Positions 1 to 64,000 of a DNA stretch of 64,000 nucleotides are shown in pieces. A program made the translations under genes and the position numbers. Position 1 is the stretch's first letter. Each line of letters opens with the position of its first letter. A model generated the notes under the pieces. The model had not been told where the DNA came from. It made no database searches and saw only the letters and a program-made list of their open reading frames with translations. Source of the DNA: an uncultured Microbacteriaceae bacterium. Its GTDB lineage: Bacteria > Actinomycetota > Actinomycetes > Actinomycetales > Microbacteriaceae. The stretch covers positions 1-64,000 of the forward strand of contig CAIOLM010000013.1 of assembly GCA_903859205.1 (NCBI GenBank), given 5' to 3'.

Positions 1-1
1 C

Positions 2-346
2 AACGACGAAGCCGTCGGATTCCTGGCTGACCGTCTGGCCAAGTTGGGCGTTGAAGAGGGGCTTTTCGCCAAGGGAGCTGTTCCTGGCTCAACCGTTGTT
101 ATTGGACAGGGCAACGGAGTCGTCTTCGACTGGGAGCCCACGCTGACCTCGACTGCCGAACTTATCGCGGGTCCTCGCGGAACCGATGATCGTTTGAGCG
201 AGAATAATCGTCGAACCAATAAGCAGCGCCGCGATGATTATTTTGACCTTATGGACGCCAAGACCGAAGCGCGTGCTGAGCTGGTTCGTGAAAAAGAAGC
301 TGGTTTGTGGCAAGACGGAGATGACGATGACAGTGAATGGTCGTAA
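2..346 (+). CDS. obg: GTPase Obg/CgtA, C-terminal part (5' truncated by window edge)
   Basis: Only the last 114 codons are present; the reading frame is open from the first bases, so the gene starts outside the window. The visible part matches the C-terminal Obg domain: a small alpha/beta module containing [20 protein letters not shown] and WEPT, followed by a charged tail rich in Asp, Arg and Glu that ends DDDDSEWS. Obg is an essential ribosome-associated GTPase acting in 50S assembly and stress control; its G domain is not visible here. The proB start codon lies inside its last codons, so the two are probably co-transcribed. Confidence 0.88.
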
Positions 347-1115
347 CGAGCTTTCTTCTGCCCGCCGCATCGTGGTGAAAGTCGGCTCATCATCTATTAG
401 TGGTGAAAACTCTGGCCAGATTGAGCAGATTGTTGACGCCCTCGCGGCCGCGCATGCTCGTGGAGTTGAGGTCGTTCTCGTTTCTTCTGGCGCGATTGCA
501 ACTGGTCTTCCGTTTCTAAAACTGGATGCTCGCCCAGACGACCTCGCAACCCAACAGGCCGCAGCCGCCGTGGGCCAAAACGTGTTGATCTACCGCTACC
601 AAGACAGTCTCGACCGCTACGGCATCACTGCGGGCCAGGTTCTCTTGACCGCCGGAGACCTCGAAAACCCGACGCACCGCAACAACGCAGAGAGCGCTAT
701 GGATCGCCTGCTCAACCTGCGCATTATGCCCATCGTGAACGAGAACGACACTGTTGCCACCCACGAAATTCGATTCGGCGATAACGATCGCCTCGCGGCC
801 CTCGTGGCCGTTCTGGTGAACGCTGAGGCGCTTGTGCTGCTTTCTGATGTCGACGCGCTGTACACGCGTCCGCCGCATGAGGACGGGGCGGAGCGCATCG
901 AGCACGTGCCCTACGGCGATGCCCTCGAAGGCGTTGAGTTTGGCTCAATCGGTGCTGCAGGTGTTGGCACGGGCGGCGCTGCCACCAAGGTTTCGGCCGC
1001 GCACCTGGCTACCGAGGCCGGAATTCCTGTACTCGTCACCGCTGCGTCACTCGTTGCCCAGGCCCTCGCCGGCAACGAGATTGGTACGTGGTTCGAAGCC
1101 GCCGCACGCCGATAG
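327..1115 (+). CDS. proB: Glutamate 5-kinase, short form without PUA domain
   Basis: First step of proline synthesis: ATP-dependent phosphorylation of glutamate to gamma-glutamyl phosphate. The product is 262 residues and has the amino-acid-kinase fold: VVKVGSS near residues 16-22, the SSGAIATG loop, NENDTV near residue 138 and GDNDRLAA. It ends right after the kinase domain, so the RNA-binding-like PUA domain of longer ProB proteins (about 370 residues) is absent. ATG 327 is chosen because GGAG at 317-320 lies 6 bases upstream; ATG 321 and GTG 333 are alternatives. It overlaps the end of obg by 20 bases and is followed by proA. Confidence 0.93.
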
Positions 1116-1118
1116 CAT
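1113..1118 (+). promoter_or_regulatory. -10 element for a leaderless proA transcript, embedded in the proB stop codon
   Basis: TAGCAT ends 7 bases before the proA ATG at 1126, the spacing expected when transcription starts at or next to the start codon. Its first three bases are the proB stop codon. No Shine-Dalgarno-like sequence lies before proA. I see no strong -35 element. Confidence 0.45.
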
Positions 1119-1125
1119 TTGAGTC

Positions 1126-2388
1126 ATGGCTTCTCTGCTGACCCCCGAATTTGACGCGCAACTGGCGTCTGCCCGCGTATCGTCTTTCGCTCTGGCGACT
1201 CTCACTACGTCGGTCAAGAACGCGGCCCTCGAGGCGATTGCGACAGGACTCGAGGCGTCCGTCGCGGTCATCGTTGCCGAGAACGCCAAAGACATCTCAA
1301 ATGGCGACAAAAACGGCCTGAGCGCTGGTCTCCAAGACCGGCTTTTGCTCACCGAGGCCCGCATCCAAGGTCTTGCCGATGCAGTTCGCGACATCGTCAA
1401 ACTCACTGACCCGGTGGGCCAGGTCATTCGCGGAATGGACATGCCTAACGGCGTGCACCTGAGCGAGGTGCGGGTTCCCTTTGGTGTCGTGGGTGCCATC
1501 TATGAAGCGCGCCCCAACGTGACTGTCGACATTGCCGCCCTCGCCCTCAAGAGCGGAAACGCTGTTGTGTTGCGTGGTGGTACCGCGGCAGAAAACTCGA
1601 ACCGGGCACTCGTTCAGGTGATTCAGGATGCCCTGGCCAGCGTCGGGCTTCCCCGAGACGCTGTTCAAACCATCGACTCCTACGGCCGTGACGGCGCTAA
1701 AGCACTGATGGCCGCCCGTGGTTTCGTCGACGTGCTCATTCCACGCGGAAGTTCTGACCTCATCAACACCGTGGTGATGGAGTCGAAGGTGCCCGTCATT
1801 GAGACTGGCGCTGGCGTGGTTCACGTTGTTCTCGACGAGAGCGCCAACCTCGAATGGGCCGTCGACATCGTGCACAACTCTAAGACGCAGCGGGTGAGCG
1901 TGTGCAACGCTCTCGAAACGCTTCTGGTCGTTGAGTCTGCGGCGGCTCGAGTGCTGCCGTCCGTTCTGCAGAAACTTCGCGACTCCGGTGTGACCATTCA
2001 CGCGTGCGAGAAGACTCGTGCAATCTTTGCAGACAGTGTGCCGGTGACTGACGATGACTTTGGTCAGGAGTATTACTCGCTCGACATTGCGGTCAAGGTG
2101 GTTGCTGATATCGATGAGGCGATCGCGCACATCCGTCGTTATTCAACCCACCACACCGAGAGCATTGTTACCAACGATGTGGCCAACGCCGAGAAATTCT
2201 TGGCTGAGGTCGACTCGGCAGTTGTCATGGTCAACGCTTCGACTCGATTCACCGATGGTGGAGAGTTCGGTTTCGGTGCTGAAGTGGGCATCTCGACACA
2301 AAAACTGCACGCCCGCGGCCCGATGGGTCTTCAAGAAATCACCAGCACCAAGTGGCTGGTTCGCGGCGCCGGTCAGATTCGCAAGTAG
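1126..2388 (+). CDS. proA: Gamma-glutamyl phosphate reductase
   Basis: Second step of proline synthesis: NADPH-dependent reduction of gamma-glutamyl phosphate to glutamate semialdehyde. At 420 residues it has normal length and the aldehyde-dehydrogenase fold. The nucleophilic cysteine is Cys260 in SVCNALETLLV; other family segments are VPFGVVGAIYEARPNVT (about 121-137), LIPRGSSDLI and FGFGAEVGIST near the C terminus. It follows proB by 10 bases. With no ribosome-binding site and a TAnnnT element 7 bases upstream, it may be made from its own leaderless mRNA as well as by readthrough from proB. Confidence 0.95.
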   Translation: MASLLTPEFDAQLASARVSSFALATLTTSVKNAALEAIATGLEASVAVIVAENAKDISNGDKNGLSAGLQDRLLLTEARIQGLADAVRDIVKLTDPVGQVIRGMDMPNGVHLSEVRVPFGVVGAIYEARPNVTVDIAALALKSGNAVVLRGGTAAENSNRALVQVIQDALASVGLPRDAVQTIDSYGRDGAKALMAARGFVDVLIPRGSSDLINTVVMESKVPVIETGAGVVHVVLDESANLEWAVDIVHNSKTQRVSVCNALETLLVVESAAARVLPSVLQKLRDSGVTIHACEKTRAIFADSVPVTDDDFGQEYYSLDIAVKVVADIDEAIAHIRRYSTHHTESIVTNDVANAEKFLAEVDSAVVMVNASTRFTDGGEFGFGAEVGISTQKLHARGPMGLQEITSTKWLVRGAGQIRK

Positions 2389-2418
2389 ACTTTTCACAAC
2401 GACTTAACTGGAGAAGAA

Positions 2419-2601
2419 ATGAACGTTCTTTCCGTTCTCGCCGAAGGCGAAACCCTGCACCCGCTCGTATTGCCTGCGCCTGTTTTTGGTCTCATTGCCC
2501 TCGGTGTGTTCTTCTTCATGGGTTTGGCTATCTTCACCTACCGTGACGTGGCCAACCGTCACTCGCACAAGACGAACAAGTCCTCGGGCGGACACCACTA
2601 G
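2419..2601 (+). CDS. Small single-pass membrane protein of unknown function
   Basis: Sixty residues with one hydrophobic segment (about 18-42, PVFGLIALGVFFFMGLAIF) and a polar tail rich in His, Lys and Ser (SHKTNKSSGGHH). GGAG at 2411-2414 gives a good ribosome-binding site before the ATG. It sits 30 bases after proA and 9 bases before nadD, so it is probably in the same transcript. The composition suggests a short membrane protein with a cytoplasmic basic tail. I recognise no named family, and nothing in the sequence indicates a biochemical role. Confidence 0.75.
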   Translation: MNVLSVLAEGETLHPLVLPAPVFGLIALGVFFFMGLAIFTYRDVANRHSHKTNKSSGGHH

Positions 2602-2610
2602 GTTCTCCCT

Positions 2611-3210
2611 GTGGTAACTCCGAACGCTCCTCAACGCATCGGGGTCATGGGGGGCACCTTTGACCCCATTCATGCAGGTCATCTCATTGTCGCCAGCGAG
2701 GCCGCGCACGCCCTTAATCTGAGCGAAGTTCTCTTTGTTCCGGCGTCAGCACCGTGGCAAAAGAACCCTGAAACAAGTGCCGCTCATCGACTCGAAATGG
2801 TGCAGCGGGCTATAGGTGGGCATCCGGGGTTTCGAGCCAGCACAGTGGATATTGATCGCGGTGGCAACACCTACACGGTGGATACACTGACCGACCTTGC
2901 GGGGTCGCATCCGGGTGCTGAGCTGTTCTTGCTCATCGGCACGGACGCTCTGTTGGGCATGCACACGTGGAAAGACTACGAGCGCATCTTCGGCCTGGCT
3001 CATGTGGTCGCCATGGCCCGACCCGGCTACGTCGCGGGCTCCGAGCAAACGCCACCCGGTGCCGTAACATTGCTAACAGTTCCAGCTATCGACATTTCCT
3101 CAACCGACTGCCGCGATCGTCTTCGGTACGGTCGGCCCGTTGAATACATGTTGACCACGCCGGTCTACGAGTACATCACTACACAACAGCTTTATCGGAG
3201 AGACGCGTGA
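2611..3210 (+). CDS. nadD: Nicotinate-nucleotide adenylyltransferase
   Basis: Adenylates nicotinate mononucleotide with ATP to give deamido-NAD in NAD synthesis. The 199-residue protein carries the nucleotidyltransferase signature GGTFDPIHAGH at residues 14-24, an LFLLIGTDALLGMHTWKDYE substrate loop, and the C-terminal ISSTDCRDRL motif (ISSTxxR type) that binds the ATP phosphates. Start is GTG 2611. The last bases overlap the next gene (GTGA), indicating translational coupling. NadE, a later enzyme of the same pathway, is at the far end of this window. Confidence 0.94.
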   Translation: MVTPNAPQRIGVMGGTFDPIHAGHLIVASEAAHALNLSEVLFVPASAPWQKNPETSAAHRLEMVQRAIGGHPGFRASTVDIDRGGNTYTVDTLTDLAGSHPGAELFLLIGTDALLGMHTWKDYERIFGLAHVVAMARPGYVAGSEQTPPGAVTLLTVPAIDISSTDCRDRLRYGRPVEYMLTTPVYEYITTQQLYRRDA

Positions 3211-4298
3211 GCAACGAGAGCGAGAACCGGGGGCCACTAAACCCCTACGGTGACCTCTCTCGACGGGCGATGCGTGAACTCGAAGCTAAGGGAATCAACC
3301 CCGCGGATGCTGTCGCTGCCTTCAATGAGACCGGTGACATTCAGGCTTTGACGGGGTCAATTCCAATTATTCCCCCTGCGACCGTACCCGTAGTCGCCGT
3401 ACCCGTCGCAACAGAGCCTGTTGCACCTCCCGTTACGGCTCCGGCAGCGCCTCCGATCGTTGCTCCAGTCGCTGTTGCGCCCACTCCGGTTTTCCCGTCG
3501 GTGGCGCCGCCCGCTCCGCCTGTTCCTCCCGTCGTGGCGCCTCCTGTCGTCGCGACGCCTGTCGTGGTGGCACCTGTCGTTGCGGCACCAGCGCCCTTAT
3601 TGCCACCGGTTGCACCCGTCGTCGCGCAGAGCATCTTCCCTGAGACCATCTCCGGGCGTGACGAGCGCATCCTTGAAGAGCGCCGCACCGCAGAGATTCC
3701 CGTTGTGGACCCCAAAAGTATCGATGGCATCGACGCAAATTCCGAAGACGCCGATGATGAGGCCATTGAAATTGCTGATCCCGTCGTGGTCACGACAGAG
3801 ATTGAATCTGTTGAGGACGAGCCAGTCATCATTGACGTTCGCGATGACCACTCTGAGATTACGAACGAATTCGAGCCATTCACCATTTCGACGACGTCGA
3901 CAGGTGTTGTTCCCATTGCCGGACACGCACTCATTCTTCCGACGCTGCCCGAAGACAATCCTGACGTGATTGCCCAGCTGAATCAGACTGGTGAAATTGT
4001 CATCACCGGGCAAATCACGTTGCCCATGGGTATCGCTTCCGTTGGTGCCGATACCAACAGCCTCGACACCATGGATGTCGACCTCTCGCCCGACAGCGAC
4101 ATCGTCACGTCCAGCCAAGACCTTGCGCCGGTTAGCGCCTCGCAGGCGGTGAGCTCGTTCTCCGGAACCACCGTCACTGTCACTGCTCCGCGTCGCAGTT
4201 CAGAGAAAATGCCCGTTGTTCTCGCCATCACGGCCGCGGCTCTTGCCGTCGGAGTGGTCGGCCTTTTCGTAGCGAACTTCTTCCTACACGTTTTCTAA
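3207..4298 (+). CDS. Uncharacterised tail-anchored membrane protein between nadD and rsfS
   Basis: A 363-residue protein that I cannot assign to a characterised family. The N terminus (about 1-48) is a charged helical stretch with SRRAMRELEAKGINPADAV. Residues about 50-140 are low-complexity Pro/Val/Ala; 145-330 is acidic and probably poorly ordered. A single hydrophobic segment at about 337-362 ends the protein, suggesting tail anchoring with the bulk in the cytoplasm. A short motif occurs twice: NETGDIQALTGSIPIIP from residue 40 and NQTGEIVITGQITLP from residue 259. The GTG start overlaps the nadD stop by 4 bases and rsfS begins 26 bases downstream, so it is in this operon. Function unknown. 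Confidence 0.8.
   Translation: MSNESENRGPLNPYGDLSRRAMRELEAKGINPADAVAAFNETGDIQALTGSIPIIPPATVPVVAVPVATEPVAPPVTAPAAPPIVAPVAVAPTPVFPSVAPPAPPVPPVVAPPVVATPVVVAPVVAAPAPLLPPVAPVVAQSIFPETISGRDERILEERRTAEIPVVDPKSIDGIDANSEDADDEAIEIADPVVVTTEIESVEDEPVIIDVRDDHSEITNEFEPFTISTTSTGVVPIAGHALILPTLPEDNPDVIAQLNQTGEIVITGQITLPMGIASVGADTNSLDTMDVDLSPDSDIVTSSQDLAPVSASQAVSSFSGTTVTVTAPRRSSEKMPVVLAITAAALAVGVVGLFVANFFLHVF
3525..3592 (+). repeat. Imperfect coding repeat encoding Pro-Val-Val-Ala units
   Basis: Within the uncharacterised gene, the unit CCTGTCGT(G/C)G with small variants recurs about every 12-15 bases and encodes a run of P-V-V-A/V-A-P-type units. The repeat explains the long open frames on other strands and frames here. 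Such a tract can change copy number by slippage without changing the frame only when the unit length is a multiple of three. Confidence 0.55.
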
Positions 4299-4324
4299 GC
4301 CAACTACGAAAGAAGCGTTACTCC

Positions 4325-4708
4325 TTGACTGCAACCCCCCAGGCCCTCGAGCACCTCGCTATCGCTGCCGCTGCAGCAGACGCAAAGGGCGCCGTGGATG
4401 CTGTCGCGCTCGACGTCTCGGAGCCGTTGCCGTTGACCGACATCTTCTTGATCGTCAGTGGCCGCAATGAGCGCAATGTCAGCGCGATTGCCGGCGAGAT
4501 TGAAGACAAGCTCATCGAGGCTGGAACAAAGCCACTTCGCCGCGAGGGTAAGGCCGAAGGGCGCTGGGTGTTGATGGACTTTGGTGACCTCATCGTGCAC
4601 GTTTTTCATGAAGAAGATCGTTTGTACTACGGGCTCGAACGCCTCTGGAAAGACTGCCCTGTTCTGCCGTTGCCCGAGGCAATGGGGCGTACTGAAGCCC
4701 TAGATTGA
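4325..4708 (+). CDS. rsfS: Ribosome silencing factor RsfS (RsfA/YbeB family)
   Basis: Binds ribosomal protein uL14 and blocks joining of the ribosomal subunits when nutrients are scarce. The 127-residue protein shows the family hallmarks: DVSEPLPLTDIFLIVSGRNE in the first half, then EGRWVLMDFGDLIVHVFHEE and YYGLERLWKD. The start is TTG 4325, with GAAAGAAG about 9 bases upstream; no ATG or GTG fits the conserved N terminus better. It ends the nadD cluster and is followed by tRNA-Ala. Confidence 0.93.
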   Translation: MTATPQALEHLAIAAAAADAKGAVDAVALDVSEPLPLTDIFLIVSGRNERNVSAIAGEIEDKLIEAGTKPLRREGKAEGRWVLMDFGDLIVHVFHEEDRLYYGLERLWKDCPVLPLPEAMGRTEALD

Positions 4709-4748
4709 TGTAGTAACCTAGAAACTCGTTGCGAAAGTAGCGAATTTT

Positions 4749-4821
4749 GGGTCTGTGGCGCAGCTGGTAGCGCACCTGCATGGCATGCAGGGGGTCAGGG
4801 GTTCGAGTCCCCTCAGATCCA
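4749..4821 (+). tRNA. tRNA-Ala (anticodon GGC)
   Basis: Full cloverleaf: acceptor GGGTCTG with CAGATCC, D arm, anticodon loop ATGGCAT (anticodon GGC) and a T arm containing GTTCGAGTC. The acceptor has the G3-U70 wobble pair that is the major alanine identity element, and the discriminator is A73. CCA is not encoded in full. Confidence 0.96.
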
Positions 4822-4830
4822 CAAAACAAC

Positions 4831-4856
4831 AACCGCCTTCGGGCGGTTTTGTTTTG
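4831..4856. terminator. Intrinsic terminator between tRNA-Ala and corA, probably bidirectional
   Basis: Stem AACCGCC (4831-4837) with GGCGGTT (4842-4848) around a TTCG tetraloop. T-rich sequence follows on the plus strand (TTTTGTTTTGTTT) and A-rich sequence precedes it (AAAACAAC), so it can end the rsfS/tRNA transcript and also corA transcripts from the opposite strand. Confidence 0.85.
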
Positions 4857-4877
4857 TTTGTGGGGTGAGATGCGGAA

Positions 4878-5894
4878 CTAGAGCCAGTTGCGTTTCTTGA
4901 AAATCAGGTAAAGAGCGCCGGCGAAGCCAAACATCAACACGAGAGCCATCGGGTAGCCCCACATCCAGTCGAGCTCGGGCATGTGGGTGAAGTTCATCCC
5001 GTAGATGCCCGCGATGAGCGTCGGCGCAAAAATGATGGCCGCCCAACTCGAAATTTTCTTGACCTCTTCGCCCTGCCGAAGGCTTACCTCTGAGAGCCTC
5101 TGCATCTCACGGTTCTGTTCTTGCCCGACGAGAGTGTGGTGGGTGCTGAGGGCATTTTGAATGTGTTGACGAAACTCGTGCGTGCGTTCAACGACGGTCA
5201 ACGCGTGGTCGTGCACATCCCGGAGGTAGCTCTGCAGCTCGGGCGCCACTTGGTATTTCTCGAAGCCATTTTGGAGCACTTCGATGATGCCCGGCAGCGG
5301 GCTCACAGCGCGCTGATACGACACAATCTCGCTGGCAAGCAGGTAGATGCGACGCGTGATGTCGGATTCCCCAGAGAACAGCGTGTCATCAATCTCGTCT
5401 AAGTCGTTTTCTATGCCGAGAGTGACCGGCAAATACTCGTCGACCACCTGGTCCAGGATGGCGTAGAGCACGGCTTCTGAACCCAGGCACAGAAGTTCCG
5501 GCTGCGCCTCCATGCGCTTACGAACGGCGGCGAGATTGGGGGATTCGGCATGGCGAATTGTGACAACGAACCGTGGGCCCGTAAAGACGTGGACCTCACC
5601 AAATTCAACCGTTTCGGTTTCGTCAATGTATCGAGCCGGCCGTAGCACGGTGAAGAGAGTGTCACCGTAGCGCTCGATCTTGGGCCGCTGATGCCCTTTC
5701 TTGGCGTCCTCGACGGCGAGCGGGTGAAGATCAAACTCGGCGGCCACCGCATCGATCTCGGCGTCTGAGGGGCGGTACAGGCCGATCCACGCGATCGTGC
5801 TGTCGTCATGCAGGTGCTCGAACGTCTCTTCAAGCGAGGATGGAGTCAGGATGCGCTGGCCAGCACGATAGATGGCGTTATCGACAATCGACAT
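4878..5894 (-). CDS. corA: CorA-family magnesium/cobalt transporter
   Basis: Homopentameric channel for Mg2+ (and Co2+) uptake in the cytoplasmic membrane. The 338-residue protein has a long cytoplasmic N-terminal domain with coiled-coil helices, then two C-terminal membrane helices. The GMN signature is YGMNF at about 298-302, at the end of the first helix, followed by a MPELDWMWGYP loop and a basic C terminus (FKKRNWL). The start is ATG 5894. TAAGCT on this strand ends 6 bases before it, consistent with a leaderless transcript. The gene faces rsfS/tRNA-Ala across a shared terminator. Confidence 0.92.
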   Translation of the reverse strand: MSIVDNAIYRAGQRILTPSSLEETFEHLHDDSTIAWIGLYRPSDAEIDAVAAEFDLHPLAVEDAKKGHQRPKIERYGDTLFTVLRPARYIDETETVEFGEVHVFTGPRFVVTIRHAESPNLAAVRKRMEAQPELLCLGSEAVLYAILDQVVDEYLPVTLGIENDLDEIDDTLFSGESDITRRIYLLASEIVSYQRAVSPLPGIIEVLQNGFEKYQVAPELQSYLRDVHDHALTVVERTHEFRQHIQNALSTHHTLVGQEQNREMQRLSEVSLRQGEEVKKISSWAAIIFAPTLIAGIYGMNFTHMPELDWMWGYPMALVLMFGFAGALYLIFKKRNWL

Positions 5895-5900
5895 GCTTGG

Positions 5901-5906
5901 AGCTTA
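5901..5906 (-). promoter_or_regulatory. -10 element for a leaderless corA transcript
   Basis: TAAGCT on the minus strand is separated by 6 bases from the corA ATG, and no Shine-Dalgarno sequence is visible. Confidence 0.4.
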
Positions 5907-5928
5907 ACGCCAAGGTAGCTCTGGAGGC

Positions 5929-7263
5929 CTAAACCAAGTCGCGCCAGTCACGTTCTGGCTCGTCGGGGCCTCGCGGAGGAATCTCGCCGTCGCCCCAGCG
6001 GCTGTCGCTGTCTCGCCAAATCATGGTGGGCATTGTGATCGCTTCCGTTGGTGCATTGAGAAGGATCTCCTCATCACGACGATTGACCAGAACCGTTTCG
6101 ACATATGAACGAACGGCTTCGTTGAGGGGAACATCGCGCTTTTCTTGCTCTGATTTGTACCAACGGTGTTCGAGTACCTGGTGAAAAACCTCCGCCGGCT
6201 CGAGCTTGTGTTCGAGATTGTCGGGGATGCTGCGCACAACCGGCTCGAACACCCGAGTGAGCCACAGGTGGGCGACAACTTCTTCGTCCAAGTTGGGCAG
6301 TGAGACGCGAGCGGCGTACTGGTCGAGGTCGTTCAGCAGTCGACGGGCCTGATTCTCTTCGGTGTCCAGGCCGGTCAGGCGCAGCAGGCGGCGAGCGTGG
6401 TGACCGGCATCCACCACCTTGGGCTCAATGCGCACCTTTGTTCCGTTGGCGTCGGTCTTGATCTCGAGTTCCTCGATATCGAAGCCCAAATCATTGAGGC
6501 GCTCAACGCGCTTCTGGATGCGCCACAGCTCTGACTCGTCCACGAGCTCGGGGTCGTTCAATTCGTGCCACAACGAGTCGTAAGCAGCCATAATGCGGTC
6601 ACTAATGGCCACCGGGTCGATGCGCTCATCCATGCGGCCACCGGCCTGAAGGTCCATGAGTTCGCCGGCGATGTTAATTCGGGCAATTTCAAGGTCATGG
6701 GCCCGTTGACCGTCGGTGATGGTGGGGTAGAGACGGCCCGTTTCAGCATCAACGAGGTAAGCGGCAAATGAGCCGGCGTCGCGAACGAAGAGCGTGTTTG
6801 ACAGTGACACGTCACCCCAGAAAAAACCCACGTTGTGCAGGCGCACGAGCAGCAGCGCCAGGGCGTCGATCAGGCGACGCAACGTCTCAGGCCGAAGGGT
6901 GGTGGAGTAAAGCGCTCGAAACGGCATCGAGAACTTGAGGTGGCGAGTGATCAGCGCTGCAGGAAGCTCCTCGCCCGCCGGGTTGCTTCGGCCGGTGACA
7001 ACGGCAGCCGGCTCCACGCAAGGAATATTCGCACGCTGCAACTGCTTGAGCATGTCGAACTCGCCACGCGCCATTTCTTCGGTTGTCTCTTTAATGGCAA
7101 CGACGAGATTCTCGAGCTGGGCAAACCGCACGATGTGTCTGGAAATGCCTTTGGGAAGCGCAGTGATGAGCTCATCGGGCCATGCCTCGAGGGGATGGTC
7201 CCAGGGCAGGGTGATGAGGCCCGGTTCAACCGTGGCCGCGCTGATATTGAGAGAGCCGCTCAT
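5929..7263 (-). CDS. DUF4032 protein with lipopolysaccharide-kinase-like domain
   Basis: A 444-residue protein resembling the actinobacterial DUF4032 family, whose N-terminal half looks like a WaaP/RIO-type kinase. Visible kinase-like elements are a beta-strand Lys in VVAIKETTEEMARGEF, HNVGFFWGDVSLSNTLF (about 142-158, the HxD..N loop equivalent with Asp in WGD) and VDAETGRLYP, a possible metal-binding Asp. The C-terminal part is the family's specific domain. There is no signal peptide or membrane segment, so it should be cytoplasmic. The substrate is unknown. It is preceded on the same strand by an ABC ATPase, but a hairpin lies between them. Confidence 0.75.
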   Translation of the reverse strand: MSGSLNISAATVEPGLITLPWDHPLEAWPDELITALPKGISRHIVRFAQLENLVVAIKETTEEMARGEFDMLKQLQRANIPCVEPAAVVTGRSNPAGEELPAALITRHLKFSMPFRALYSTTLRPETLRRLIDALALLLVRLHNVGFFWGDVSLSNTLFVRDAGSFAAYLVDAETGRLYPTITDGQRAHDLEIARINIAGELMDLQAGGRMDERIDPVAISDRIMAAYDSLWHELNDPELVDESELWRIQKRVERLNDLGFDIEELEIKTDANGTKVRIEPKVVDAGHHARRLLRLTGLDTEENQARRLLNDLDQYAARVSLPNLDEEVVAHLWLTRVFEPVVRSIPDNLEHKLEPAEVFHQVLEHRWYKSEQEKRDVPLNEAVRSYVETVLVNRRDEEILLNAPTEAITMPTMIWRDSDSRWGDGEIPPRGPDEPERDWRDLV

Positions 7264-7286
7264 AGTGTCTTTCGATAAAACAGTGA

Positions 7287-7321
7287 TGCCCGCGATTCCT
7301 GTTGAGGGCGAATCGCGGGCA
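7287..7321 (-). terminator. Strong hairpin downstream of the ABC ATPase gene
   Basis: A perfect 12-bp stem (7287-7298 with 7310-7321; arm TGCCCGCGATTC) with an 11-base loop. On the minus strand it lies 23 bases past the ATPase stop codon and is followed by CACTGTTTTAT, a weak U tract. It is probably an intrinsic terminator or a 3'-end stabiliser separating the ATPase from the DUF4032 gene. Confidence 0.7.
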
Positions 7322-7344
7322 CCGTTGCCTGTGATCGTTAGCGA

Positions 7345-8436
7345 CTAGTCGACAACAGCAGTCGAGAGGCGCGTTCCCGATGCAGTGTCAAACACGTGGA
7401 TGTGCTTGGCGACCGGCTCGACAAAGATCTTCTCGGCACGGTTCGGGTGGTTGCGGCCGTCAACGCGAACAACGATGTTGTGGTCGTTTCCGTCGATGAC
7501 TGCGCGTCCGTAGAGGTAGCCGTCAGCGCCGAGTTCTTCAACGACGTCAATCTCAACCTCGAGGCCCTTGCTCTTGCTGATGATGAGGTCCTCCGGGCGA
7601 ACGCCAACGGTGACCGAGTGGCCCTTTGCGTTCTTGAGTGTCTGGTCGTCGACCTGGCCGACTGCGTTACCAAACTTGATGCCACCGTCGACAACATCCG
7701 CAGGAACGAAGTTCATTGCGGGCGAGCCGATAAAGCCAGCAACGAAGATGTTCGCCGGGGCTTCGTAGAGGTCGCGAGGGGTGCCCACCTGCTGAAGAAC
7801 TCCGTCTTTCAGAACCACGATGCGGTCACCCATAGTGAGTGCCTCTGTCTGGTCGTGGGTCACGTAAACAGTCGTGACACCGAGGCGACGCTGGAGGGAG
7901 GCAATCTGGGTGCGGGTCTGCACGCGGAGCTTGGCGTCGAGGTTCGACAGTGGCTCATCCATGAGGAATACCTGAGGTTTACGCACGATGGCGCGACCCA
8001 TCGCGACGCGCTGACGCTGACCACCCGAGAGGGCCTTGGGCTTGCGGTCGAGGTAGGGCTCGAGGTCGAGAAGTTTTGCTGCCTCGAGAACGCGGGCTGC
8101 CCGCTCTTCTTTGGCAACGCCGGCAATCTTGAGTGCGAAGCCCATGTTCTCGGCAACCGACATGTGCGGGTACAGAGCGTAGTTCTGGAAGACCATCGCG
8201 ATATCGCGGTCTTTCGGTGGGACGTTGGTTACGTCGCGGTCACCGATGAGGATGCGACCGCCGTTGACCTCTTCGAGGCCGGCGAGCATGCGCAGGGTGG
8301 TCGACTTTCCACAGCCCGAGGGGCCCACGAGGACGAGGAATTCGCCGTCTGTGATGTGGAGGTCGATTGCATCGACGGCGGGCTTTGTCGTGCCCGGGTA
8401 AAGCCGTGTGGCCTTGTCGAAAGTTACAGTTGCCAT
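7345..8436 (-). CDS. ABC transporter ATP-binding protein, UgpC/MsmX/MalK type
   Basis: Energises sugar or glycerol-phosphate ABC importers. In 363 residues it has Walker A GPSGCGKS (38-45), Q-loop Gln84, signature LSGGQ (136-140), Walker B VFLMDEPLSNLD and H-loop THDQTE. A C-terminal TOBE/OB extension of about 120 residues, typical of the MalK-UgpC group, follows. No permease or solute-binding gene is adjacent, so it probably serves several importers encoded elsewhere, as MsmX does in Bacillus. GGAGATAC lies just before the ATG. The exact substrate cannot be read from the sequence. Confidence 0.9.
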   Translation of the reverse strand: MATVTFDKATRLYPGTTKPAVDAIDLHITDGEFLVLVGPSGCGKSTTLRMLAGLEEVNGGRILIGDRDVTNVPPKDRDIAMVFQNYALYPHMSVAENMGFALKIAGVAKEERAARVLEAAKLLDLEPYLDRKPKALSGGQRQRVAMGRAIVRKPQVFLMDEPLSNLDAKLRVQTRTQIASLQRRLGVTTVYVTHDQTEALTMGDRIVVLKDGVLQQVGTPRDLYEAPANIFVAGFIGSPAMNFVPADVVDGGIKFGNAVGQVDDQTLKNAKGHSVTVGVRPEDLIISKSKGLEVEIDVVEELGADGYLYGRAVIDGNDHNIVVRVDGRNHPNRAEKIFVEPVAKHIHVFDTASGTRLSTAVVD

Positions 8437-8578
8437 GGGTGTATCTCCTTCACCGGCAGGTACGTGCCGGACGATCCGTAGTGAATAGAAGACGGCCAGC
8501 GAAGACCGTCCGCGTTAAGTATGGCAGTTAGCCTTGACATGCGGGAATAGAACGTCGCGCGGAGAGGTTGCCCTTGTC

Positions 8579-9631
8579 ATGACGAAGAAACTTGAGCTCG
8601 GACTCGACACCTTTGGCGACGCGACGTTGGACCTCAACGGAAACGTGCTCAGTCACGCGCAGGTCATTCGCAACGTTGTCGACGAGGGAATTCTCGCTGA
8701 CGAGGTAGGCCTGAGTTTCATTGGCATTGGGGAACACCACCGTGCAGATTACGCCGTGAGTGCCCCCGAGATTGTGATGGCGGCCATTGCTGCCCAAACC
8801 GAAAACATTCATGTCGGCTCGGCCGTTACTGTTCTGAGCTCCGACGACCCGATTCGCGTTTACCAGCGCTTCAGCACCCTGAACGCAATCTCAAATGGTC
8901 GCGCAGAAGTAATTCTCGGTCGCGGTTCGTTTACCGAGTCATTTCCCCTATTCGGTTACCCGCTGAATCAGTACGAGGAGCTCTTCGAAGAAAAGCTCGA
9001 TCTGCTCAGTAATTTGCTGACCGAGGAGCCGCTCACCTGGGAAGGAAACTTCCGCACCGCGCTCAAAGACCAAAAGGTTTTCCCGCCCATTGAAGAGGGC
9101 AAGCTCAAAGCTTGGATTGGCGTTGGCGGCAGCCCGCAGTCTGTGGTGCGAGCAGCTCACTATGGTCTGCCACTGATGCTCGCCATCATTGGCGGTGACC
9201 CGGTTCGATTCCGTCCGTACGTTGATCTCTATCACCAGGCTCTCGAACAGATGGGTAGAGAGCCGCTGCCCATCGGTCAGCACTCGCCCGGGTTCGTTGG
9301 TGCCAACGACGAAGACGCCAAGGAACTTCTGTGGCCGCACTACCGTGACATGCACGCTCGCATCGGTCGGGAGCGTGGCTGGCCACCGCTCGCACGAGAG
9401 CAGTTCGAGGCTGAGGCGGGGCCGAACGGTGCGCTTATGGTGGGTTCACCTGAAACCGTCGCCCGCAAGATTGCGCGATCAGCGCGCGCGCTGGGGCTGG
9501 ACCGCTTCGACCTCAAGTACAGCCTGGGCACTTTGGCTCACGAACACCTCATGGAGTGCATCCGCCTGTATGGCACGGAGGTTGCGCCCATGGTTCACGA
9601 GCTGCTCGCTCGCGAAGATTCGCACGCTTAG
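8579..9631 (+). CDS. LLM-class flavin-dependent oxidoreductase
   Basis: Member of the bacterial luciferase-like monooxygenase family; a TIM-barrel enzyme using FMN or F420. The 350-residue protein has a GIGEHHRADYAVSAPEIVMAA segment near the start (EHH substrate/flavin loop), HVGSAVTVLSSDDPIRVYQR, GRAEVILGRGSFTESFPLFG and a C-terminal GSPETVARKI motif. The natural substrate is unknown. I chose ATG 8579, where the conserved KLELGLDTFG begins; an upstream in-frame ATG at 8534 is not conserved-looking. The stop overlaps the convergent FUSC gene by 4 bases. Confidence 0.85.
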   Translation: MTKKLELGLDTFGDATLDLNGNVLSHAQVIRNVVDEGILADEVGLSFIGIGEHHRADYAVSAPEIVMAAIAAQTENIHVGSAVTVLSSDDPIRVYQRFSTLNAISNGRAEVILGRGSFTESFPLFGYPLNQYEELFEEKLDLLSNLLTEEPLTWEGNFRTALKDQKVFPPIEEGKLKAWIGVGGSPQSVVRAAHYGLPLMLAIIGGDPVRFRPYVDLYHQALEQMGREPLPIGQHSPGFVGANDEDAKELLWPHYRDMHARIGRERGWPPLAREQFEAEAGPNGALMVGSPETVARKIARSARALGLDRFDLKYSLGTLAHEHLMECIRLYGTEVAPMVHELLAREDSHA

Positions 9632-10680
9632 GCGTCTTCGTCAGTGCCGATAATTTCGGCGCGGATGCGGCGCAGGCTTTCGAGAAGGAATCCGACGAGA
9701 ACCCAGTTTGCTCCCGCCGGGGCTTTGAGGTTGATGGGGGCCGTCAGCGCCGGCAGCTCACTTGTTGGCGGGTGCGGGACCGTCACGGCCGGCAGGTGAG
9801 CGTCTCGCGCACGCATGCGCAGGTCATGGCCAGCGCTACTGAGCTCGTCGGCAATTTCGGCGATTGCTGGCTCGAGGGTGAGGCTGCTGTCGTAGTGGTC
9901 GCGCACCGCGCGAGCAAGGCCGATGGTTCGGGTCACGAGAACGGCGTTGAGTTCAACGAATGCGATGTATCCGTCGAGTTCGCGCGATTTTTTGCCGCGC
10001 AGGATGTTGAACCGCAGGCTTTCGCGTGCGCGATCGACCGTGGCACGGGTCGTGTTGAGCTCTGCGCGGAGTGCCCTGGAACGCAAATGAATCGATTCGA
10101 GCACCTCAGGACTTGTGTCGCGGGTGAGTACCGCTCCGATGTCTTCGAGCAGGGAAGCGATGTGGTCAGTCAGGGCAGCGGTCGCGTCGATGGCGGGCTT
10201 GAGAACGACCGGCGGAACAATGACCGCGTTGATAATCAGTCCGACGAGAACGCCTGCAATCGTCTCGATGATGCGGTTGACGGCGTATTCGGGCGTCGCC
10301 GCTCCGATGACCACGACGAGCATCGCCGAGATTGCGATCTGGTTTGAGGTGGCCGGAGTGAACTTCAGGAGCCAGCCCAGAAAGAGCGCCACGACGATGA
10401 TGAGGATGATGAGCCACGTGGGTGCGCCGAATGCGATGCTCAGTCCGAGCGCGAGGACAACACCAATGATCGTTCCTATGGAGCGCTCAAGGGCCTTACC
10501 CAGGGATTGGTTGACACTGGGCTGAACCACGATGATTGCTGCCATAACTGCGAATACCGGCTTTTGTCCGGGGATGATCAGGTCGGCCAAGTACCAAGCG
10601 GCAACCGCAGCAATGATGGTCTTGAGCATCTGCAAGACGGGAAGTCTTTTTTTGCCTCGAACGTTGGATACCAAGCTCAT
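9628..10680 (-). CDS. FUSC-family membrane protein (aromatic-acid-exporter-like)
   Basis: A 350-residue protein with about six N-terminal membrane helices (TIIAAVAAWYLADLIIP, FAVMAAIIVVQPS, IIGVVLALGLSIAFG, WLIILIIVVALFLGW, AISAMLVVVIGA and VLVGLIINAVIVPPVV, roughly residues 20-180), then a long cytoplasmic helical region. The QPSVNQSLGKALERSIGTIIG stretch is typical of the FUSC/ArAE fold, whose members are thought to export aromatic acids or other small organics. The substrate is unknown. It starts 3 bases before the dnaE2 stop, so it may be translated from the SOS transcript as well as alone. Confidence 0.8.
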   Translation of the reverse strand: MSLVSNVRGKKRLPVLQMLKTIIAAVAAWYLADLIIPGQKPVFAVMAAIIVVQPSVNQSLGKALERSIGTIIGVVLALGLSIAFGAPTWLIILIIVVALFLGWLLKFTPATSNQIAISAMLVVVIGAATPEYAVNRIIETIAGVLVGLIINAVIVPPVVLKPAIDATAALTDHIASLLEDIGAVLTRDTSPEVLESIHLRSRALRAELNTTRATVDRARESLRFNILRGKKSRELDGYIAFVELNAVLVTRTIGLARAVRDHYDSSLTLEPAIAEIADELSSAGHDLRMRARDAHLPAVTVPHPPTSELPALTAPINLKAPAGANWVLVGFLLESLRRIRAEIIGTDEDA

Positions 10681-13600
10681 GCTTCTACGCTAACCGGCTC
10701 GGCTATGTCTGGGCTGTGGCGCGCGCGGTACTGACGCCAGAGTTCTTGCAGATCCCACGCACGCTCTGCCTCGATGGAAATACCGCGTTCGCCGGTACGC
10801 CGGGTGCGTCCTCGAATCACGAGCAGCCGTGTGCCGAACAGCAGCGGGCCGGTGGCATTTTGGGCTTCTTCGAAGAACGTGGAGTCAGAGCATCCGGTGC
10901 CGTCGTCGAGACTGATGAACACCACGCGTTTGCCGCTGCGCATAGGTGGAGTCTGGGTTGCTATTCGCACGCCAGCGACCAGCACTTCGGTGCGGTTCCA
11001 CTGATTGAGCAGCTCGTTGGCGGGCGTTACCCCGAGCTCGTCGAGGAGCGGGCGATAGCGCTCGAGTAGGTGTGCGCTGACATCAAGATTGAGAATCGAC
11101 ATCTCAGCTGCCACGCGTTCGGCCGTGCTGAATTCGGCGTTACCGCGAGGGATGAGGTGCGAGTGGTCAATGCTGAAGTCGAGCTGGTTCTCGGGGTCGT
11201 GTACGGGGCGTTTGCTCGCGGTCAGTTGGCGCACGCGCATAACTACGTCGCCTCGAGTGGGCACTCCGCGAACACTGTTGAGCGCCTCGGACTCGTGTGC
11301 AGCAAGCTCGTCGAGGGCGCCGACTAACGCGAGGCGCTGAAACAGAGTGCGACTCGGTTTGGCTCGTTCGTAAAGATCGACCAGCCCGCTATACGGGCGT
11401 TCGGCCAGCAGCCTTCGACATTCGGCTTCGCTCATGCCGTGAATATCGCGGATGCTCAGCCGAATGCCCAGTGTGCCGTTTGTGGTGCGTTCAACGCGGT
11501 AGTTGTCGTCGCTGATCATCACGTCGACGGGCAGAATCGGGACTCCCATGCGGCGAGCTTCGGCGAGTAGGAGTCGCCGTGGATACATGCCGGGATCGTG
11601 CGTGAGGATTCCCGCCAAGAACTCAGCCGGGTAGTGCGCCTTGAGCCAGGCGCTTTGATAAGTGGGCAGGGCAAATGCTGCGCCGTGGGCTTTGCAAAAG
11701 CCGAATGAACCGAATCCGCGTAGAACTGCCCAAATGTTTTCGATATCTCGGTCGCTGAACTTGCGTTTGCCGGTCGCGGGGTCGATGTTCGCGGCTGTGC
11801 GGCCGCGAAACGCAGCTTCGATGGAGTCGGTCTTTTTCTCCATGGATCGGCGTAGCTCGTCGGCTTCGGCCAGAGTGACGCCCATGCACTCGTGCAGAAT
11901 GCGCAGCACATGCTCGTGATAAATAACCACACCGTAACTGTCTTGTAAGAAGTATCTGAATCGTTGATGCAGATAGTCGGGCGGAACGAATCCGTGTTTG
12001 GCGTCGAGAAACGGCGCCACCATGTTGCCCTTCATCGGGCCCGGGCGAAACAGTGAAATATCGGCGATGAGGTCGTTGTATTCATCGGGCTGCATCTTGC
12101 CGATCAGCTCGCGCTGCCCGGGGCTCTCGATCTGAAACATGCCCAGCGTGTGCGCCGTGCGGATGAGCTCAAACGTGGGTTCATCATCGTGCGGAATGCT
12201 GTCGAGTTCGACGAATCCGTTGGGTTTTACATACGGCGCATCGGCGGGAAGTTTGCCGGCGTCGGCTGCCTGCGGCCCGTGCACACGCTGAATCTCTTGC
12301 ACGGTGTACGCGAGCGTCGATTGCATGCGAACGCCCAGCACATCGAGTTTGAGGAGGCCGACGTCGTCGATGTCGTCTTTGTCGTACTGGCTCATCGGTA
12401 GCCCCATGCCGCTGGGTTGCATGGGGCTGAGGTTGTAGAGCTCGTTGTTGCCCAGAATCACGCCGCAGGGATGCATTGACACGTGCCGCGGCAGTCGGTC
12501 GAGTCGTTCGGTGATGTCGACCAGCTGTTCGAGCTTGATCTCGCGTTCGACCAGGTGAGCAAACTCGCGCAACTCGGGTTTAACCTCGAGCGCGCTGCGA
12601 AAATCGCGGGCGTTGAAGCGCCAGATGTTCTTAGCCACAAAGTCGATTTGGTCATCGGCTAGCCCGAGAGCAAGCCCGGCATCTCGTGCCGCGCCGCGGG
12701 CGCGGTACGTGTTCTGCATCGCCATCAAGCTGACCCGGGTTGAGCCGTACCGATCAAAAATCGCTCGGTAAATCTCATGTCGACGCGCGGACTCCACGTC
12801 GATGTCGATGTCGGGCAGTGTCTCGCGTTTATTGCCTAAAAATCGCTCGAACAGTAGGTCGTGCTCGAGCGGGTCGACGTTGCTGATGCGCAGTAGGTAG
12901 TTGATGACGCTGCCGGCGCCCGACCCGCGGGCTTGATTGCGGATGCCCATGCGCCGGATCAGCGCTGACACGTCGGCCACGGTCAAAAAGTACGACGAGA
13001 AACCGAACCCGTAAATGGTGGTGAGTTCGTCGTGCATGCGCTCACGCACTCGGCGCAACAGCGCGGCATCGGCGTAGGGGTAGCGCTCGGATATTGCGGC
13101 CTCGGCTGTTTCGCGCAACACCCGGTTGGGGTCACCGGTCAACCCGATGACATCGTTTTCGGGAATCTTGGCCTGCTGCCACCCGATGTCGTTTTCAGGG
13201 TCGAGCGTGCACGTTGCCGCGACTCGCTCGGTTTCGGCTAGCAGGCGATGGGCTGCTGCCTGTTCGAGACTCGACCGCCGCACAATGGCGACGGCAATCT
13301 GGTGCATGGCGCCAGCGGGTTTGAGCCACGCTTGCCCGTTGGGTTGCCCGTCAAACGACCCCAGTGGTCGTAGCTCACCGGCTGCATCGAGTACATCGCC
13401 GGTGAGTGCGTCATCGGGCACGAGGTAGCGCACCGCGTTGCTGAGCACCGCGGGCACATCGTGTGCATGTGCCAACTCGAGCAGTGACACTGCGTGTCGC
13501 ATGCTGGCCGGTTGCCCCGGCTCGGTGAAGTGGCAGACCACCTCGATTCGAATGGCGCCGGGGAGGGTGCTCATCCACCATTGGAGCGCTTGGCTGGCCG

Positions 13601-14066
13601 CCGCGTTATTGCCACGCGCGAGGTTGATTCCGACGTCTGAGTCGGGGCCCAGCAAGACGGTCACGCTGATTCCATCGGGCCCGCGAAGTAGCCGTGCGAT
13701 GCGGTCGCGGCGCAGGGCAACGATTGCACCCGAGCGTCTGCTTGCAAAGCTGTGCGCCGAGGTGATGCTGCGCGCGAGGCACGCCCAGCCTCGCCCCTGC
13801 GTGTGCCCGTGCGCCAAAATCGTGATTTTGCCTGCCGGAGAGCCATCTTTTTCGCTCAGGCGCAGAGTGGTTCCGACGATGGGTGCCATGCCGACTGCCA
13901 GGCACGCGCGAATGTGTCGTACCGCGCCATACAAACCGTCTCGATCGGTGATGCTGGCCGCACGCATGCCCATCGCGTTGGCGGCAGCAACGAGTGCTTC
14001 GGGCCGACCGGTGCCATAGTGCGCCGAAAAGGCGCTGGCGACACGAAGGTGGGTAAACGAGGGCAT
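10677..14066 (-). CDS. dnaE2: Error-prone DNA polymerase, DnaE2 type
   Basis: C-family DNA polymerase acting in damage tolerance and mutagenesis. The 1129 residues comprise an N-terminal PHP domain (1 to about 200), the palm with QARGSGAGSVINYLL and the catalytic aspartates in PDIDIDVES (about 418-426), fingers with FGSFGFCKAHGAAFALPTYQ, a helix-hairpin-helix region and a C-terminal OB fold (EVLVAGVRIATQTPPM). It is shorter than replicative DnaE1 and lacks the tau-binding tail. Minus-strand AAGGA sits just upstream of ATG 14066. The small gene upstream and a LexA-box-like palindrome before that gene suggest SOS control. The usual partners imuA and imuB are not adjacent. Confidence 0.92.
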   Translation of the reverse strand: MPSFTHLRVASAFSAHYGTGRPEALVAAANAMGMRAASITDRDGLYGAVRHIRACLAVGMAPIVGTTLRLSEKDGSPAGKITILAHGHTQGRGWACLARSITSAHSFASRRSGAIVALRRDRIARLLRGPDGISVTVLLGPDSDVGINLARGNNAAASQALQWWMSTLPGAIRIEVVCHFTEPGQPASMRHAVSLLELAHAHDVPAVLSNAVRYLVPDDALTGDVLDAAGELRPLGSFDGQPNGQAWLKPAGAMHQIAVAIVRRSSLEQAAAHRLLAETERVAATCTLDPENDIGWQQAKIPENDVIGLTGDPNRVLRETAEAAISERYPYADAALLRRVRERMHDELTTIYGFGFSSYFLTVADVSALIRRMGIRNQARGSGAGSVINYLLRISNVDPLEHDLLFERFLGNKRETLPDIDIDVESARRHEIYRAIFDRYGSTRVSLMAMQNTYRARGAARDAGLALGLADDQIDFVAKNIWRFNARDFRSALEVKPELREFAHLVEREIKLEQLVDITERLDRLPRHVSMHPCGVILGNNELYNLSPMQPSGMGLPMSQYDKDDIDDVGLLKLDVLGVRMQSTLAYTVQEIQRVHGPQAADAGKLPADAPYVKPNGFVELDSIPHDDEPTFELIRTAHTLGMFQIESPGQRELIGKMQPDEYNDLIADISLFRPGPMKGNMVAPFLDAKHGFVPPDYLHQRFRYFLQDSYGVVIYHEHVLRILHECMGVTLAEADELRRSMEKKTDSIEAAFRGRTAANIDPATGKRKFSDRDIENIWAVLRGFGSFGFCKAHGAAFALPTYQSAWLKAHYPAEFLAGILTHDPGMYPRRLLLAEARRMGVPILPVDVMISDDNYRVERTTNGTLGIRLSIRDIHGMSEAECRRLLAERPYSGLVDLYERAKPSRTLFQRLALVGALDELAAHESEALNSVRGVPTRGDVVMRVRQLTASKRPVHDPENQLDFSIDHSHLIPRGNAEFSTAERVAAEMSILNLDVSAHLLERYRPLLDELGVTPANELLNQWNRTEVLVAGVRIATQTPPMRSGKRVVFISLDDGTGCSDSTFFEEAQNATGPLLFGTRLLVIRGRTRRTGERGISIEAERAWDLQELWRQYRARHSPDIAEPVSVEA

Positions 14067-14105
14067 GGGATTCCTTGGAACGCCCGGCCGCGTTGTGTTG
14101 TGGTG

Positions 14106-14432
14106 TTATGCGAATAGTCGATCGTCGAGAACGTCGGTCCATGCGTTCATGAGTTGCCATCCGACGCGGGTGTGAAACCGGGCGAGGTCAAAGACGCCGT
14201 CCATTCCGGCTCCGGCAGCTGGCAGGGGAGTCGCATCAACGCGCCAGACCGGAACATCGAGCAGTGCATCTGCGCTGCCACGCGAGACGCTGGCCGGTTC
14301 GGTCCACCACGCTCGTCGGGTGAGCCATGGTTCTGGTGCACTCACCACGGTGTAGGTGATGCCACGCCAGCTAAAGCGAATGGGTGTGCCAGCGGCTGAA
14401 ACTTCGACACTGATGTCTTCGTTGATCTGCAT
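14106..14432 (-). CDS. Small protein associated with dnaE2 (DUF6504-like)
   Basis: A 108-residue protein rich in Trp (FSWRGITYTV, TRRAWWTEPAS, RVGWQLMNAWTDV) with no membrane segment. It resembles the short proteins, called DUF6504 as far as I recall, found beside imuB/dnaE2 mutagenesis cassettes in actinobacteria; function unknown. It is the first gene of a two-gene unit with dnaE2, 39 bases upstream of it. A good ribosome-binding site (AAGGAG, 6 bases before ATG 14432) and a LexA-box-like palindrome lie before it. A role as an accessory to translesion synthesis is inferred from position only. Confidence 0.65.
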   Translation of the reverse strand: MQINEDISVEVSAAGTPIRFSWRGITYTVVSAPEPWLTRRAWWTEPASVSRGSADALLDVPVWRVDATPLPAAGAGMDGVFDLARFHTRVGWQLMNAWTDVLDDRLFA

Positions 14433-14447
14433 GAGGGCTCCTTGGTA

Positions 14448-14465
14448 TTCGAATATATCTTCGAA
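14448..14465 (-). promoter_or_regulatory. Candidate LexA (SOS) box upstream of the dnaE2 unit
   Basis: An 18-base near-palindrome with TTCGAA at both ends around TATATC. Read as TCGAAnATATnTTCGA it resembles the actinobacterial LexA operator TCGAAC-N4-GTTCGA, with the central C and G changed. It lies 16 bases before the first start codon. On the minus strand it contains TATATT, a possible -10 element, so LexA binding there would block initiation. Confidence 0.65.
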
Positions 14466-14500
14466 AACCGAGAATAGGAAACCCCGCTGACAGCGAAGGA

Positions 14501-15574
14501 TTATTGGTACTCGATGACGCCTAAAGAGATGAGCTGATCGAACAGACTGGCACCGTCTCCGCCGTACACCCAGGGCGCTCCACCGTGCAGTGACTTGGCC
14601 AGACCTTTCTTGCGGCCACCAGCCAAAACGGCCTCCGAGGTAGAAAGCTGGCGAATCGCAACGCCGGCGACGCGGTCAGGGTGCTTCACCTCAAATTCGG
14701 CGTAAAGCTCTTCATCGTGCTGGCCGTCATCGCCCACCAGAATCCACTTCACATTGGGGAATTCCTTAGCCAAGCGCTCGAGCTGCGTGCGTTTGTGCTC
14801 TTGGCCACTGCGGAACCAGCGATCGTGCGTGGGACCCCAGTCGGTCAGCAGCATTGCCCCCACCGGGTACAGGTTGCGGCTCAAAAACCGGCGCAGTGTC
14901 GGTGCAACGTTCCATGCGCCGGTCGATAGGTAAAACACGGGCATGCCTTTTTGGTGGCGCACGATGCGACTGAGCAGAACGGCCATTCCCGCAGTGGGAA
15001 CGCGTGCGTGCTCGTTGAGTACAAAAGCATTCCAGAACGCCAAGAACGGCCGCGGAAGAGCCGTCACCATGACAGTGTCATCCACGTCTGAAATCAGGCC
15101 AAGAGTTGCTTCGGCCGGTGCAATATTGACCTCGGCCTCGGCGACCTCAGAGTCTTCCGACTGAATGCGAACCTTGTGGATGCCCGGCGACAAGCTCATG
15201 TTGATGAGCGTGTCAACCACACCGCCGCGGTCTGCGGTAACGAGGTGGGTTTCGCTATTGATGGTGATTGTCACCATGGCGTGGCTGACCGGAACAGAAA
15301 CAAAGCTGCGCCATCCGCGCACGCCGTCGAAGCGCTTAGCGAACTTCTTGGCCAGTCGGCTGCCGGGCTTGGGAACGCGCGTCAGCAGAACGCGGCACAG
15401 AACGCGAACCTGGCTGGGGGAGCCGTAGCCGCGATACGGAACGACTGTCACCGCAAGCTTGCGGCGTCGAGCCCAGCTGCGGCGCCACTCGTGCAGTCGG
15501 TCTTCAAGGCGGGCAGCAACGTGAACGACCTCACGCGCGGGGCGTGAGCGCTGCTTCTTCGGCGATGAAAACAC
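14501..15574 (-). CDS. App1-family phosphatase (DUF2183)
   Basis: Related to phosphatidate phosphatase App1, a haloacid-dehalogenase-like enzyme. The 357-residue protein has an N-terminal basic region, a beta-rich middle and the catalytic LGLISDVDDTVMVT (DxDxT, about 160-173), then FYLSTGAWN and KWILVGDDGQHDEELYAEF, which holds the acidic metal-binding pair. In yeast App1 dephosphorylates phosphatidate; the bacterial substrate is not established. There is no signal peptide. It starts (GTG 15574) 13 bases after the pabC-like gene on the same strand, so the two are probably co-transcribed. Confidence 0.85.
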   Translation of the reverse strand: MFSSPKKQRSRPAREVVHVAARLEDRLHEWRRSWARRRKLAVTVVPYRGYGSPSQVRVLCRVLLTRVPKPGSRLAKKFAKRFDGVRGWRSFVSVPVSHAMVTITINSETHLVTADRGGVVDTLINMSLSPGIHKVRIQSEDSEVAEAEVNIAPAEATLGLISDVDDTVMVTALPRPFLAFWNAFVLNEHARVPTAGMAVLLSRIVRHQKGMPVFYLSTGAWNVAPTLRRFLSRNLYPVGAMLLTDWGPTHDRWFRSGQEHKRTQLERLAKEFPNVKWILVGDDGQHDEELYAEFEVKHPDRVAGVAIRQLSTSEAVLAGGRKKGLAKSLHGGAPWVYGGDGASLFDQLISLGVIEYQ

Positions 15575-15587
15575 GAGGTTTAGTTTG

Positions 15588-16349
15588 TCACGAGCAACGC
15601 AGCTCGTTGTACACGCGACGCCACGATGTCAGACGATTTTCGTCAATCGTTGTGTCGGGGCCATTGACCCAGCCGGCAACCGAGCGGATGCCGTGCAGAG
15701 CGTTGACCGCCCACACTTCGGTGTTGGCCAATTGCTCGGGGGTAACTGCCTCACTGGAAACCGAAACCCCCAGTGTGCTGGCAATGTCGCGCAGCACCGA
15801 AACGGTGACGCTGTCGACACGGGCTAGCTCCGCCGGCGGCACGAAAAGGCTGCTCTCGCGCCACCACATCAGACACGTTGTCGCACCATCGACGACAAAA
15901 CCTTCAGGGCTCACAATGACGGCTTCGGTTGCGCCGGCTTCACGTGCCTGGCTGCGCAACTCTTCAAGCGCGGCAATGTCGGGGCCCTTGATGGAAGGTT
16001 CGGTACGAGGATCTTGTGATGCACTCCAGAGAATCACCGATTCGGTGCGCTCGGGCGCAGGGCGCAGGGCCAGCTGCAGCTCGCCTCGCACAGTGAGCTC
16101 AAGGCGAGGAAACCATTCGCCGGTAGTGGGAAGAGCCGCTCGGACGGCCGCCACAAAGTCGTCGACGGGGCGAACCAGGCCCTGGGCATCCGCACTTGCG
16201 GCAAAACGGGCAAAGTGCCGATCGAGGGCAACAGTGGTGCCATCGACGGTTAGCCATGAGTCGGCGACAAACAGTGCGAGGTCAGAATCAATCTCAAGCG
16301 GAGCCAAAGCGGTGCCGTTGAAGCGGTACCGTCCGGGCTCAAGACTCAT
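15588..16349 (-). CDS. pabC: Class IV aminotransferase, probable aminodeoxychorismate lyase
   Basis: A 253-residue PLP enzyme of the class IV aminotransferase fold (ADC lyase, branched-chain or D-amino-acid transaminases). Evidence is the LDRHFARFAASADAQGL segment, a likely PLP lysine in PSIKGPDIAALEELR and the C-terminal LGVSVSSEAVTPEQLANTEVWAVNALHG. Divergent pairing with pabB argues for 4-amino-4-deoxychorismate lyase, which yields p-aminobenzoate for folate. The start is ATG 16349; the frame is open much further upstream but would run into pabB. A minus-strand TAGCCT ends 7 bases before the ATG, suggesting a leaderless message. Confidence 0.78.
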   Translation of the reverse strand: MSLEPGRYRFNGTALAPLEIDSDLALFVADSWLTVDGTTVALDRHFARFAASADAQGLVRPVDDFVAAVRAALPTTGEWFPRLELTVRGELQLALRPAPERTESVILWSASQDPRTEPSIKGPDIAALEELRSQAREAGATEAVIVSPEGFVVDGATTCLMWWRESSLFVPPAELARVDSVTVSVLRDIASTLGVSVSSEAVTPEQLANTEVWAVNALHGIRSVAGWVNGPDTTIDENRLTSWRRVYNELRCS

Positions 16350-16355
16350 GCTCCC

Positions 16356-16362
16356 TAGGCTA
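16356..16362. promoter_or_regulatory. Overlapping divergent -10 elements for pabC-like gene and pabB
   Basis: TAGGCTA reads as TAGGCT on the plus strand (16356-16361) and TAGCCT on the minus strand (16362-16357). Each ends 6-7 bases before a start codon (GTG 16368 plus; ATG 16349 minus). One heptamer in an 18-bp gap could thus drive two leaderless transcripts in opposite directions. Confidence 0.55.
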
Positions 16363-16367
16363 GTACC

Positions 16368-17681
16368 GTGACACAGCCCGTAACCCGTGACTTCCTGCCC
16401 GAGTGGGTTGAGCCCTCTGCTGTGCACGCGGCACTTTTTGACCAGCACCCCAACGTGGTGTGGCTGGATGCCGGACCTCACGCCACCGAAGGCTATTCCT
16501 ACCTCGCGCTCGGTACTCACGAACTCGTTCACGGCAACGATCTCGACGTGCTGCGCTCGCGCGTTCCTGCTCCCGCCCGACACCCGGATGCCCCGCAGAC
16601 AGGCTCCGGGCCGTTCAATCTCGGTTATGTGGGATGGCTCGGCTACGAGCTCGGTTCTCACACCACTGGTGTTGCCCTTACGCCCGGGGGGCATCCCTCC
16701 ATTTCACTGGTCGAGGTGCGGGCGGCATTGGAATTTGATCACGCCAACGGCACAGTTTCGCTGCTGAGCGCCGGCAAACGCGAGGCGAACGCCCTGAATG
16801 CGGCATTGGGCGACTTGGCCGCTCGACCGCAAGCGAAACCTGCGGCTGCACTGAACAGTGCGCCGGTGTGGCGACACAGTGACCACACCTACCGCGAGAT
16901 GGTTCAAGCCTGCCGGGCAGCCATTTTGCGCGGGGACGCCTACCAGTTGTGCTTGACCAATGAAATACGGGTAGAGGGGCAGTGGAGCCCGCTCGCGGTG
17001 TATGAGCGGTTACGCCATGACAACCCCAGCCATCACGGCGCCATGCTGAGCCTGGGCGGTGTTCACCTGTTGAGCTCATCGCCTGAGGTGTTCTTGCGGC
17101 TGAGCCCCACCGGACGACTGTCGACAATGCCCATCAAGGGAACCCGCGCTCGCGGTGCTACGCCGGCAGAAGACGCCGCGCTCGCCGAAGAACTGCTGAG
17201 CAGCCACAAGGAGCAGGCCGAAAACCTCATGATTGTTGACCTCATGCGCAATGATCTTTCGCGGGTTGGTGAACTCGGCACGGTTGCGGCTGAAAACCTG
17301 CTCGAGGTGCAGACGTTGCCCCACGTGCATCAACTGGTCAGCACTGTCTCGACGCAGCTGCGGCCCGGGCTGAGTGCCGTGGATGCCCTTGCCGCGACTT
17401 TTCCCGCAGGCTCCATGACGGGCGCACCCAAGATTGCAGCGATGGGCATCCTCGCTCAACTCGAGGGCGGCCCCCGAGGAATCTATTCCGGCGCGTTTGG
17501 CTGGTTCGGGTACGACGGTGCCTGCGAGCTTGCGATGGTGATTCGGTCGATTGTGATCGACGCTGGTGGCGCATCCATTGGAACCGGCGGGGGAATCACG
17601 ATTGACAGCGACCCCCAAGCCGAACTCGAGGAAGCCCAGCTCAAGGCGCAGGCTGCTCTGCGTGCACTTGGCCTCGCCTGA
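16368..17681 (+). CDS. pabB: Aminodeoxychorismate synthase component I
   Basis: Converts chorismate with ammonia or glutamine to aminodeoxychorismate on the way to p-aminobenzoate and folate. The 437-residue protein has the chorismate-binding domain with [28 protein letters not shown] (Pro255 to about Gly263) and [15 protein letters not shown], with its lysine, is characteristic of PabB; anthranilate synthase TrpE has PIAGT. The glutamine amidotransferase partner is not in the window. GTG 16368 is preceded by TAGGCT at leaderless spacing. The neighbouring pabC-like gene completes the branch. Confidence 0.9.
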
Positions 17682-17688
17682 CCGCCGG

Positions 17689-17694
17689 TATTCT
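17689..17694 (+). promoter_or_regulatory. -10 element for a leaderless leuS transcript
   Basis: TATTCT is followed by 7 bases and then the leuS ATG at 17702, with no Shine-Dalgarno sequence. It lies in the short gap after pabB. Confidence 0.5.
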
Positions 17695-17701
17695 TGAACG
17701 G

Positions 17702-20212
17702 ATGAGTGAGAACGAGAACGCGACCTATAACTTTGCGGAAATTCAAGAAAAATGGCTGCCGGTCTGGGACAAGATCGAGCCGTTCCGCTCCGACGACCCC
17801 AACGATGACCGCCCGCGCAAGTACGTTCTCGACATGTTTCCGTACCCCTCTGGAGACCTGCACATGGGGCACGCCGAGGCGTACGCTCTCGGTGACGTGA
17901 TCGCACGTTACTGGCGTCACCGCAACCACAATGTCTTGCACCCCATCGGCTGGGACTCGTTCGGTCTTCCCGCCGAAAACGCCGCCATCAAGCGCGGGCT
18001 GAACCCGGTCACCTGGACCTATGACAACATCGAACAGCAAAAGAAGTCGATGCGTCGATACGCCGCCAGCTTCGACTGGACTCGCACCATTCATACCTCA
18101 GACCCCGAGTACTACAAGTGGAACCAGTGGCTGTTCTTGCAGATGTACAAGAAGGGTCTTGCTTACCGGAAAGACTCCTGGGTCAACTGGGATCCGGTAG
18201 ACCAGACGGTTCTCGCCAACGAGCAGGTCATGCCCGACGGCACTTCAGAGCGCTCGGGCGCGATTGTCGTCAAGAAGAAACTGACCCAGTGGTACTTCCG
18301 AATTACTGACTACGCAGATCGTTTGCTCGACGACCTCGACAAGCTCGAGGGTCACTGGCCGGCCAAGGTGCTCACGATGCAGCGCAACTGGATTGGTCGT
18401 TCTACCGGCGCTGACGTTGACTTCGTTATCGAAGGCCGCGATCAGCCGGTGACCGTTTTTACCACTCGTCCTGACACCCTGTTCGGTGCGACCTTCATGG
18501 TTGTCGCTCCTGACGCAGATCTCGCTGGCGAGCTCGTTGCCGGAGCTGACCGGGCAACGCAGGATGCCTTCGCGGCGTACCTCACCGAGGTGCAGAAGGC
18601 GACCGAAATCGAACGCCAGGCAACCGACCGGCCAAAGTCGGGCGTCTTCCTGGGGCGTTACGCGTCCAACCCGGTGAACGGCGAGCGCATCCCGGTGTGG
18701 GCTGCCGACTACGTGCTGGCCGATTATGGCCACGGCGCAATCATGGCTGTTCCCGCGCACGACCAGCGCGACCTCGATTTCGCTCGCGCCTACGATCTTC
18801 CCGTTCGAGTTGTGGTCGAACCCATCGCAGACGAAGACGGAAATCTGAACTCTGACCCCGCTGCATCTGGAATCGCCATTGCTGGCGATGGAGTGCTTGC
18901 CAACTCGGGCGAGCTCGACGGTCTTCGCAAGCAGGAGGCCATCGCTAAAGCCATTGAACTTCTCGTTGCTCGCGGCACCGGCAAGGCAGCCAAGAATTTC
19001 CGTCTGCGTGACTGGCTCATTTCGCGTCAGCGCTACTGGGGAACGCCCATCCCCATCATTCACGCGGCAGACGGCACTGAGATTCCGGTCCCGGAAGACC
19101 AGCTGCCCGTCGTTCTGCCTTCGACCGAGGGTCTGAACCTTCAACCGAAGGGTCAGTCGCCCCTTGGTGCGGCCGAGCATTGGGTGAATGTGCCGAATCC
19201 GATCGATGGCACGCCAGCACGTCGCGACCCTGACACCATGGACACCTTCGTCGACAGCTCGTGGTACTTCTTGCGCTTCCTATCGCCGAACGATGCAACT
19301 CAGGCTTTCGACCCCGCACAGGCCAAGCGCTGGGCGCCCGTCGACCAATACGTCGGAGGCGTGACGCACGCCATTTTGCACCTGCTGTACGCGCGCTTTA
19401 TCACCAAGGTGCTGTTCGACCTCGGGCACCTTGATTTTGAAGAGCCGTTCACTAACCTGCTCAACCAGGGCATGGTTTTGATGGATGGATCGGCCATGAG
19501 TAAGTCCAAGGGCAACATCGTCAAGCTTTCTGACCAGCTTGAAGAGCACGGCATCGACGCCGTTCGTCTCACGATGGCCTTCGCCGGACCTCCCGAGGAT
19601 GACATTGACTGGGCAGACGTATCTCCGTCGGCCAGCAATAAATTCTTGGCGCGAGCTTGGCGTGTAGCCCAAGACGTCACCAGTGAACCGGGCATTGACT
19701 TTGCCTCGGGAGACGTTTCACTTCGCCGCGTGACTCATGCCTTACTCGATGACGCGCCGAAGCTCGTCGAGGCGTTCAAGTTCAACGTTGTCATCGCTCG
19801 ATTGATGGATCTGGTCAACGCGACGCGCAAGGCAATTGACTCGGGTGTCGGCGGTGGTGATGCGGCCGTTCGTGAGTCGGCAGAGGTAACCGCGATGATG
19901 CTTGACATGTACGCGCCGTATACGGCCGAAGACATGTGGTCGGCACTGGGGCATGAGCCCTGCGTGGCACATGTGGTGTGGCCCGCAGCTGATCCGGCCC
20001 TGCTCGTGCAGGATTCGGTTACTGCGATTGTGCAGGTCGATGGCAAGGTGCGCGATCGCATCGAGGTTTCGCCCACCATCTCAGCTGAAGAGCTCGAGGC
20101 GGCGGCAATGGTCCTGCCCGGTGTGGTTCGAACCCTTGAGGGCCGCCAAATCGCCAACGTGATTGTGCGCGCTCCCAAGCTCGTCAACATCGCTACCAAG
20201 CCCGGCGCTTAG
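17702..20212 (+). CDS. leuS: Leucine-tRNA ligase
   Basis: Class I aminoacyl-tRNA synthetase charging tRNA-Leu. The 836 residues show the HIGH-type motif HMGH (54-57) in [14 protein letters not shown], the CP1 editing domain (about 220-400, including [12 protein letters not shown] and the [15 protein letters not shown] segment), the KMSKS-type loop AMSKSKGN near residue 598 and a C-terminal tRNA-binding region. It is a single intact polypeptide of normal length. I saw no T-box or other tRNA-responsive leader upstream; a leaderless -10 is present instead. Confidence 0.97.
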
Positions 20213-20233
20213 TTCTCCACACGAAACGCCTTT

Positions 20234-20259
20234 AGGCCTGCGTGCAGGGGCTTATTTTT
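20234..20259 (+). terminator. Possible weak intrinsic terminator after leuS
   Basis: An imperfect hairpin around GCCTG-CGTG-CAGG(GG)C is followed by TTATTTTTC. The stem has a bulge, so the call is tentative. Confidence 0.4.
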
Positions 20260-20296
20260 CGTTCGCCGCCGTTCACTGGTCGCTATATAGCGTCGC

Positions 20297-20965
20297 TTGG
20301 TGACCGCACCCCCGCAAGAGCGCACCCCAGTGTCAAGCGTGCTTGCGCGCTTGCTGAGGCCGCGCAGGGTTATCACCGGTGTTGTGGTGGGCATTCTTGT
20401 CGCCGCAGGTCTGGCCATTGGTATTCCGGCGGTCGTAGCTGCTCCGCGTGAGCAGGTCGTTTCAGCGCCTGGGCCCAGAAGCAGTGGCTCGAGTGCTCAG
20501 GCGAGCCCCGGAATGCTCGTGGGAGTGCATGCGCTGGTGCACGTTGTTGGTGCAGTGGTGCATCCCGGGTTGGTCACTCTCGAGCCCGGGTCACGAGTCA
20601 TCGACGCAATCATGGCCGCGGGAGGCCTGACCGCTCGAGCAAACCAGTGTGGAGTCAACCTCGCGCGACCGGTAACCGACGGGGAACAAATCATCGTTCC
20701 TTCCGTTCCCGCGGGAACTACTGCCTGTGTCATCACCTCGAACCTCGGTGCTACTGCCGGCGCGGGTGTCAAAGCGAAACTGAGCCTGTCTCAAGCAGCC
20801 GCCGCAGAATTGGAACAGCTGCCTGGGGTTGGTCCTGCTCTTGCTGCCCGCATTGTCGATTGGCGCAGTGCCCACGGCGGCTTCCGACAAGTGAGTGATC
20901 TAGACAACGTCAGCGGCATCGGCCCGAAGCTCTTGGCTGAGCTGTCACCACTGGTCGTGCCGTGA
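20297..20965 (+). CDS. comEA: ComEA-family DNA-binding protein
   Basis: DNA receptor for natural transformation. The 222-residue protein has an N-terminal membrane anchor (about 27-47, VITGVVVGILVAAGLAIGIP), an SLBB-like domain (about 75-130, VGAVVHPGLVTLEPGSRVID) and a C-terminal double helix-hairpin-helix (about 165-222, LEQLPGVGPALAARIVDW then NVSGIGPKLLAEL). The DNA-binding part should face outward. The start is unsure: TTG 20297 or the adjacent GTG 20300, with no clear ribosome-binding site. Its stop overlaps the comEC start by 4 bases. Confidence 0.9.
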   Translation: MVTAPPQERTPVSSVLARLLRPRRVITGVVVGILVAAGLAIGIPAVVAAPREQVVSAPGPRSSGSSAQASPGMLVGVHALVHVVGAVVHPGLVTLEPGSRVIDAIMAAGGLTARANQCGVNLARPVTDGEQIIVPSVPAGTTACVITSNLGATAGAGVKAKLSLSQAAAAELEQLPGVGPALAARIVDWRSAHGGFRQVSDLDNVSGIGPKLLAELSPLVVP

Positions 20966-22848
20966 ACAAATACCGGCTTCCACTCGCCGCGGTCGTCGTG
21001 TGGGTCGTGCTTTTGATCGTCGAAGTCGGGGCCGGCCTGAAAATGCCGTATGGCGCCTCTGACTCGCTTAGCACGGCGATGGCCGGGCTCTCGCAATCGC
21101 TCGCCCCTGTACGCGCGGCGCTCATGCACGCCACTGCAGCGCTGCCGGGCGTTGGCGGACAATTAGTGGCCGGACTCACAATCGGCGACACCTCTCGGGT
21201 GAGTGAGTCGCTCGACGTTGCGATGAAACAAGCATCGCTGACTCACCTTGTTGCCGTGTCGGGAGCCAACTGTCAGATTGTGACGGCGGTCTGCTTCGCC
21301 CTTCTCTCAGCACTGGGATTGCCGCGGTGGATGCGAATTGCTGGGTCCGTCGTCGCGCTCACGATATTCGTCGCGCTGGTTACCCCGGGCCCGAGCGTAA
21401 CGAGGGCCGCTGTTATGTCCGTCGCCGTGCTGGTGGGACTCGCCGTGGGCAGGCTCTCGAGCGGATTACCGGCTCTCGCTCTGGCGACGATCGTCTTGCT
21501 ATGTCTCGAACCCATGTGGGCCATCGACTTTGGCTTCGCCTTGTCGGTCTTGGCCAGCGCGGGGCTTCTGGTGCTGACGCGGCCGATCACCTCCTTTCTC
21601 GAAAGGTGGCTACCTCGCTGGCTCGCACTTGTTATTGCGGTTCCTGTGGCCGCCGCCACGCTCTGCCAGCCGGTGATCGTACTTTTGTCACCCTCGTTGC
21701 CGACATACGGCGTGTTGGCAAACCTCTTGAGCGTCCCAGCGGCGGGATTCGCTACGGTCGCTGGATTGATTGTCTGCGCACTCTCGATGTTGTGGGTCCC
21801 CGCAGGAGCCGTTGCTGCCTGGATAGCGTGGCTGCCAGCCGCGTGGATTGGACAAGTCGCCGTTGTCACCTCGTCGTGGCCCTTCGCTCGCCTTCCCTGG
21901 CCCAGTGGCGTAGCGGGAGTGATTGCGGCGGCTGCGGTGAGCGCACTTGCCGTTGTTGTCGTGACACACCGGCGAAAACGATGGCGTCGCGCGGCCGCGC
22001 TGCTTGCTTCGGCGGGAATTGGTTGTTCTCTCGTCGTTGCCATCGGCTCATCTGCGCACGCCGCGGTTGCGGTCCCGGACGATTGGAGCATCGCCGCCTG
22101 CGACGTGGGGCAGGGCGACGCTGTTCTCATTCGCGCAACCGATGCCGAGGGCGTTGCCCACCTGGGGTTGATTGACACGGGGCGCCGACCCGACCTTGTG
22201 CGCGAGTGCCTGCGCCGAATGAACATCTCACACCTTGACCTTCTCGTGCTCACGCATTACGACCTTGATCACGTCGGAGGCGCAAGCGCCGTAACTGGAA
22301 TCGTTGATAGGGCACTGGTTGGCGAACCCGAAAACGCCCAAGACCGAAGACTGGGGGCTGAGCTCCGGGCCGGCGGGACCAAGGTCGAACGCGGACTCCA
22401 AGGCATGTCGGGAGTTCTCGGTAGCGCCACCTGGAGCGTGCTGTGGCCCGATGGCCGCACCCCGAATATGCAGGTGGGAAACCCGGGCAGCATCACGCTC
22501 ATCGTGCGGTGGACTGCGTTGTCAGTTCCCTTTTCTGGCGCATTCCTGGGCGATCTGGGCGCTCAGGCGCAGGATGCCCTGCTGAACTCTGTTGTCGATG
22601 TAGGTAGTGTCGACGTGCTCAAGGTCGCTCACCATGGTTCGGCCGATACAAGTCAGGCAATGACGAGCCGTTTGCATCCGCGGGTCGCGCTCATCTCTGT
22701 GGGAGCAGACAACGGCTACGGGCATCCCACTAAAAAGGCGTTGACCATGCTTGAGGGTGAAGGCACGCTCGTCGGCCGAACAGATCGTCAGGGCATGCTC
22801 TTCGTATGTGTGCGAGGCTCTGACCTTGTTCTTGTCAGTGACAGATAG
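20962..22848 (+). CDS. comEC: ComEC/Rec2-family DNA uptake channel
   Basis: Polytopic membrane protein thought to carry single-stranded DNA into the cytoplasm. The 628 residues include the Competence domain with many hydrophobic helices (about 60-330, including VAVSGANCQIVTAVCFALL) and a C-terminal metallo-beta-lactamase-like domain from about 375, with CDVGQGDAVLIRATD, LVLTHYDLDHVGG (about 429-441), FSGAFLGDLG and VLKVAHHGSADTS. The metal ligands HYDLDH are intact, fitting a nuclease role. GTG start, translationally coupled to comEA. holA follows, an arrangement common in Gram-positive bacteria. Confidence 0.92.
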   Translation: MNKYRLPLAAVVVWVVLLIVEVGAGLKMPYGASDSLSTAMAGLSQSLAPVRAALMHATAALPGVGGQLVAGLTIGDTSRVSESLDVAMKQASLTHLVAVSGANCQIVTAVCFALLSALGLPRWMRIAGSVVALTIFVALVTPGPSVTRAAVMSVAVLVGLAVGRLSSGLPALALATIVLLCLEPMWAIDFGFALSVLASAGLLVLTRPITSFLERWLPRWLALVIAVPVAAATLCQPVIVLLSPSLPTYGVLANLLSVPAAGFATVAGLIVCALSMLWVPAGAVAAWIAWLPAAWIGQVAVVTSSWPFARLPWPSGVAGVIAAAAVSALAVVVVTHRRKRWRRAAALLASAGIGCSLVVAIGSSAHAAVAVPDDWSIAACDVGQGDAVLIRATDAEGVAHLGLIDTGRRPDLVRECLRRMNISHLDLLVLTHYDLDHVGGASAVTGIVDRALVGEPENAQDRRLGAELRAGGTKVERGLQGMSGVLGSATWSVLWPDGRTPNMQVGNPGSITLIVRWTALSVPFSGAFLGDLGAQAQDALLNSVVDVGSVDVLKVAHHGSADTSQAMTSRLHPRVALISVGADNGYGHPTKKALTMLEGEGTLVGRTDRQGMLFVCVRGSDLVLVSDR

Positions 22849-22904
22849 CCCAGTGATGTCAGTTCCGCTGGGTAGGCTGAGAAGTGAAAAGCGAGGAATG
22901 AGAC

Positions 22905-23939
22905 ATGGCGAAACCGGTGGCACGAGCAGGGGCGAAGGCGCCGCTCAAATCAGCCATTCCGGTGCGCGATTGGCTTCATATTTCGCCGGCTTCGGTGGTG
23001 CTGGTTTCTGGGGTTGAAGATTTTCTCGCGGACCGGGCCATCACCAAGTTGCGCTCAGATATGCGCGAAGCTCAGCCAGAGATCGAAACGAGCGACATTG
23101 ACGCCAGTGCGTACCCACCCGGTCGGTTGTTCGAACTTGCCAGCCCGTCGCTCTTCAATGAGCCGCGACTTATTCGTGTCGACGCGGTCGAGAAGTGTTC
23201 CGACGAATTTCTAGAAGACGCCCTCCGATTCCTTGCGGAACCGACCGACGAGGTCTGCCTCGTGTTGCGTCACGCCGGGGGAGTCCGGGGCAAGAAACTG
23301 CTTGATACCGTGCGCTCCGGCAAGCTTGACGCAATCGAAGTCGTGTGCGCAGAACTCAAGAGCGACGCAGACAAGGCCGATTTTGCAGCGACCGAGTTTC
23401 GTAACGCTGAGCGCAGCATCTCACCTGGCGCACTTCGGGCGCTCGTTGCCGCTTTCTCCTCGAGCGGCTCAGAACTGGCGAACGCGTGCCAGCAGCTTCT
23501 CTCCGACGCCTCGGGCGACATCACCGAAAAAACCGTTGAGACCTACTACGGCGGTCGCGTTGAGGCAACTGCATTCAAGGTTGCTGACGCAGCCATCGAT
23601 GGTCGTCTTGGCGAAGCGATGATGACTCTTCGCCAAGCGCTCGATACCGGGGCCGATCCCGTTCCGGTGGTGGCGGCCTTCGCTAGCAAACTTCGCCTCA
23701 TGGCTAAAGTTGCGGGCGCGCGCAAGTCGTCCAACGAGCTGGCTGCAATCGTCGGGGCGGCGCCCTGGCAGATCGATCGCGCAAAACGTGATTTGGGTAA
23801 TTGGAACGAGAGTGGCTTGGGCAACGCCATCATCGCGGTCGCAGAGGCCGACGCGGGGGTCAAGGGTGCTTCGCGTGATCCGATCTTTGCCCTTGAGCGC
23901 ATGGTTCGCATCGTGGCGAGCTTCGGTCACACCGACTAA
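22905..23939 (+). CDS. holA: DNA polymerase III subunit delta
   Basis: Clamp-loader subunit that opens the sliding clamp. The 344-residue protein has the AAA+-like N-terminal domain with SVVLVSGVEDFLADRAI, the PSLFNEPRLIRVDAVEK segment and a C-terminal collar domain (VPVVAAFASKLRLMAKVAG, PWQIDRAKRDLGNW). Delta subunits lack active ATPase motifs, as here. GAGGAATGAGAC precedes ATG 22905. It is downstream of comEC with a 56-base gap holding a possible own promoter (TAGGCT at 22874). Confidence 0.92.
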   Translation: MAKPVARAGAKAPLKSAIPVRDWLHISPASVVLVSGVEDFLADRAITKLRSDMREAQPEIETSDIDASAYPPGRLFELASPSLFNEPRLIRVDAVEKCSDEFLEDALRFLAEPTDEVCLVLRHAGGVRGKKLLDTVRSGKLDAIEVVCAELKSDADKADFAATEFRNAERSISPGALRALVAAFSSSGSELANACQQLLSDASGDITEKTVETYYGGRVEATAFKVADAAIDGRLGEAMMTLRQALDTGADPVPVVAAFASKLRLMAKVAGARKSSNELAAIVGAAPWQIDRAKRDLGNWNESGLGNAIIAVAEADAGVKGASRDPIFALERMVRIVASFGHTD

Positions 23940-23942
23940 AAA

Positions 23943-23972
23943 AGTTGCCCCCACCGTGTGGTGAGGGCAACT
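23943..23972 (-). terminator. Intrinsic terminator downstream of rpsT
   Basis: Stem AGTTGCCC (23943-23950) with GGGCAACT (23965-23972) plus inner CACC/GGTG pairing. AAAAAA on the plus-strand left side gives a U tract on the minus strand, so it ends rpsT transcription. It begins right after the holA stop. Confidence 0.85.
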
Positions 23973-23990
23973 CGAAGCGTGTTGTCGCGT

Positions 23991-24251
23991 TTAGAGCGAT
24001 GCAACCTTCTTGGCGATGGCCGACTTGCGGTTTGCTGCCTGGTTCTTGTGGATGACGCCCTTGCTGGCGGCCTTGTCAAGCTTCTTGGTCGCAACCTTCA
24101 GAGCGGCTGCTGCCTTCTCCTTGTCGCCTGCAACGATTGCCTCGCGGGTGGCGCGAACGGCGGTCTTGACCTCGCTCTTGACAGCCTTGTTGCGCTCTTG
24201 AGCCTTCTTGTTGGTGCCAATTCGCTTAATTTGCGACTTGATGTTTGCCAC
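23991..24251 (-). CDS. rpsT: 30S ribosomal protein S20
   Basis: An 86-residue basic helical protein that binds 16S rRNA early in 30S assembly. It starts with the conserved [20 protein letters not shown] and ends [18 protein letters not shown], both typical of bS20. The start is GTG 24251, because the conserved N terminus begins there; the open frame extends far upstream without conservation. It is monocistronic, converges on holA and is divergent from lepA, with a strong terminator after it. Confidence 0.96.
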
Positions 24252-24425
24252 GTTTACCCGTGCCTTTACGTTTGATGTCTGATGTGGATTTCGTGAGGAG
24301 CCGGGTAGAGGGGCCGATTCCGCACACGATGTAGGGGAACTACACGTAAGCCAAGAGTCGAGTCTAGCAGTTTCGGTGCTCAGCATGAAAACGAGGCCAC
24401 GCAAGTCGTGGGAGACTGGAGCGGT

Positions 24426-26273
24426 ATGTCTCCACGAGCTCACAAACCCCTGCAACCAGCGTCGACGGCCCCCGAGCAGATTCGCAATTTCTGCATCATC
24501 GCCCACATCGACCACGGTAAGTCGACCCTTGCCGACCGTATGTTGCAGATTACGGGCATCGTCGACGACCGATCGATGCGCGCTCAGTACCTCGACCGAA
24601 TGGACATCGAGCGTGAGCGTGGCATCACCATCAAGTCTCAGGCTGTGCGCATGCCCTGGGAAGTTGATGGCAAGACCTTTGCCCTCAACATGATCGACAC
24701 CCCTGGTCACGTTGACTTTACCTATGAGGTCAGTCGCTCGCTGGCCGCCTGTGAGGGTGCGATCTTGCTTGTAGACGCAGCTCAGGGCATCGAGGCGCAG
24801 ACGCTCGCAAACCTGTACTTGGCCATGGAAAACGATCTCACGATCATTCCGGTCCTTAACAAGATTGACCTCCCCGCAGCCGACCCCGAAAAATACGCCC
24901 TTGAGCTGGCCGAGCTCATCGGCGGAAAACCAGAAGATGTACTTCGGGTTTCGGGCAAGACCGGCATGGGTGTCTCAGAGCTCCTCGACTTGGTTGTGGC
25001 GCAAATTCCGGCACCTGTGGGCGACCCCAATGCTCCTGCTCGAGCAATGATTTTTGACTCGGTCTACGACGCCTACCGCGGTGTCATTACCTACGTGCGT
25101 GTCATTGACGGGAAGCTCAACCCCCGTCAGCGCATCCAGATGATGTCGACCAAGGCGTCTCACGAACTCATCGAAATCGGAGTGAGTTCACCTGAGCCGA
25201 TTCCGTCTGAGGGCTTGGGTGTCGGAGAAGTCGGCTATCTGATCACCGGCGTAAAAGATGTCCGTCAATCCAAGGTGGGCGACACGGTCACTGATTTTCA
25301 GAAGCCGGCCACGGTTGCTCTCGACGGGTACACCGACCCCAAGGCAATGGTTTTCTCGGGGCTGTACCCCATCGACGGAAGTGACTATCCAGTTCTGCGC
25401 GAGGCGCTCGACAAGCTCAAGCTCTCGGATGCTTCGCTGAACTACGAGCCCGAGACGTCGGTTGCCCTCGGCTTCGGTTTTCGTTGCGGGTTTCTGGGTC
25501 TTCTCCACCTCGAGATCATTACTGAACGACTCGAACGCGAGTTTGGTCTCGACCTCATCGCTACCGCACCAAGCGTGCCCTACGAGGTCACCACCGAAGA
25601 CCGCAAGACAGTCACCGTAACGAACCCGAGTGAGTACCCGGGCGGCAAGATCAACAGTGTTCGTGAGCCGCTAGTCAAGGCCAGCATTCTTGCTCCGAAA
25701 GACTACGTAGGCGCCATCATGGAGCTGTGCCAGAGTCGCCGAGGCAACCTTTTGGGCATGGACTACTTCGGCACTGACCGTGTCGAGATGAAGTACGAGA
25801 TTCCCCTCGGTGAGATCGTGTTCGACTTCTTCGACCACCTGAAATCGCGCACGCAGGGATACGCCTCGCTGGACTACGAAGACGCGGGTGACCAAGAGGC
25901 TGACCTCGTCAAGGTCGACATCATGCTCCAGGGCGAAACCGTTGACGCGTTCAGCGCAATCGTGCACCGCGAAAAGGCCTACGCCTACGGTGTCTTGATG
26001 ACCGAGCGCCTCAAAAAGCTCATCCCTCGCCAGCAGTTTGAAGTCCCCATTCAGGCAGCCATCGGTGCGCGAATCATTGCTCGTGAAACGATTAGCGCCA
26101 TTCGCAAAGACGTTCTGGCTAAGTGCTACGGCGGTGACATCACTCGTAAGCGCAAGCTCCTCGAAAAGCAGAAAGAGGGCAAGAAGCGTATGAAGATGGT
26201 GGGCCGAGTAGAAGTTCCTCAAGAAGCGTTCATCGCCGCCCTGCAGGGCGACGAAGAGGTTAAGAAGAAGTAG
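24426..26273 (+). CDS. lepA: Translation elongation factor 4
   Basis: Ribosome-binding GTPase (EF4) that helps translation or ribosome assembly under stress. About 615 residues: G1 [11 protein letters not shown]3 DTPGHVDF, G4 [16 protein letters not shown]-like domains II, III and V, and the LepA-specific C-terminal domain ending [20 protein letters not shown] 24426 is preferred (GGAG 4 bases upstream; conserved [14 protein letters not shown] soon follows); GTG 24408 is an alternative. It is divergent from rpsT, as in many bacteria. Confidence 0.95.
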
Positions 26274-26275
26274 TT

Positions 26276-26923
26276 ATGCGCCGAGGAAACTCAGGCGGCA
26301 CTCCCGTTTCTTACGCCTCTGTAGGGATGACGCAGAAGCCGGACATCATCGCCTTCCCTCCCGAGGGCTTTGCCGGGGTGGAATCTTCGTGGCGCATCGG
26401 CAGCGGAACGGCGCGATACACCCAGGCGCAGGACGCGCTCTTCACCTGGGGACTTCAGCGAGCCGCGCATCTCGAAGTTGACGTTCTTGAAGAGGGGGAT
26501 CCCACTGGCTACCAGGGCCTGGAGTTCGACAGCTTTGGAATTGCTCGACGCGAGGTCGAGGCCGGCCCCGAGGTCTCTTATTCGAGCGACGGAACAGCGT
26601 TTATTCAGCCCGGCACCGTCGTTCGATTGAGTGGCTTGTGGACCCCGGTCGAAGACACGCGCGACTTTCGCGTCATCTATGTCATGCGTGAGTCGCGTCG
26701 CTGCGGCTTCGCGCTCGGCACCCTCGAAGAAATCCCCGTCTCGGGCGAGGAGTTTTTTGGCCTTGAGTGGCGCCCTGACGACAGCGTGTGGGCCATCGTG
26801 CGAAGTGTGACTAGCGTCCCTCCGTCGCGTTGGCGTTGGGCGCTTTTGCCACTGATTCGTCTACGTCAGAGCATGCAGTTACGCGCGAATGTTCGCGCAC
26901 TCTCGCCGGCACGTCAGGGTTGA
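26276..26923 (+). CDS. DUF1990 family protein
   Basis: A 215-residue protein with the features of the DUF1990 (UPF0548) family: WRIGSGTARYTQAQDALFTW near residue 40, VVRLSGLW, DTRDFRVIYVMRESRRCGFA and GTLEEIPVSGEEFFGLEW. Function unknown; there is no signal peptide or membrane helix. It begins 2 bases after the lepA stop and ends just before hemW, so the three genes probably share a transcript. Confidence 0.8.
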   Translation: MRRGNSGGTPVSYASVGMTQKPDIIAFPPEGFAGVESSWRIGSGTARYTQAQDALFTWGLQRAAHLEVDVLEEGDPTGYQGLEFDSFGIARREVEAGPEVSYSSDGTAFIQPGTVVRLSGLWTPVEDTRDFRVIYVMRESRRCGFALGTLEEIPVSGEEFFGLEWRPDDSVWAIVRSVTSVPPSRWRWALLPLIRLRQSMQLRANVRALSPARQG

Positions 26924-26924
26924 G

Positions 26925-28073
26925 ATGTCTGATTCCCGCACGCTCAGCGCATATGTGCATGTGCCCTATTGCCGGGTGCGATGCGGATACTGCGACTTCA
27001 ACACCTACACGTCTACGGAGTTGCGTGGGGCAAAACAGTCCGACTTCGTAGATCACGTCGCCGCGGAAATCGATCTTGCTCGCACCGAGCTCTCGCAGGC
27101 TCAAGATACGCGTGAGCTTTCCACCATTTTCTTTGGTGGAGGTACGCCCACACTTCTACCCGTGACAGATCTCGTTGGAACGGTCAGCAATCTTCGACAG
27201 GCGTTTGGCATTGCGGCCGACGCCGAGGTCACCGTCGAGGCAAATCCCGACAGCGTCGATGCCGATTACCTCGGCGCTCTTGCGCAGGGCGGCGTAAACC
27301 GGGTCAGCTTTGGGGTCCAGTCGGCGGTGCCGAGTGTGTTGGCTGTGCTTGATCGAACCCACAATCCCGATCGAGTTCCCGAGGTTGTGGCCGCCGCACG
27401 CGCGGCAGGACTCGCGGTGAGCATCGACCTCATTTATGGATCGCCGGGGGAGACGCTCGACGACTGGCGGGCATCCTTGGAACTCGTAGCTGCCCTTGGC
27501 GTTGACCACGTCTCGGCCTATTCGTTGATTGTCGAGGATGGCACGGCGCTCGAGCGAAAGATTCGACGCGGCGAGCTGGAGGACCCCGACCCCAACCTGC
27601 AGGCAGATATGTACGAGATGGCCGATGTGGCTTTCTCTCAGATGGGCTTGGGTTGGTACGAGCTCAGCAACTGGTCGCGGTCAAGCACCACCCGTTCACG
27701 ACACAATGTTGCCTACTGGTTGAACCAAGACTGGTGGGGTTTTGGCGCCGGCGCCCACTCGCACCTTGCGGGCCGCCGATGGTGGAATGTGAAACACCCG
27801 GCCGCATACGCGCAACGCGTGATGGCTGGTGAGTCGCCGGCGGCTGATGGTGAAGTGCCCACGTCGAGTGAAAAGTACCTTGAGGATGTTTTACTCGGAA
27901 CGCGCCTGGTCGAAGGGTTTGCCATCGAGCGACTGACGCCCGAGGCTCGCGACGAGGTTCCGGCGCTAGTTGCGCAAGGTCTCATCATTCAGGATGCCGC
28001 GGCGAGAGGTCGGGTTGTGTTGACGTTGCAAGGGCGACTCGTAGCCGATGCCGTCGTGAGGCGCCTGACCTAG
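26925..28073 (+). CDS. hemW: Radical SAM heme chaperone HemW
   Basis: Related to coproporphyrinogen III dehydrogenase HemN but belonging to the HemW group, which delivers heme. The 382-residue protein has the radical SAM cluster motif CRVRCGYCDF (CX3CX2CxF) near residues 17-26, FFGGGTPTLLP, VEANPDSVDADYL and the C-terminal WWGFGAGAHSHLAGRRWWN typical of HemW. The start is ATG 26925. It follows DUF1990 directly and its stop lies 2 bases from the convergent DUF4870 gene. Confidence 0.9.
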   Translation: MSDSRTLSAYVHVPYCRVRCGYCDFNTYTSTELRGAKQSDFVDHVAAEIDLARTELSQAQDTRELSTIFFGGGTPTLLPVTDLVGTVSNLRQAFGIAADAEVTVEANPDSVDADYLGALAQGGVNRVSFGVQSAVPSVLAVLDRTHNPDRVPEVVAAARAAGLAVSIDLIYGSPGETLDDWRASLELVAALGVDHVSAYSLIVEDGTALERKIRRGELEDPDPNLQADMYEMADVAFSQMGLGWYELSNWSRSSTTRSRHNVAYWLNQDWWGFGAGAHSHLAGRRWWNVKHPAAYAQRVMAGESPAADGEVPTSSEKYLEDVLLGTRLVEGFAIERLTPEARDEVPALVAQGLIIQDAAARGRVVLTLQGRLVADAVVRRLT

Positions 28074-28075
28074 CG

Positions 28076-28420
28076 TTACTTGATGAAGTTGATGGTGACC
28101 GGGTAAACGTATTCCTCGCCGTCCTTTGTGTGAACGAAGGCAAGGATTGAGAAGACGAAACGCAAAACCCACGCTGCGATAACGATGAAAATACCAATGA
28201 ACGCCACCGACAGGATGTAGCCAACAACCTCAGCAATAATCATCGTGATCTGAAAATTCAGTGCGGATCCGGTGTTCCGCTTGAGGAATGCACTTCGATC
28301 CTTGAAGACCAGGTACACCACGAGGGACGGGATGAATCCCAAAATTCCCAAAATGTTTGCCAGGCTGGTGAATGATCGCTCATCAGCTACGGAGAGGTCA
28401 TTCGAGTGAGAAGAGGACAT
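28076..28420 (-). CDS. DUF4870 domain-containing membrane protein
   Basis: A 114-residue protein with three hydrophobic segments (about 17-38 ANILGILGFIPSLVVYLVF, 52-76 and 78-97) and the family pattern KRNTGSALNFQITMI. Homologues are small integral membrane proteins related to Tic20/DUF4870; their function is unknown. The conserved part starts at ATG 28420; upstream in-frame codons look non-coding. It converges on hemW with almost no intergenic space. Confidence 0.8.
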   Translation of the reverse strand: MSSSHSNDLSVADERSFTSLANILGILGFIPSLVVYLVFKDRSAFLKRNTGSALNFQITMIIAEVVGYILSVAFIGIFIVIAAWVLRFVFSILAFVHTKDGEEYVYPVTINFIK

Positions 28421-28496
28421 GTGTGGGCCTTTCTTTCGGGTAATTCCAGAGTAACCCCACGCCCGGGGTCCTCTCTGCACAGTGGCTGAACGCGGG

Positions 28497-28528
28497 TAGT
28501 ATTGGCACTCGAGGTGAGTGAGTGCCAA
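28497..28528 (+). promoter_or_regulatory. hrcA promoter with CIRCE operator
   Basis: TTGGCACTC (28502-28510), nine bases, then GAGTGCCAA (28520-28528): a perfect inverted repeat matching the CIRCE heat-shock operator (consensus TTAGCACTC-N9-GAGTGCTAA). A -10-like TAGTAT (28497-28502) abuts the left arm, with CTGCAC at about -35. HrcA should bind here and repress its own operon. Confidence 0.93.
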
Positions 28529-28571
28529 GGGCTACTCGCTGAGGTAGCCGAACGACTAGAACGGAGCCCAT

Positions 28572-29597
28572 ATGGTCTCGCAACGCGGACTAGATGTTCT
28601 TCGAGCCATCGTCTCTGACTACGTTTCAAGCCGTGAGCCAGTGGGTTCGAAGTCACTTGTTGACCGGCACGGTTTTGGGGTTTCGGCCGCCACGATTCGC
28701 AACGACATGGCAGCGCTTGAAGACGAGCAGCTTATCGCTGCCCCGCACACGTCGAGTGGGCGCATCCCAACCGACAAGGGTTATCGGGTGTTCGTTGATC
28801 ACCTCGCAGAAATCAAGCAACTGAGTTCGATTCAACGTCAGGGCATCGAACGGTTCTTGGGGGAGTCTGACGACTTTGACGATTTGCTCGGCCGCACGGT
28901 GCGCACGCTTTCGCAGCTGACCAATCAGGTTGCCGTCGTGCAGTATCCCTCGCTCGGACCGGCCAAGGTTCAGCATGTTGAGATTGTGCGCGTCGGAGTA
29001 AACCGGGTCATGAGCATCCTGATTACCGATAATGGACGTGTCGAGCAGCGACTGGTCGAGACGCACCAAGAGCTGAACGACGACGATGTGGCAACACTTC
29101 AGGCGCGCCTCAACGGCTCAGTTGCGGGCAAACCCCTCAGCGAGGTGGCTTCTGCCCTTGCTTCGGTGACTAGCGACGCGCGCGAACACACTGCCACCGA
29201 GACGTCCCTCATGGTCGCTTTAGCTGAACAGGTACAGGCCAATCGTCAGAACAAGTTGGTTCTTGCCGGTACTGCGAACCTGCTCAAGACCGAAAATGAC
29301 TTCTCGGGCAGCCTGTACCCGTTGCTTGACGCAATCGAAGAGCAGGTTATTGTGCTCAAGCTGCTGACAGAGATGCAGCGCGATGGCGAGGCCGTGAATG
29401 TTTCTATCGGTCGGGAGCACACGAGCCCCGGCTTTGAGCAAACCAGCCTTGTCTCGACCGGATACAGCAGTGCGGGAGAGGTTTCCCAGGTGGGGCTCTT
29501 GGGCCCAACGCGCATGGACTACTCCGGCAACATCGCAGCGGTTAAGGCTGTTGCGCGCTACCTCACCACTTTGCTTGACCCCACCATCGGCGCCTAG
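28572..29597 (+). CDS. hrcA: Heat-inducible transcription repressor HrcA
   Basis: Represses heat-shock genes through CIRCE; its activity depends on GroEL. The 341-residue protein has an N-terminal winged helix (REPVGSKSLVDRHGFGVSAATIRNDMAALEDEQLI, about residues 20-55), GRIPTDKGYRVFVDHL and a C-terminal GAF-like domain with SLVSTGYSSAGEVSQVGLLGPTRMDY. CIRCE lies 44 bases before the ATG, so autoregulation is expected. dnaJ follows 29 bases later and is probably co-transcribed. Confidence 0.96.
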   Translation: MVSQRGLDVLRAIVSDYVSSREPVGSKSLVDRHGFGVSAATIRNDMAALEDEQLIAAPHTSSGRIPTDKGYRVFVDHLAEIKQLSSIQRQGIERFLGESDDFDDLLGRTVRTLSQLTNQVAVVQYPSLGPAKVQHVEIVRVGVNRVMSILITDNGRVEQRLVETHQELNDDDVATLQARLNGSVAGKPLSEVASALASVTSDAREHTATETSLMVALAEQVQANRQNKLVLAGTANLLKTENDFSGSLYPLLDAIEEQVIVLKLLTEMQRDGEAVNVSIGREHTSPGFEQTSLVSTGYSSAGEVSQVGLLGPTRMDYSGNIAAVKAVARYLTTLLDPTIGA

Positions 29598-29626
29598 CCG
29601 CAACAACCCCAAGGAGTTGACCAATC

Positions 29627-30721
29627 GTGGCTGATCACTACGAAGTACTCGGCGTAAGCCGCGACGCCTCCGTTGACGACGTCAAAAAGGCGTACCGCAA
29701 GTTGGCCCGTCAGTTGCATCCCGACGTCAACCCCAGCCCCGATGCGCAAGAGCGTTTCAAGCTGGTCACTCACGCCTACGAGGTTCTGAGCGATCCCGTG
29801 CAGCGGCAAAACTACGACATGGGTGGCTCCGGGCAGCAGGGCTTCCCGGGTGGCTTCTCAGACTTCGGCGACATCTTCTCGACGTTCTTTGGTGGCGGTC
29901 AATCGGCCGGACCTCGCTCACGCAAGGAGCGTGGTCAAGACGCGTTGCTCATGCTCGACGTTGAGCTTGCAGATGTGATCTTCGGCGTGGAGAAGTCGCT
30001 CGAGATTGACACCGCGGTCGTCTGCGAGGTTTGTGAGGGCAGCTGCGCTCAACCGGGCACATCCGCTGTGACGTGTGACATCTGTCGAGGTTCAGGCTCA
30101 ATCGCTCGAACAGTGCGAAGTCTTCTCGGAAACGTAATGACGCAGAGCCCGTGTGGATCATGCCGTGGCTATGGCACTGTGATTGCACATCCGTGCTCGG
30201 CCTGTTCGGGTCAGGGCCGTGTCCGTGCTCGTCGATCGGTAACCGTGGATGTTCCTGCGGGCGTTGACACGGGTCTTCGCCTGCAGATGCCCGGTAGCGG
30301 TGAAGCGGGCCCCGCCGGCGGGCCCAACGGTGACCTATATCTAGAAATACGAGTTCGCCAGCACGATGTCTTCAGCCGCGCTCAGGATGACCTGTTGTGC
30401 ACCCTCGACGTCTCAATGACTGATGCAATTCTCGGCACCAAGACGACATTCGAAGGGCTCGACGGAGACATTGACATCGAAATCAAGCCGGGCGTTCAAA
30501 GCGCCGACGTCTTGACGGTCAAGAACCGCGGCATCACCAAGCTCCGCGGACACGGGCGAGGTGACCTGCGCGTAGGCATTCACGTGGTCACACCCTCCAA
30601 GCTTTCTAACAAAGAAAAAGAGCTCATCGCTTCGTTCGCCGCTGGCCGCAAGGCCGATGGGCCCGCCCTTGCTCCCTACCAGCAGGGGATCTTCGCAAAA
30701 CTGCGGGGGCGGTTCTTCTAA
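29627..30721 (+). CDS. dnaJ: Molecular chaperone DnaJ (HrcA-linked paralogue)
   Basis: Hsp40 co-chaperone that stimulates DnaK ATPase. The 364 residues are: J domain with the HPD motif (LHPDVNP, about 32-34), G/F linker ([19 protein letters not shown]), four zinc-finger repeats ([32 protein letters not shown], about 135-205) and the substrate-binding C-terminal domains. The first repeat ends in Cys instead of Gly; all eight zinc-ligand cysteines are present. Start GTG 29627, SD AAGGAG. Heat control through CIRCE upstream of hrcA is inferred. Confidence 0.94.
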
Positions 30722-30723
30722 AC

Positions 30724-31467
30724 ATGGCTCACCTGTATATCGCAGATGACCTCGCGTCGACCTCCGTCGGTGCTTCCATCGCGTTGCGCGGACAGGAGGC
30801 TCGTCATGCGGCAGGGGTGAGTCGATTGCGTGTGGGGGAGTCGATTCTCATCACCAACGGACGCGGGCTGAGTCTCGAGTGTGTCGCAACTTCGGTTGCA
30901 AAAGACACCGTTGAGCTTGTCGTCGAATCAGTGACCGAAGTAGCGCTGCAGCAGCCGGTAATTACGCTCGTGCAGGCGCTGGCCAAGGGCGATCGTGACG
31001 AACGGGCTATTGAAATGGCAACCGAACTTGGTGTGAGCGCAGTGATTCCCTGGCAGGCCGCTCGTTCCGTTAGCCGCTGGGAAGGCGAAAAAGCCGTGAA
31101 AGGTCGCGACCGGTGGCAGGCCATTGTTCGTGAAGCAAGTAAGCAGTCGGTTCGAGCGTGGATTCCTCAGGTCGCGCCCGTTGCATCGACCTCCCAGCTC
31201 GTGGCCGCATGCGCCACCGAGCTCACTCTGGTGCTTGACACCAGCGGTACAAAGTCGCTTTCCGACGTCGCCACCATGACTTCCGTGTCTCAAGCTCAGG
31301 CGTTCCGCATCATCGTCGGCCCGGAAGGCGGGCTGGCGCCCGAAGAAATTGCTGCTCTGGCCGGGGCTGGAGCTCACATCGTAGGTCTTGGGTCGAACAT
31401 CCTGCGCACCTCGACCGCAGGGCCTAGCGCTCTGGCAGTGCTCAACGAACTCTTGACGCGCTGGTAG
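30724..31467 (+). CDS. rsmE: 16S rRNA (uracil-1498-N3)-methyltransferase
   Basis: Methylates U1498 in the decoding region of 16S rRNA using S-adenosylmethionine. The 247-residue protein has an N-terminal PUA-like domain (RHAAGVSRLRVGE) and the SPOUT/trefoil-knot C-terminal domain with FRIIVGPEGGLAPEEIAALAG and IVGLGSNILRTSTAGPSALA. It starts 2 bases after dnaJ; this order is typical of hrcA-dnaJ-rsmE clusters. Confidence 0.94.
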   Translation: MAHLYIADDLASTSVGASIALRGQEARHAAGVSRLRVGESILITNGRGLSLECVATSVAKDTVELVVESVTEVALQQPVITLVQALAKGDRDERAIEMATELGVSAVIPWQAARSVSRWEGEKAVKGRDRWQAIVREASKQSVRAWIPQVAPVASTSQLVAACATELTLVLDTSGTKSLSDVATMTSVSQAQAFRIIVGPEGGLAPEEIAALAGAGAHIVGLGSNILRTSTAGPSALAVLNELLTRW

Positions 31468-31479
31468 CGCGTCTACGAT
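31453..31479 (+). promoter_or_regulatory. Promoter for hinT
   Basis: TTGACG (-35, 31453-31458) and TACGAT (-10, 31474-31479), spacer 15 bases, with the ATG 6 bases after the -10. This suggests a leaderless transcript starting the hinT-phoH-ybeY group from inside the rsmE 3' end. Confidence 0.5.
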
Positions 31480-31485
31480 AGAAGC

Positions 31486-31836
31486 ATGAGCGAAACGGTG
31501 CCGAGTATCTTCAGCCGCATTGTCGCGCGCGAGATTCCTGCCGACATCGTCTTTGAAAACGATCGCGTAATCGCGTTCCGCGACATCGCCCCTCAGGCGC
31601 CGGTTCACCTTCTCGTCGTTCCGAAGTCTCAGAACTTCGCCAACGTGGCCGAACTTGCTGCCGCTGACCCCGAGCTCTTGGCCGAGGTGGTGTCTACAGC
31701 GCAGCAATTGGCGGCCGAGCATGCCAACGGTGAGTTCCGGTTGGTGTTTAACTCGGGTGAAACAGCTGGTCAGACCGTTTTTCACGTACACGCGCACGTG
31801 CTCGCTGGCGGACTCTCGGAGTCATCGCTTGCCTGA
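31486..31836 (+). CDS. hinT: Histidine triad (HIT) nucleotide-binding protein
   Basis: Purine nucleoside phosphoramidase of the HINT branch. The 116-residue protein has SIFSRIVAREIPADIV at the N terminus, HLLVVPKSQ, and the histidine triad HVHAHVLAG with His100, His102 and His104, of which His102 should be the nucleophile. phoH starts inside its last codons. A leaderless-type promoter precedes it. Confidence 0.94.
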   Translation: MSETVPSIFSRIVAREIPADIVFENDRVIAFRDIAPQAPVHLLVVPKSQNFANVAELAAADPELLAEVVSTAQQLAAEHANGEFRLVFNSGETAGQTVFHVHAHVLAGGLSESSLA

Positions 31837-32842
31837 GGCATCAGCTACCGTAATTCACATTGACGGGATTGAAATGGTTCGCTTGCTCGGACCCCAAGAC
31901 CGTCTGCTGACTCGCCTAGAGCGAGAATTCCCTCTGGTTTCGCTGCATGTTCGAGGGAACGAAATATCCCTGACGGCGAACGACGGCGAGGACGGCGCGA
32001 CTCAGCTCGCAGACGCCCAGCGCTTGCTGATTGAACTGGTCGACCTCGTGCGTAACGGCATCGACCTTGACCCCGCCGATGTTGGTGTTTCTGCGGCGCT
32101 CGTGACCTCGAAATCGCCGACCGGCCCGACAGCCGTCTTGGGCGAAGCCATATTGAATAGTCGCGGCAAGCTCATCCGCCCCAAAACTGCTGGTCAGCAA
32201 CAGTATGTCCAGGCAATCGAAGAGAACACGATTGTTTTTGGTGTCGGGCCCGCCGGTACGGGCAAGACCTACCTGGCGATGGCCAAAGCAATTCAGGCCC
32301 TTCAGCGCAAGGAGGTCAGCCGAATCATCTTGACCCGCCCCGCGGTCGAAGCCGGCGAACGCCTGGGTTTTTTGCCCGGCACCCTGACCGACAAGATTGA
32401 TCCTTACCTGCGCCCCTTATTCGACGCGCTCAACGAGATGCTCGACCCTGAATTGGTGCCCAAGCTCATGTCTGTGGGCACTATTGAGGTCGCCCCCTTG
32501 GCGTACATGCGTGGTCGCACGCTCAATGAATCATTCATCGTGCTTGATGAAGCACAAAACACAACCCCTGAGCAGATGAAGATGTTCCTCACCCGATTGG
32601 GTTTCGGTTCCAAGATGGTCATCACCGGTGATGTCACCCAGGTGGATGTTCCCAATGGAATCAGCGGTCTGCGCACGGTCATCGACATCCTGGACGATGT
32701 ACCCGATATCCACTTTGCTCGCCTAGGAGCTGAGGATGTCGTGCGACACAGTCTCGTCGGCCGTATCGTGGATGCCTACTCGGCTTACGATGAAGAGCAG
32801 TTGAAGCGTCGCAACTCCGTTAAGAATCGAGGTCGCTCATGA
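31829..32842 (+). CDS. phoH: PhoH-family ATPase
   Basis: PhoH-like P-loop ATPase, linked by its family and neighbours to RNA metabolism (often beside ybeY). The 337-residue protein has Walker A GPAGTGKT (140-147), TRPAVEAGERLGFLPG, Walker B SFIVLDEAQNTTPEQMK and GDVTQVDVP. The start is TTG 31829, overlapping the hinT stop by 8 bases: GGAG at 31818-31821 is 7 bases upstream, and the frame before it is a shadow of hinT. ybeY overlaps its stop (ATGA). Confidence 0.92.
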   Translation: MPEASATVIHIDGIEMVRLLGPQDRLLTRLEREFPLVSLHVRGNEISLTANDGEDGATQLADAQRLLIELVDLVRNGIDLDPADVGVSAALVTSKSPTGPTAVLGEAILNSRGKLIRPKTAGQQQYVQAIEENTIVFGVGPAGTGKTYLAMAKAIQALQRKEVSRIILTRPAVEAGERLGFLPGTLTDKIDPYLRPLFDALNEMLDPELVPKLMSVGTIEVAPLAYMRGRTLNESFIVLDEAQNTTPEQMKMFLTRLGFGSKMVITGDVTQVDVPNGISGLRTVIDILDDVPDIHFARLGAEDVVRHSLVGRIVDAYSAYDEEQLKRRNSVKNRGRS

Positions 32843-33303
32843 GCATTGAGCTGAACAACGAGTCTGGTGTTGACATCGACGAGGCCGCGATTCTTCGACT
32901 GGCCATTTATGCACTCGATGCCGTTCGTGTTCACCCTGACGCGGAGCTGGCAATAACGCTTGTTGATGTCGCAGCGATGGAACTTTTGCACGTCGAGTGG
33001 ATGGACGAACCAGGTCCGACTGATGTGCTCAGCTGGCCCATGGATGAGCTCCGACCCGGCACTGACGATAAGCCCACCCCGCCTGGCCTTCTTGGGGACG
33101 TGGTCCTGTGCCCTGAGGTGGCGCAGGGGCAGGCAGAAACCGCTGGGCACTCGCTCATGGATGAGCTTTTCATCTTGACCGCGCACGGAATCCTGCACCT
33201 TCTCGGTTTCGATCACGCCGAGCCAGGAGAGGAGCGTGAGATGTTCGAGTTGCAAAAGAACATCGTTCTGGGCTTCCACATGTCTGAAAAGGCTCGCGGC
33301 TAG
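32839..33303 (+). CDS. ybeY: Endoribonuclease YbeY
   Basis: Single-strand endoribonuclease for 16S rRNA 3'-end maturation and ribosome quality control. The 154-residue protein has the zinc motif H3xH5xH as HGILHLLGFDH with His116, His120 and His126, and DVLSWPMDE. ATG overlaps the phoH stop by 4 bases. The order hinT-phoH-ybeY-CNNM-era suggests joint control of ribosome maturation factors. Confidence 0.95.
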   Translation: MSIELNNESGVDIDEAAILRLAIYALDAVRVHPDAELAITLVDVAAMELLHVEWMDEPGPTDVLSWPMDELRPGTDDKPTPPGLLGDVVLCPEVAQGQAETAGHSLMDELFILTAHGILHLLGFDHAEPGEEREMFELQKNIVLGFHMSEKARG

Positions 33304-33305
33304 TA

Positions 33306-34616
33306 GTGAACATCGCCCTCACCGTCGTCGTCAGTGTTGTACTTGTTGGTTTCGCCGGGCTCATGGCCGCAGCTGAGGCTGCCCTTGGGGTTCTTTCGAA
33401 GAATGACCTGCTGGCCGAGGCTCAGACGCGTCGTGCGGCCAGATCACTGACCGCTATCGCCAACGACCTTCGCGCCCATCGAAATATCACGACGTTTGTT
33501 CGCATTGTCTCTGAAACTGTTGTCGCCGTTCTGGTCACGGGCACGCTGGTGGCAAGCAACCTTCCGCTGTGGGCCGCCCTTCTTATTGCTGCCTTCATCA
33601 TGGTGGCCGTCTCGTTCGTGCTTGCCGGCTCGAGCCCGCGAAGCGTGGGACGCGCGCATCCGCAGGGAATCATGGCGGCAACCGCCCCTGTCGTTCACAT
33701 CTTCCGAGTCGTTCTTGGGCCACTTGCAGATGTTCTCGTCACGTTGGGTGACAAGGTCACCCCAGGGCGACCCGGCACTTCGGCCTTCACGAGCGAAGAG
33801 CAGTTGCTCAGCATGGTCGACGAGGCTGTGCGCCACGATGTGCTTGAGGATGAGGAACGCGAACTCATTCACTCGATTTTTGAATGGGATGACACCGTGG
33901 TTCGCGAGGTGATGGTTCCGCGAGTTGACATGGTTACGTGTGAGAGCACCTCAACACTGCGAGAGGTAACCACACTTTTCAACGAATCTGGGTTCTCGAG
34001 GCTTCCCGTGACCGGTGACGACACTGATGACATTCGAGGGGTCCTCTATCTTCGTGACGTAGCCCGCCGCACCTGGAAGCGCCCTGAAGATCTCGACGAC
34101 GTCACTGCGGGTGCGCTGGTGCGACCGGCCAACTTCATGCCCGAATCCAAGAAGGCAGACGCCGCGCTCAAAGAGATGCAGGCCCGCGCCACTCACGTCG
34201 CTCTCGTTGTCGACGAATACGGCGGCATCGCCGGGCTCGTCACGCTTGAAGACCTCATCGAAGAGCTTGTCGGTGACATCTCGGATGAGCATGACCGCGG
34301 TAAACCCGAGGTAGAAGACCTCGGCGACGGCCGATTCCGCGTCTCCTCGCGACTCCACGTCGAAGACTTAGGCGACCTTTTCGGCATCGAGCTTGAAGAT
34401 GATGACATCGACTCAGTGGGTGGTCTCATGGCCAAGGAACTCGGTCGAATCGCGGTCGTGGGCGACAGGGTCGAGGTGAGCGGACTGGTTCTTGAGGCGG
34501 AGCGCAGCGATGCTCCGCGCGGGCGAGTGACGCGTATTCTTGCCTCGGCTGATGATGAACTTCGCGGTGCTACCGAAGCATTCGCTGACTCACCAGAGGA
34601 GAGCGACAATGGCTAG
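33306..34616 (+). CDS. Hemolysin/CNNM-type transporter with CBS domains
   Basis: Membrane protein of the CorC/HlyC-CNNM group, proposed to move Mg2+ or Co2+. The 436 residues comprise a DUF21 N-terminal membrane region (helices at about 1-25, 60-85, 88-110), then a CBS pair (IFEWDDTVVREVMVPRVDMV, SGFSRLPVTGDD, THVALVVDEYGGIAGLVTLED) and a C-terminal transporter-associated domain (GRFRVSSRLHVEDLGDLFGI). Start GTG 33306, two bases after ybeY. era begins inside its last codons. Confidence 0.9.
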   Translation: MNIALTVVVSVVLVGFAGLMAAAEAALGVLSKNDLLAEAQTRRAARSLTAIANDLRAHRNITTFVRIVSETVVAVLVTGTLVASNLPLWAALLIAAFIMVAVSFVLAGSSPRSVGRAHPQGIMAATAPVVHIFRVVLGPLADVLVTLGDKVTPGRPGTSAFTSEEQLLSMVDEAVRHDVLEDEERELIHSIFEWDDTVVREVMVPRVDMVTCESTSTLREVTTLFNESGFSRLPVTGDDTDDIRGVLYLRDVARRTWKRPEDLDDVTAGALVRPANFMPESKKADAALKEMQARATHVALVVDEYGGIAGLVTLEDLIEELVGDISDEHDRGKPEVEDLGDGRFRVSSRLHVEDLGDLFGIELEDDDIDSVGGLMAKELGRIAVVGDRVEVSGLVLEAERSDAPRGRVTRILASADDELRGATEAFADSPEESDNG

Positions 34617-35535
34617 AGCGCCGAAGGCATCAAAACGTAAAGATGGCACGACGCCACATTCGGGCTTCGTTTCCCTTGTCGGACGCCCCAACGTGGGCAA
34701 GTCGACCCTGACAAATGCTCTTGTCGGTGAGAAGGTTGCGATTACCAGCTCGAAGCCCCAGACCACGCGCCATGCCATTCGCGGCATCACCAATCGGCCG
34801 ACGGGGCAACTGATTCTCGTTGACACTCCCGGAATCCATCGCCCTCGCACACTGCTCGGGGAGCGCCTCAACGCTCTGGTTCAGGCAACGCTGGGTGATG
34901 TCGACATCATTGGCATGTGTTTTCCCGCCGATGAACCGATTGGCGCCGGAGATAACTTCATCAACGAGCAGTTAGAGAACTATCCAAGAGCCAAGAAGAT
35001 TGCCGTTGTCACTAAGACCGATGTGTCGTCGAAGAAGCAAATTGCAGAGCGATTGCTTGAGGTGAACGCTCTTCGTGAGTGGGCGCTCGTGATTCCGGTC
35101 TCGGCGGTCAGCGGCGATCAGGTCGACCTGCTTGCTGACGAACTCATTGCCCTATTGCCCGAGGGCGATCCGCTGTACCTCGATGACGAAACGACCGATG
35201 AAGACCTTTATAAGCGAGTGTCTGAGCTCATTCGTGAGTCGATTCTTGAAGGCGTGCACGATGAACTTCCGCACTCACTCGCCGTCACACTCGACGACAT
35301 GATTGAGCGTGAAGATAAGGACATGTTGGACATCTATGCCAACGTGTTCGTGGAGCGAGACAGCCAAAAAGGCATCATCATCGGCAACGGGGGAGCGCGC
35401 CTCAAAGAAATCGGTGCCACGTCGCGCGCATCCATCGAAAAGTTGCTTGGCCGGAAGGTTTTTTTGAGCATTCGAGTCAAGGTCGCCAAGGATTGGCAAC
35501 GCGACCCAAAACTGTTGCAACGGTTGGGCTTCTAG
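34609..35535 (+). CDS. era: GTPase Era
   Basis: GTPase that binds the 3' end of 16S rRNA and promotes 30S maturation. The 308-residue protein has G1 GRPNVGKST, G2 TTRHAI, G3 DTPG, G4 TKTD and a C-terminal KH domain (GNGGARLKEIGATSRASIEK). ATG 34609 lies within the end of the CNNM gene (8-base overlap), with GGAGAG 6 bases upstream; the frame before it is unconserved. An independent transcription unit (the leu leader) begins soon after its stop. Confidence 0.95.
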   Translation: MARAPKASKRKDGTTPHSGFVSLVGRPNVGKSTLTNALVGEKVAITSSKPQTTRHAIRGITNRPTGQLILVDTPGIHRPRTLLGERLNALVQATLGDVDIIGMCFPADEPIGAGDNFINEQLENYPRAKKIAVVTKTDVSSKKQIAERLLEVNALREWALVIPVSAVSGDQVDLLADELIALLPEGDPLYLDDETTDEDLYKRVSELIRESILEGVHDELPHSLAVTLDDMIEREDKDMLDIYANVFVERDSQKGIIIGNGGARLKEIGATSRASIEKLLGRKVFLSIRVKVAKDWQRDPKLLQRLGF

Positions 35536-35553
35536 GGCCTGCGGTGTTAGCCT
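35524..35553 (+). promoter_or_regulatory. Promoter of the leu leader / leuA
   Basis: TTGGGC (35524-35529) and TAGCCT (35548-35553), spacer 18 bases. The -10 ends 6 bases before GTG 35560 of the leader peptide, so the transcript is probably leaderless at the leader ORF. The -35 lies within the era 3' end. Confidence 0.5.
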
Positions 35554-35559
35554 AAAAGC

Positions 35560-35588
35560 GTGTCATTCGGTCTGCTTCTTCTTAGCTG

Positions 35589-35610
<22 letters not shown>
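35560..35610 (+). CDS. leuL: Leucine-rich leader peptide of leuA
   Basis: A 16-codon ORF starting GTG and ending TAG; the peptide reads MSFGLLLLSCRDEAQL. Four consecutive leucine codons (CTG CTT CTT CTT, 35572-35583) and one more before the stop make it a leucine sensor of the attenuation type. The ORF runs through the left arm of a perfect hairpin and stops in its loop, so ribosome position should decide whether the hairpin forms. The leuA start is 60 bases downstream. The family link to known leuA leaders in actinobacteria is inferred. Confidence 0.8.
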
Positions 35611-37422
<1,812 letters not shown>

Positions 37423-37429
37423 TGAGCGA

Positions 37430-38152
37430 GTGCCTACCTATCGAGATGAAGCGGTAGTTCTGCGCACCCACAAGCTGGGTGAAGCAGACCGTATCGTCAC
37501 GATGCTCACCAAGGGTCACGGCAAGGTTCGCGCGGTTGCCAAAGGAGTGCGCCGCACTGCGTCGAAGTTTGGCTCGCGCCTCGAACCTTTCATGGTTGCG
37601 GATGTTCAGCTTTACGAAGGCAAGAGTCTTGACACGGTAAACCAGGCCGAGACTTTGGGTTCGTACGGCTCAGAGATTGTCGCGGACTACCAGCTGTACA
37701 CCGCGGCGAACGTCATGGTTGAAATCGCCGATCGGCTTACAGATTCTGAGGCTGCCCCGCAACAGTACTTGCTACTCGTCGGCGGTCTGCGTTCGCTCTC
37801 ACGCGGTGAGCACCCGGCGACCCTCACGCTCAATTCCTACCTCCTCAGAGCACTGTCGATTGCTGGTTGGGCTCCCTCGTTTGACTCATGCGCGAAGTGC
37901 GGAACCGTCGGGCTACATGAGCAATTCGTTGTTCAACTCGGCGGCATGGTCTGCGCCGATTGCGCTCCGACGGGTGCAGCCCGCATTGATGCTGAGACAG
38001 TTGGCGTGCTCGACGCACTTGTTCGCGGTGACTGGGACCGGGCAGAGGCGGCAGATTCCAAGGCATGGAGTCGTGCAGACGGTCTTGTCTCGGCTTACAC
38101 CCAGTGGCACTTGGAACGAGGATTGAAGTCTTTGGAGCACGTAGCGCGATGA
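37430..38152 (+). CDS. recO: DNA repair protein RecO
   Basis: Recombination mediator that loads RecA with RecR and RecF. The 240-residue protein starts [22 protein letters not shown], the OB-fold N terminus, contains [17 protein letters not shown] and has a zinc-finger pair CAKC...CADC (about residues 150-172). GTG 37430 is the start because the conserved N terminus begins there; the frame before it is a shadow of leuA. It is 7 bases after leuA and overlaps uppS by 4 bases (ATGA). Confidence 0.93.
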
Positions 38153-38949
38153 GCAAGCCTTTTACGCACAAGGATGCCGTGGAGTTCCGCCCCCTCGACT
38201 GGACTGGCGTCTATCCGCCAAAGCTGCCGGTCGGTTCGGTACCGAAGCATGTCGCCATTGTGATGGACGGCAATGGGCGGTGGGCCAACGCGCGCGGGCT
38301 CACCCGCGTCGAGGGCCACAAGGCCGGTGAGGCTGCGCTTCTCGATGTCGTCGCAGGTGCAATCCAGATGGGCATCACGCATCTTTCTGTTTACGCTTTC
38401 TCCACTGAGAACTGGAAACGCTCGCCCGATGAAGTGCGTTTTCTGATGGGCTTCAACAGGGATGTTCTGCACCGCCGTCGCGATCAACTGAACGAATGGG
38501 GCGTTCGTGTTCGTTGGGCGGGTCGCAAACCCAAACTCTGGAAATCGGTCATTGAGGAGCTCCAGTTCGCCGAGGAACTAACCAAGAGAAACTCAACTCT
38601 GACCCTCACCATGTGTGTGAATTATGGCGGCCGGGTCGAAATCGCTGATGCGGTTTCTGCCATCGCCGCTGAGGTGGCAGAAGGCAAACTCGCTCCCGGC
38701 AAGATCACCGAGAAGACGCTTGCGAAGCATATGTACCAACCCGAGATGCCGGATGTCGACTTGTTCGTTCGCTCGAGCGGTGAGCAGCGCACCAGCAATT
38801 TCTTGCTCTGGCAGGCCGCCTACGCGGAGATGGTATTTCTTGATCGGCTCTGGCCCGATTTCACTCGCGAAGACCTGTGGCAGGCGGTCGAGGCCTACGT
38901 CGGACGTGATCGCCGCTTCGGTGGCGCCGTGGACTCCCCAACCAACTAG
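38149..38949 (+). CDS. uppS: Isoprenyl transferase (polyprenyl diphosphate synthase)
   Basis: Z-type prenyltransferase making the lipid carrier for cell-wall synthesis. The 266-residue protein has the pyrophosphate-binding [17 protein letters not shown] motif with catalytic Asp, [30 protein letters not shown] and the C-terminal [22 protein letters not shown] 38149 overlaps the recO stop; the chain length made (C50 or C55) cannot be read from sequence. Confidence 0.94.
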
Positions 38950-39008
38950 TTCCAACGCCCAAGCGTGGGATACTAAAGGCTACGAAACGTGAGTGAAGCG
39001 AGTTGACG

Positions 39009-40181
39009 ATGGTGAGTAGTCCTGCGATTGCAGGCGGATTGGCAATTGGGCCCATCACCGTCGATGTTCCGGTCGTACTTGCTCCCATGGCGGGTATCAC
39101 GAACACCGCCTTTCGTCGCCTCTGCCGCGAATATGGGGCTGGCCTTTACGTCTCGGAGATGATCACGTCACGAGCCCTTGTCGAGCGCACGCCAGCCTCA
39201 ATGCGCCTGATTAAGCACCACGAGAGCGAGACGACTCGCTCGATTCAGCTGTACGGGGTCGACCCGAAAACGGTGGGCGACGCGGCTCGTATGCTGGCGG
39301 CCGAAGGCCTGGCCGACCACATCGATCTCAATTTCGGATGCCCGGTCCCCAAGGTCACGCGAAAAGGTGGCGGTGCCGCTTTGCCCTGGAAGACCGACCT
39401 TTTTCGAGACATCATCGAATCTGCCGTTGCAGGCGCAGGCGACCTGCCGTTGACCATCAAAATGCGTAAGGGAATCGATTCCGACCACCTCACATTCATT
39501 GAGGCGGGCAAAATAGCCCAGGGCGCCGGTGTCGCATCGATTGCCCTGCATGCTCGCACAGCCAGCGAGTACTACAGCGGCCAAGCCGACTGGAACGCCA
39601 TTGGCGAGTTGAAGTCGGTCATTACTGATGTTCCGGTTCTCGGCAACGGCGATATTTGGTCGGGCGAAGACGCCATTCGCATGATGGAGCAGACAGATTG
39701 CGACGGTGTTGTTGTTGGTCGCGGGTGTCTGGGGCGACCTTGGCTGTTTGCTGACCTCACAGCTGCCTTCAAGCACCGCGCAGGGTTGCAGACCGAGAGC
39801 TCGTTGGTTCAACCTGACCTTGGCTTTGTGGCCCAGGCTATTCGCCGTCACGCCGAACTTCTCGTTGAATTCTTTGACAGTGAAGAGCGAGCCTGTCGCG
39901 ATGTGCGCAAACACATGGCTTGGTATCTCAAGGGCTACTCGGTCGGCGGCGACCTGCGCTCCCGAATGGCCCTTGTCACTAGCCTCCAACACCTCGATGA
40001 CCTGCTTGGCGAGCTCGATTGGAGTGCTCCCTATCCCGGGCTTGCCGCCGAGGGGCAGCGCGGTCGCGCCGGAACGCCAAAAAAGACTGCTCTGCCCGAC
40101 CGCTGGCTCGAGTCGCGCACACTCGGCGATGCCGATCGCGCCACCGTCGCCGAGGCTGAAATCGATGCGAGCGGGGGATAG
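39009..40181 (+). CDS. dusB: tRNA dihydrouridine synthase DusB
   Basis: FMN enzyme that reduces uridine to dihydrouridine in tRNA D loops. The 390-residue protein has LAPMAGITNTAFRRLCREYG, the catalytic cysteine in NFGCPVPKVTRKGGG (about 105-120), TIKMRKGID and VLGNGDIW. The start may be ATG 39009, TTG 39003 or GTG 39012. dgt follows the stop directly. Confidence 0.92.
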   Translation: MVSSPAIAGGLAIGPITVDVPVVLAPMAGITNTAFRRLCREYGAGLYVSEMITSRALVERTPASMRLIKHHESETTRSIQLYGVDPKTVGDAARMLAAEGLADHIDLNFGCPVPKVTRKGGGAALPWKTDLFRDIIESAVAGAGDLPLTIKMRKGIDSDHLTFIEAGKIAQGAGVASIALHARTASEYYSGQADWNAIGELKSVITDVPVLGNGDIWSGEDAIRMMEQTDCDGVVVGRGCLGRPWLFADLTAAFKHRAGLQTESSLVQPDLGFVAQAIRRHAELLVEFFDSEERACRDVRKHMAWYLKGYSVGGDLRSRMALVTSLQHLDDLLGELDWSAPYPGLAAEGQRGRAGTPKKTALPDRWLESRTLGDADRATVAEAEIDASGG

Positions 40182-41441
40182 GTGAACGAGTCATTCATTC
40201 CCTCGGGGTACACCGAGGTTGACACTGCCCGCATGTGTGGCGAAGAGCACTCCTCCCGTCGCGGTCAATTTGCTCGCGACCGTGCCCGTCTTCTTCACTC
40301 CAGTGCCCTGCGTCGCCTCGCCGCTAAGACCCAGGTGCTCAGCCCCACTGCCGGGCTCGACTTCGCACGCAATCGCCTCACGCATTCCCTTGAGGTGGCC
40401 CAGGTCGGTCGCGAGCTCGCCGCATCACTCGGACTTGACCCAGACGTCGTCGACACCGCCTGCTTGGCGCACGACATCGGGCATCCACCCTTTGGGCACA
40501 ACGGTGAAAAGGCCCTCTCGGAGTGGTCGCAAGACATCGGTGGCTTTGAGGGTAACGCTCAGACGCTGCGCCTGCTCACGCGGCTCGAGGCCAAGGTCTT
40601 TGGCTCACGTGGGATGTCCTTCGGACTGAACTTGACCCGCGCCAGTCTCGACGCGAGCACCAAGTACCCGTGGCCTATCCAACAGGCCGTTATCGATCCC
40701 ACCGGACGCGCCAAGTTCGGTTTCTATGCAGACGACGTTCACGTCTTCGAATGGATGCGCGCAGACGCACCAGACCGAGTGCGCTGTATTGAGGCGCAGG
40801 TCATGGACCTTTCCGATGACATTGCCTATTCGGTGCACGACTTCGAAGATGCAATCGTGAATGGCTACATTGATGCTGCCGAGCTCGGCGCGCGCGTCGA
40901 TCACGACGCATTGGTCGACCAAATGTTTGAGTGGATCGGCGGTGAGCACTCTCATGACGAGCTCGTCGCGGCATTCGATCGACTCGACACTCTGGATGTG
41001 TGGGTTGACGAGTGGGACGGCTCGCGCATGGCTCAGGCCAAGCTGAAGAATCTGACGTCGAAGCTGATCGGGCGGTTCGCCCACGCGGCCACGCATGCGA
41101 CTCGCGCCGCCCATCCCCAAGGCTCTCTGGCGCGCTTCGGCGCTTCTGTCGTGGTGCCACGAGAGGTTCAGGCGGAAATCGCTGTTCTTAAGGGCATTGT
41201 GGCCGCGTTCGTGATGAAGATCAACTCACGACAGCCGGTCTATACCCACCAGCGCGAGGTCCTCACCGAACTCGCAGACAAACTCTGGTCGATGGGCCCA
41301 GCCGGACTAGATCGGGCATTTGCCGACGACTGGACGAGCGCGGCAGATGATGCCGCCCGCAAGCGAGTTGTTGTCGATCAGATTGCTAGCCTCACCGATC
41401 AGTCTGCTTTCGCATGGCACGAGCGAATCGTAGGTGCGTAG
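40182..41441 (+). CDS. dgt: Deoxyguanosinetriphosphate triphosphohydrolase-like protein
   Basis: HD-domain dNTPase that removes triphosphate from deoxynucleotides. The 419 residues contain the family N terminus (FARDRARLLHSSALRRLAAK), the first HD His in RLTHSLEVAQV, the HD pair in CLAHDIGHPPFGHNGE and the later Asp in LSDDIAYSVHDFED. Start GTG 40182 immediately follows the dusB stop, with GGGGGA upstream. Its stop shares one base with the dnaG start (TAGTG). The dgt-dnaG order is typical of actinobacteria. Confidence 0.92.
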   Translation: MNESFIPSGYTEVDTARMCGEEHSSRRGQFARDRARLLHSSALRRLAAKTQVLSPTAGLDFARNRLTHSLEVAQVGRELAASLGLDPDVVDTACLAHDIGHPPFGHNGEKALSEWSQDIGGFEGNAQTLRLLTRLEAKVFGSRGMSFGLNLTRASLDASTKYPWPIQQAVIDPTGRAKFGFYADDVHVFEWMRADAPDRVRCIEAQVMDLSDDIAYSVHDFEDAIVNGYIDAAELGARVDHDALVDQMFEWIGGEHSHDELVAAFDRLDTLDVWVDEWDGSRMAQAKLKNLTSKLIGRFAHAATHATRAAHPQGSLARFGASVVVPREVQAEIAVLKGIVAAFVMKINSRQPVYTHQREVLTELADKLWSMGPAGLDRAFADDWTSAADDAARKRVVVDQIASLTDQSAFAWHERIVGA

Positions 41442-43336
41442 TGGCCGGCAAGATTCGTGCTTCAGACATCGACGAGGTCAAGGCCCGCGTCAACATCGCT
41501 GACATCGTGGGTGAGCACGTCTCGCTGAAGAACGCGGGCGTCGGTTCGCTCAAGGGATTGTGTCCGTTCCACGATGAGCGGAGTCCAAGCTTTCACGTCA
41601 AGACAACGTCTGGCTTTTATCACTGCTTCGGCTGCGGCGAGAGCGGCGACGTTTACAGCTTCATGCAAAAGATGGACCACGTTACGTTCACCGAGGCCGT
41701 CGAACGCCTGGCGCAGCGCATCGGTTTTCAGCTGACGTATGAAGAAGGATCAGGCAAGCCAAGCGAGGGCGGCAACCGCGCACGATTGCTTGCAGCAAAC
41801 GCAGCCGCCGAGAAATTCTTCATTCAACAGCTGGCCAGCACGGGTGCTGCTGAGGGGCGCAAGTTCTTGGGCGAACGCGGCTTCGACCGGGCGGCTGCTG
41901 AACAATTTGGAATCGGCTTTGCCCCGAAGTCGTGGAGCGAGCTGCGCGACCATTTGAAAAAGCTCGGCTTCACCGACGACGAGCAGCTTGCAGCCGGCCT
42001 TCTCTCTCAAGGCGACAAGGGTCCGTACGACCGGTTCCGCGGCCGACTGGTGTGGCCCATTCGCGATGTAACGGGTCAAACGATTGGTTTCGGGGCACGC
42101 AAGCTTTTCGACGACGATAAGGGCCCGAAGTACCTCAACACCCCTGAGACGCCGGTCTATCACAAGGCTCAGGTCTTGTACGGTCTCGATTTGGCCAAAC
42201 GCGATATCGGTAAAACACGACGAGTCGTTGTTGTCGAGGGGTACACCGATGTCATGGCCGCCCATCTTTCGGGCGTCACGACAGCGGTTGCGACTTGCGG
42301 AACTGCCTTTGGAGTCGATCACATCAAGCTCATTCGGCGCGTGATGGGTGATGACTCTGGGTTGGGCGAGGTCATCTTCACCTTCGACCCCGATGCGGCT
42401 GGTCAGAAAGCCGCGATGCGTGCTTTTGGTGAGCAGGCGCGGTTCTCGGCCCAGACATTTGTCGCAGTCGCGCCCGAGGGGCTCGATCCGTGCGATTTAC
42501 GATTGCACCGCGGCGAGCAAGCTGTGCGCGACCTGATTGAATCCAAGGTGCCGATGTTCGAATTTGTCATTCGAACGGTGCTCAAGAACTACAACCTAGA
42601 CACGGTGGAGGGTCGCGTGGCTGCCTTGCGCGAGGCCGCTCCAATCATTGCCGACATTCGTGACTCCGCACTTAAGCCTGGTTATACACGTGAACTGGCT
42701 CGCCTCACCGGGGTCGACATGGCTGAGGCTCAATCGGCCGTCTCGCGGGCATCCAAGCAATCTTCGGTCTCGAGCGCAGCAGCACAGAATTCTTCGAACG
42801 GTCCCGCCGCTGGTGCGGGTGAGTCGACAGAGCCCGCGACCATCACGGGAAACACGTTCGCCATCGTGACCATGGAGGAGATTGCCCGCGACCCTGCGAT
42901 TCGACTCGAGCGCGATGCCCTGATGGCAATCCTGCAACACCCCACGCTTATTCCTGACCCTCAAATGGATGACGCGTGCAACGCGGTTCTTTCACAACCC
43001 GCGCTTGACACCATTCGCGCAGCAATCGGGGCAAATCGATCAACGCGCAATGGCCCCACCTGGCTACAGGAGGTTCTTGGGGATGTACCAGAGGCCCTGA
43101 CGCCGCTGGTTACCCAGCTCGCGGTTGCACCGCTTCCCGAGCCGGAGGAGGAGCGCATTCCCGCATACGTTCAGGGCATTGTCTCGAGTCTCGTCGAGAA
43201 GGATTTGGTGCGACGCAAGAGCGATCTGGTGTCGCGCCTCCAGCGCTTGGGCGGGGAGTCCTCAGACGAATCTCGGGCTATCTCGCAGGAGCTTCTGGCT
43301 CTCGAGAACAAGCGCCGCGACGTTCGCGGGTACTAA
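41441..43336 (+). CDS. dnaG: DNA primase
   Basis: Synthesises RNA primers at replication forks. The 631-residue protein has a CHC2-type zinc finger (Cys41, His44, Cys62, Cys65), the RNA polymerase/Toprim core with VVVEGYTDVMAAHLSG and IFTFDPDAAGQKAA, and a C-terminal DnaB-interacting region that ends EELLALENKRRDV-like. GTG 41441 is chosen since ASDIDEVKARVNIADIVGE is the conserved N terminus; upstream codons are a dgt shadow. It ends the long plus-strand run and is followed by tRNA-Asn. Confidence 0.95.
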   Translation: MAGKIRASDIDEVKARVNIADIVGEHVSLKNAGVGSLKGLCPFHDERSPSFHVKTTSGFYHCFGCGESGDVYSFMQKMDHVTFTEAVERLAQRIGFQLTYEEGSGKPSEGGNRARLLAANAAAEKFFIQQLASTGAAEGRKFLGERGFDRAAAEQFGIGFAPKSWSELRDHLKKLGFTDDEQLAAGLLSQGDKGPYDRFRGRLVWPIRDVTGQTIGFGARKLFDDDKGPKYLNTPETPVYHKAQVLYGLDLAKRDIGKTRRVVVVEGYTDVMAAHLSGVTTAVATCGTAFGVDHIKLIRRVMGDDSGLGEVIFTFDPDAAGQKAAMRAFGEQARFSAQTFVAVAPEGLDPCDLRLHRGEQAVRDLIESKVPMFEFVIRTVLKNYNLDTVEGRVAALREAAPIIADIRDSALKPGYTRELARLTGVDMAEAQSAVSRASKQSSVSSAAAQNSSNGPAAGAGESTEPATITGNTFAIVTMEEIARDPAIRLERDALMAILQHPTLIPDPQMDDACNAVLSQPALDTIRAAIGANRSTRNGPTWLQEVLGDVPEALTPLVTQLAVAPLPEPEEERIPAYVQGIVSSLVEKDLVRRKSDLVSRLQRLGGESSDESRAISQELLALENKRRDVRGY

Positions 43337-43426
43337 TCGAGTTCTCGCTCGCGTCCCGATCCACTTCTGCCATTGTCGTTTTGCGCTCCCGCGCTGGTGC
43401 TAAAGTAGAAGACGCGCAAGCGCCAT

Positions 43427-43499
43427 TCCTCGATAGCTCAATTGGCAGAGCAGCCGGCTGTTAACCGGCAGGTTGTTGGTTCGAGTCCAACTCGGGGAG
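43427..43499 (+). tRNA. tRNA-Asn (anticodon GTT)
   Basis: Cloverleaf with acceptor TCCTCGA/TCGGGGA (one G-U pair), D arm GCTC/GAGC, anticodon stem GCCGG/CCGGC with loop CTGTTAA (anticodon GTT), and T loop TTCGAGT. Discriminator G73 fits asparagine. CCA is not encoded. A weak -10 (TAAAGT, 43401-43406) lies upstream. Confidence 0.95.
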
Positions 43500-43517
43500 C
43501 AAGTTATAACGATGTGA

Positions 43518-44081
43518 TTACCCGTCGAGGTCATCGACGCCAGGCATCCATGACAGCCCCGGCTTGCCCCAGCCATTCGTCTTTCTCGCTTTTTCAGCTT
43601 GCTTGGCCTCGGCGTGCGCCAAGCGGTCGACGTAAAGCAAGCCATTGAGATGGTCGAACTCGTGCTGCATGATGCGAGCAAACCATCCTTCACACTCGAT
43701 TTCAAACGCGGCACCGTTCTCGTCGTGGGCTCGAAGGATCGCCTTGTCGGCTCGAATGAGCGGGAATCTCTCGCCTGGAAAAGACAGGCAACCTTCGTCA
43801 TCTGCCTCGGTGGGTTCACTCACCGGAGTGGGGGAGATGAACAGTTCGGGGTTCACGGCAACGCCGCGTCGGGCGGTGCCATCGTCGGCTGGATAGTCAT
43901 AAACGAAGACACGAAGCGGCACGCCAATTTGAGGGGCGGCAAGGCCAACGCCGGGAGCCTCATCCATCGTTTCGTACATGTCGGCTATGAGTTTTCTCAG
44001 CTCAGCGTCGAACGAGGTGACGGGCGTGGCTGGTGAGTGCAAAACTGGGTCGCCGGAGATGACGATAGGGCGTACGGTCAT
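43518..44081 (-). CDS. def: Peptide deformylase
   Basis: Iron or zinc hydrolase that removes the formyl group from new proteins. The 187 residues contain the three family motifs: GVGLAAPQIG (44-53), EGCLSFPG with metal ligand Cys98, and QHEFDHLNG with His140, catalytic Glu141 and His144. The C-terminal tail has KKxGW-like KTNGWGKPGLSWMPG. Start ATG 44081; a minus-strand TAGGCT lies 6 bases upstream, suggesting a leaderless mRNA. It converges on tRNA-Asn. Confidence 0.95.
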   Translation of the reverse strand: MTVRPIVISGDPVLHSPATPVTSFDAELRKLIADMYETMDEAPGVGLAAPQIGVPLRVFVYDYPADDGTARRGVAVNPELFISPTPVSEPTEADDEGCLSFPGERFPLIRADKAILRAHDENGAAFEIECEGWFARIMQHEFDHLNGLLYVDRLAHAEAKQAEKARKTNGWGKPGLSWMPGVDDLDG

Positions 44082-44087
44082 GCTTTA

Positions 44088-44093
44088 AGCCTA
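44088..44093 (-). promoter_or_regulatory. -10 element for a leaderless def transcript
   Basis: TAGGCT on the minus strand, 6 bases before the def ATG; no Shine-Dalgarno sequence is visible. Confidence 0.45.
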
Positions 44094-44129
44094 CGGCGTG
44101 GGTAACTGTGCATCGTTCGTATGTGCGGA

Positions 44130-44135
44130 TAGAGT
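44130..44135 (+). promoter_or_regulatory. -10 element for a leaderless DMT-transporter transcript
   Basis: TAGAGT is followed by 7 bases and ATG 44143. The def promoter points the other way from the same gap. Confidence 0.45.
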
Positions 44136-44142
44136 CGAAAGC

Positions 44143-45102
44143 ATGCTGACTGCCGGGGTCCTCGCTGCCGCTACGGTTCAATTCGATCCGTCGCAGTTGA
44201 TTGGTATCCCGTTCGCACTCGTTGGCGCGGTATTCATGTCCGTTGGGGCGCAGCTGCAGCACTCTGGTGTGGGCAAGGTTGACAGTGACACCCAGTCCGA
44301 CGGAAAGTCGGCTCTCAATGTCAAACAGCTGTTTGCGCTGCTCTCAAGGCCCTCCTGGCTATTCGGCACCGTCATGCTTGGTTTGGCCGTGGTCTTCCAG
44401 CTTGTGAGCCTCGGCTATTCGCCGATTATCGTGGTGCAGCCTATTGGCGCTGTTGCCCTCGTGTTGACTGCCATCATCAACTCGCGCGTGAGCAAGGTCA
44501 AGCTCAACCGGGCCAGCATCATTGCGATCAGTATGTGTGTTGGCGGTATCGCGCTCTTCGTCACTGTCGCAGCCTTTACCGCAGTTAACGCGCCCGTTCT
44601 GCCTGAAGACCTTGTGCAAATCTTGATCATCCTCGGTTTCATCATGCTGATTTTTGCGGTCTTGCACATGATTCTGCGTCACCGTCCGAGTGCGCTCTTC
44701 TACATTCTTGGTGCAGGTGTTCTGTACGGGTTTGTGGCTACGCTCGCCAAGGTGGTTGAGGCTCGGCTCTTCTCTAATCACATGGACGCACTGCTCTGGA
44801 TGGCATTGGCTGCGCTGCTAATCGCCGCGGTCATCGGTGGGCTTTTTGTGCAGAATGCCTATTCTTCCGGTCCGCCAGACTTGGTCATCGCTGGTCTCAC
44901 GGTCATCGATCCTCTCGTGGCTGTCTGCATCGGTATCGTCATCCTGGACGAGGCTCAGAACGCTCCAGGCTGGGCCATTTTCGTCTACATTCTGGCCGGT
45001 GCTATCGCCGTTGCTGGCGTTTTCCTCATGGCTCGCGTGCACCCGCAGTCGACAGGGGAAACAGGGGAAGTTCCTCGTTTGTCGAACCCTGTTATCAAGT
45101 AG
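44143..45102 (+). CDS. DMT-family (NIPA-like) membrane transporter
   Basis: A 319-residue integral membrane protein with about nine hydrophobic segments. The pattern IGIPFALVGAVFMSVGAQLQH, the repeated-half layout and VVQPIGAVALVLTAIINSRVSK resemble the drug/metabolite (EamA/NIPA) superfamily, here in a form common in Microbacteriaceae. The substrate is unknown; Mg2+ or small organic compounds are possible. The start is ATG 44143, with a TAGAGT -10 at leaderless spacing. A GT4 gene follows after 64 bases, with its own ribosome-binding site. Confidence 0.75.
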   Translation: MLTAGVLAAATVQFDPSQLIGIPFALVGAVFMSVGAQLQHSGVGKVDSDTQSDGKSALNVKQLFALLSRPSWLFGTVMLGLAVVFQLVSLGYSPIIVVQPIGAVALVLTAIINSRVSKVKLNRASIIAISMCVGGIALFVTVAAFTAVNAPVLPEDLVQILIILGFIMLIFAVLHMILRHRPSALFYILGAGVLYGFVATLAKVVEARLFSNHMDALLWMALAALLIAAVIGGLFVQNAYSSGPPDLVIAGLTVIDPLVAVCIGIVILDEAQNAPGWAIFVYILAGAIAVAGVFLMARVHPQSTGETGEVPRLSNPVIK

Positions 45103-45166
45103 CGCACGCGTAAACTATCTCTAGCGATATCGCTTCGCCCTCGCGCGGTGACCTAAAGGATTCTCT

Positions 45167-46402
45167 GTGGCCAAACCCTCCAGCTCGCCCTCGAAGCGAC
45201 CTGCTTCGTCGAGCAAGCCGCTGACGATTGTCATTGGCTGCGACACTTTTGGCCCCAACGTCAATGGTGCCGCCAAGTTCGCAGAACGCCTGGCTGCCGG
45301 TTTAGTAGGCCGCGGGCACAACGTGCACATCGTGGCCCCTGCGTACTCGCGAAAGCGTGGAACCTTCGTCGAGGAGCATGAAGGCGCCAAAATGAACGTT
45401 CACCGCCTCCGTAGCTGGCGATGGTTCCCACACGACTGGCTTCGATTCGCCTTACCGTGGCGAATCAATCAGAACTCGGCGCGCATTCTCGACGAGGTGA
45501 AGCCCGATGTTGTGCACTTCCAGTCGCACATCATTGTCGGCCGTGGGCTGTCCATTGAGGCTGAAAAGCGCGGTATCCGCATCATCGGCACTAACCACTT
45601 CATGCCAGAGAACTTGCTCGACTTTGCGGTTATTCCGAGGTGGGTGCACGATTTTGCCATTCGGTTGGCCTGGGCTGCCGCGGCTCGTACCTTTGGTCGC
45701 GCAGAGGCTGTTACGACGCCAACCCGCAAAGCTGCTGATTTTCTCGAGGAATTCACCCACCTCACCGACGTCCACGCCATCTCATGCGGCATCGATGCTC
45801 ATCACTACACCCCTACCTTCAACCCAGACGGCGAGAACAAAGCCGTCTTCGTTGGCCGAGTGACGGGCGAAAAGAAAATCGATGTTCTCATCCGCGCCAT
45901 GCAGCTTTTACCGGCTGATCTCAGGGCTAGCCTTGAGATTGTGGGTGGCGGAGACCTTCTGAATCACCACAAGCACCTTGTTCACCAGCTTGGTCTCGAA
46001 GGCAAAATTACTTTTACCGGATATGTCACTGACGACCAGCTCAAAGCGTCACTCACACGTGCAAAGGTGTTCGCGATGCCGTCAATCGCCGAATTGCAGT
46101 CGATTGCCACGATGGAGGCTATGGCGACGGCCCTCCCCGTGGTTGGAGCCAACGCAATGGCGCTTCCGCATCTTATTCACGATGGCGAGAACGGTTTCCT
46201 CTCTGAACCAGGCAACGTACAAGAGCTAGCCGACAAGCTTGAGCGAGTATTCAGGATGCCCTGGGCCGAGCTCGAGAAGATGAAGCAGGAGTCGCTTCAC
46301 TTCATTCGCGGTCACGACATCACGCGCACGCTCGACACTTTCGAGGCCTTGTATCGCGGCGAAGAGGTTGTCGACCCCGACCCGGAACTTACCGAAGACT
46401 AA
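45167..46402 (+). CDS. Family 4 glycosyltransferase (GT-B fold)
   Basis: A 411-residue retaining glycosyltransferase. The N-terminal domain begins DTFGPNVNGAAKFAERLAAG, a GxNGV-like acceptor loop, then DVVHFQSHIIVGRG and IIGTNHFMPENL. The C-terminal domain has FVGRVTGEKKIDVLIRAM, GYVTDDQLKASL and the E-x7-E motif ELQSIATME that contacts the sugar nucleotide. Similar proteins in actinobacteria add mannose or glucose to diacylglycerol or phosphatidylinositol; which of these is unknown. Start GTG 45167 with AAAGGA upstream. No signal peptide; a peripheral membrane location is likely. Confidence 0.85.
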   Translation: MAKPSSSPSKRPASSSKPLTIVIGCDTFGPNVNGAAKFAERLAAGLVGRGHNVHIVAPAYSRKRGTFVEEHEGAKMNVHRLRSWRWFPHDWLRFALPWRINQNSARILDEVKPDVVHFQSHIIVGRGLSIEAEKRGIRIIGTNHFMPENLLDFAVIPRWVHDFAIRLAWAAAARTFGRAEAVTTPTRKAADFLEEFTHLTDVHAISCGIDAHHYTPTFNPDGENKAVFVGRVTGEKKIDVLIRAMQLLPADLRASLEIVGGGDLLNHHKHLVHQLGLEGKITFTGYVTDDQLKASLTRAKVFAMPSIAELQSIATMEAMATALPVVGANAMALPHLIHDGENGFLSEPGNVQELADKLERVFRMPWAELEKMKQESLHFIRGHDITRTLDTFEALYRGEEVVDPDPELTED

Positions 46403-46418
46403 ACTCGAAGTACCTCAC

Positions 46419-46492
46419 GGGGCGGTAGCTCAGCTGGTTAGAGCAGCGGACTCATAATCCGTCGGTCACGGGTTCAAGTCCCGTCCGCCCTA
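46419..46492 (+). tRNA. tRNA with CAT anticodon (elongator tRNA-Met most likely)
   Basis: Cloverleaf: acceptor GGGGCGG with CCGCCCT (G1-U72 wobble), D arm GCTC/GAGC, anticodon loop CTCATAA (CAT), five-base variable loop, T loop TTCAAGT and A73. It lacks the initiator features (unpaired C1-A72 and three G-C pairs next to the anticodon loop). A lysidine-modified tRNA-Ile2 cannot be ruled out from the sequence alone. Confidence 0.9.
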
Positions 46493-46496
46493 CAGA

Positions 46497-48425
46497 TTAT
46501 TTGGTCGTGGCGTTGTAGAAAGCTGCGATGCCAAGACCTTGGGCGGTTTTGGGGTACACCGCAAATGTGTAGGTCGTGCGGGCACGGAGTCCGCTCACGC
46601 GTGCAATTGTCTTGGTTGAGATGCCGTCGCTAAAGGTGTTCCACGTCGTGGTTCCCAGGCGTCGATACTTGATCACGTAGTCAGTGATGGTGCCGCCGTT
46701 ATAGCTCAACGGTCGTCCCCATCGAAGTGTGACGGAAGAATATGTCCTTGTTGACAGCGTGAGCGAGACGACCTTGCTCGTCCGTCCGGTCAGCGTTGAA
46801 ACCGAGACCACCTGCGCTGATTGGGTGGGGTCAATACTGTTGTTCGCGAGCGGAATCACCTGAAAGTCGTAGGCGCTCCCGGCCGAAAGGCCGGTCACCG
46901 TAGCCAAAGTAGCCGTGTTCACTCCATCATTGAAAATGGACCACTGCGAAGTGTTTGTCTTCTTGTACTCGACGGAGTAATCGTCAATAGTCAGGTCGCT
47001 AGATTGCCCGGAAGGTTGCCAGGCCAAGTTGACGCGGTCCACGCGCACGCCAGAGACCGATGTGTTAGTCACTGCTGGAATGTGAGGTGGCGCGGCGTCG
47101 AGCCAGCCGACATTGAGCATTCGGTTGGGGGATGTTGCCTTTGCTCCTCCCAGACCTGAAACTGCTCCGTCAAGCGCACCCGAAATAATCGCGGCCTTGA
47201 CCTGTGCGGGTGTTGCTCGAGGGTGAAGTGCGAGGTACAGAGCGGCAACGCCTGCAACATGGGGGCTTGCCATAGATGTACCGCTCATGTTTGCGGTGGG
47301 GCTCGTGTCGAGCGACGCCGGAGCCTGCCACGCATTGAGAGAAGTGATGTTCAATCCCGGTGCAAAAACGCTGACACAAGACCCGTAGTTTGACCACGCG
47401 GTGATTGCACGCGACTGATCGACGGCGCCCACGGTGATGACAATTGGAGATGCGGCCGGCGCTACAGTGCACGCATCGATGCCGTGCTGACTCGTGTCGC
47501 CGTTTCCAGCTGCAACGACGACGGTTAACCCTGGCAAAGAATTGCCATTGACTGTGCTTGTGTTTGTGGCTGCACTGGCAGCCAACACCAGCTCATCGCT
47601 CGAGCACACCCCGCGACTGCAGGCGCCGCCCAAACTCAAATTGATGACACCGGGGCGACCAGTTTTCTGGTGATGAGCGACCGCCCAATCTATGGCCGCG
47701 ATAACATCTCCGGTTTGAGCGTCGGCGCCGAGTTGATTTTGGGAATCCAGCGTTGCGCAAGGAAAAACACGCAGCGGAATGATCGTGGCACGTTTCGCCA
47801 CCCCGTATGTAGTGCTGGCAATTGTTCCGGCGACGTGTGTTCCGTGCCCGCCGTCTTGATGGCCACCTTGATTGACTAAGCATTCACGGGTGTCACTGGG
47901 GTCGACTCCCGCACCGGAACTCGACCGGGCAAAGTTCTTTCCTGCCGTGACGCGTCCTGAGAGTTCGCCACCCGCCGCATACGTCGACGCTCGCAGCCCG
48001 GTATCGATGACGTACACATCGACGCCCGAACCGGCGGAGGTGGGATAGGTGTACGAGTGATCGAGTGTGGGGGATGTTTGGTCGAGCGTATCGAGCCCCC
48101 AGGTCGGCGATGTTTGAAGGCTTGAGATGTGAACGAGCGCGTCGGCAGAGATGACAGCGCCGGGAACCTCATGTCGCAGCGTGTTGATTTCCTGCGGTGT
48201 TAGTTCGGCCGCGGCGCCGTGAATAGTGTGTGTGTAGGTGTGGTCAGGGTTCACGCCCAAGGAGTCCAGGGCTGCGGTGAGTTCATCGTTCGAGGAGGCC
48301 GGAACGCGCACAATCATCGGCTCACTTGTCTCGATGGCGGATGCTGGTCCGACGACTAAAGCGGGTCCGAGAAAAGCGGCAATGGCGACAAATGTCGCGC
48401 CAATCCACAGCCCACGAATCACCAT
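46497..48425 (-). CDS. Secreted subtilisin-like serine protease (S8) with two FN3 domains
   Basis: A 642-residue extracellular protease. It has a signal peptide (about 1-30, ending GPASA), an inhibitor-I9-like propeptide (about 36-102), then the S8 catalytic domain with triad Asp141 (VYVIDTGLR), His194 (GGHGTHVAGT) and Ser384 (SGTSMASPHVAG), plus oxyanion Asn308 (AAGNGD). Two fibronectin type III modules follow (about 450-545 and 550-640). Six cysteines in the catalytic domain (182, 223, 269, 274, 319, 350) could form disulfides. There is no sortase motif or C-terminal anchor, so it is probably released. It ends 5 bases from tRNA-Met. Confidence 0.93.
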   Translation of the reverse strand: MVIRGLWIGATFVAIAAFLGPALVVGPASAIETSEPMIVRVPASSNDELTAALDSLGVNPDHTYTHTIHGAAAELTPQEINTLRHEVPGAVISADALVHISSLQTSPTWGLDTLDQTSPTLDHSYTYPTSAGSGVDVYVIDTGLRASTYAAGGELSGRVTAGKNFARSSSGAGVDPSDTRECLVNQGGHQDGGHGTHVAGTIASTTYGVAKRATIIPLRVFPCATLDSQNQLGADAQTGDVIAAIDWAVAHHQKTGRPGVINLSLGGACSRGVCSSDELVLAASAATNTSTVNGNSLPGLTVVVAAGNGDTSQHGIDACTVAPAASPIVITVGAVDQSRAITAWSNYGSCVSVFAPGLNITSLNAWQAPASLDTSPTANMSGTSMASPHVAGVAALYLALHPRATPAQVKAAIISGALDGAVSGLGGAKATSPNRMLNVGWLDAAPPHIPAVTNTSVSGVRVDRVNLAWQPSGQSSDLTIDDYSVEYKKTNTSQWSIFNDGVNTATLATVTGLSAGSAYDFQVIPLANNSIDPTQSAQVVSVSTLTGRTSKVVSLTLSTRTYSSVTLRWGRPLSYNGGTITDYVIKYRRLGTTTWNTFSDGISTKTIARVSGLRARTTYTFAVYPKTAQGLGIAAFYNATTK

Positions 48426-48527
48426 GAAACTAGTAAATCAGACGTTGAGAAACGCAATATCCAAGAACGCCCTAAGAATCATCCTGGGATGCCTGCGCGC
48501 CCTGCTCTCTGGCTGACTAGCCCTCGG

Positions 48528-48533
48528 TAATCT
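48528..48533 (+). promoter_or_regulatory. -10 element for a leaderless DUF1684 transcript
   Basis: TAATCT, then 7 bases, then GTG 48541. No Shine-Dalgarno sequence. Confidence 0.45.
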
Positions 48534-48540
48534 AACGGTC

Positions 48541-49377
48541 GTGACCGCAGAAAATCCGACACCAGAAGAGCTCCACGCAACTTTCCGCACTCGTCGTCGT
48601 GAAGCAGTGACGATGCCTCAGGGAAACCTGGCGTTGATCAACACGAGTTGGTTCTATGGTGCGCCTGGTGAGTGGGAGAGCGTTTGGGGCGCAGGCGGTC
48701 AATGGGCGGCGCCCGCTGCAGGCGTTGCGGGCGTGATTGTGAGAGCATCAGCAACAGACGGCGTCGTACTTGACGGGGATCCGCTCGACGGCGAGGCTAT
48801 CGCTTACGGCAAGGGTGCCGATGCTCCGACAAAGATTGAATTTGCCGACGGAAAGACCGGATCAATCATCGTCAACGAAGAGGGGGTCTTCGGCCTGCGC
48901 GTGTGGGATGCTCAGTCCGACGACATCCTGAATTTCGGCGGCATCGACACATACGATTTCAACCCCGACTGGGTCGTTCAAGGACGATTCATTCCGATTG
49001 AGGGCGGAAAAGCAGTCGGCGTGGCTCACCTCAAAGACGAGGGAAACGCCCGCGAGAAGACCATTCCCGGCGACATCGTCTTCAGTCACGGAGGCGTCGA
49101 GTACACCATCGCGGCGTTCGTCGAGGGCCGAGCTCTCATGCTGGTTTTCTCCGACGCCACGAGCGGCAATGAAACGTACAGCGTTGGACGGTTCTTACTG
49201 TGTGCGCCGGCCCCGGATGGTTCAATCACGCTTGATTTCAATTGGGCTTTCCTGCCGCCATGCGCGTTCAGTTACAACTTCAACTGCCCCATTCCCCCGG
49301 AGCAGAATCGGTTCCCGTTCAAGGTCGAAGCTGGGGAAAAGAACGTGCTGGCTAAGAACGGTCAGCTGCTTCACTAG
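48541..49377 (+). CDS. DUF1684 domain-containing protein
   Basis: A 278-residue soluble protein with the DUF1684 pattern: VRVWDAQS-like GLRVWDAQSDDI, DWVVQGRFIPIEGGKAVGV, PGDIVFSHGGVEYTIAAFV, LMLVFSDATSGNETYSVGRFL and the highly conserved LDFNWAFLPPCAFSYNFNCP with PPEQNRFPF. The Tyr-Asn-Phe-x-Cys-Pro segment is almost invariant in this family, yet its function is unknown. There is no signal peptide. Start GTG 48541 with a leaderless-type -10. It converges on the padR gene. Confidence 0.85.
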   Translation: MTAENPTPEELHATFRTRRREAVTMPQGNLALINTSWFYGAPGEWESVWGAGGQWAAPAAGVAGVIVRASATDGVVLDGDPLDGEAIAYGKGADAPTKIEFADGKTGSIIVNEEGVFGLRVWDAQSDDILNFGGIDTYDFNPDWVVQGRFIPIEGGKAVGVAHLKDEGNAREKTIPGDIVFSHGGVEYTIAAFVEGRALMLVFSDATSGNETYSVGRFLLCAPAPDGSITLDFNWAFLPPCAFSYNFNCPIPPEQNRFPFKVEAGEKNVLAKNGQLLH

Positions 49378-49398
49378 CGGACTACGCCGCTAACCCCG

Positions 49399-49935
49399 CT
49401 ACTTTGTTTGCGCGGGCCGGCGTCCTCGCGGTGGTCGTACATTCGAGAGACCAGCGGTGGGCAGGGTTCCGTTTCTTTCAGAGGCTCGTACCGCAGCGAC
49501 CGTTGCTAGAACGGCGCTGGAGAAGTTATGTTCTGCCGTGAGCCCGAGGTTCGACTCCGTGGGTGCCACTGGCGTGAATACCGATTCGAGGCGCACGCAC
49601 AGTTGTGCAGTGGAGTGCCTGGGCAGCGTTACTGACAGCAGAAGAACATCCATAATCTCTGTCCAGGGCGTCTTGGCAGTGACCCATTCCCCGGTGAGCC
49701 ATTGTTGAACGGAAGTCCTCCCTGACGTGGTGAGGCCATACAGAGGAAGGCCGTCTGAGGTTTCACCTTGCCGGGCGACCAGACCGTCACGCACAAGACG
49801 GTCGAGCGTGCTGTAGATCTGGCCCACATTCGTGGATGCTCGATGGCTCAGGCGAGCTCCGAGTTCCGCATGTAACTGCAGGCCGTAGGCCGGGCCGAGA
49901 GACAGTATTCCGGTGAGCGCTGAGGGAACACTCAT
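49399..49935 (-). CDS. PadR-family transcriptional regulator
   Basis: A 178-residue regulator. The winged helix (about 8-75) contains GPAYGLQLHAELGARLS, GQIYSTLDRLVRDGLVARQGETSDG and YGLTTSGRTSVQQWL, as in PadR proteins. The C-terminal part (about 95-178) is less conserved and should dimerise. The target genes are unknown; an inverted repeat just upstream of the start may be its own operator. It is divergent from the DUF3145 gene. Confidence 0.85.
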   Translation of the reverse strand: MSVPSALTGILSLGPAYGLQLHAELGARLSHRASTNVGQIYSTLDRLVRDGLVARQGETSDGLPLYGLTTSGRTSVQQWLTGEWVTAKTPWTEIMDVLLLSVTLPRHSTAQLCVRLESVFTPVAPTESNLGLTAEHNFSSAVLATVAAVRASERNGTLPTAGLSNVRPPRGRRPAQTK

Positions 49936-49953
49936 CGATCTTGCCCATTCATG

Positions 49954-49977
49954 ACTCCACTCTACGCAGTATGGAGT
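49954..49977 (-). promoter_or_regulatory. Inverted repeat before padR, possible autoregulatory operator
   Basis: ACTCCA (49954-49959) and TGGAGT (49972-49977) separated by 12 bases, 19 bases before the padR start. On the minus strand the spacer holds TAGAGT, a possible -10, so a bound repressor would cover the promoter. Six-base arms are short, hence low confidence. Confidence 0.35.
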
Positions 49978-50105
49978 TCCTGAGAATCAACTGGGCGGGG
50001 TATTTGCGCAGTTGTAGGGGGCAGTCGGTTAATGGCACACTGTTGGAGATACACGTCATGAACAGGTCGTAGGGGAAGACGCACCTGATTCGTAAAGGAC
50101 GTGAA

Positions 50106-50606
50106 ATGAATAATCGGGCTACCGGTGTGCTTGTTGTGCATTCAGCGCCGCGAGCTCTGTGCTCGCATGTCGAGTGGGCGGTCAACGCGATCGCTGGCGT
50201 GCCGCTGCGGTTTCGATGGAAAGACCAAGGTCTTGCCAGTGACCTCATGCGTGTCGAGGTCTTCTGGGAAGCTTCAGCCGGGAGTGCTGCGCGGATGGCT
50301 TCTGAACTGCGGGGATGGACAGATTTACGATTTGAGCTCACCGAGGATGCCTCAGCTGCACAGCTGGGCACCCATATCGCTCACACACCCGACCTCGGAC
50401 TCCACGCGGGAACCCTTGACACCGCCGGGAGTCTCGTTGTCTCCGAGCACCAGGTCGAGGCCATCCTCGAGGCCGCAGGAGGCGATCTCATGGCCGTTCG
50501 TGACGGATTCGACCTCGCGCTTGGTGGGCCCTGGCAACGCGAACTAGAGCCTTACAGGGCTGCGAAGTTTGATGCGAGCATCCGACTCCTGCGTGGAGTC
50601 GGATAG
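50106..50606 (+). CDS. DUF3145 family protein
   Basis: A 166-residue actinobacterial protein (GVLVVHSAPRALCSHVEWAVNAI, VEVFWEASAGSAARMASELRGW, ELTEDASA, GGPWQRELEPYRAAKFDASIRLLR). It matches my knowledge of DUF3145, a single-domain family restricted to actinobacteria and usually found next to fatty acid synthesis genes. Its function is unknown and it has no membrane segment. AAAGGA lies before ATG 50106. Its stop abuts the stop of fabF on the other strand, with no base between. Confidence 0.8.
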   Translation: MNNRATGVLVVHSAPRALCSHVEWAVNAIAGVPLRFRWKDQGLASDLMRVEVFWEASAGSAARMASELRGWTDLRFELTEDASAAQLGTHIAHTPDLGLHAGTLDTAGSLVVSEHQVEAILEAAGGDLMAVRDGFDLALGGPWQRELEPYRAAKFDASIRLLRGVG

Positions 50607-51839
50607 CTAGTAGCTTCGGAAGGCCGCGACGGCGTTGTGCCCGCCGAAACCAAACGAGTTGCTGATTGCCACTCCGGGCTTAATCTCACGAGGCTTCGTA
50701 ACCACGTCCAGCTCGATTGCCGGGTCCGGGTTATCTAGGTTTATCGTTGGGGGCGCAGTGTTGGTGTGCAGCGCCATGACGGTGAAGAGCGCTTCAAGAG
50801 CACCAGCGCCACCCAGAAGGTGACCCGTAGACGCCTTGGTCGCCGAAACAGGGATGCCATCGAGTTTCGAACCAAAGACCCTACGAAGCGCTGAGTACTC
50901 GGCCACGTCACCAACGGGAGTGCTGGTGGCGTGGGCGTTGATGTGCACAACCTCGTCGAGAGACGCACCGGTTACAGCGAGAGCCTCAGTCATGGCGCGA
51001 GCAGCGCCCGAGCCCTCGGGGTCTGGAGCGGTGATGTGGTAGGCGTCAGAGGTGACAGCGCCGCCAATAACCTCGGCGTAGATTTTGGCGCCACGCGCTA
51101 GAGCGTGTTCTTCGGTCTCGAGAACCAGTGCCGCAGCTCCCTCACCCAGAACGAAACCATCACGGTCTACGTCGTAGGGTCGCGATGCGGCCGCAGGGTC
51201 GTCATTGCGCTTGCTCAGAGCCTGCATGGCAGCGAAAGACGCGATGGGAAGCGGGTGGACCGCAGCCTCAGAACCACCAGCGATGACGACATCTGCGTAT
51301 CCATCCTGAATGTGGTTGTAAGCGTTGGCGATCGACTCGGTGCTTGAAGCACATGCCGAAACAACAGTTCGGATGCCGGCACGCGCGTGCAGGTCCATTC
51401 CGATTGCCGCTCCGGGGCCGTTCGGCATGAGCATCGGAACGGTCATGGGCATGACGCGACGAGGGCCCTTCTCGCGAAGGTCCTCCCACGCATCAACGAG
51501 AGTCCAGATTCCACCGATTCCCGTGGCCCAGTCGACGGCTAGGCGACCCGGGTCTACCACGGGGGAGCCGGCGTCAGCGAAAGCCTCGCGGCCCGCAATG
51601 AGTGCATACTGGCTCGATGGATCGAGGCGCTTGGTCACTACGCGCTCGAGAACCTCGGTTACCGGGACAGCGACGGTTGCTGCAAAGTGCACCGGCAGGT
51701 CGTACTTGGCGACCCACTCCATTTCCATGGTCCGAACGCCAGACTTACCGGCGAGTAGCGCGGCCCAGGTGTCTGGGGCATTGCCCGCAAGGGGAGAGAA
51801 GGCACCGATACCGGTGACAACAATCTTCTTGAGTGCCAT
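50607..51839 (-). CDS. fabF: Beta-ketoacyl-ACP synthase II
   Basis: Condenses malonyl-ACP with acyl-ACP in chain elongation. The 410-residue protein has the Cys-His-His triad: Cys163 in VVSACASSTESI, a His in HINAHATSTPVGD and a His in STGHLLGGAGALEA, and ends ISNSFGFGGHNAVAAFRSY. ATG 51839 is preferred; TTG 51848 leaves no room for the AAAGGA ribosome-binding site. It is the last gene of the aceE-fabD-fabH-acpP-fabF series and is separated from acpP by a hairpin. Confidence 0.94.
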   Translation of the reverse strand: MALKKIVVTGIGAFSPLAGNAPDTWAALLAGKSGVRTMEMEWVAKYDLPVHFAATVAVPVTEVLERVVTKRLDPSSQYALIAGREAFADAGSPVVDPGRLAVDWATGIGGIWTLVDAWEDLREKGPRRVMPMTVPMLMPNGPGAAIGMDLHARAGIRTVVSACASSTESIANAYNHIQDGYADVVIAGGSEAAVHPLPIASFAAMQALSKRNDDPAAASRPYDVDRDGFVLGEGAAALVLETEEHALARGAKIYAEVIGGAVTSDAYHITAPDPEGSGAARAMTEALAVTGASLDEVVHINAHATSTPVGDVAEYSALRRVFGSKLDGIPVSATKASTGHLLGGAGALEALFTVMALHTNTAPPTINLDNPDPAIELDVVTKPREIKPGVAISNSFGFGGHNAVAAFRSY

Positions 51840-51884
51840 GTGGTTCAAATCCTTTGATGAAGTGGAGCGGGTTGTAACGAAACA

Positions 51885-51919
51885 AGGAGCCGGGTCAACG
51901 TGATGTCGAACCGGCTCCT
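51885..51919 (-). terminator. Hairpin between acpP and fabF (possible attenuating terminator)
   Basis: A perfect 9-bp stem, AGGAGCCGG (51885-51893) with CCGGCTCCT (51911-51919), and a 17-base loop. On the minus strand TTGTTTCGTTAC follows, a broken U tract. Partial termination would raise acpP mRNA over fabF, matching the need for abundant carrier protein. Confidence 0.65.
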
Positions 51920-51929
51920 GTCTTGAGTC

Positions 51930-52178
51930 TTACGCGGAAGCTTTGACGATGTACGAGACGGCGTCACCAACGGTCTTGAGACCGGCAACATCCTCGTCGG
52001 GAATCTTGACGTCAAACTTCTCTTCAGCGTTGACGACAATTGTCATCATCGAGATGCTGTCGATGTCGAGGTCGTCGGTGAAGGACTTGTCCAGCTGTAC
52101 CGTGTCGGTAGCAATGCCGGTCTCGTCGTTGACAAGTTCAGCCAGACCAGCAAGAACTTCTTCGGTGGACAGTGCCAT
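51930..52178 (-). CDS. acpP: Acyl carrier protein
   Basis: An 82-residue acidic helical protein carrying growing acyl chains. The phosphopantetheine serine is Ser41 in DDLDIDSISMM (usual DSL is here DSI). A strong AGGAG lies 8 bases before ATG 52178. A hairpin follows the gene, and its neighbours are fabH upstream and fabF downstream. Confidence 0.96.
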   Translation of the reverse strand: MALSTEEVLAGLAELVNDETGIATDTVQLDKSFTDDLDIDSISMMTIVVNAEEKFDVKIPDEDVAGLKTVGDAVSYIVKASA

Positions 52179-52250
52179 TGTGATTCTCCTAAATGGGGTA
52201 GTTGATGACTGTGAAAGTTTACCGGCATCCGTGCGGTTTTGCCGGATTGG

Positions 52251-53255
52251 CTAGGGCAGAACGACGACTTGGGCTCCGTAGACCAGTCCCGCACCGAAAC
52301 CGATTTCGAGGGCAAGGCCCCCACTGAGTTCGGGGTGCTCGGAGAGCAGTTGGTGCGTTGCCAGCGGAATTGATGCGGCTGAGGTGTTACCGGTGGTCGC
52401 AATGTCGCGAGCGATCACGACAGACTCCGGAAGTTTGAGCTGCTTGGCGAATTCGTCGATGATTCGCATGTTCGCTTGGTGCGGGATAAATGCGGCGAGC
52501 TGATCTGCCGTGATTCCAGCCTCGTCGAGTGCCTTCTGAGCAACCTTGGCCATTTCCCAGACAGCCCAACGAAAAACAGTTTGTCCGTCTTGGCGCAGAG
52601 TCGGCCAGGCCACATCACCGTGACGATATTCCTCGAAGGTGTTTGTCATTCCGATGGACTCCCATTTGGAGCCGTCGGATCCCCATACGGTTTTCGAGAT
52701 TCCAGGAAAGTCACTTGGGCCAACAACGGCAGCACCGGCACCGTCGCCCAACAAGAACGAAATGGTGCGGTCGGTCGGCTCACAGAATTCGCTGAGTTTT
52801 TCAGCGCCGACGACCAGAACGTAATGTGCAAGGCCCGAACGAATGAACGAGTCTGCCTGAGCGATTCCGTAGGTGTACCCGGCGCAGGCTGCAGAAACGT
52901 CATAAGCGGCTGCCGGGTTAGCGCCAACGCGCTCAGCAAGAAGCGCGGCAAGTGAGGGGGTTTGAACCGTGTTGCTGATGGTCGAGACAATAACAGCGTC
53001 AATCTGACTGGGATCGATGCCGGCCTTTGCAATCGCCTCTTGTGAAGCAGTCTCTGCAAGGTCAATGGCGCGCACATCTTTGCCGGCACGCTTGCGAGTG
53101 ATGACACCGGTGCGCTGGCGAATCCACTCGTCACTCGAGTCAATGGGGCCGGCCAGGTCGTCGTTGGTAACGACGAGTTCACCGCGAGCTGCACCAACGG
53201 CATAGATACGCGAGTACTGTGCTCCGGTGCTCTGATTGAGCTGTACGTGTGACAT
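52251..53255 (-). CDS. fabH: Beta-ketoacyl-ACP synthase III
   Basis: Starts fatty-acid chains by condensing acyl-CoA with malonyl-ACP. The 334-residue protein has the Cys-His-Asn triad: Cys124 in SAACAGYTYG, the His in FIPHQANMRI and the Asn in TTGNTSAASIP. Its primer preference (acetyl or branched acyl-CoA) cannot be read here. It starts 28 bases after fabD, and acpP follows. Confidence 0.95.
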   Translation of the reverse strand: MSHVQLNQSTGAQYSRIYAVGAARGELVVTNDDLAGPIDSSDEWIRQRTGVITRKRAGKDVRAIDLAETASQEAIAKAGIDPSQIDAVIVSTISNTVQTPSLAALLAERVGANPAAAYDVSAACAGYTYGIAQADSFIRSGLAHYVLVVGAEKLSEFCEPTDRTISFLLGDGAGAAVVGPSDFPGISKTVWGSDGSKWESIGMTNTFEEYRHGDVAWPTLRQDGQTVFRWAVWEMAKVAQKALDEAGITADQLAAFIPHQANMRIIDEFAKQLKLPESVVIARDIATTGNTSAASIPLATHQLLSEHPELSGGLALEIGFGAGLVYGAQVVVLP

Positions 53256-53283
53256 GAGTGAACCGCTTCTGTGCGTTGGGTGG

Positions 53284-54201
53284 TTAGAGGGAGTCGATAA
53301 GTTCGCGAGCCGCGGCTAGGTCATCCGGGGTTTTGACGGCCACTGTCGGGACGCCCTTGAGCGCCCGCTTGGCAAGGCCTACGAGTGCGCCAGCTGGCGC
53401 TAGCTCGATGATTCCGGTCACTCCAGCAGCTTCGAAGCCCTGCATGCACTTATCCCAGCGCACGGGAGAAGAAACCTGCCCGACCAGGAGGTCGCGGAAC
53501 GCCGGCCCGTCGGTAACGATCGAGCCGTCACGGTTGGTCCAGAGCTTCTTGGTCGGAGCGTTCGTGTTGACGTCTGCAGCCGCCGCACGGAGCTTCTCGA
53601 CTGCCGATCCCATGTACGAGGTGTGGAAGGCGCCCGCTACCTGAAGCGGAATGACGCGCGAACCTGCCGGCGCGTTCTCGGCAAGCGCAGCCAGCCCCGA
53701 AATAGGTCCAGCAACAACAAGCTGACCGCCTCCGTTGTAGTTGGCCGGGAAGAGACCGTTGGTCTCAAGAGCAGCAAGGACATCGGCCTCGTCGCCACCG
53801 ATAACGGCGCTCATACCGGTTGCTTCGAGGGCGGCAGCCTCAGCCATGGCGCGCCCACGGATCCCCACAAGTCGAACCGCGTCTGTCGCGTCGAGAACCC
53901 CAGCGCCCGCAGCTGCGGTGAACTCGCCCACGGAGTGTCCGGCGATTCCCGCTGTCTTGGCAAGGTGGTCCGTCTCTGCCAAAGCATCGAGGGTCAGGAT
54001 TCCGGCCGCAACGATGAGCGGCTGAGCGATTGCGGTGTCACGAATAGTGTCAGCGTCGCTGACCGTGCCGTGGGCGGCCAGGTCGACACCAGCGGCCTCG
54101 GAGAGCGAACCGAGCAAGTCAAGGGCGCCGGGCAGCTCTAGCCAAGGCGCGAGAAAACCTGGGGTTTGCGAGCCCTGGCCGGGGGCGACAACAATAATCA
54201 C
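53284..54201 (-). CDS. fabD: Malonyl-CoA:ACP transacylase
   Basis: Loads malonyl groups onto ACP. The 305-residue protein starts IIVVAPGQGSQTPGF, with the active-site serine Ser90 in GHSVGEF, the QVAGAFHTSYM segment and ELAPAGALVGLAKRAL. Start GTG 54201 with AAGGGAG 7 bases upstream. It begins 11 bases after the aceE stop, so the fab genes are probably read through from aceE; no separate regulator gene lies between them. Confidence 0.94.
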   Translation of the reverse strand: MIIVVAPGQGSQTPGFLAPWLELPGALDLLGSLSEAAGVDLAAHGTVSDADTIRDTAIAQPLIVAAGILTLDALAETDHLAKTAGIAGHSVGEFTAAAGAGVLDATDAVRLVGIRGRAMAEAAALEATGMSAVIGGDEADVLAALETNGLFPANYNGGGQLVVAGPISGLAALAENAPAGSRVIPLQVAGAFHTSYMGSAVEKLRAAAADVNTNAPTKKLWTNRDGSIVTDGPAFRDLLVGQVSSPVRWDKCMQGFEAAGVTGIIELAPAGALVGLAKRALKGVPTVAVKTPDDLAAARELIDSL

Positions 54202-54212
54202 GCGAAACTCCC

Positions 54213-56939
54213 TTAGCTCTCGCCGCCGGCCGAACCGGTGGTGCCGGCGTTGACGTCGTGCAGGCGGTAGCGCTCGATGGCCTGACCGACAACGCTCGGG
54301 TCAACCTTGCCTTGCTTTGCCAACTGCTGGAGGGTGCGGACAACCATCGACGGGCCATCAATCTTGAAGAATCGGCGAGCCGCAGCACGGGTGTCAGAGA
54401 AGCCGAAGCCGTCTGCGCCCAGCGTTGCGTACTGGCCGTAAATGAACGGACGAATCATGTCGGGTACCTGATGGTTGAAGTCGGTGACCGCAATGATGGG
54501 ACCCTCTACGCCAGCGAGCTTGGAGGTTACGTAAGGAATGCGCTCGGGCTCGTTGGGGTTGAGCAGGTTGTGTTCCTCGGCGGCAACGCCGTCGCGGCGC
54601 AACTCTGTCCAAGACGTAACTGACCAGACGTCAGCCGAGACGTTCCAGTCGTCGCGAAGCAGCTGCTGTGCTTCCAGAGCCCACGGAACTGCAACGCCTG
54701 AGGCAAGGAGCTGGGCTTTGGGGCCGTTCGCTGTTCCGTCAGAGAGCTTGTAGATACCGCGCAGAAGGCCGTCGACATCGAGGTTCTCAGGCTGTGCGGG
54801 ATGAACGATCGGCTCGTTATAGACCGTGAGGTAATACATCACGTTCGGGTCGGCGTGATTGCCGCCGTACATACGTTCCAGGCCGGCACGCATGATGTGA
54901 CCAATCTCATACCCGTACGCGGGGTCATAGGCAACAATCGCGGGGTTCGTCGAAGCCAGGATCGGGGAGTGACCATCGGCGTGCTGCAGGCCTTCGCCAG
55001 TAAGCGTGGTTCGCCCCGCGGTCGCACCGATGATGAAGCCTCGAGCCATTTGGTCTCCGGCTGCCCAAATGGCATCGCCGGTGCGCTGGAAGCCGAACAT
55101 CGAGTAGAAGACATAGACGGGGATCAATGCCTCGCCCTGCGTGGCGTAGGAGGTTCCAACCGCAGTGAACGCGGCCAGGGCCCCAGCCTCATTGATGCCG
55201 ACGTGGAGAATGGTGCCGGTCGGGTCTTCCTTGTAGGCAAGCAGTAGGTCGCGATCTACCGAGATGTAGTGCTGACCACGCGGGTTGTAGATCTTGGCGT
55301 TGGGGAAGAACGCATCCATACCAAACGTACGAGCCTCGTCCGGGATGATCGGAACAATGCGCGGGCCAAATTCCTTGTCGCGGATGAGGTCCTTGAGCAG
55401 GCGCACGAAGGCCATTGTGGTGGCAATCTCCTGCGTGCCAGATCCCTTGGCGGCGATGTCGTAGGTCTTGGCCTCTGGCAGCACAACGTTCGTGTACTTG
55501 GAGCGGCGTTCGGGCAAGTACCCGCCGAGGGCGCGACGGCGCTCATGCATGTACTCGAGAGCGGGGTGGTTCGACTCGGGACGGTAGTACGGAGGCTGAT
55601 ACGGGTCAGCTTCGAGCTGCGCATCCGTGACAGGGATGTGCAAGAAGTCGCGCATGCGCTTGAGGTCGTCGAGACCAATCTTCTTCATCTGGTGAGTTGC
55701 GTTGCGCCCCTCGAACGTGCGACCCAGGCCGTAGCCCTTAATCGTGTGCGCGAGGATGACGGTGGGCTGACCCTTGTGCTCCGAGGCCGCCTTGAAAGCT
55801 GCGTAGACCTTGCGGTAGTCATGACCACCGCGCTTGAGGCCCCAAATTTCGTCGTCGGTGTAGTTCTCGACGAGCTTGAGTGCACGTGGGTCACGGGCAA
55901 AGAAGTTCTCACGAACGAAGGCTCCGTCTTCGGTCTTGAACGTCTGGAAGTCACCGTCGGGGGTGTTGTTCATCAGCGTGCGAAGGGCACCATCGGTGTC
56001 GCGAGCCAAGAGCTCATCCCATTCGCGACCCCAGATGACCTTGATAACGTTCCAGCCGGCACCACGGAAGAAGCTCTCGAGCTCCTGGATGATCTTTCCG
56101 TTACCGCGCACGGGGCCATCGAGTCGCTGCAGGTTGCAGTTGATCACAAAATTCAGGTTGTCCAGGCCCTCGTTTGCGGCGACCTGTAGCTGACCGCGGC
56201 TTTCGACCTCGTCCATTTCGCCGTCACCGAGGAATGCCCAGACCTGTTGATCACTGGCATCTTTGATTCCACGGTTAGTCAGGTAGCGGTTGAGCTGGGC
56301 CTGGTAGATGGCGTTGATTGGACCGAGACCCATCGACACGGTTGGGAACTGCCAGAAATTGGGCATGAGTCGAGGGTGAGGGTATGACGACAGCCCTCCT
56401 GCGAAGTGCGACTTTTCTTGACGGAAGCCGTCGAGGTGTTCCTCGTTGAGACGCCCTTCGACAAAAGCGCGGGCGTAGGGGCCGGGGGAGGCGTGGCCCT
56501 GAATGAAGACTTGGTCGCCACCGCCGGGGTGATCCTGACCACGGAAGAAATGGTTGAAGCCAACTTCGTAGAGGCTGGCCGAAGACGCATAGGTTGAAAT
56601 GTGACCGCCGACAGCAATGCCGGGTCGCTGTGCCCGGTGAACCAGGACTGCTGCGTTCCAACGCAGCCAGCTCCGGTATTCGCGTTCAATTGCCTCGTCG
56701 CCGGGGAAGACCGGTTCGTTCTCGGGTGCGATCGTGTTGATGTAATCCGTGGTGGGGACCATGGGCACGCCGAGGTGGAGTTCCTTCGAGCGACGCAACA
56801 GGCTGAGCATGATCTCGCGACCGCGTTCGTGACCACGAGCGTCGACTACTGCGTCAAGCGACTCCGTCCACTCAGCAGTTTCCTGCGGGTCCACATCATT
56901 GTTGGTGACGGAGTACGGGTCTTGGTCGTTAACAGTCAA
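54213..56939 (-). CDS. aceE: Pyruvate dehydrogenase E1 component, homodimeric type
   Basis: Thiamine-diphosphate enzyme decarboxylating pyruvate for acetyl-CoA formation. The 908 residues match the homodimeric (E. coli/actinobacterial) form: [21 protein letters not shown], the ThDP motif [12 protein letters not shown]...[14 protein letters not shown] (about 240-290), HTIKGYGLG and [18 protein letters not shown]. The start is probably TTG 56939, since no ATG or GTG fits the conserved N terminus. Placement directly before fabD links acetyl-CoA supply to fatty acid synthesis. E2 and E3 genes are not in the window. Confidence 0.95.
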
Positions 56940-57084
56940 CGTTTCTCTGCACTTTCTGGCGGGGCCGGTGGGCCCTCACAAAGGAAGGGGGAAGAGTGCA
57001 CCATCGGGTTTCGACGTCACACTCAAAAATCCACTTTACTGTGCGTAGGATGAGGCACACGCCTCATTCCATTGGAGAAAATTT

Positions 57085-57546
57085 ATGAGCCTTGCAGTTG
57101 GCACATCAGCACCCGACTTCTCACTGAAGAACCAATTCGGTGAAACCGTAACCCTTTCTCAGTTCAAGGGTGTCAAGCCCGTCGTCCTGGTATTTTTCCC
57201 GCTCGCATTTAGCGGAATTTGCACGGGAGAGCTCTGCGAGCTTCGCGACAACCTGAAGGCTTTCGAGGCTGACGGCATCGAACTGATCGGTATCTCTGTC
57301 GACTCTCACTTCGCTCTTCGCGCTTGGGGCGATCAAGAAAAGTACACTTTCTCGCTGCTGTCTGACTTCTGGCCGCACGGCGGCGTGGCCGCTGAGTATG
57401 GCGTCTTCGTCGAAGAAGCCGGAATCGCGAACCGTGGAACGTTTGTCATCGACCGCGATGGAAAGATTGCGGCCAGCATCGTGACGGCCCCAGGTCAGGC
57501 GCGTGAGTTCAGCGCGTACCTTGAGGCGATTGCCAAGGTCGCCTAA
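57085..57546 (+). CDS. Peroxiredoxin (AhpE-like)
   Basis: Thiol peroxidase of 153 residues. The peroxidatic cysteine is Cys46 in FSGICTGELCEL; Cys51 is a possible partner five residues on, as in AhpE-type enzymes. APDFSLKNQFGETVTLSQFKG opens the thioredoxin fold. No signal peptide; cytoplasmic. GGAG lies 7 bases before ATG 57085. It is divergent from aceE and followed by tRNA-Val. Confidence 0.93.
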   Translation: MSLAVGTSAPDFSLKNQFGETVTLSQFKGVKPVVLVFFPLAFSGICTGELCELRDNLKAFEADGIELIGISVDSHFALRAWGDQEKYTFSLLSDFWPHGGVAAEYGVFVEEAGIANRGTFVIDRDGKIAASIVTAPGQAREFSAYLEAIAKVA

Positions 57547-57570
57547 GTCGCACAAGGGTCCCCGATGCCC

Positions 57571-57578
57571 TATAGAAT
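57571..57578 (+). promoter_or_regulatory. -10 region for tRNA-Val
   Basis: TATAGAAT, 11 bases before the tRNA-Val 5' end, in the gap after the peroxiredoxin gene. The overlapping readings TATAGA and TAGAAT both fit. No convincing -35 is visible. Confidence 0.5.
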
Positions 57579-57588
57579 TATCGGCAGA

Positions 57589-57661
57589 GGGCCTTTAGCT
57601 CAGTTGGTAGAGCGCCACGTTTACACCGTGGATGTCATCGGTTCGAGCCCGGTAGGGCCCA
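57589..57661 (+). tRNA. tRNA-Val (anticodon TAC)
   Basis: Acceptor GGGCCTT with AGGGCCC (one wobble), D arm GCTC/GAGC, anticodon stem CCACG/CGTGG with loop TTTACAC (anticodon TAC), T loop TTCGAGC and A73. CCA is not encoded. Confidence 0.95.
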
Positions 57662-57684
57662 CTCTCGAACAGTACGGATTTGAA

Positions 57685-58182
57685 ATGAGCAACGACGGAA
57701 CGAACTGGCACTCAGATGATGAGCTTGCTTCCGCCCTTGAACGTGCGCTAGAAATTCCTGCTGACACAGCCGGCGATGCGGGTGAGGCTTACCAGCAGCC
57801 ACACACCCCCACTCAGGATTCACCAGCAGAATTTGGTGATCTTTTTGCTGTGCTTGTTGAGGGTGAAAGCGCCCCTGCTTCTGTAGCTGACGTGCCGTCC
57901 CCTGGCGCGGCTGAGCAGGTTTTTGAGTCGCTCGATGAGTTCAAGCCACGCACTAACTTCATCCCTGTCGTAGGCGCCGAATCGGCCGCTGACCTTGCCG
58001 CCACTGCGGCTGATTCGCCGGTCGACTCGACTTCTCCGGTTGAGTCAGAGATTCTTCAGGCTCCAGCTAACCCAGTGACGATGAGCTCGGCCCAGGTTAC
58101 ACAGCCCGTTCGGTACGACCGCAAGCGTCTAACATTTGACGAGATCGTTTTCGGCGTCGCTTCGGCTCCAGAGAACAACTAG
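57685..58182 (+). CDS. Acidic low-complexity protein of unknown function
   Basis: A 165-residue protein from ATG 57685, 23 bases after tRNA-Val. It is rich in Ala, Ser, Pro, Glu and Asp with no membrane segment or recognisable domain; a mostly disordered region (about 20-135) ends in a more ordered, basic C terminus (PVRYDRKRLTFDEIVFGVAS). The open frame continues back through the tRNA, but that part is not coding. It may be co-transcribed with the tRNA, so its mRNA would start after tRNA 3' processing. Nif3 follows after 18 bases. Confidence 0.65.
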   Translation: MSNDGTNWHSDDELASALERALEIPADTAGDAGEAYQQPHTPTQDSPAEFGDLFAVLVEGESAPASVADVPSPGAAEQVFESLDEFKPRTNFIPVVGAESAADLAATAADSPVDSTSPVESEILQAPANPVTMSSAQVTQPVRYDRKRLTFDEIVFGVASAPENN

Positions 58183-58200
58183 TCCGCGGGGGCTCGGCGC

Positions 58201-59019
58201 ATGAGTCTGACGGTAAACGACGTTCTCGCGTTAGCGGAACAGTTGTGGCCTCGCTCGGGGGCTGAACCCTGGGACACTCCCGGGCTGCAGGTGGGGCGAC
58301 TGTCGTCACCCGTGCGTCGCATTTTGCTTGCCGTCGATGCTGTTCGCGACACCGTTGACGAGGCAGTCCAAGGCTCCTTCGATCTCTTGCTGACCCACCA
58401 CCCCCTATTGCTTCGAGGGGTGACGAGCGTGAGAGAGGACACCTACAAGGGTTCCCTTATCGGGGATTTGGTCAGGGCCGACATTGCCTTGCTTGCTGCT
58501 CACACCAACGCAGACGTCGTTGAAAGTGGAGTCTCCGATGTTCTGGCAAAGTTGTTGGGACTACAGAACGTGCGAGCGATTGAGCAGTCGGTGAGCTCCA
58601 GCGTGGGCATTGGTCGAGTCGGCGACTTGGCATCCGAGACAACTCTCGGTGACCTCGCAACACGTCTTGCCCGCCTACTTCCGCCGACAGCACCAGGCAT
58701 TGCCGTAGCCGGCGAGTACTCCCGTGTGATTCGCAAAGTCGCGTTGTGTGGTGGTGCCGGCGACTCTCTCCTCGATCATGCTTTGGTTACTTCGGCCGAT
58801 GTTTTCATTACGAGTGACCTACGCCATCATCGCGCGTCTGAATCACTGGAGCAGAGCTCGGTCACGGGAGGCCCTGCTTTGATCAATGTTTCGCACTGGG
58901 CAAGCGAATGGATGTGGCTGACCCCGGCCGCTGCCCAGTTGCGAGAGTTGTTGCCTGGAGTCATTGTTGAGGTCAGCGACCTTCGTACTGACCCCTGGGA
59001 CTTTGTCGTTACCCAGTGA
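58201..59019 (+). CDS. Nif3-like dinuclear metal-centre protein
   Basis: A 272-residue member of the NIF3/YqfO (GTP cyclohydrolase I type 2-like) family, which forms toroidal hexamers with two metal ions per subunit. Metal-ligand segments are DLLLTHHPLLLRG (about 60-72), LLAAHTNADV (about 98-107) and the C-terminal NVSHWASEWMWL. The true function of the family is unsettled. ATG 58201 starts the gene. It is the first of a Nif3, zinc-ribbon relative, RNase H series, an order often seen in actinobacteria. Confidence 0.88.
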   Translation: MSLTVNDVLALAEQLWPRSGAEPWDTPGLQVGRLSSPVRRILLAVDAVRDTVDEAVQGSFDLLLTHHPLLLRGVTSVREDTYKGSLIGDLVRADIALLAAHTNADVVESGVSDVLAKLLGLQNVRAIEQSVSSSVGIGRVGDLASETTLGDLATRLARLLPPTAPGIAVAGEYSRVIRKVALCGGAGDSLLDHALVTSADVFITSDLRHHRASESLEQSSVTGGPALINVSHWASEWMWLTPAAAQLRELLPGVIVEVSDLRTDPWDFVVTQ

Positions 59020-59049
59020 TTTTCCTCAGGCCAGAAAGGCACATGCTTC

Positions 59050-59784
59050 GTGAAAGCTGACCCCCAAGAACAACGCAGGTTGCTTGACCTGCAAGATGTC
59101 GACAACCGCATCGCCACTAATCGTCGTGCGCGCACATCTGTCGCTGCCCGGGCAACCCTTGAGAAGGTCGAGTCGGACGTCGCGGCCACTGGGCCAGCTT
59201 TTATAGCTGCAGCAGGGGCGGTTGAAGACACTAAGGCCGAAATATTGCGACTGGAAGACGATGTGCGTCTCGTCGATGCGCGCATGGCTCAAGACGTTCA
59301 GCGTCGCGACCAGTCCACGTCGACCAAAGACATCGCTGGTCTGGAGCACGAGATTGCCACCCTCAATAACCGCAAAGAGCAGCTCGAGGAGTCTGAGCTC
59401 GTGGTGATGCAACGGCTGGAAGACGCTGAATCTGAACTGGCAGGTATTCTCGCGACGCGCGAGTTGTTCAACGCAGAGATTGTGAAGGTTCGAAACGAAA
59501 TTGCCTCCATCGAGACGCAATTGGATGCGGAGCTGACGAATCTAGCCCAAGCGCGGGGCACGATCGTCGCTTCCGTTTCTGATGAGCTGCTCGCGCTCTA
59601 TGAGAAGCAGAGAGAGCGCTACGGCGTCGGAGCCGCTTTGCTCACCCGCGGCATTTCAGGCGGTTCGAACGTAGCCCTTACGGCAACAGATCTAGACAAC
59701 GTACGACGGGCCGCCGAAGACGATGTGATTTTGTGCCCCGACAGCAATTGCATCTTGATACGCAACGAAGAGTCGGGCCTCTAA
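59050..59784 (+). CDS. Coiled-coil protein related to C4-type zinc-ribbon proteins, ligands degenerate
   Basis: A 244-residue protein with a long alpha-helical coiled coil (about 1-185) and a short C-terminal domain. By position and layout it belongs to the C4-type zinc-ribbon family usually found beside Nif3 and RNase H, but the first CxxC is replaced (GGSNVALT) and the second is altered (CPDSNC), so normal zinc binding is doubtful. The function of the family is unclear; roles in protein delivery or nucleic-acid handling have been suggested. Start GTG 59050. The stop overlaps the next start by one base (TAATG). Confidence 0.8.
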   Translation: MKADPQEQRRLLDLQDVDNRIATNRRARTSVAARATLEKVESDVAATGPAFIAAAGAVEDTKAEILRLEDDVRLVDARMAQDVQRRDQSTSTKDIAGLEHEIATLNNRKEQLEESELVVMQRLEDAESELAGILATRELFNAEIVKVRNEIASIETQLDAELTNLAQARGTIVASVSDELLALYEKQRERYGVGAALLTRGISGGSNVALTATDLDNVRRAAEDDVILCPDSNCILIRNEESGL

Positions 59785-60203
59785 TGGCCGATTACATTGT
59801 CGAGGCAGATGGCGGTTCTCGAGGAAACCCCGGCATCGCTGCGGGAGGAGCCGTCGTTTTCGAAGGGTCAACCGGTGAGATTATTGCCGAGGTCGGCATA
59901 TACGTAGGGCATGCAACCAATAACGTTGCCGAATACAACGGCATGATTGCCGGAATCCAACGCGCATTTGAGTTTGACGCGAACGCGACTATCCATGTGC
60001 GTATGGATTCAAAGCTCGTCGTCGAGCAAATGTCAGGTCGTTGGAAAATCAAACACCCAGACATGGCTGTTCTCGCCTCTGAGGCTCGAGCCCTTATTGG
60101 GACACGAAACGTGACGTTTGAGTGGATCCCGCGCGAGAAGAACGCGCTGGCTGACGCGGCTGCGAACAAGTCCATGGACCTCGGCGAGAGTTTTCGCGCG
60201 TAA
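59784..60203 (+). CDS. RNase H-like protein
   Basis: A 139-residue RNase HI-fold protein: ADGGSRGNPGIAAGGAVVF holds the first catalytic Asp, ATNNVAEYNGMIAGI the Glu, HVRMDSKLVVEQMSGRW the second Asp and KNALADAAANK the last Asp. It would cleave the RNA strand of RNA-DNA hybrids. In many actinobacteria this domain is fused to a CobC-like phosphatase; here it stands alone. ATG 59784 overlaps the previous stop. The rnpB -10 element contains its stop codon. Confidence 0.9.
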   Translation: MADYIVEADGGSRGNPGIAAGGAVVFEGSTGEIIAEVGIYVGHATNNVAEYNGMIAGIQRAFEFDANATIHVRMDSKLVVEQMSGRWKIKHPDMAVLASEARALIGTRNVTFEWIPREKNALADAAANKSMDLGESFRA

Positions 60204-60206
60204 GCT
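60201..60206 (+). promoter_or_regulatory. -10 element for rnpB, containing the RNase H stop codon
   Basis: TAAGCT at 60201-60206, of which TAA is the stop of the preceding gene. It ends 6-8 bases before the expected 5' end of RNase P RNA (about 60213-60215). No clear -35. Confidence 0.45.
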
Positions 60207-60212
60207 TGGTGC

Positions 60213-60578
60213 TTGCGAATGGGTTGGCCAGACGGTCGCGTCACGTAAGTGCCGAGGAACGTCCGGGCTCCACAGGGCAGGGCGGTGGGTAACACCCACC
60301 CGGGGTAACCCGCGAGAAAGTGCAACAGAGAGTAGACCGCCTCCGGTTCGTCCGGCGGTAAGGCTGAAACGGTGGTGTAAGAGACCACCAGCGGCGCAGG
60401 TAACTGTGTCGGCTAGGTAAACCTCGCCCGGAGCAAGGTCAGACAGGGAACGCTAAGGCTGCTCGCTTAGTTCCCGGGTAGACCGCTAGAGAGTGCTGGT
60501 GACAGTACTCCGAGAGAGATGGCCGTTACGGAGCTTAGGCTCCGACAGAACCCGGCGTATCGGCTGACCCATTCGCTT
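60213..60578 (+). ncRNA. rnpB: RNase P RNA, bacterial type A
   Basis: Catalytic RNA of RNase P. Conserved elements in order: GAGGAACGTCCGGGCTCC (60254-60271), ACAGAGAGTAGACCGCC, GTAAGAGACCACC, GGTAAACC...CCCGGAGCAAGGTC, and the 3' ACAGAACCCGGC (60545-60556). The P1 helix closes the ends: GCGAATGGGTTGGCC (60215-60229) pairs along all 15 bases with GGCTGACCCATTCGC (60562-60576), with two G-U pairs. The 3' end therefore lies about 40 bases inside the ppgK coding sequence on the other strand. Confidence 0.95.
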
Positions 60579-61317
60579 CCGCCGCCAGCACCGCCGCGCC
60601 CATGAGCCCCGCGTTGTTGAGTAAGGCGGCCGGCACAATCGGTGTGCGCAGGTCGAGCAGGGGCAAGAATTCTTCGGCGTGCTTAGAAACTCCGCCGCCG
60701 ACAATAAAAAGCTCGGGGGAGAACAGCATTTCGACATGGCTGTAGTAGCGCTCCAGGCGCTTAGCCCAGCGTTCCCAGCTCAAGCCCTTGCGCTCGCGCA
60801 CCGCGTTGGATGCTCGTGTTTCTGCGTCATGGCCGTCGATTTCAAGGTGACCCAATTCGGCATTCGGGATGAGCGTGCCATTGAAAATGAAAGCGCCACC
60901 GATTCCGGTTCCCAGCGTGGTCATGATGACCAGTCCCTGTTGACCTTTGGCGGTGCCGAAGCGAACCTCAGCAAGACCTGCGGCATCAGCATCGTTGACG
61001 AACGTGATGTTTCGCCCCAATTCGCGCTCGAAGAGCTTTTCGGCCTCGAGCCCAATCCATGATTTCGAAATGTTGGCAGCCAGAAGTGTGACACCGTGAC
61101 GAATTGCTGACGGAAAAGCGACGCCCACCGGAACGCTGTGGTCAGCGGTCAGCTGGTCGACAATCGTTCGCGTTGCTGCAACGATGTCGGCCGGTTCACC
61201 CCCGGGAGGGGTAGCAATCTTAATTCGCTCCGAGACAAGCTCGCCCGTCTCGACATCGACGAGCGCGGCCTTGATGCCGGTGCCTCCAATGTCAATGCCA
61301 ACGGCAAGTTTGCTCAC
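60535..61317 (-). CDS. ppgK: Polyphosphate glucokinase (ROK family)
   Basis: Phosphorylates glucose using polyphosphate or ATP. The 260-residue protein has the ROK phosphate loop [32 protein letters not shown] with the catalytic Asp, [14 protein letters not shown] and the PPGK-type [12 protein letters not shown]. Start GTG 61317 with GAGGAG upstream, just after map on the same strand. Its last 13 codons lie opposite the 3' end of rnpB, so the C-terminal tail ([12 protein letters not shown]) is dictated by RNase P RNA conservation. Confidence 0.93.
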
Positions 61318-61320
61318 GAT

Positions 61321-62196
61321 CTACTCCTCGTCCGAAATGGTCAGAATCCTGGCACCAGTGGCGGTGGCCACAATCGTGTGTTCAAACTGCGCGGTGATGG
61401 AGCGATCCTTTGTCACGACAGTCCAGTTGTCAGACCACATATCCCACTCGTGCGTTCCGAGCGTGAGCATTGGTTCGATGGTGAATACCATGCCCTCTTC
61501 AATGACGTTGTTGTAGAGCGGGGCTGAGTCGTAGTGGGGGATGATCAGGCCCGAGTGAAAGTGAGTTCCGACGCCGTGGCCAGTGAAGTCACGAACGACT
61601 CCGTATCCGAATCGCTTGGCGTAGGCCTCGATGGTGCGGCCAATCACGTTCACTTCGCGGCCCGGCATGACCGCCTTGATGCCGCGAGCGAGAGCTTCGC
61701 GGGTTCGCTCGACCAGGTCGGTGATTTCCTGAGACGTCGAGCCCACGATGAAAGTGCGGTTGGTGTCTCCGTGCACTCCGTGAAGGTACGCGGTGATGTC
61801 AACGTTGACGATGTCGCCATCTTCGAGAACAGTGTCATCGGGGATTCCGTGACAGATGACCTCATTGAGCGAGGTGCACAGCGACTTCGGGTAGTTGCGG
61901 TATCCCAGGGTTGACGGGTACGCCCCGGCCGCGACGACGAATTTGTGTCCGATAGCGTCGAGTTCGTCTGTGGTCACTCCCGGGCGAATCGCGGCGCCGA
62001 CGGCGTCAAGTGCCCGACTAGCTATGCGCCCAGCATTGCGAATCTTGGTGATTGTGGCGCTGTCGTAAATGTCGTTTCCGGCATAGGTTGCCGGGGCGGC
62101 TTTGCCCACGTATTCCGGGCGAGCAATGTTCAGCGGCACGGTGCGCTGGGGACTCAGCTTTCCGGCAACGAGGTGACCAGCTGAATCCTTAGGCAT
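61321..62196 (-). CDS. map: Methionine aminopeptidase, type I
   Basis: Removes initiator methionine. The 291-residue protein has the pita-bread fold metal ligands: [22 protein letters not shown] and HGDTNRTF (two Asp), [11 protein letters not shown] (His) and MVFTIEPML (Glu), with a last Glu near the C terminus. A roughly 40-residue N-terminal extension, common in actinobacterial MAPs, may bind the ribosome. Start ATG 62196; minus-strand TAAACT 7 bases upstream suggests a leaderless mRNA. ppgK follows. Confidence 0.95.
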
Positions 62197-62209
62197 ACAC
62201 TCAAGTTTA
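62196..62209. promoter_or_regulatory. Interlocked divergent promoters for map and the SPOR-like gene
   Basis: Between the two start codons lie only 12 bases. TACACT (62196-62201, plus) ends 7 bases before ATG 62209; TAAACT (minus, 62209-62204) ends 7 bases before the map ATG at 62196. Each -10 includes the first base of the other gene's start codon. Both transcripts would be leaderless. Confidence 0.5.
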
Positions 62210-62394
62210 TGTCCTCAGCTTCGACCGAAAAGTATTGGTACAACCTCAAGACCGGTGCGGTGGAAAAGGGCATGGTCAGTCCGGGAGTCGATCGCGTTGG
62301 TCCGTTTGAGACAGAAGGCGAGGCTTCGAACGCACTTAACCTTCTTCGAGAGCGTTCAGCCGCCTGGGACGAAGACGAGCGCGAGAGCGATTAG
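62209..62394 (+). CDS. Small SPOR-domain-like protein
   Basis: A 61-residue protein typical of actinobacteria: [34 protein letters not shown] and [16 protein letters not shown]. Such proteins are annotated as SPOR-related, but they are only about 60 residues long and have no signal peptide here; no function is established. It converges on panB with a 2-base gap and is divergent from map. Confidence 0.8.
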
Positions 62395-62396
62395 CC

Positions 62397-63224
62397 CTAG
62401 GCCTCGTCTGTGAACGAGTGCTCGGGGCCTGGGTAGGCTCCGTTACGAACCTCGTCGCGGAATGATTCAGCGGCCGTTCGCAGCGTCGATGCGAGCTGCG
62501 CGTACTGCTTGACGAAACGTGGAACGCGTTCGTCGCTCATGCCGGCAAAGTCGGTCCACACCAAGAGTTGTCCGCTGCAGTGCGGTCCGGCGCCGACGCT
62601 GATCGTAGGAATGGTCAATTCAGCTGTGATGCGCGCAGCAAGTTCTGCCGGCATGAGTTCCAAAACCACGGCGAAAGCACCGGCCTCCTGGACGGCATGG
62701 GCGTCGGCTAAAACTCGCTCGGCCTCAGCGCCCCGGCCTTGAACAAGGTGACCGCCCAAGCCGTGCTCGCTCTGCGGAGTGAAACCAACGTGACCCATTA
62801 CGGGAATACCCGACTCGACGATGCGACGAATCTGGGGCGCACTCCGAACTCCGCCTTCGAGCTTGACGGCGTGGGCGTGGGTCTCTTTCATGAACCGCAT
62901 GGCAGTACGCAGGGCAAGATCGGGGCCCTCTTCGTAGGAACCGAAGGGCATGTCTGCGATGACAAGTGCTCGAGAGACGCTGGTCGCGACTGCGCGAGTG
63001 AGCGGGATGAGCTCATCCAGACTGACCGGAATCGTCGAGTCGTAACCGAGCACAACGTTGGCGGCTGAGTCGCCTACGAGCAAGAAGTCAATACCCGCCT
63101 CGTCGAAGATTCGGGCGGTCAGCATGTCATAGCTGGTGAGGCCGACAATCTTGAGTCCGTCGGCCTTTGCCTGCGCAAAGTGACGGGTTCGCACGCGCTT
63201 CTTTGCGGCTGCTTCCTGAGTCAT
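62397..63224 (-). CDS. panB: 3-methyl-2-oxobutanoate hydroxymethyltransferase
   Basis: First step of pantothenate synthesis: methylene-THF-dependent conversion of 2-oxoisovalerate to ketopantoate. The 275-residue TIM-barrel protein has VGLTSYDMLTARIFDEAGID, LVGDSAANVVLGYDST (metal Asp), ADMPFGSYE and KLEGG, with the catalytic Glu in ELMPAELAARIT. It uses the same precursor as leuA. Start ATG 63224, 9 bases after the nadE stop, so it is probably in one transcript with nadE. Confidence 0.95.
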   Translation of the reverse strand: MTQEAAAKKRVRTRHFAQAKADGLKIVGLTSYDMLTARIFDEAGIDFLLVGDSAANVVLGYDSTIPVSLDELIPLTRAVATSVSRALVIADMPFGSYEEGPDLALRTAMRFMKETHAHAVKLEGGVRSAPQIRRIVESGIPVMGHVGFTPQSEHGLGGHLVQGRGAEAERVLADAHAVQEAGAFAVVLELMPAELAARITAELTIPTISVGAGPHCSGQLLVWTDFAGMSDERVPRFVKQYAQLASTLRTAAESFRDEVRNGAYPGPEHSFTDEA

Positions 63225-63233
63225 GACTTAAGT

Positions 63234-64000
63234 CTAGGCGCGTGAGGTAATCGGAAGGCGACGGTCGCGTCCAAAGGCCATCTCTGAGATCTTGGGCCCG
63301 ATGGCACCTTGGCGGCGTTTCCACTCGGCTCGGTCAACGAGCACGATAACTCGATCGACGGTCTGCGGGTCGAATCCCAGGGAGATTACTTCGTCGCGAG
63401 AGCGATTGTGTGTGATGTAGGCGTCGAGAATCGAATCAAGTACGTCGTACTCGGGCAGGGTGTCCTGGTCAACTTGTCCCGGTCGAAGCTCGGCTGAGGG
63501 CGGCTTCGTGATGCTGTTTTCTGGGATGGGCGCTACAAGTCCGGCCGATTCTGCAATCTCGTTACGCCAGCGAGCCAAGTCCCAGACGAGGGTCTTGGGC
63601 ACGTCTTTTATGGGCGCGAAGCCACCGACCGAGTCACCATAGATGGTCGAGTAGCCGACTGCGATTTCTGTCTTATTGCCCGTGGTGAGGACGAGGTGTC
63701 CCTCAGCATTGGACAAGCCCATCAAAATGACGCCGCGCATGCGTGCTTGGAGGTTCTCTGCAGCTACGGCGCTTAGTCCGAGCTGTTCTTCGACTGGTTG
63801 AACCATGCCGGCGATGGCCTCGGTACGCAAGTGCACGCTTAAGCGCTCGGCAAGGTCGTCGGCATCGCTGCGCGAATGGTCAGATGACCACTGGCTCGGC
63901 ATCGAGACGCCAAATACTCTGTCGGCGCCCAAGGCATCAACGGCAATGGCGGCACAAACAGCAGAGTCGATTCCTCCGGAAAGTCCAAGGACGACCGAGG
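63234..64000 (-). CDS. nadE: NAD synthetase, C-terminal part (5' end beyond window)
   Basis: Amidates deamido-NAD to NAD. The window holds the synthetase domain: the PP-loop SGGIDSAV lies close to the window edge, followed by ALGADRVFGVSMPSQWSS, TTGNKTEIAVGYSTIYGDSVGG, DVPKTLVWDLARW and the C-terminal FDPQTVDRVIVLVDRAEWKRRQ. The frame stays open to base 64000, so the start and any N-terminal glutaminase (nitrilase) domain are outside. The apparent start at 63932 (TTG) is internal. Confidence 0.94.
   Translation of the reverse strand, partial: SVVLGLSGGIDSAVCAAIAVDALGADRVFGVSMPSQWSSDHSRSDADDLAERLSVHLRTEAIAGMVQPVEEQLGLSAVAAENLQARMRGVILMGLSNAEGHLVLTTGNKTEIAVGYSTIYGDSVGGFAPIKDVPKTLVWDLARWRNEIAESAGLVAPIPENSITKPPSAELRPGQVDQDTLPEYDVLDSILDAYITHNRSRDEVISLGFDPQTVDRVIVLVDRAEWKRRQGAIGPKISEMAFGRDRRLPITSRA

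Follow-up and report, generated by a model that had tools for sequence, protein, structure and literature searches.

Two genes that diverge from a gap of 18 bp raise the question of how both can be transcribed and translated from so small a space, and whether a single -10 element can serve the two strands. The locus considered here lies in the window, that is, the whole stretch of 64,000 nucleotides that was analysed, which belongs to an uncultured Microbacteriaceae bacterium known from a draft genome (1.70 Mb, 44 contigs, 95.7% complete) and whose relatives were found mainly among the Microbacteriaceae. A sequence-only reading of the window had proposed that the heptamer TAGGCTA is a bidirectional leaderless promoter, providing a -10 to each of two genes of p-aminobenzoate synthesis.

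The two genes and the gap

Among the 25 models listed for the plus-strand product, the best was TIGR00553 (pabB), with 325.5 bits, just short of its cut-off of 328.4; judged from its sequence, the gene encodes a PabB/TrpE-type enzyme. The product of the minus-strand gene stayed far under every NCBIfam PabC cut-off, and the only family to which it can be assigned is that of the class IV aminotransferases (PF01063). From its context, this PF01063-fold enzyme is likely PabC, since the genome yielded no more than two PF01063 matches and residues K121 and R48 were invariant in 85/85 aligned aminotransferase rows. PabB and PabC catalyse, in this order, successive steps of p-aminobenzoate synthesis. 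The earlier proposal that the pair acts in successive steps was thus sound as to the pathway order, whereas the PabC-like character of the aminotransferase gene is attributed from context.

Table 1. Genes and putative promoter elements at the divergent locus (positions in the window).
Feature	Position	Strand	Remarks
Class IV aminotransferase gene, probable PabC (aminodeoxychorismate lyase), 253 aa	15588..16349	-	ATG at 16349; PF01063 91.7 bits, cut-off 28.5
Intergenic gap, 18 bp	16350..16367	.	Sequence GCTCCCTAGGCTAGTACC; read as core of the predicted bidirectional leaderless promoter
-10 hexamer TAGGCT for pabB	16356..16361	+	6 nt 5' of GTG; genome spacing peak 6-7 nt
Self-complementary TANNNTA heptamer, TAGGCTA	16356..16362	.	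Common to both -10 hexamers
-10 hexamer TAGCCT for the aminotransferase gene	16357..16362	-	7 nt 5' of ATG; at the spacing peak; kept in relatives
pabB-like gene (chorismate-binding enzyme), 437 aa	16368..17681	+	GTG taken as +1; PF00425 289.7 bits

The description of the gap itself proved correct, with TAGGCTA legible as a -10 on both strands and a TANNNT hexamer standing 6 and 7 nt before the respective start codons (Table 1); counted from the heptamer, the flanks measure 5 and 6 nt. The minus-strand ATG appears as CAT at 16347-16349 and the plus-strand GTG occupies 16368-16370, each being preceded by a C on its own strand. If ATG 16349 and GTG 16368 were both +1, the opposite-strand starts would be 19 bp apart. 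Inspection of the window sequence by eye revealed no TTGACA-like hexamer 16-18 nt 5' of either -10. The gap is identical in the genus mate (locus L003), and 15/18 bases are the same in L004 and L011. An AGGGAG motif is present on the minus strand at 16351-16356, one base before the ATG, which is too near the start codon for a usual Shine-Dalgarno (SD) sequence; this motif is absent in L004 and its position falls outside the range of the SD-like test described below.

Conservation of the divergent pair in Microbacteriaceae

A PabB search of 299 family genomes gave a match in 227 of them at E <= 1e-80. The 110 genomes then examined form a non-random sample, composed of 3 of the genus, 27 further top-scoring loci and 80 hand-picked to spread across genera. 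The divergent aminotransferase/pabB pair was found in 85 of them (38 genera), while no upstream aminotransferase homologue was detected in the other 25 of the 110. Both starts carried TANNNT at 6-7 nt in 64/85 loci (27 genera), a count that has to be read bearing in mind that family genomes are not independent of one another. The gaps of these double-positive loci measured 11 bp in 41 (e.g., the marine actinobacterium PHSC20C1, L023, and Galbitalea, L034), 12 bp in 5, 17 bp in 11 (e.g., Aurantimicrobium, L012 and L015, and Leifsonia, L033 and L040) and 18 bp in 7 (e.g., Agreia, L020). The remaining 21 loci, which are devoid of one or both leaderless -10s, had a gap larger than 40 bp (14 loci), one -10 (6) or none (1).

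These gap sizes correspond to two layouts. In the wide layout (gap 17-18, 18 genomes), one heptamer is shared as in the window, whereas in the narrow layout (gap 11-12, 46 genomes) the -10s are interleaved, the first T of each one pairing with the A of the opposite ATG; there is no overlap between the two hexamers, yet both keep 6-7 nt to their own starts. In all 41 gap-11 loci both genes start with ATG, which this layout requires, and in all 11 gap-17 loci both start with GTG. When the offsets allowing double duty for opposed TANNNT hexamers at spacing 6-7 were worked out, they corresponded to gaps of 17 (6/6), 18 (6/7) and 19 (7/7), a 22-24 series, and gaps of 6-7 and 11-12, the last two placing -10 bases inside the opposite start codons. 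The 64 loci occupy only gaps 11, 12, 17 and 18, where two bases do double duty, either as shared -10 bases (gap 17/18) or as -10 bases in start codons (gap 11/12).

Conservation of the exact heptamer had been suggested as a test of the promoter; it was dropped, since most relatives have the interleaved layout instead. TAGGCTA is a local form, being replaced in 46 of the 64 positive genomes, and what is kept across the family is the predicted two-way leaderless initiation. The idea of a bidirectional leaderless promoter therefore holds, from sequence and conservation, as regards one -10 region serving two opposed leaderless genes, but not as regards a heptamer common to the family.

An aminotransferase tree of 84 rows (one wide locus of the 85 was left out as too short) required 2 changes for the wide label, 8 for the narrow label and 9 for all three labels jointly, although several weak or long branches make the number of layout switches uncertain. 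A broader view, for and against which we see the case as evenly balanced, is that Microbacteriaceae keep start-codon-embedded bidirectional promoters by selection. The narrow-layout starts would lie 12 bp apart, with the T at -12 pairing opposite the +1 A, so that one melted stretch would serve both genes, and the pab pair would have moved between the two forms. In such a scenario the selected trait would be expression from a single melting event and no particular sequence, because two-way initiation would have persisted through the changes of form.

The 21 loci outside the 64 include 15 rows with a leaderless -10 for pabB. Nine of these 15, from six genera, keep TANNNTA with the aminotransferase start further away, and the other six have no TANNNTA; as background, an A follows leaderless TANNNT in 16/102, 6/56 and 5/50 cases in three genomes. 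Two of the loci (L133 and L134) keep TACGCTA for pabB, and their aminotransferase start is about 24 bp more distant than that of the window. In L133 (genome G204), AGGAG stands 5 nt before the ATG of the aminotransferase gene, which for this reason seems to have exchanged a leaderless start for an SD-led one. These cases suggest that two-way initiation may outlast the leaderlessness of one partner, with the six of 15 rows devoid of the heptamer counting against it.

Recurrence of the design

The frequency of such starts was surveyed in 648 kb, or 38%, of this genome. Among 140 divergent first genes, TANNNT preceded candidate starts at spacing 6 in 30 cases and at spacing 7 in 16, with 0-5 cases at each of the other spacings up to 24, whereas the control ATNNNT gave 2 and 0 at spacings 6 and 7. 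This profile was obtained with a first version of the gene caller, which missed the aminotransferase gene owing to an over-long ORF; gene pairs were counted with the corrected caller. With the latter, 45/142 first genes showed a leaderless -10 and no SD-like motif of the set listed, and leaderless starts are, as predicted in this way, ordinary in this genome. Divergent pairs with both leaderless -10s numbered 9/71 in this genome and, in stretches of two others, 6/38 (G060) and 1/52 (G081), while five control motifs gave 0-2 divergent pairs. Since 9/71 pairs have both -10s against 0-2 for the controls, the putative promoter design recurs in this genome, the pab pair being an example of it with deep conservation.

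The narrow pattern was found 34 times in 60 family genomes, compared with 9 times for the reversed pattern and 8 for an A/T-swapped one, the pab pair itself accounting for 14 of the 34 hits (11 matched by coordinates and 3 by tblastn). No clear enrichment was found outside the family, since 118 phylum genomes gave 55 hits versus 45 for the reversed pattern, counts that are dominated by AT-rich genomes.

Other divergent pairs were noted along the way. The window holds a second narrow promoter candidate in the 12-bp gap 62197-62208, which separates a methionine aminopeptidase gene (61321-62196, minus strand, PF00557) from a gene for a 61-aa protein (plus strand, 62209 to 62394); both starts are ATG, and TACACT and TAAACT each lie 7 nt from a start. 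Apparently the same two gene types, as read from the translations, display a gap-11 layout in another genome (G011, L284). A further divergent pair of the window (44081-44143) has both leaderless -10s, which are taken as separate promoters because the gap is 61 bp. Divergent leaderless pairs with a gap of 23 and a TA common to both -10s occur in L232 (1851-1875) and L242 (17776-17800), and are likely the counterpart of the published 23-bp class of bidirectional promoters. Narrow-layout pairs were also seen in genome G059 (L287, near 1259), between upp (assigned by Pfam) and a gene that from its translation we take to be tadA-like, as well as in two genera (L281 near 1270 and L288 near 1264), where one gene type, presumably a thioredoxin-domain protein, is combined with different partners.

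Alternative explanations

The near self-complementarity of TANNNT means that only one hexamer might be an active -10, the other match being its by-product and the second gene being transcribed from a more upstream start within the opposite gene. A bare TANNNT is indeed short, in the three genomes mentioned the base after a leaderless TANNNT is an A about 10-16% of the time, and some relatives have a single leaderless -10. Nevertheless, the second hexamer of the narrow layout (46 genomes) cannot derive from the symmetry of the first because the two do not overlap, both being still 6-7 nt from their starts. In addition, listed SD-like motifs are absent for both genes. Searched from -18 to -5, such 5-mers were found in 0/128 starts of the 64 loci, compared with 89/392 following genes of this genome; within this set the window pair is also free of SD motifs, with the reservation that a single base separates AGGGAG from the minus ATG. 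We therefore consider that explanation unlikely.

It could also be argued that the heptamer is bound by a repressor or activator, its resemblance to a -10 being secondary, since CTAGGCTAG is a near-perfect palindrome that several genera of the wide group have in unchanged form. However, it is the fixed letters of TANNNT, at the distance typical of leaderless starts, that the layouts have in common, while the inner letters vary, the narrow layout has no such palindrome, and the same design occurs at unrelated divergent pairs of this genome, which together leave an operator a very improbable origin of the conservation.

A fortuitous juxtaposition in a densely packed genome, to which the commonness of leaderless TANNNT starts (45/142 first genes) might lend some credit, can be set aside as having a negligible probability given the 64/85 loci in 27 genera that keep both -10s and the 9/71 divergent pairs against 0-2 for control motifs. 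When the same search was run with all 64 xyNNNz shapes, TANNNT was retrieved in 64/85 loci, followed by ATNNNC (19) and CTNNNC (7), with a median of 0. Shuffling the gap letters in the 64 loci preserved both -10s in a mean of 0.23/64 and a maximum of 2 loci (200 shuffles). As these loci had been selected by the motif, fairer tests were of two kinds, one being the above comparison of shapes. In the other, a motif-blind choice of starts, which took the two opposed ATG/GTG starts closest to each other (up to 120 bp) in each of the 85 loci, both -10s were present in 44/45 loci with gap 11-12, 17/18 with gap 17-18 and 0/22 others, 3 of the latter having no start pair up to 120 bp. The twin putative -10 arrangement is not due to chance, because relatives keep both elements in 64/85 loci versus 19 for the next-best shape.

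Proposed mechanism

The gap is thus, very probably, a bidirectional promoter of small size that depends on the housekeeping sigma factor and would yield two leaderless mRNAs. Since TANNNTA reads as a TANNNT -10 on each strand, RNA polymerase could bind in either orientation, melting the shared element and starting at, or within a base of, A 16349 (minus strand) or G 16368 (plus strand), with the predicted starts, one on each strand, separated by about 19 bp. Ribosomes would begin on the first codon of both messages because neither would have a 5' leader. Oppositely oriented polymerases would be unable to hold the site simultaneously, and a promoter with no recognisable -35 would be expected to have low activity. 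The outcome would be mostly a coupled, low expression of two successive p-aminobenzoate enzymes rather than a switch. Of the elements of this account, the sequence with its conservation and spacings, the lack of SD-like motifs as defined above and the layouts found across the family are observed, whereas the transcription starts, the sigma factor, the leaderless translation, the PabC identity and any regulatory effect are ones that we infer.

Comparison with known systems

The founding paper on bacterial bidirectional promoters is reportedly that of Warman et al. 2021. In the parts of a later study by Warman et al. 2026 (PMC12825309) and of a Salmonella plasmid study (PMC10268837) considered here, such promoters are described as having a symmetric -10 with transcription start sites (TSSs) 18 bp apart, the common TSS distances being 10, 18 and 23 bp within a definition range of 7-25 bp. 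According to the former, the bidirectional promoters most often seen in E. coli have a shared -10 and two TSSs separated by 18 bp; basal bidirectional promoters are there too weak for polymerase competition, and activation of one side represses the other. The earlier reading had suggested that a shared -10 could make the output of the two pab genes balanced or mutually exclusive; the weakness of the basal E. coli promoters argues against strong competition at basal activity. While a pair of divergent leaderless mRNAs with fully shared -10 bases had been regarded as striking, a shared -10 is not so by itself, since it characterizes the commonest E. coli class (PMC12825309).

As in the bidirectional promoters so described, the pab gap has a near-symmetric -10 legible from both strands between functionally linked divergent genes. 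The expected TSS pair is 19 bp here and 18 bp in the gap-17 relatives, the latter distance matching the commonest published class. The pab case differs from those promoters in that both RNAs are predicted to be leaderless, which would make the start codons part of the promoter, and the 12-bp TSS distance of the narrow layout, although within 7-25 bp, is not among the distances of 10, 18 and 23.

In actinobacteria, RNAs that start at an ATG or GTG with TANNNT a few bases upstream, and with no conserved -35, are reported in the portions of PMC3898074, PMC3160421 and PMC4633059 taken into account. In the first of these, Cortes et al. describe closely juxtaposed divergent promoters and the divergent prpD and its regulator, both leaderless. 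The pab genes share the TANNNT just before ATG/GTG and the lack of a conserved -35, but differ from the leaderless genes there described in having one -10 common to two of them and, in the narrow layout, a -10 overlapping the opposite start codon. No paper combining leaderless and bidirectional promoters was found in a literature search whose coverage left out most subscription journals; the presence of both features in one element, its family-wide persistence and the narrow, start-codon-embedded layout are apparently new with respect to the literature searched.

If transcription confirms it, the smallest divergent control region here would span about 11-18 bp and have its promoter, start sites and start codons interlocked, with little room left for regulators. 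The locus offers, on one gene pair, a range of natural layouts (gaps 11, 12, 17 and 18, and one-sided derivatives), useful for the study of polymerase competition, expression coupling and the evolution of leaderless versus SD-led starts. Overall, the pab case is consistent with a bidirectional promoter of the kind published for bacteria, combined here with the leaderless genes of actinobacteria.
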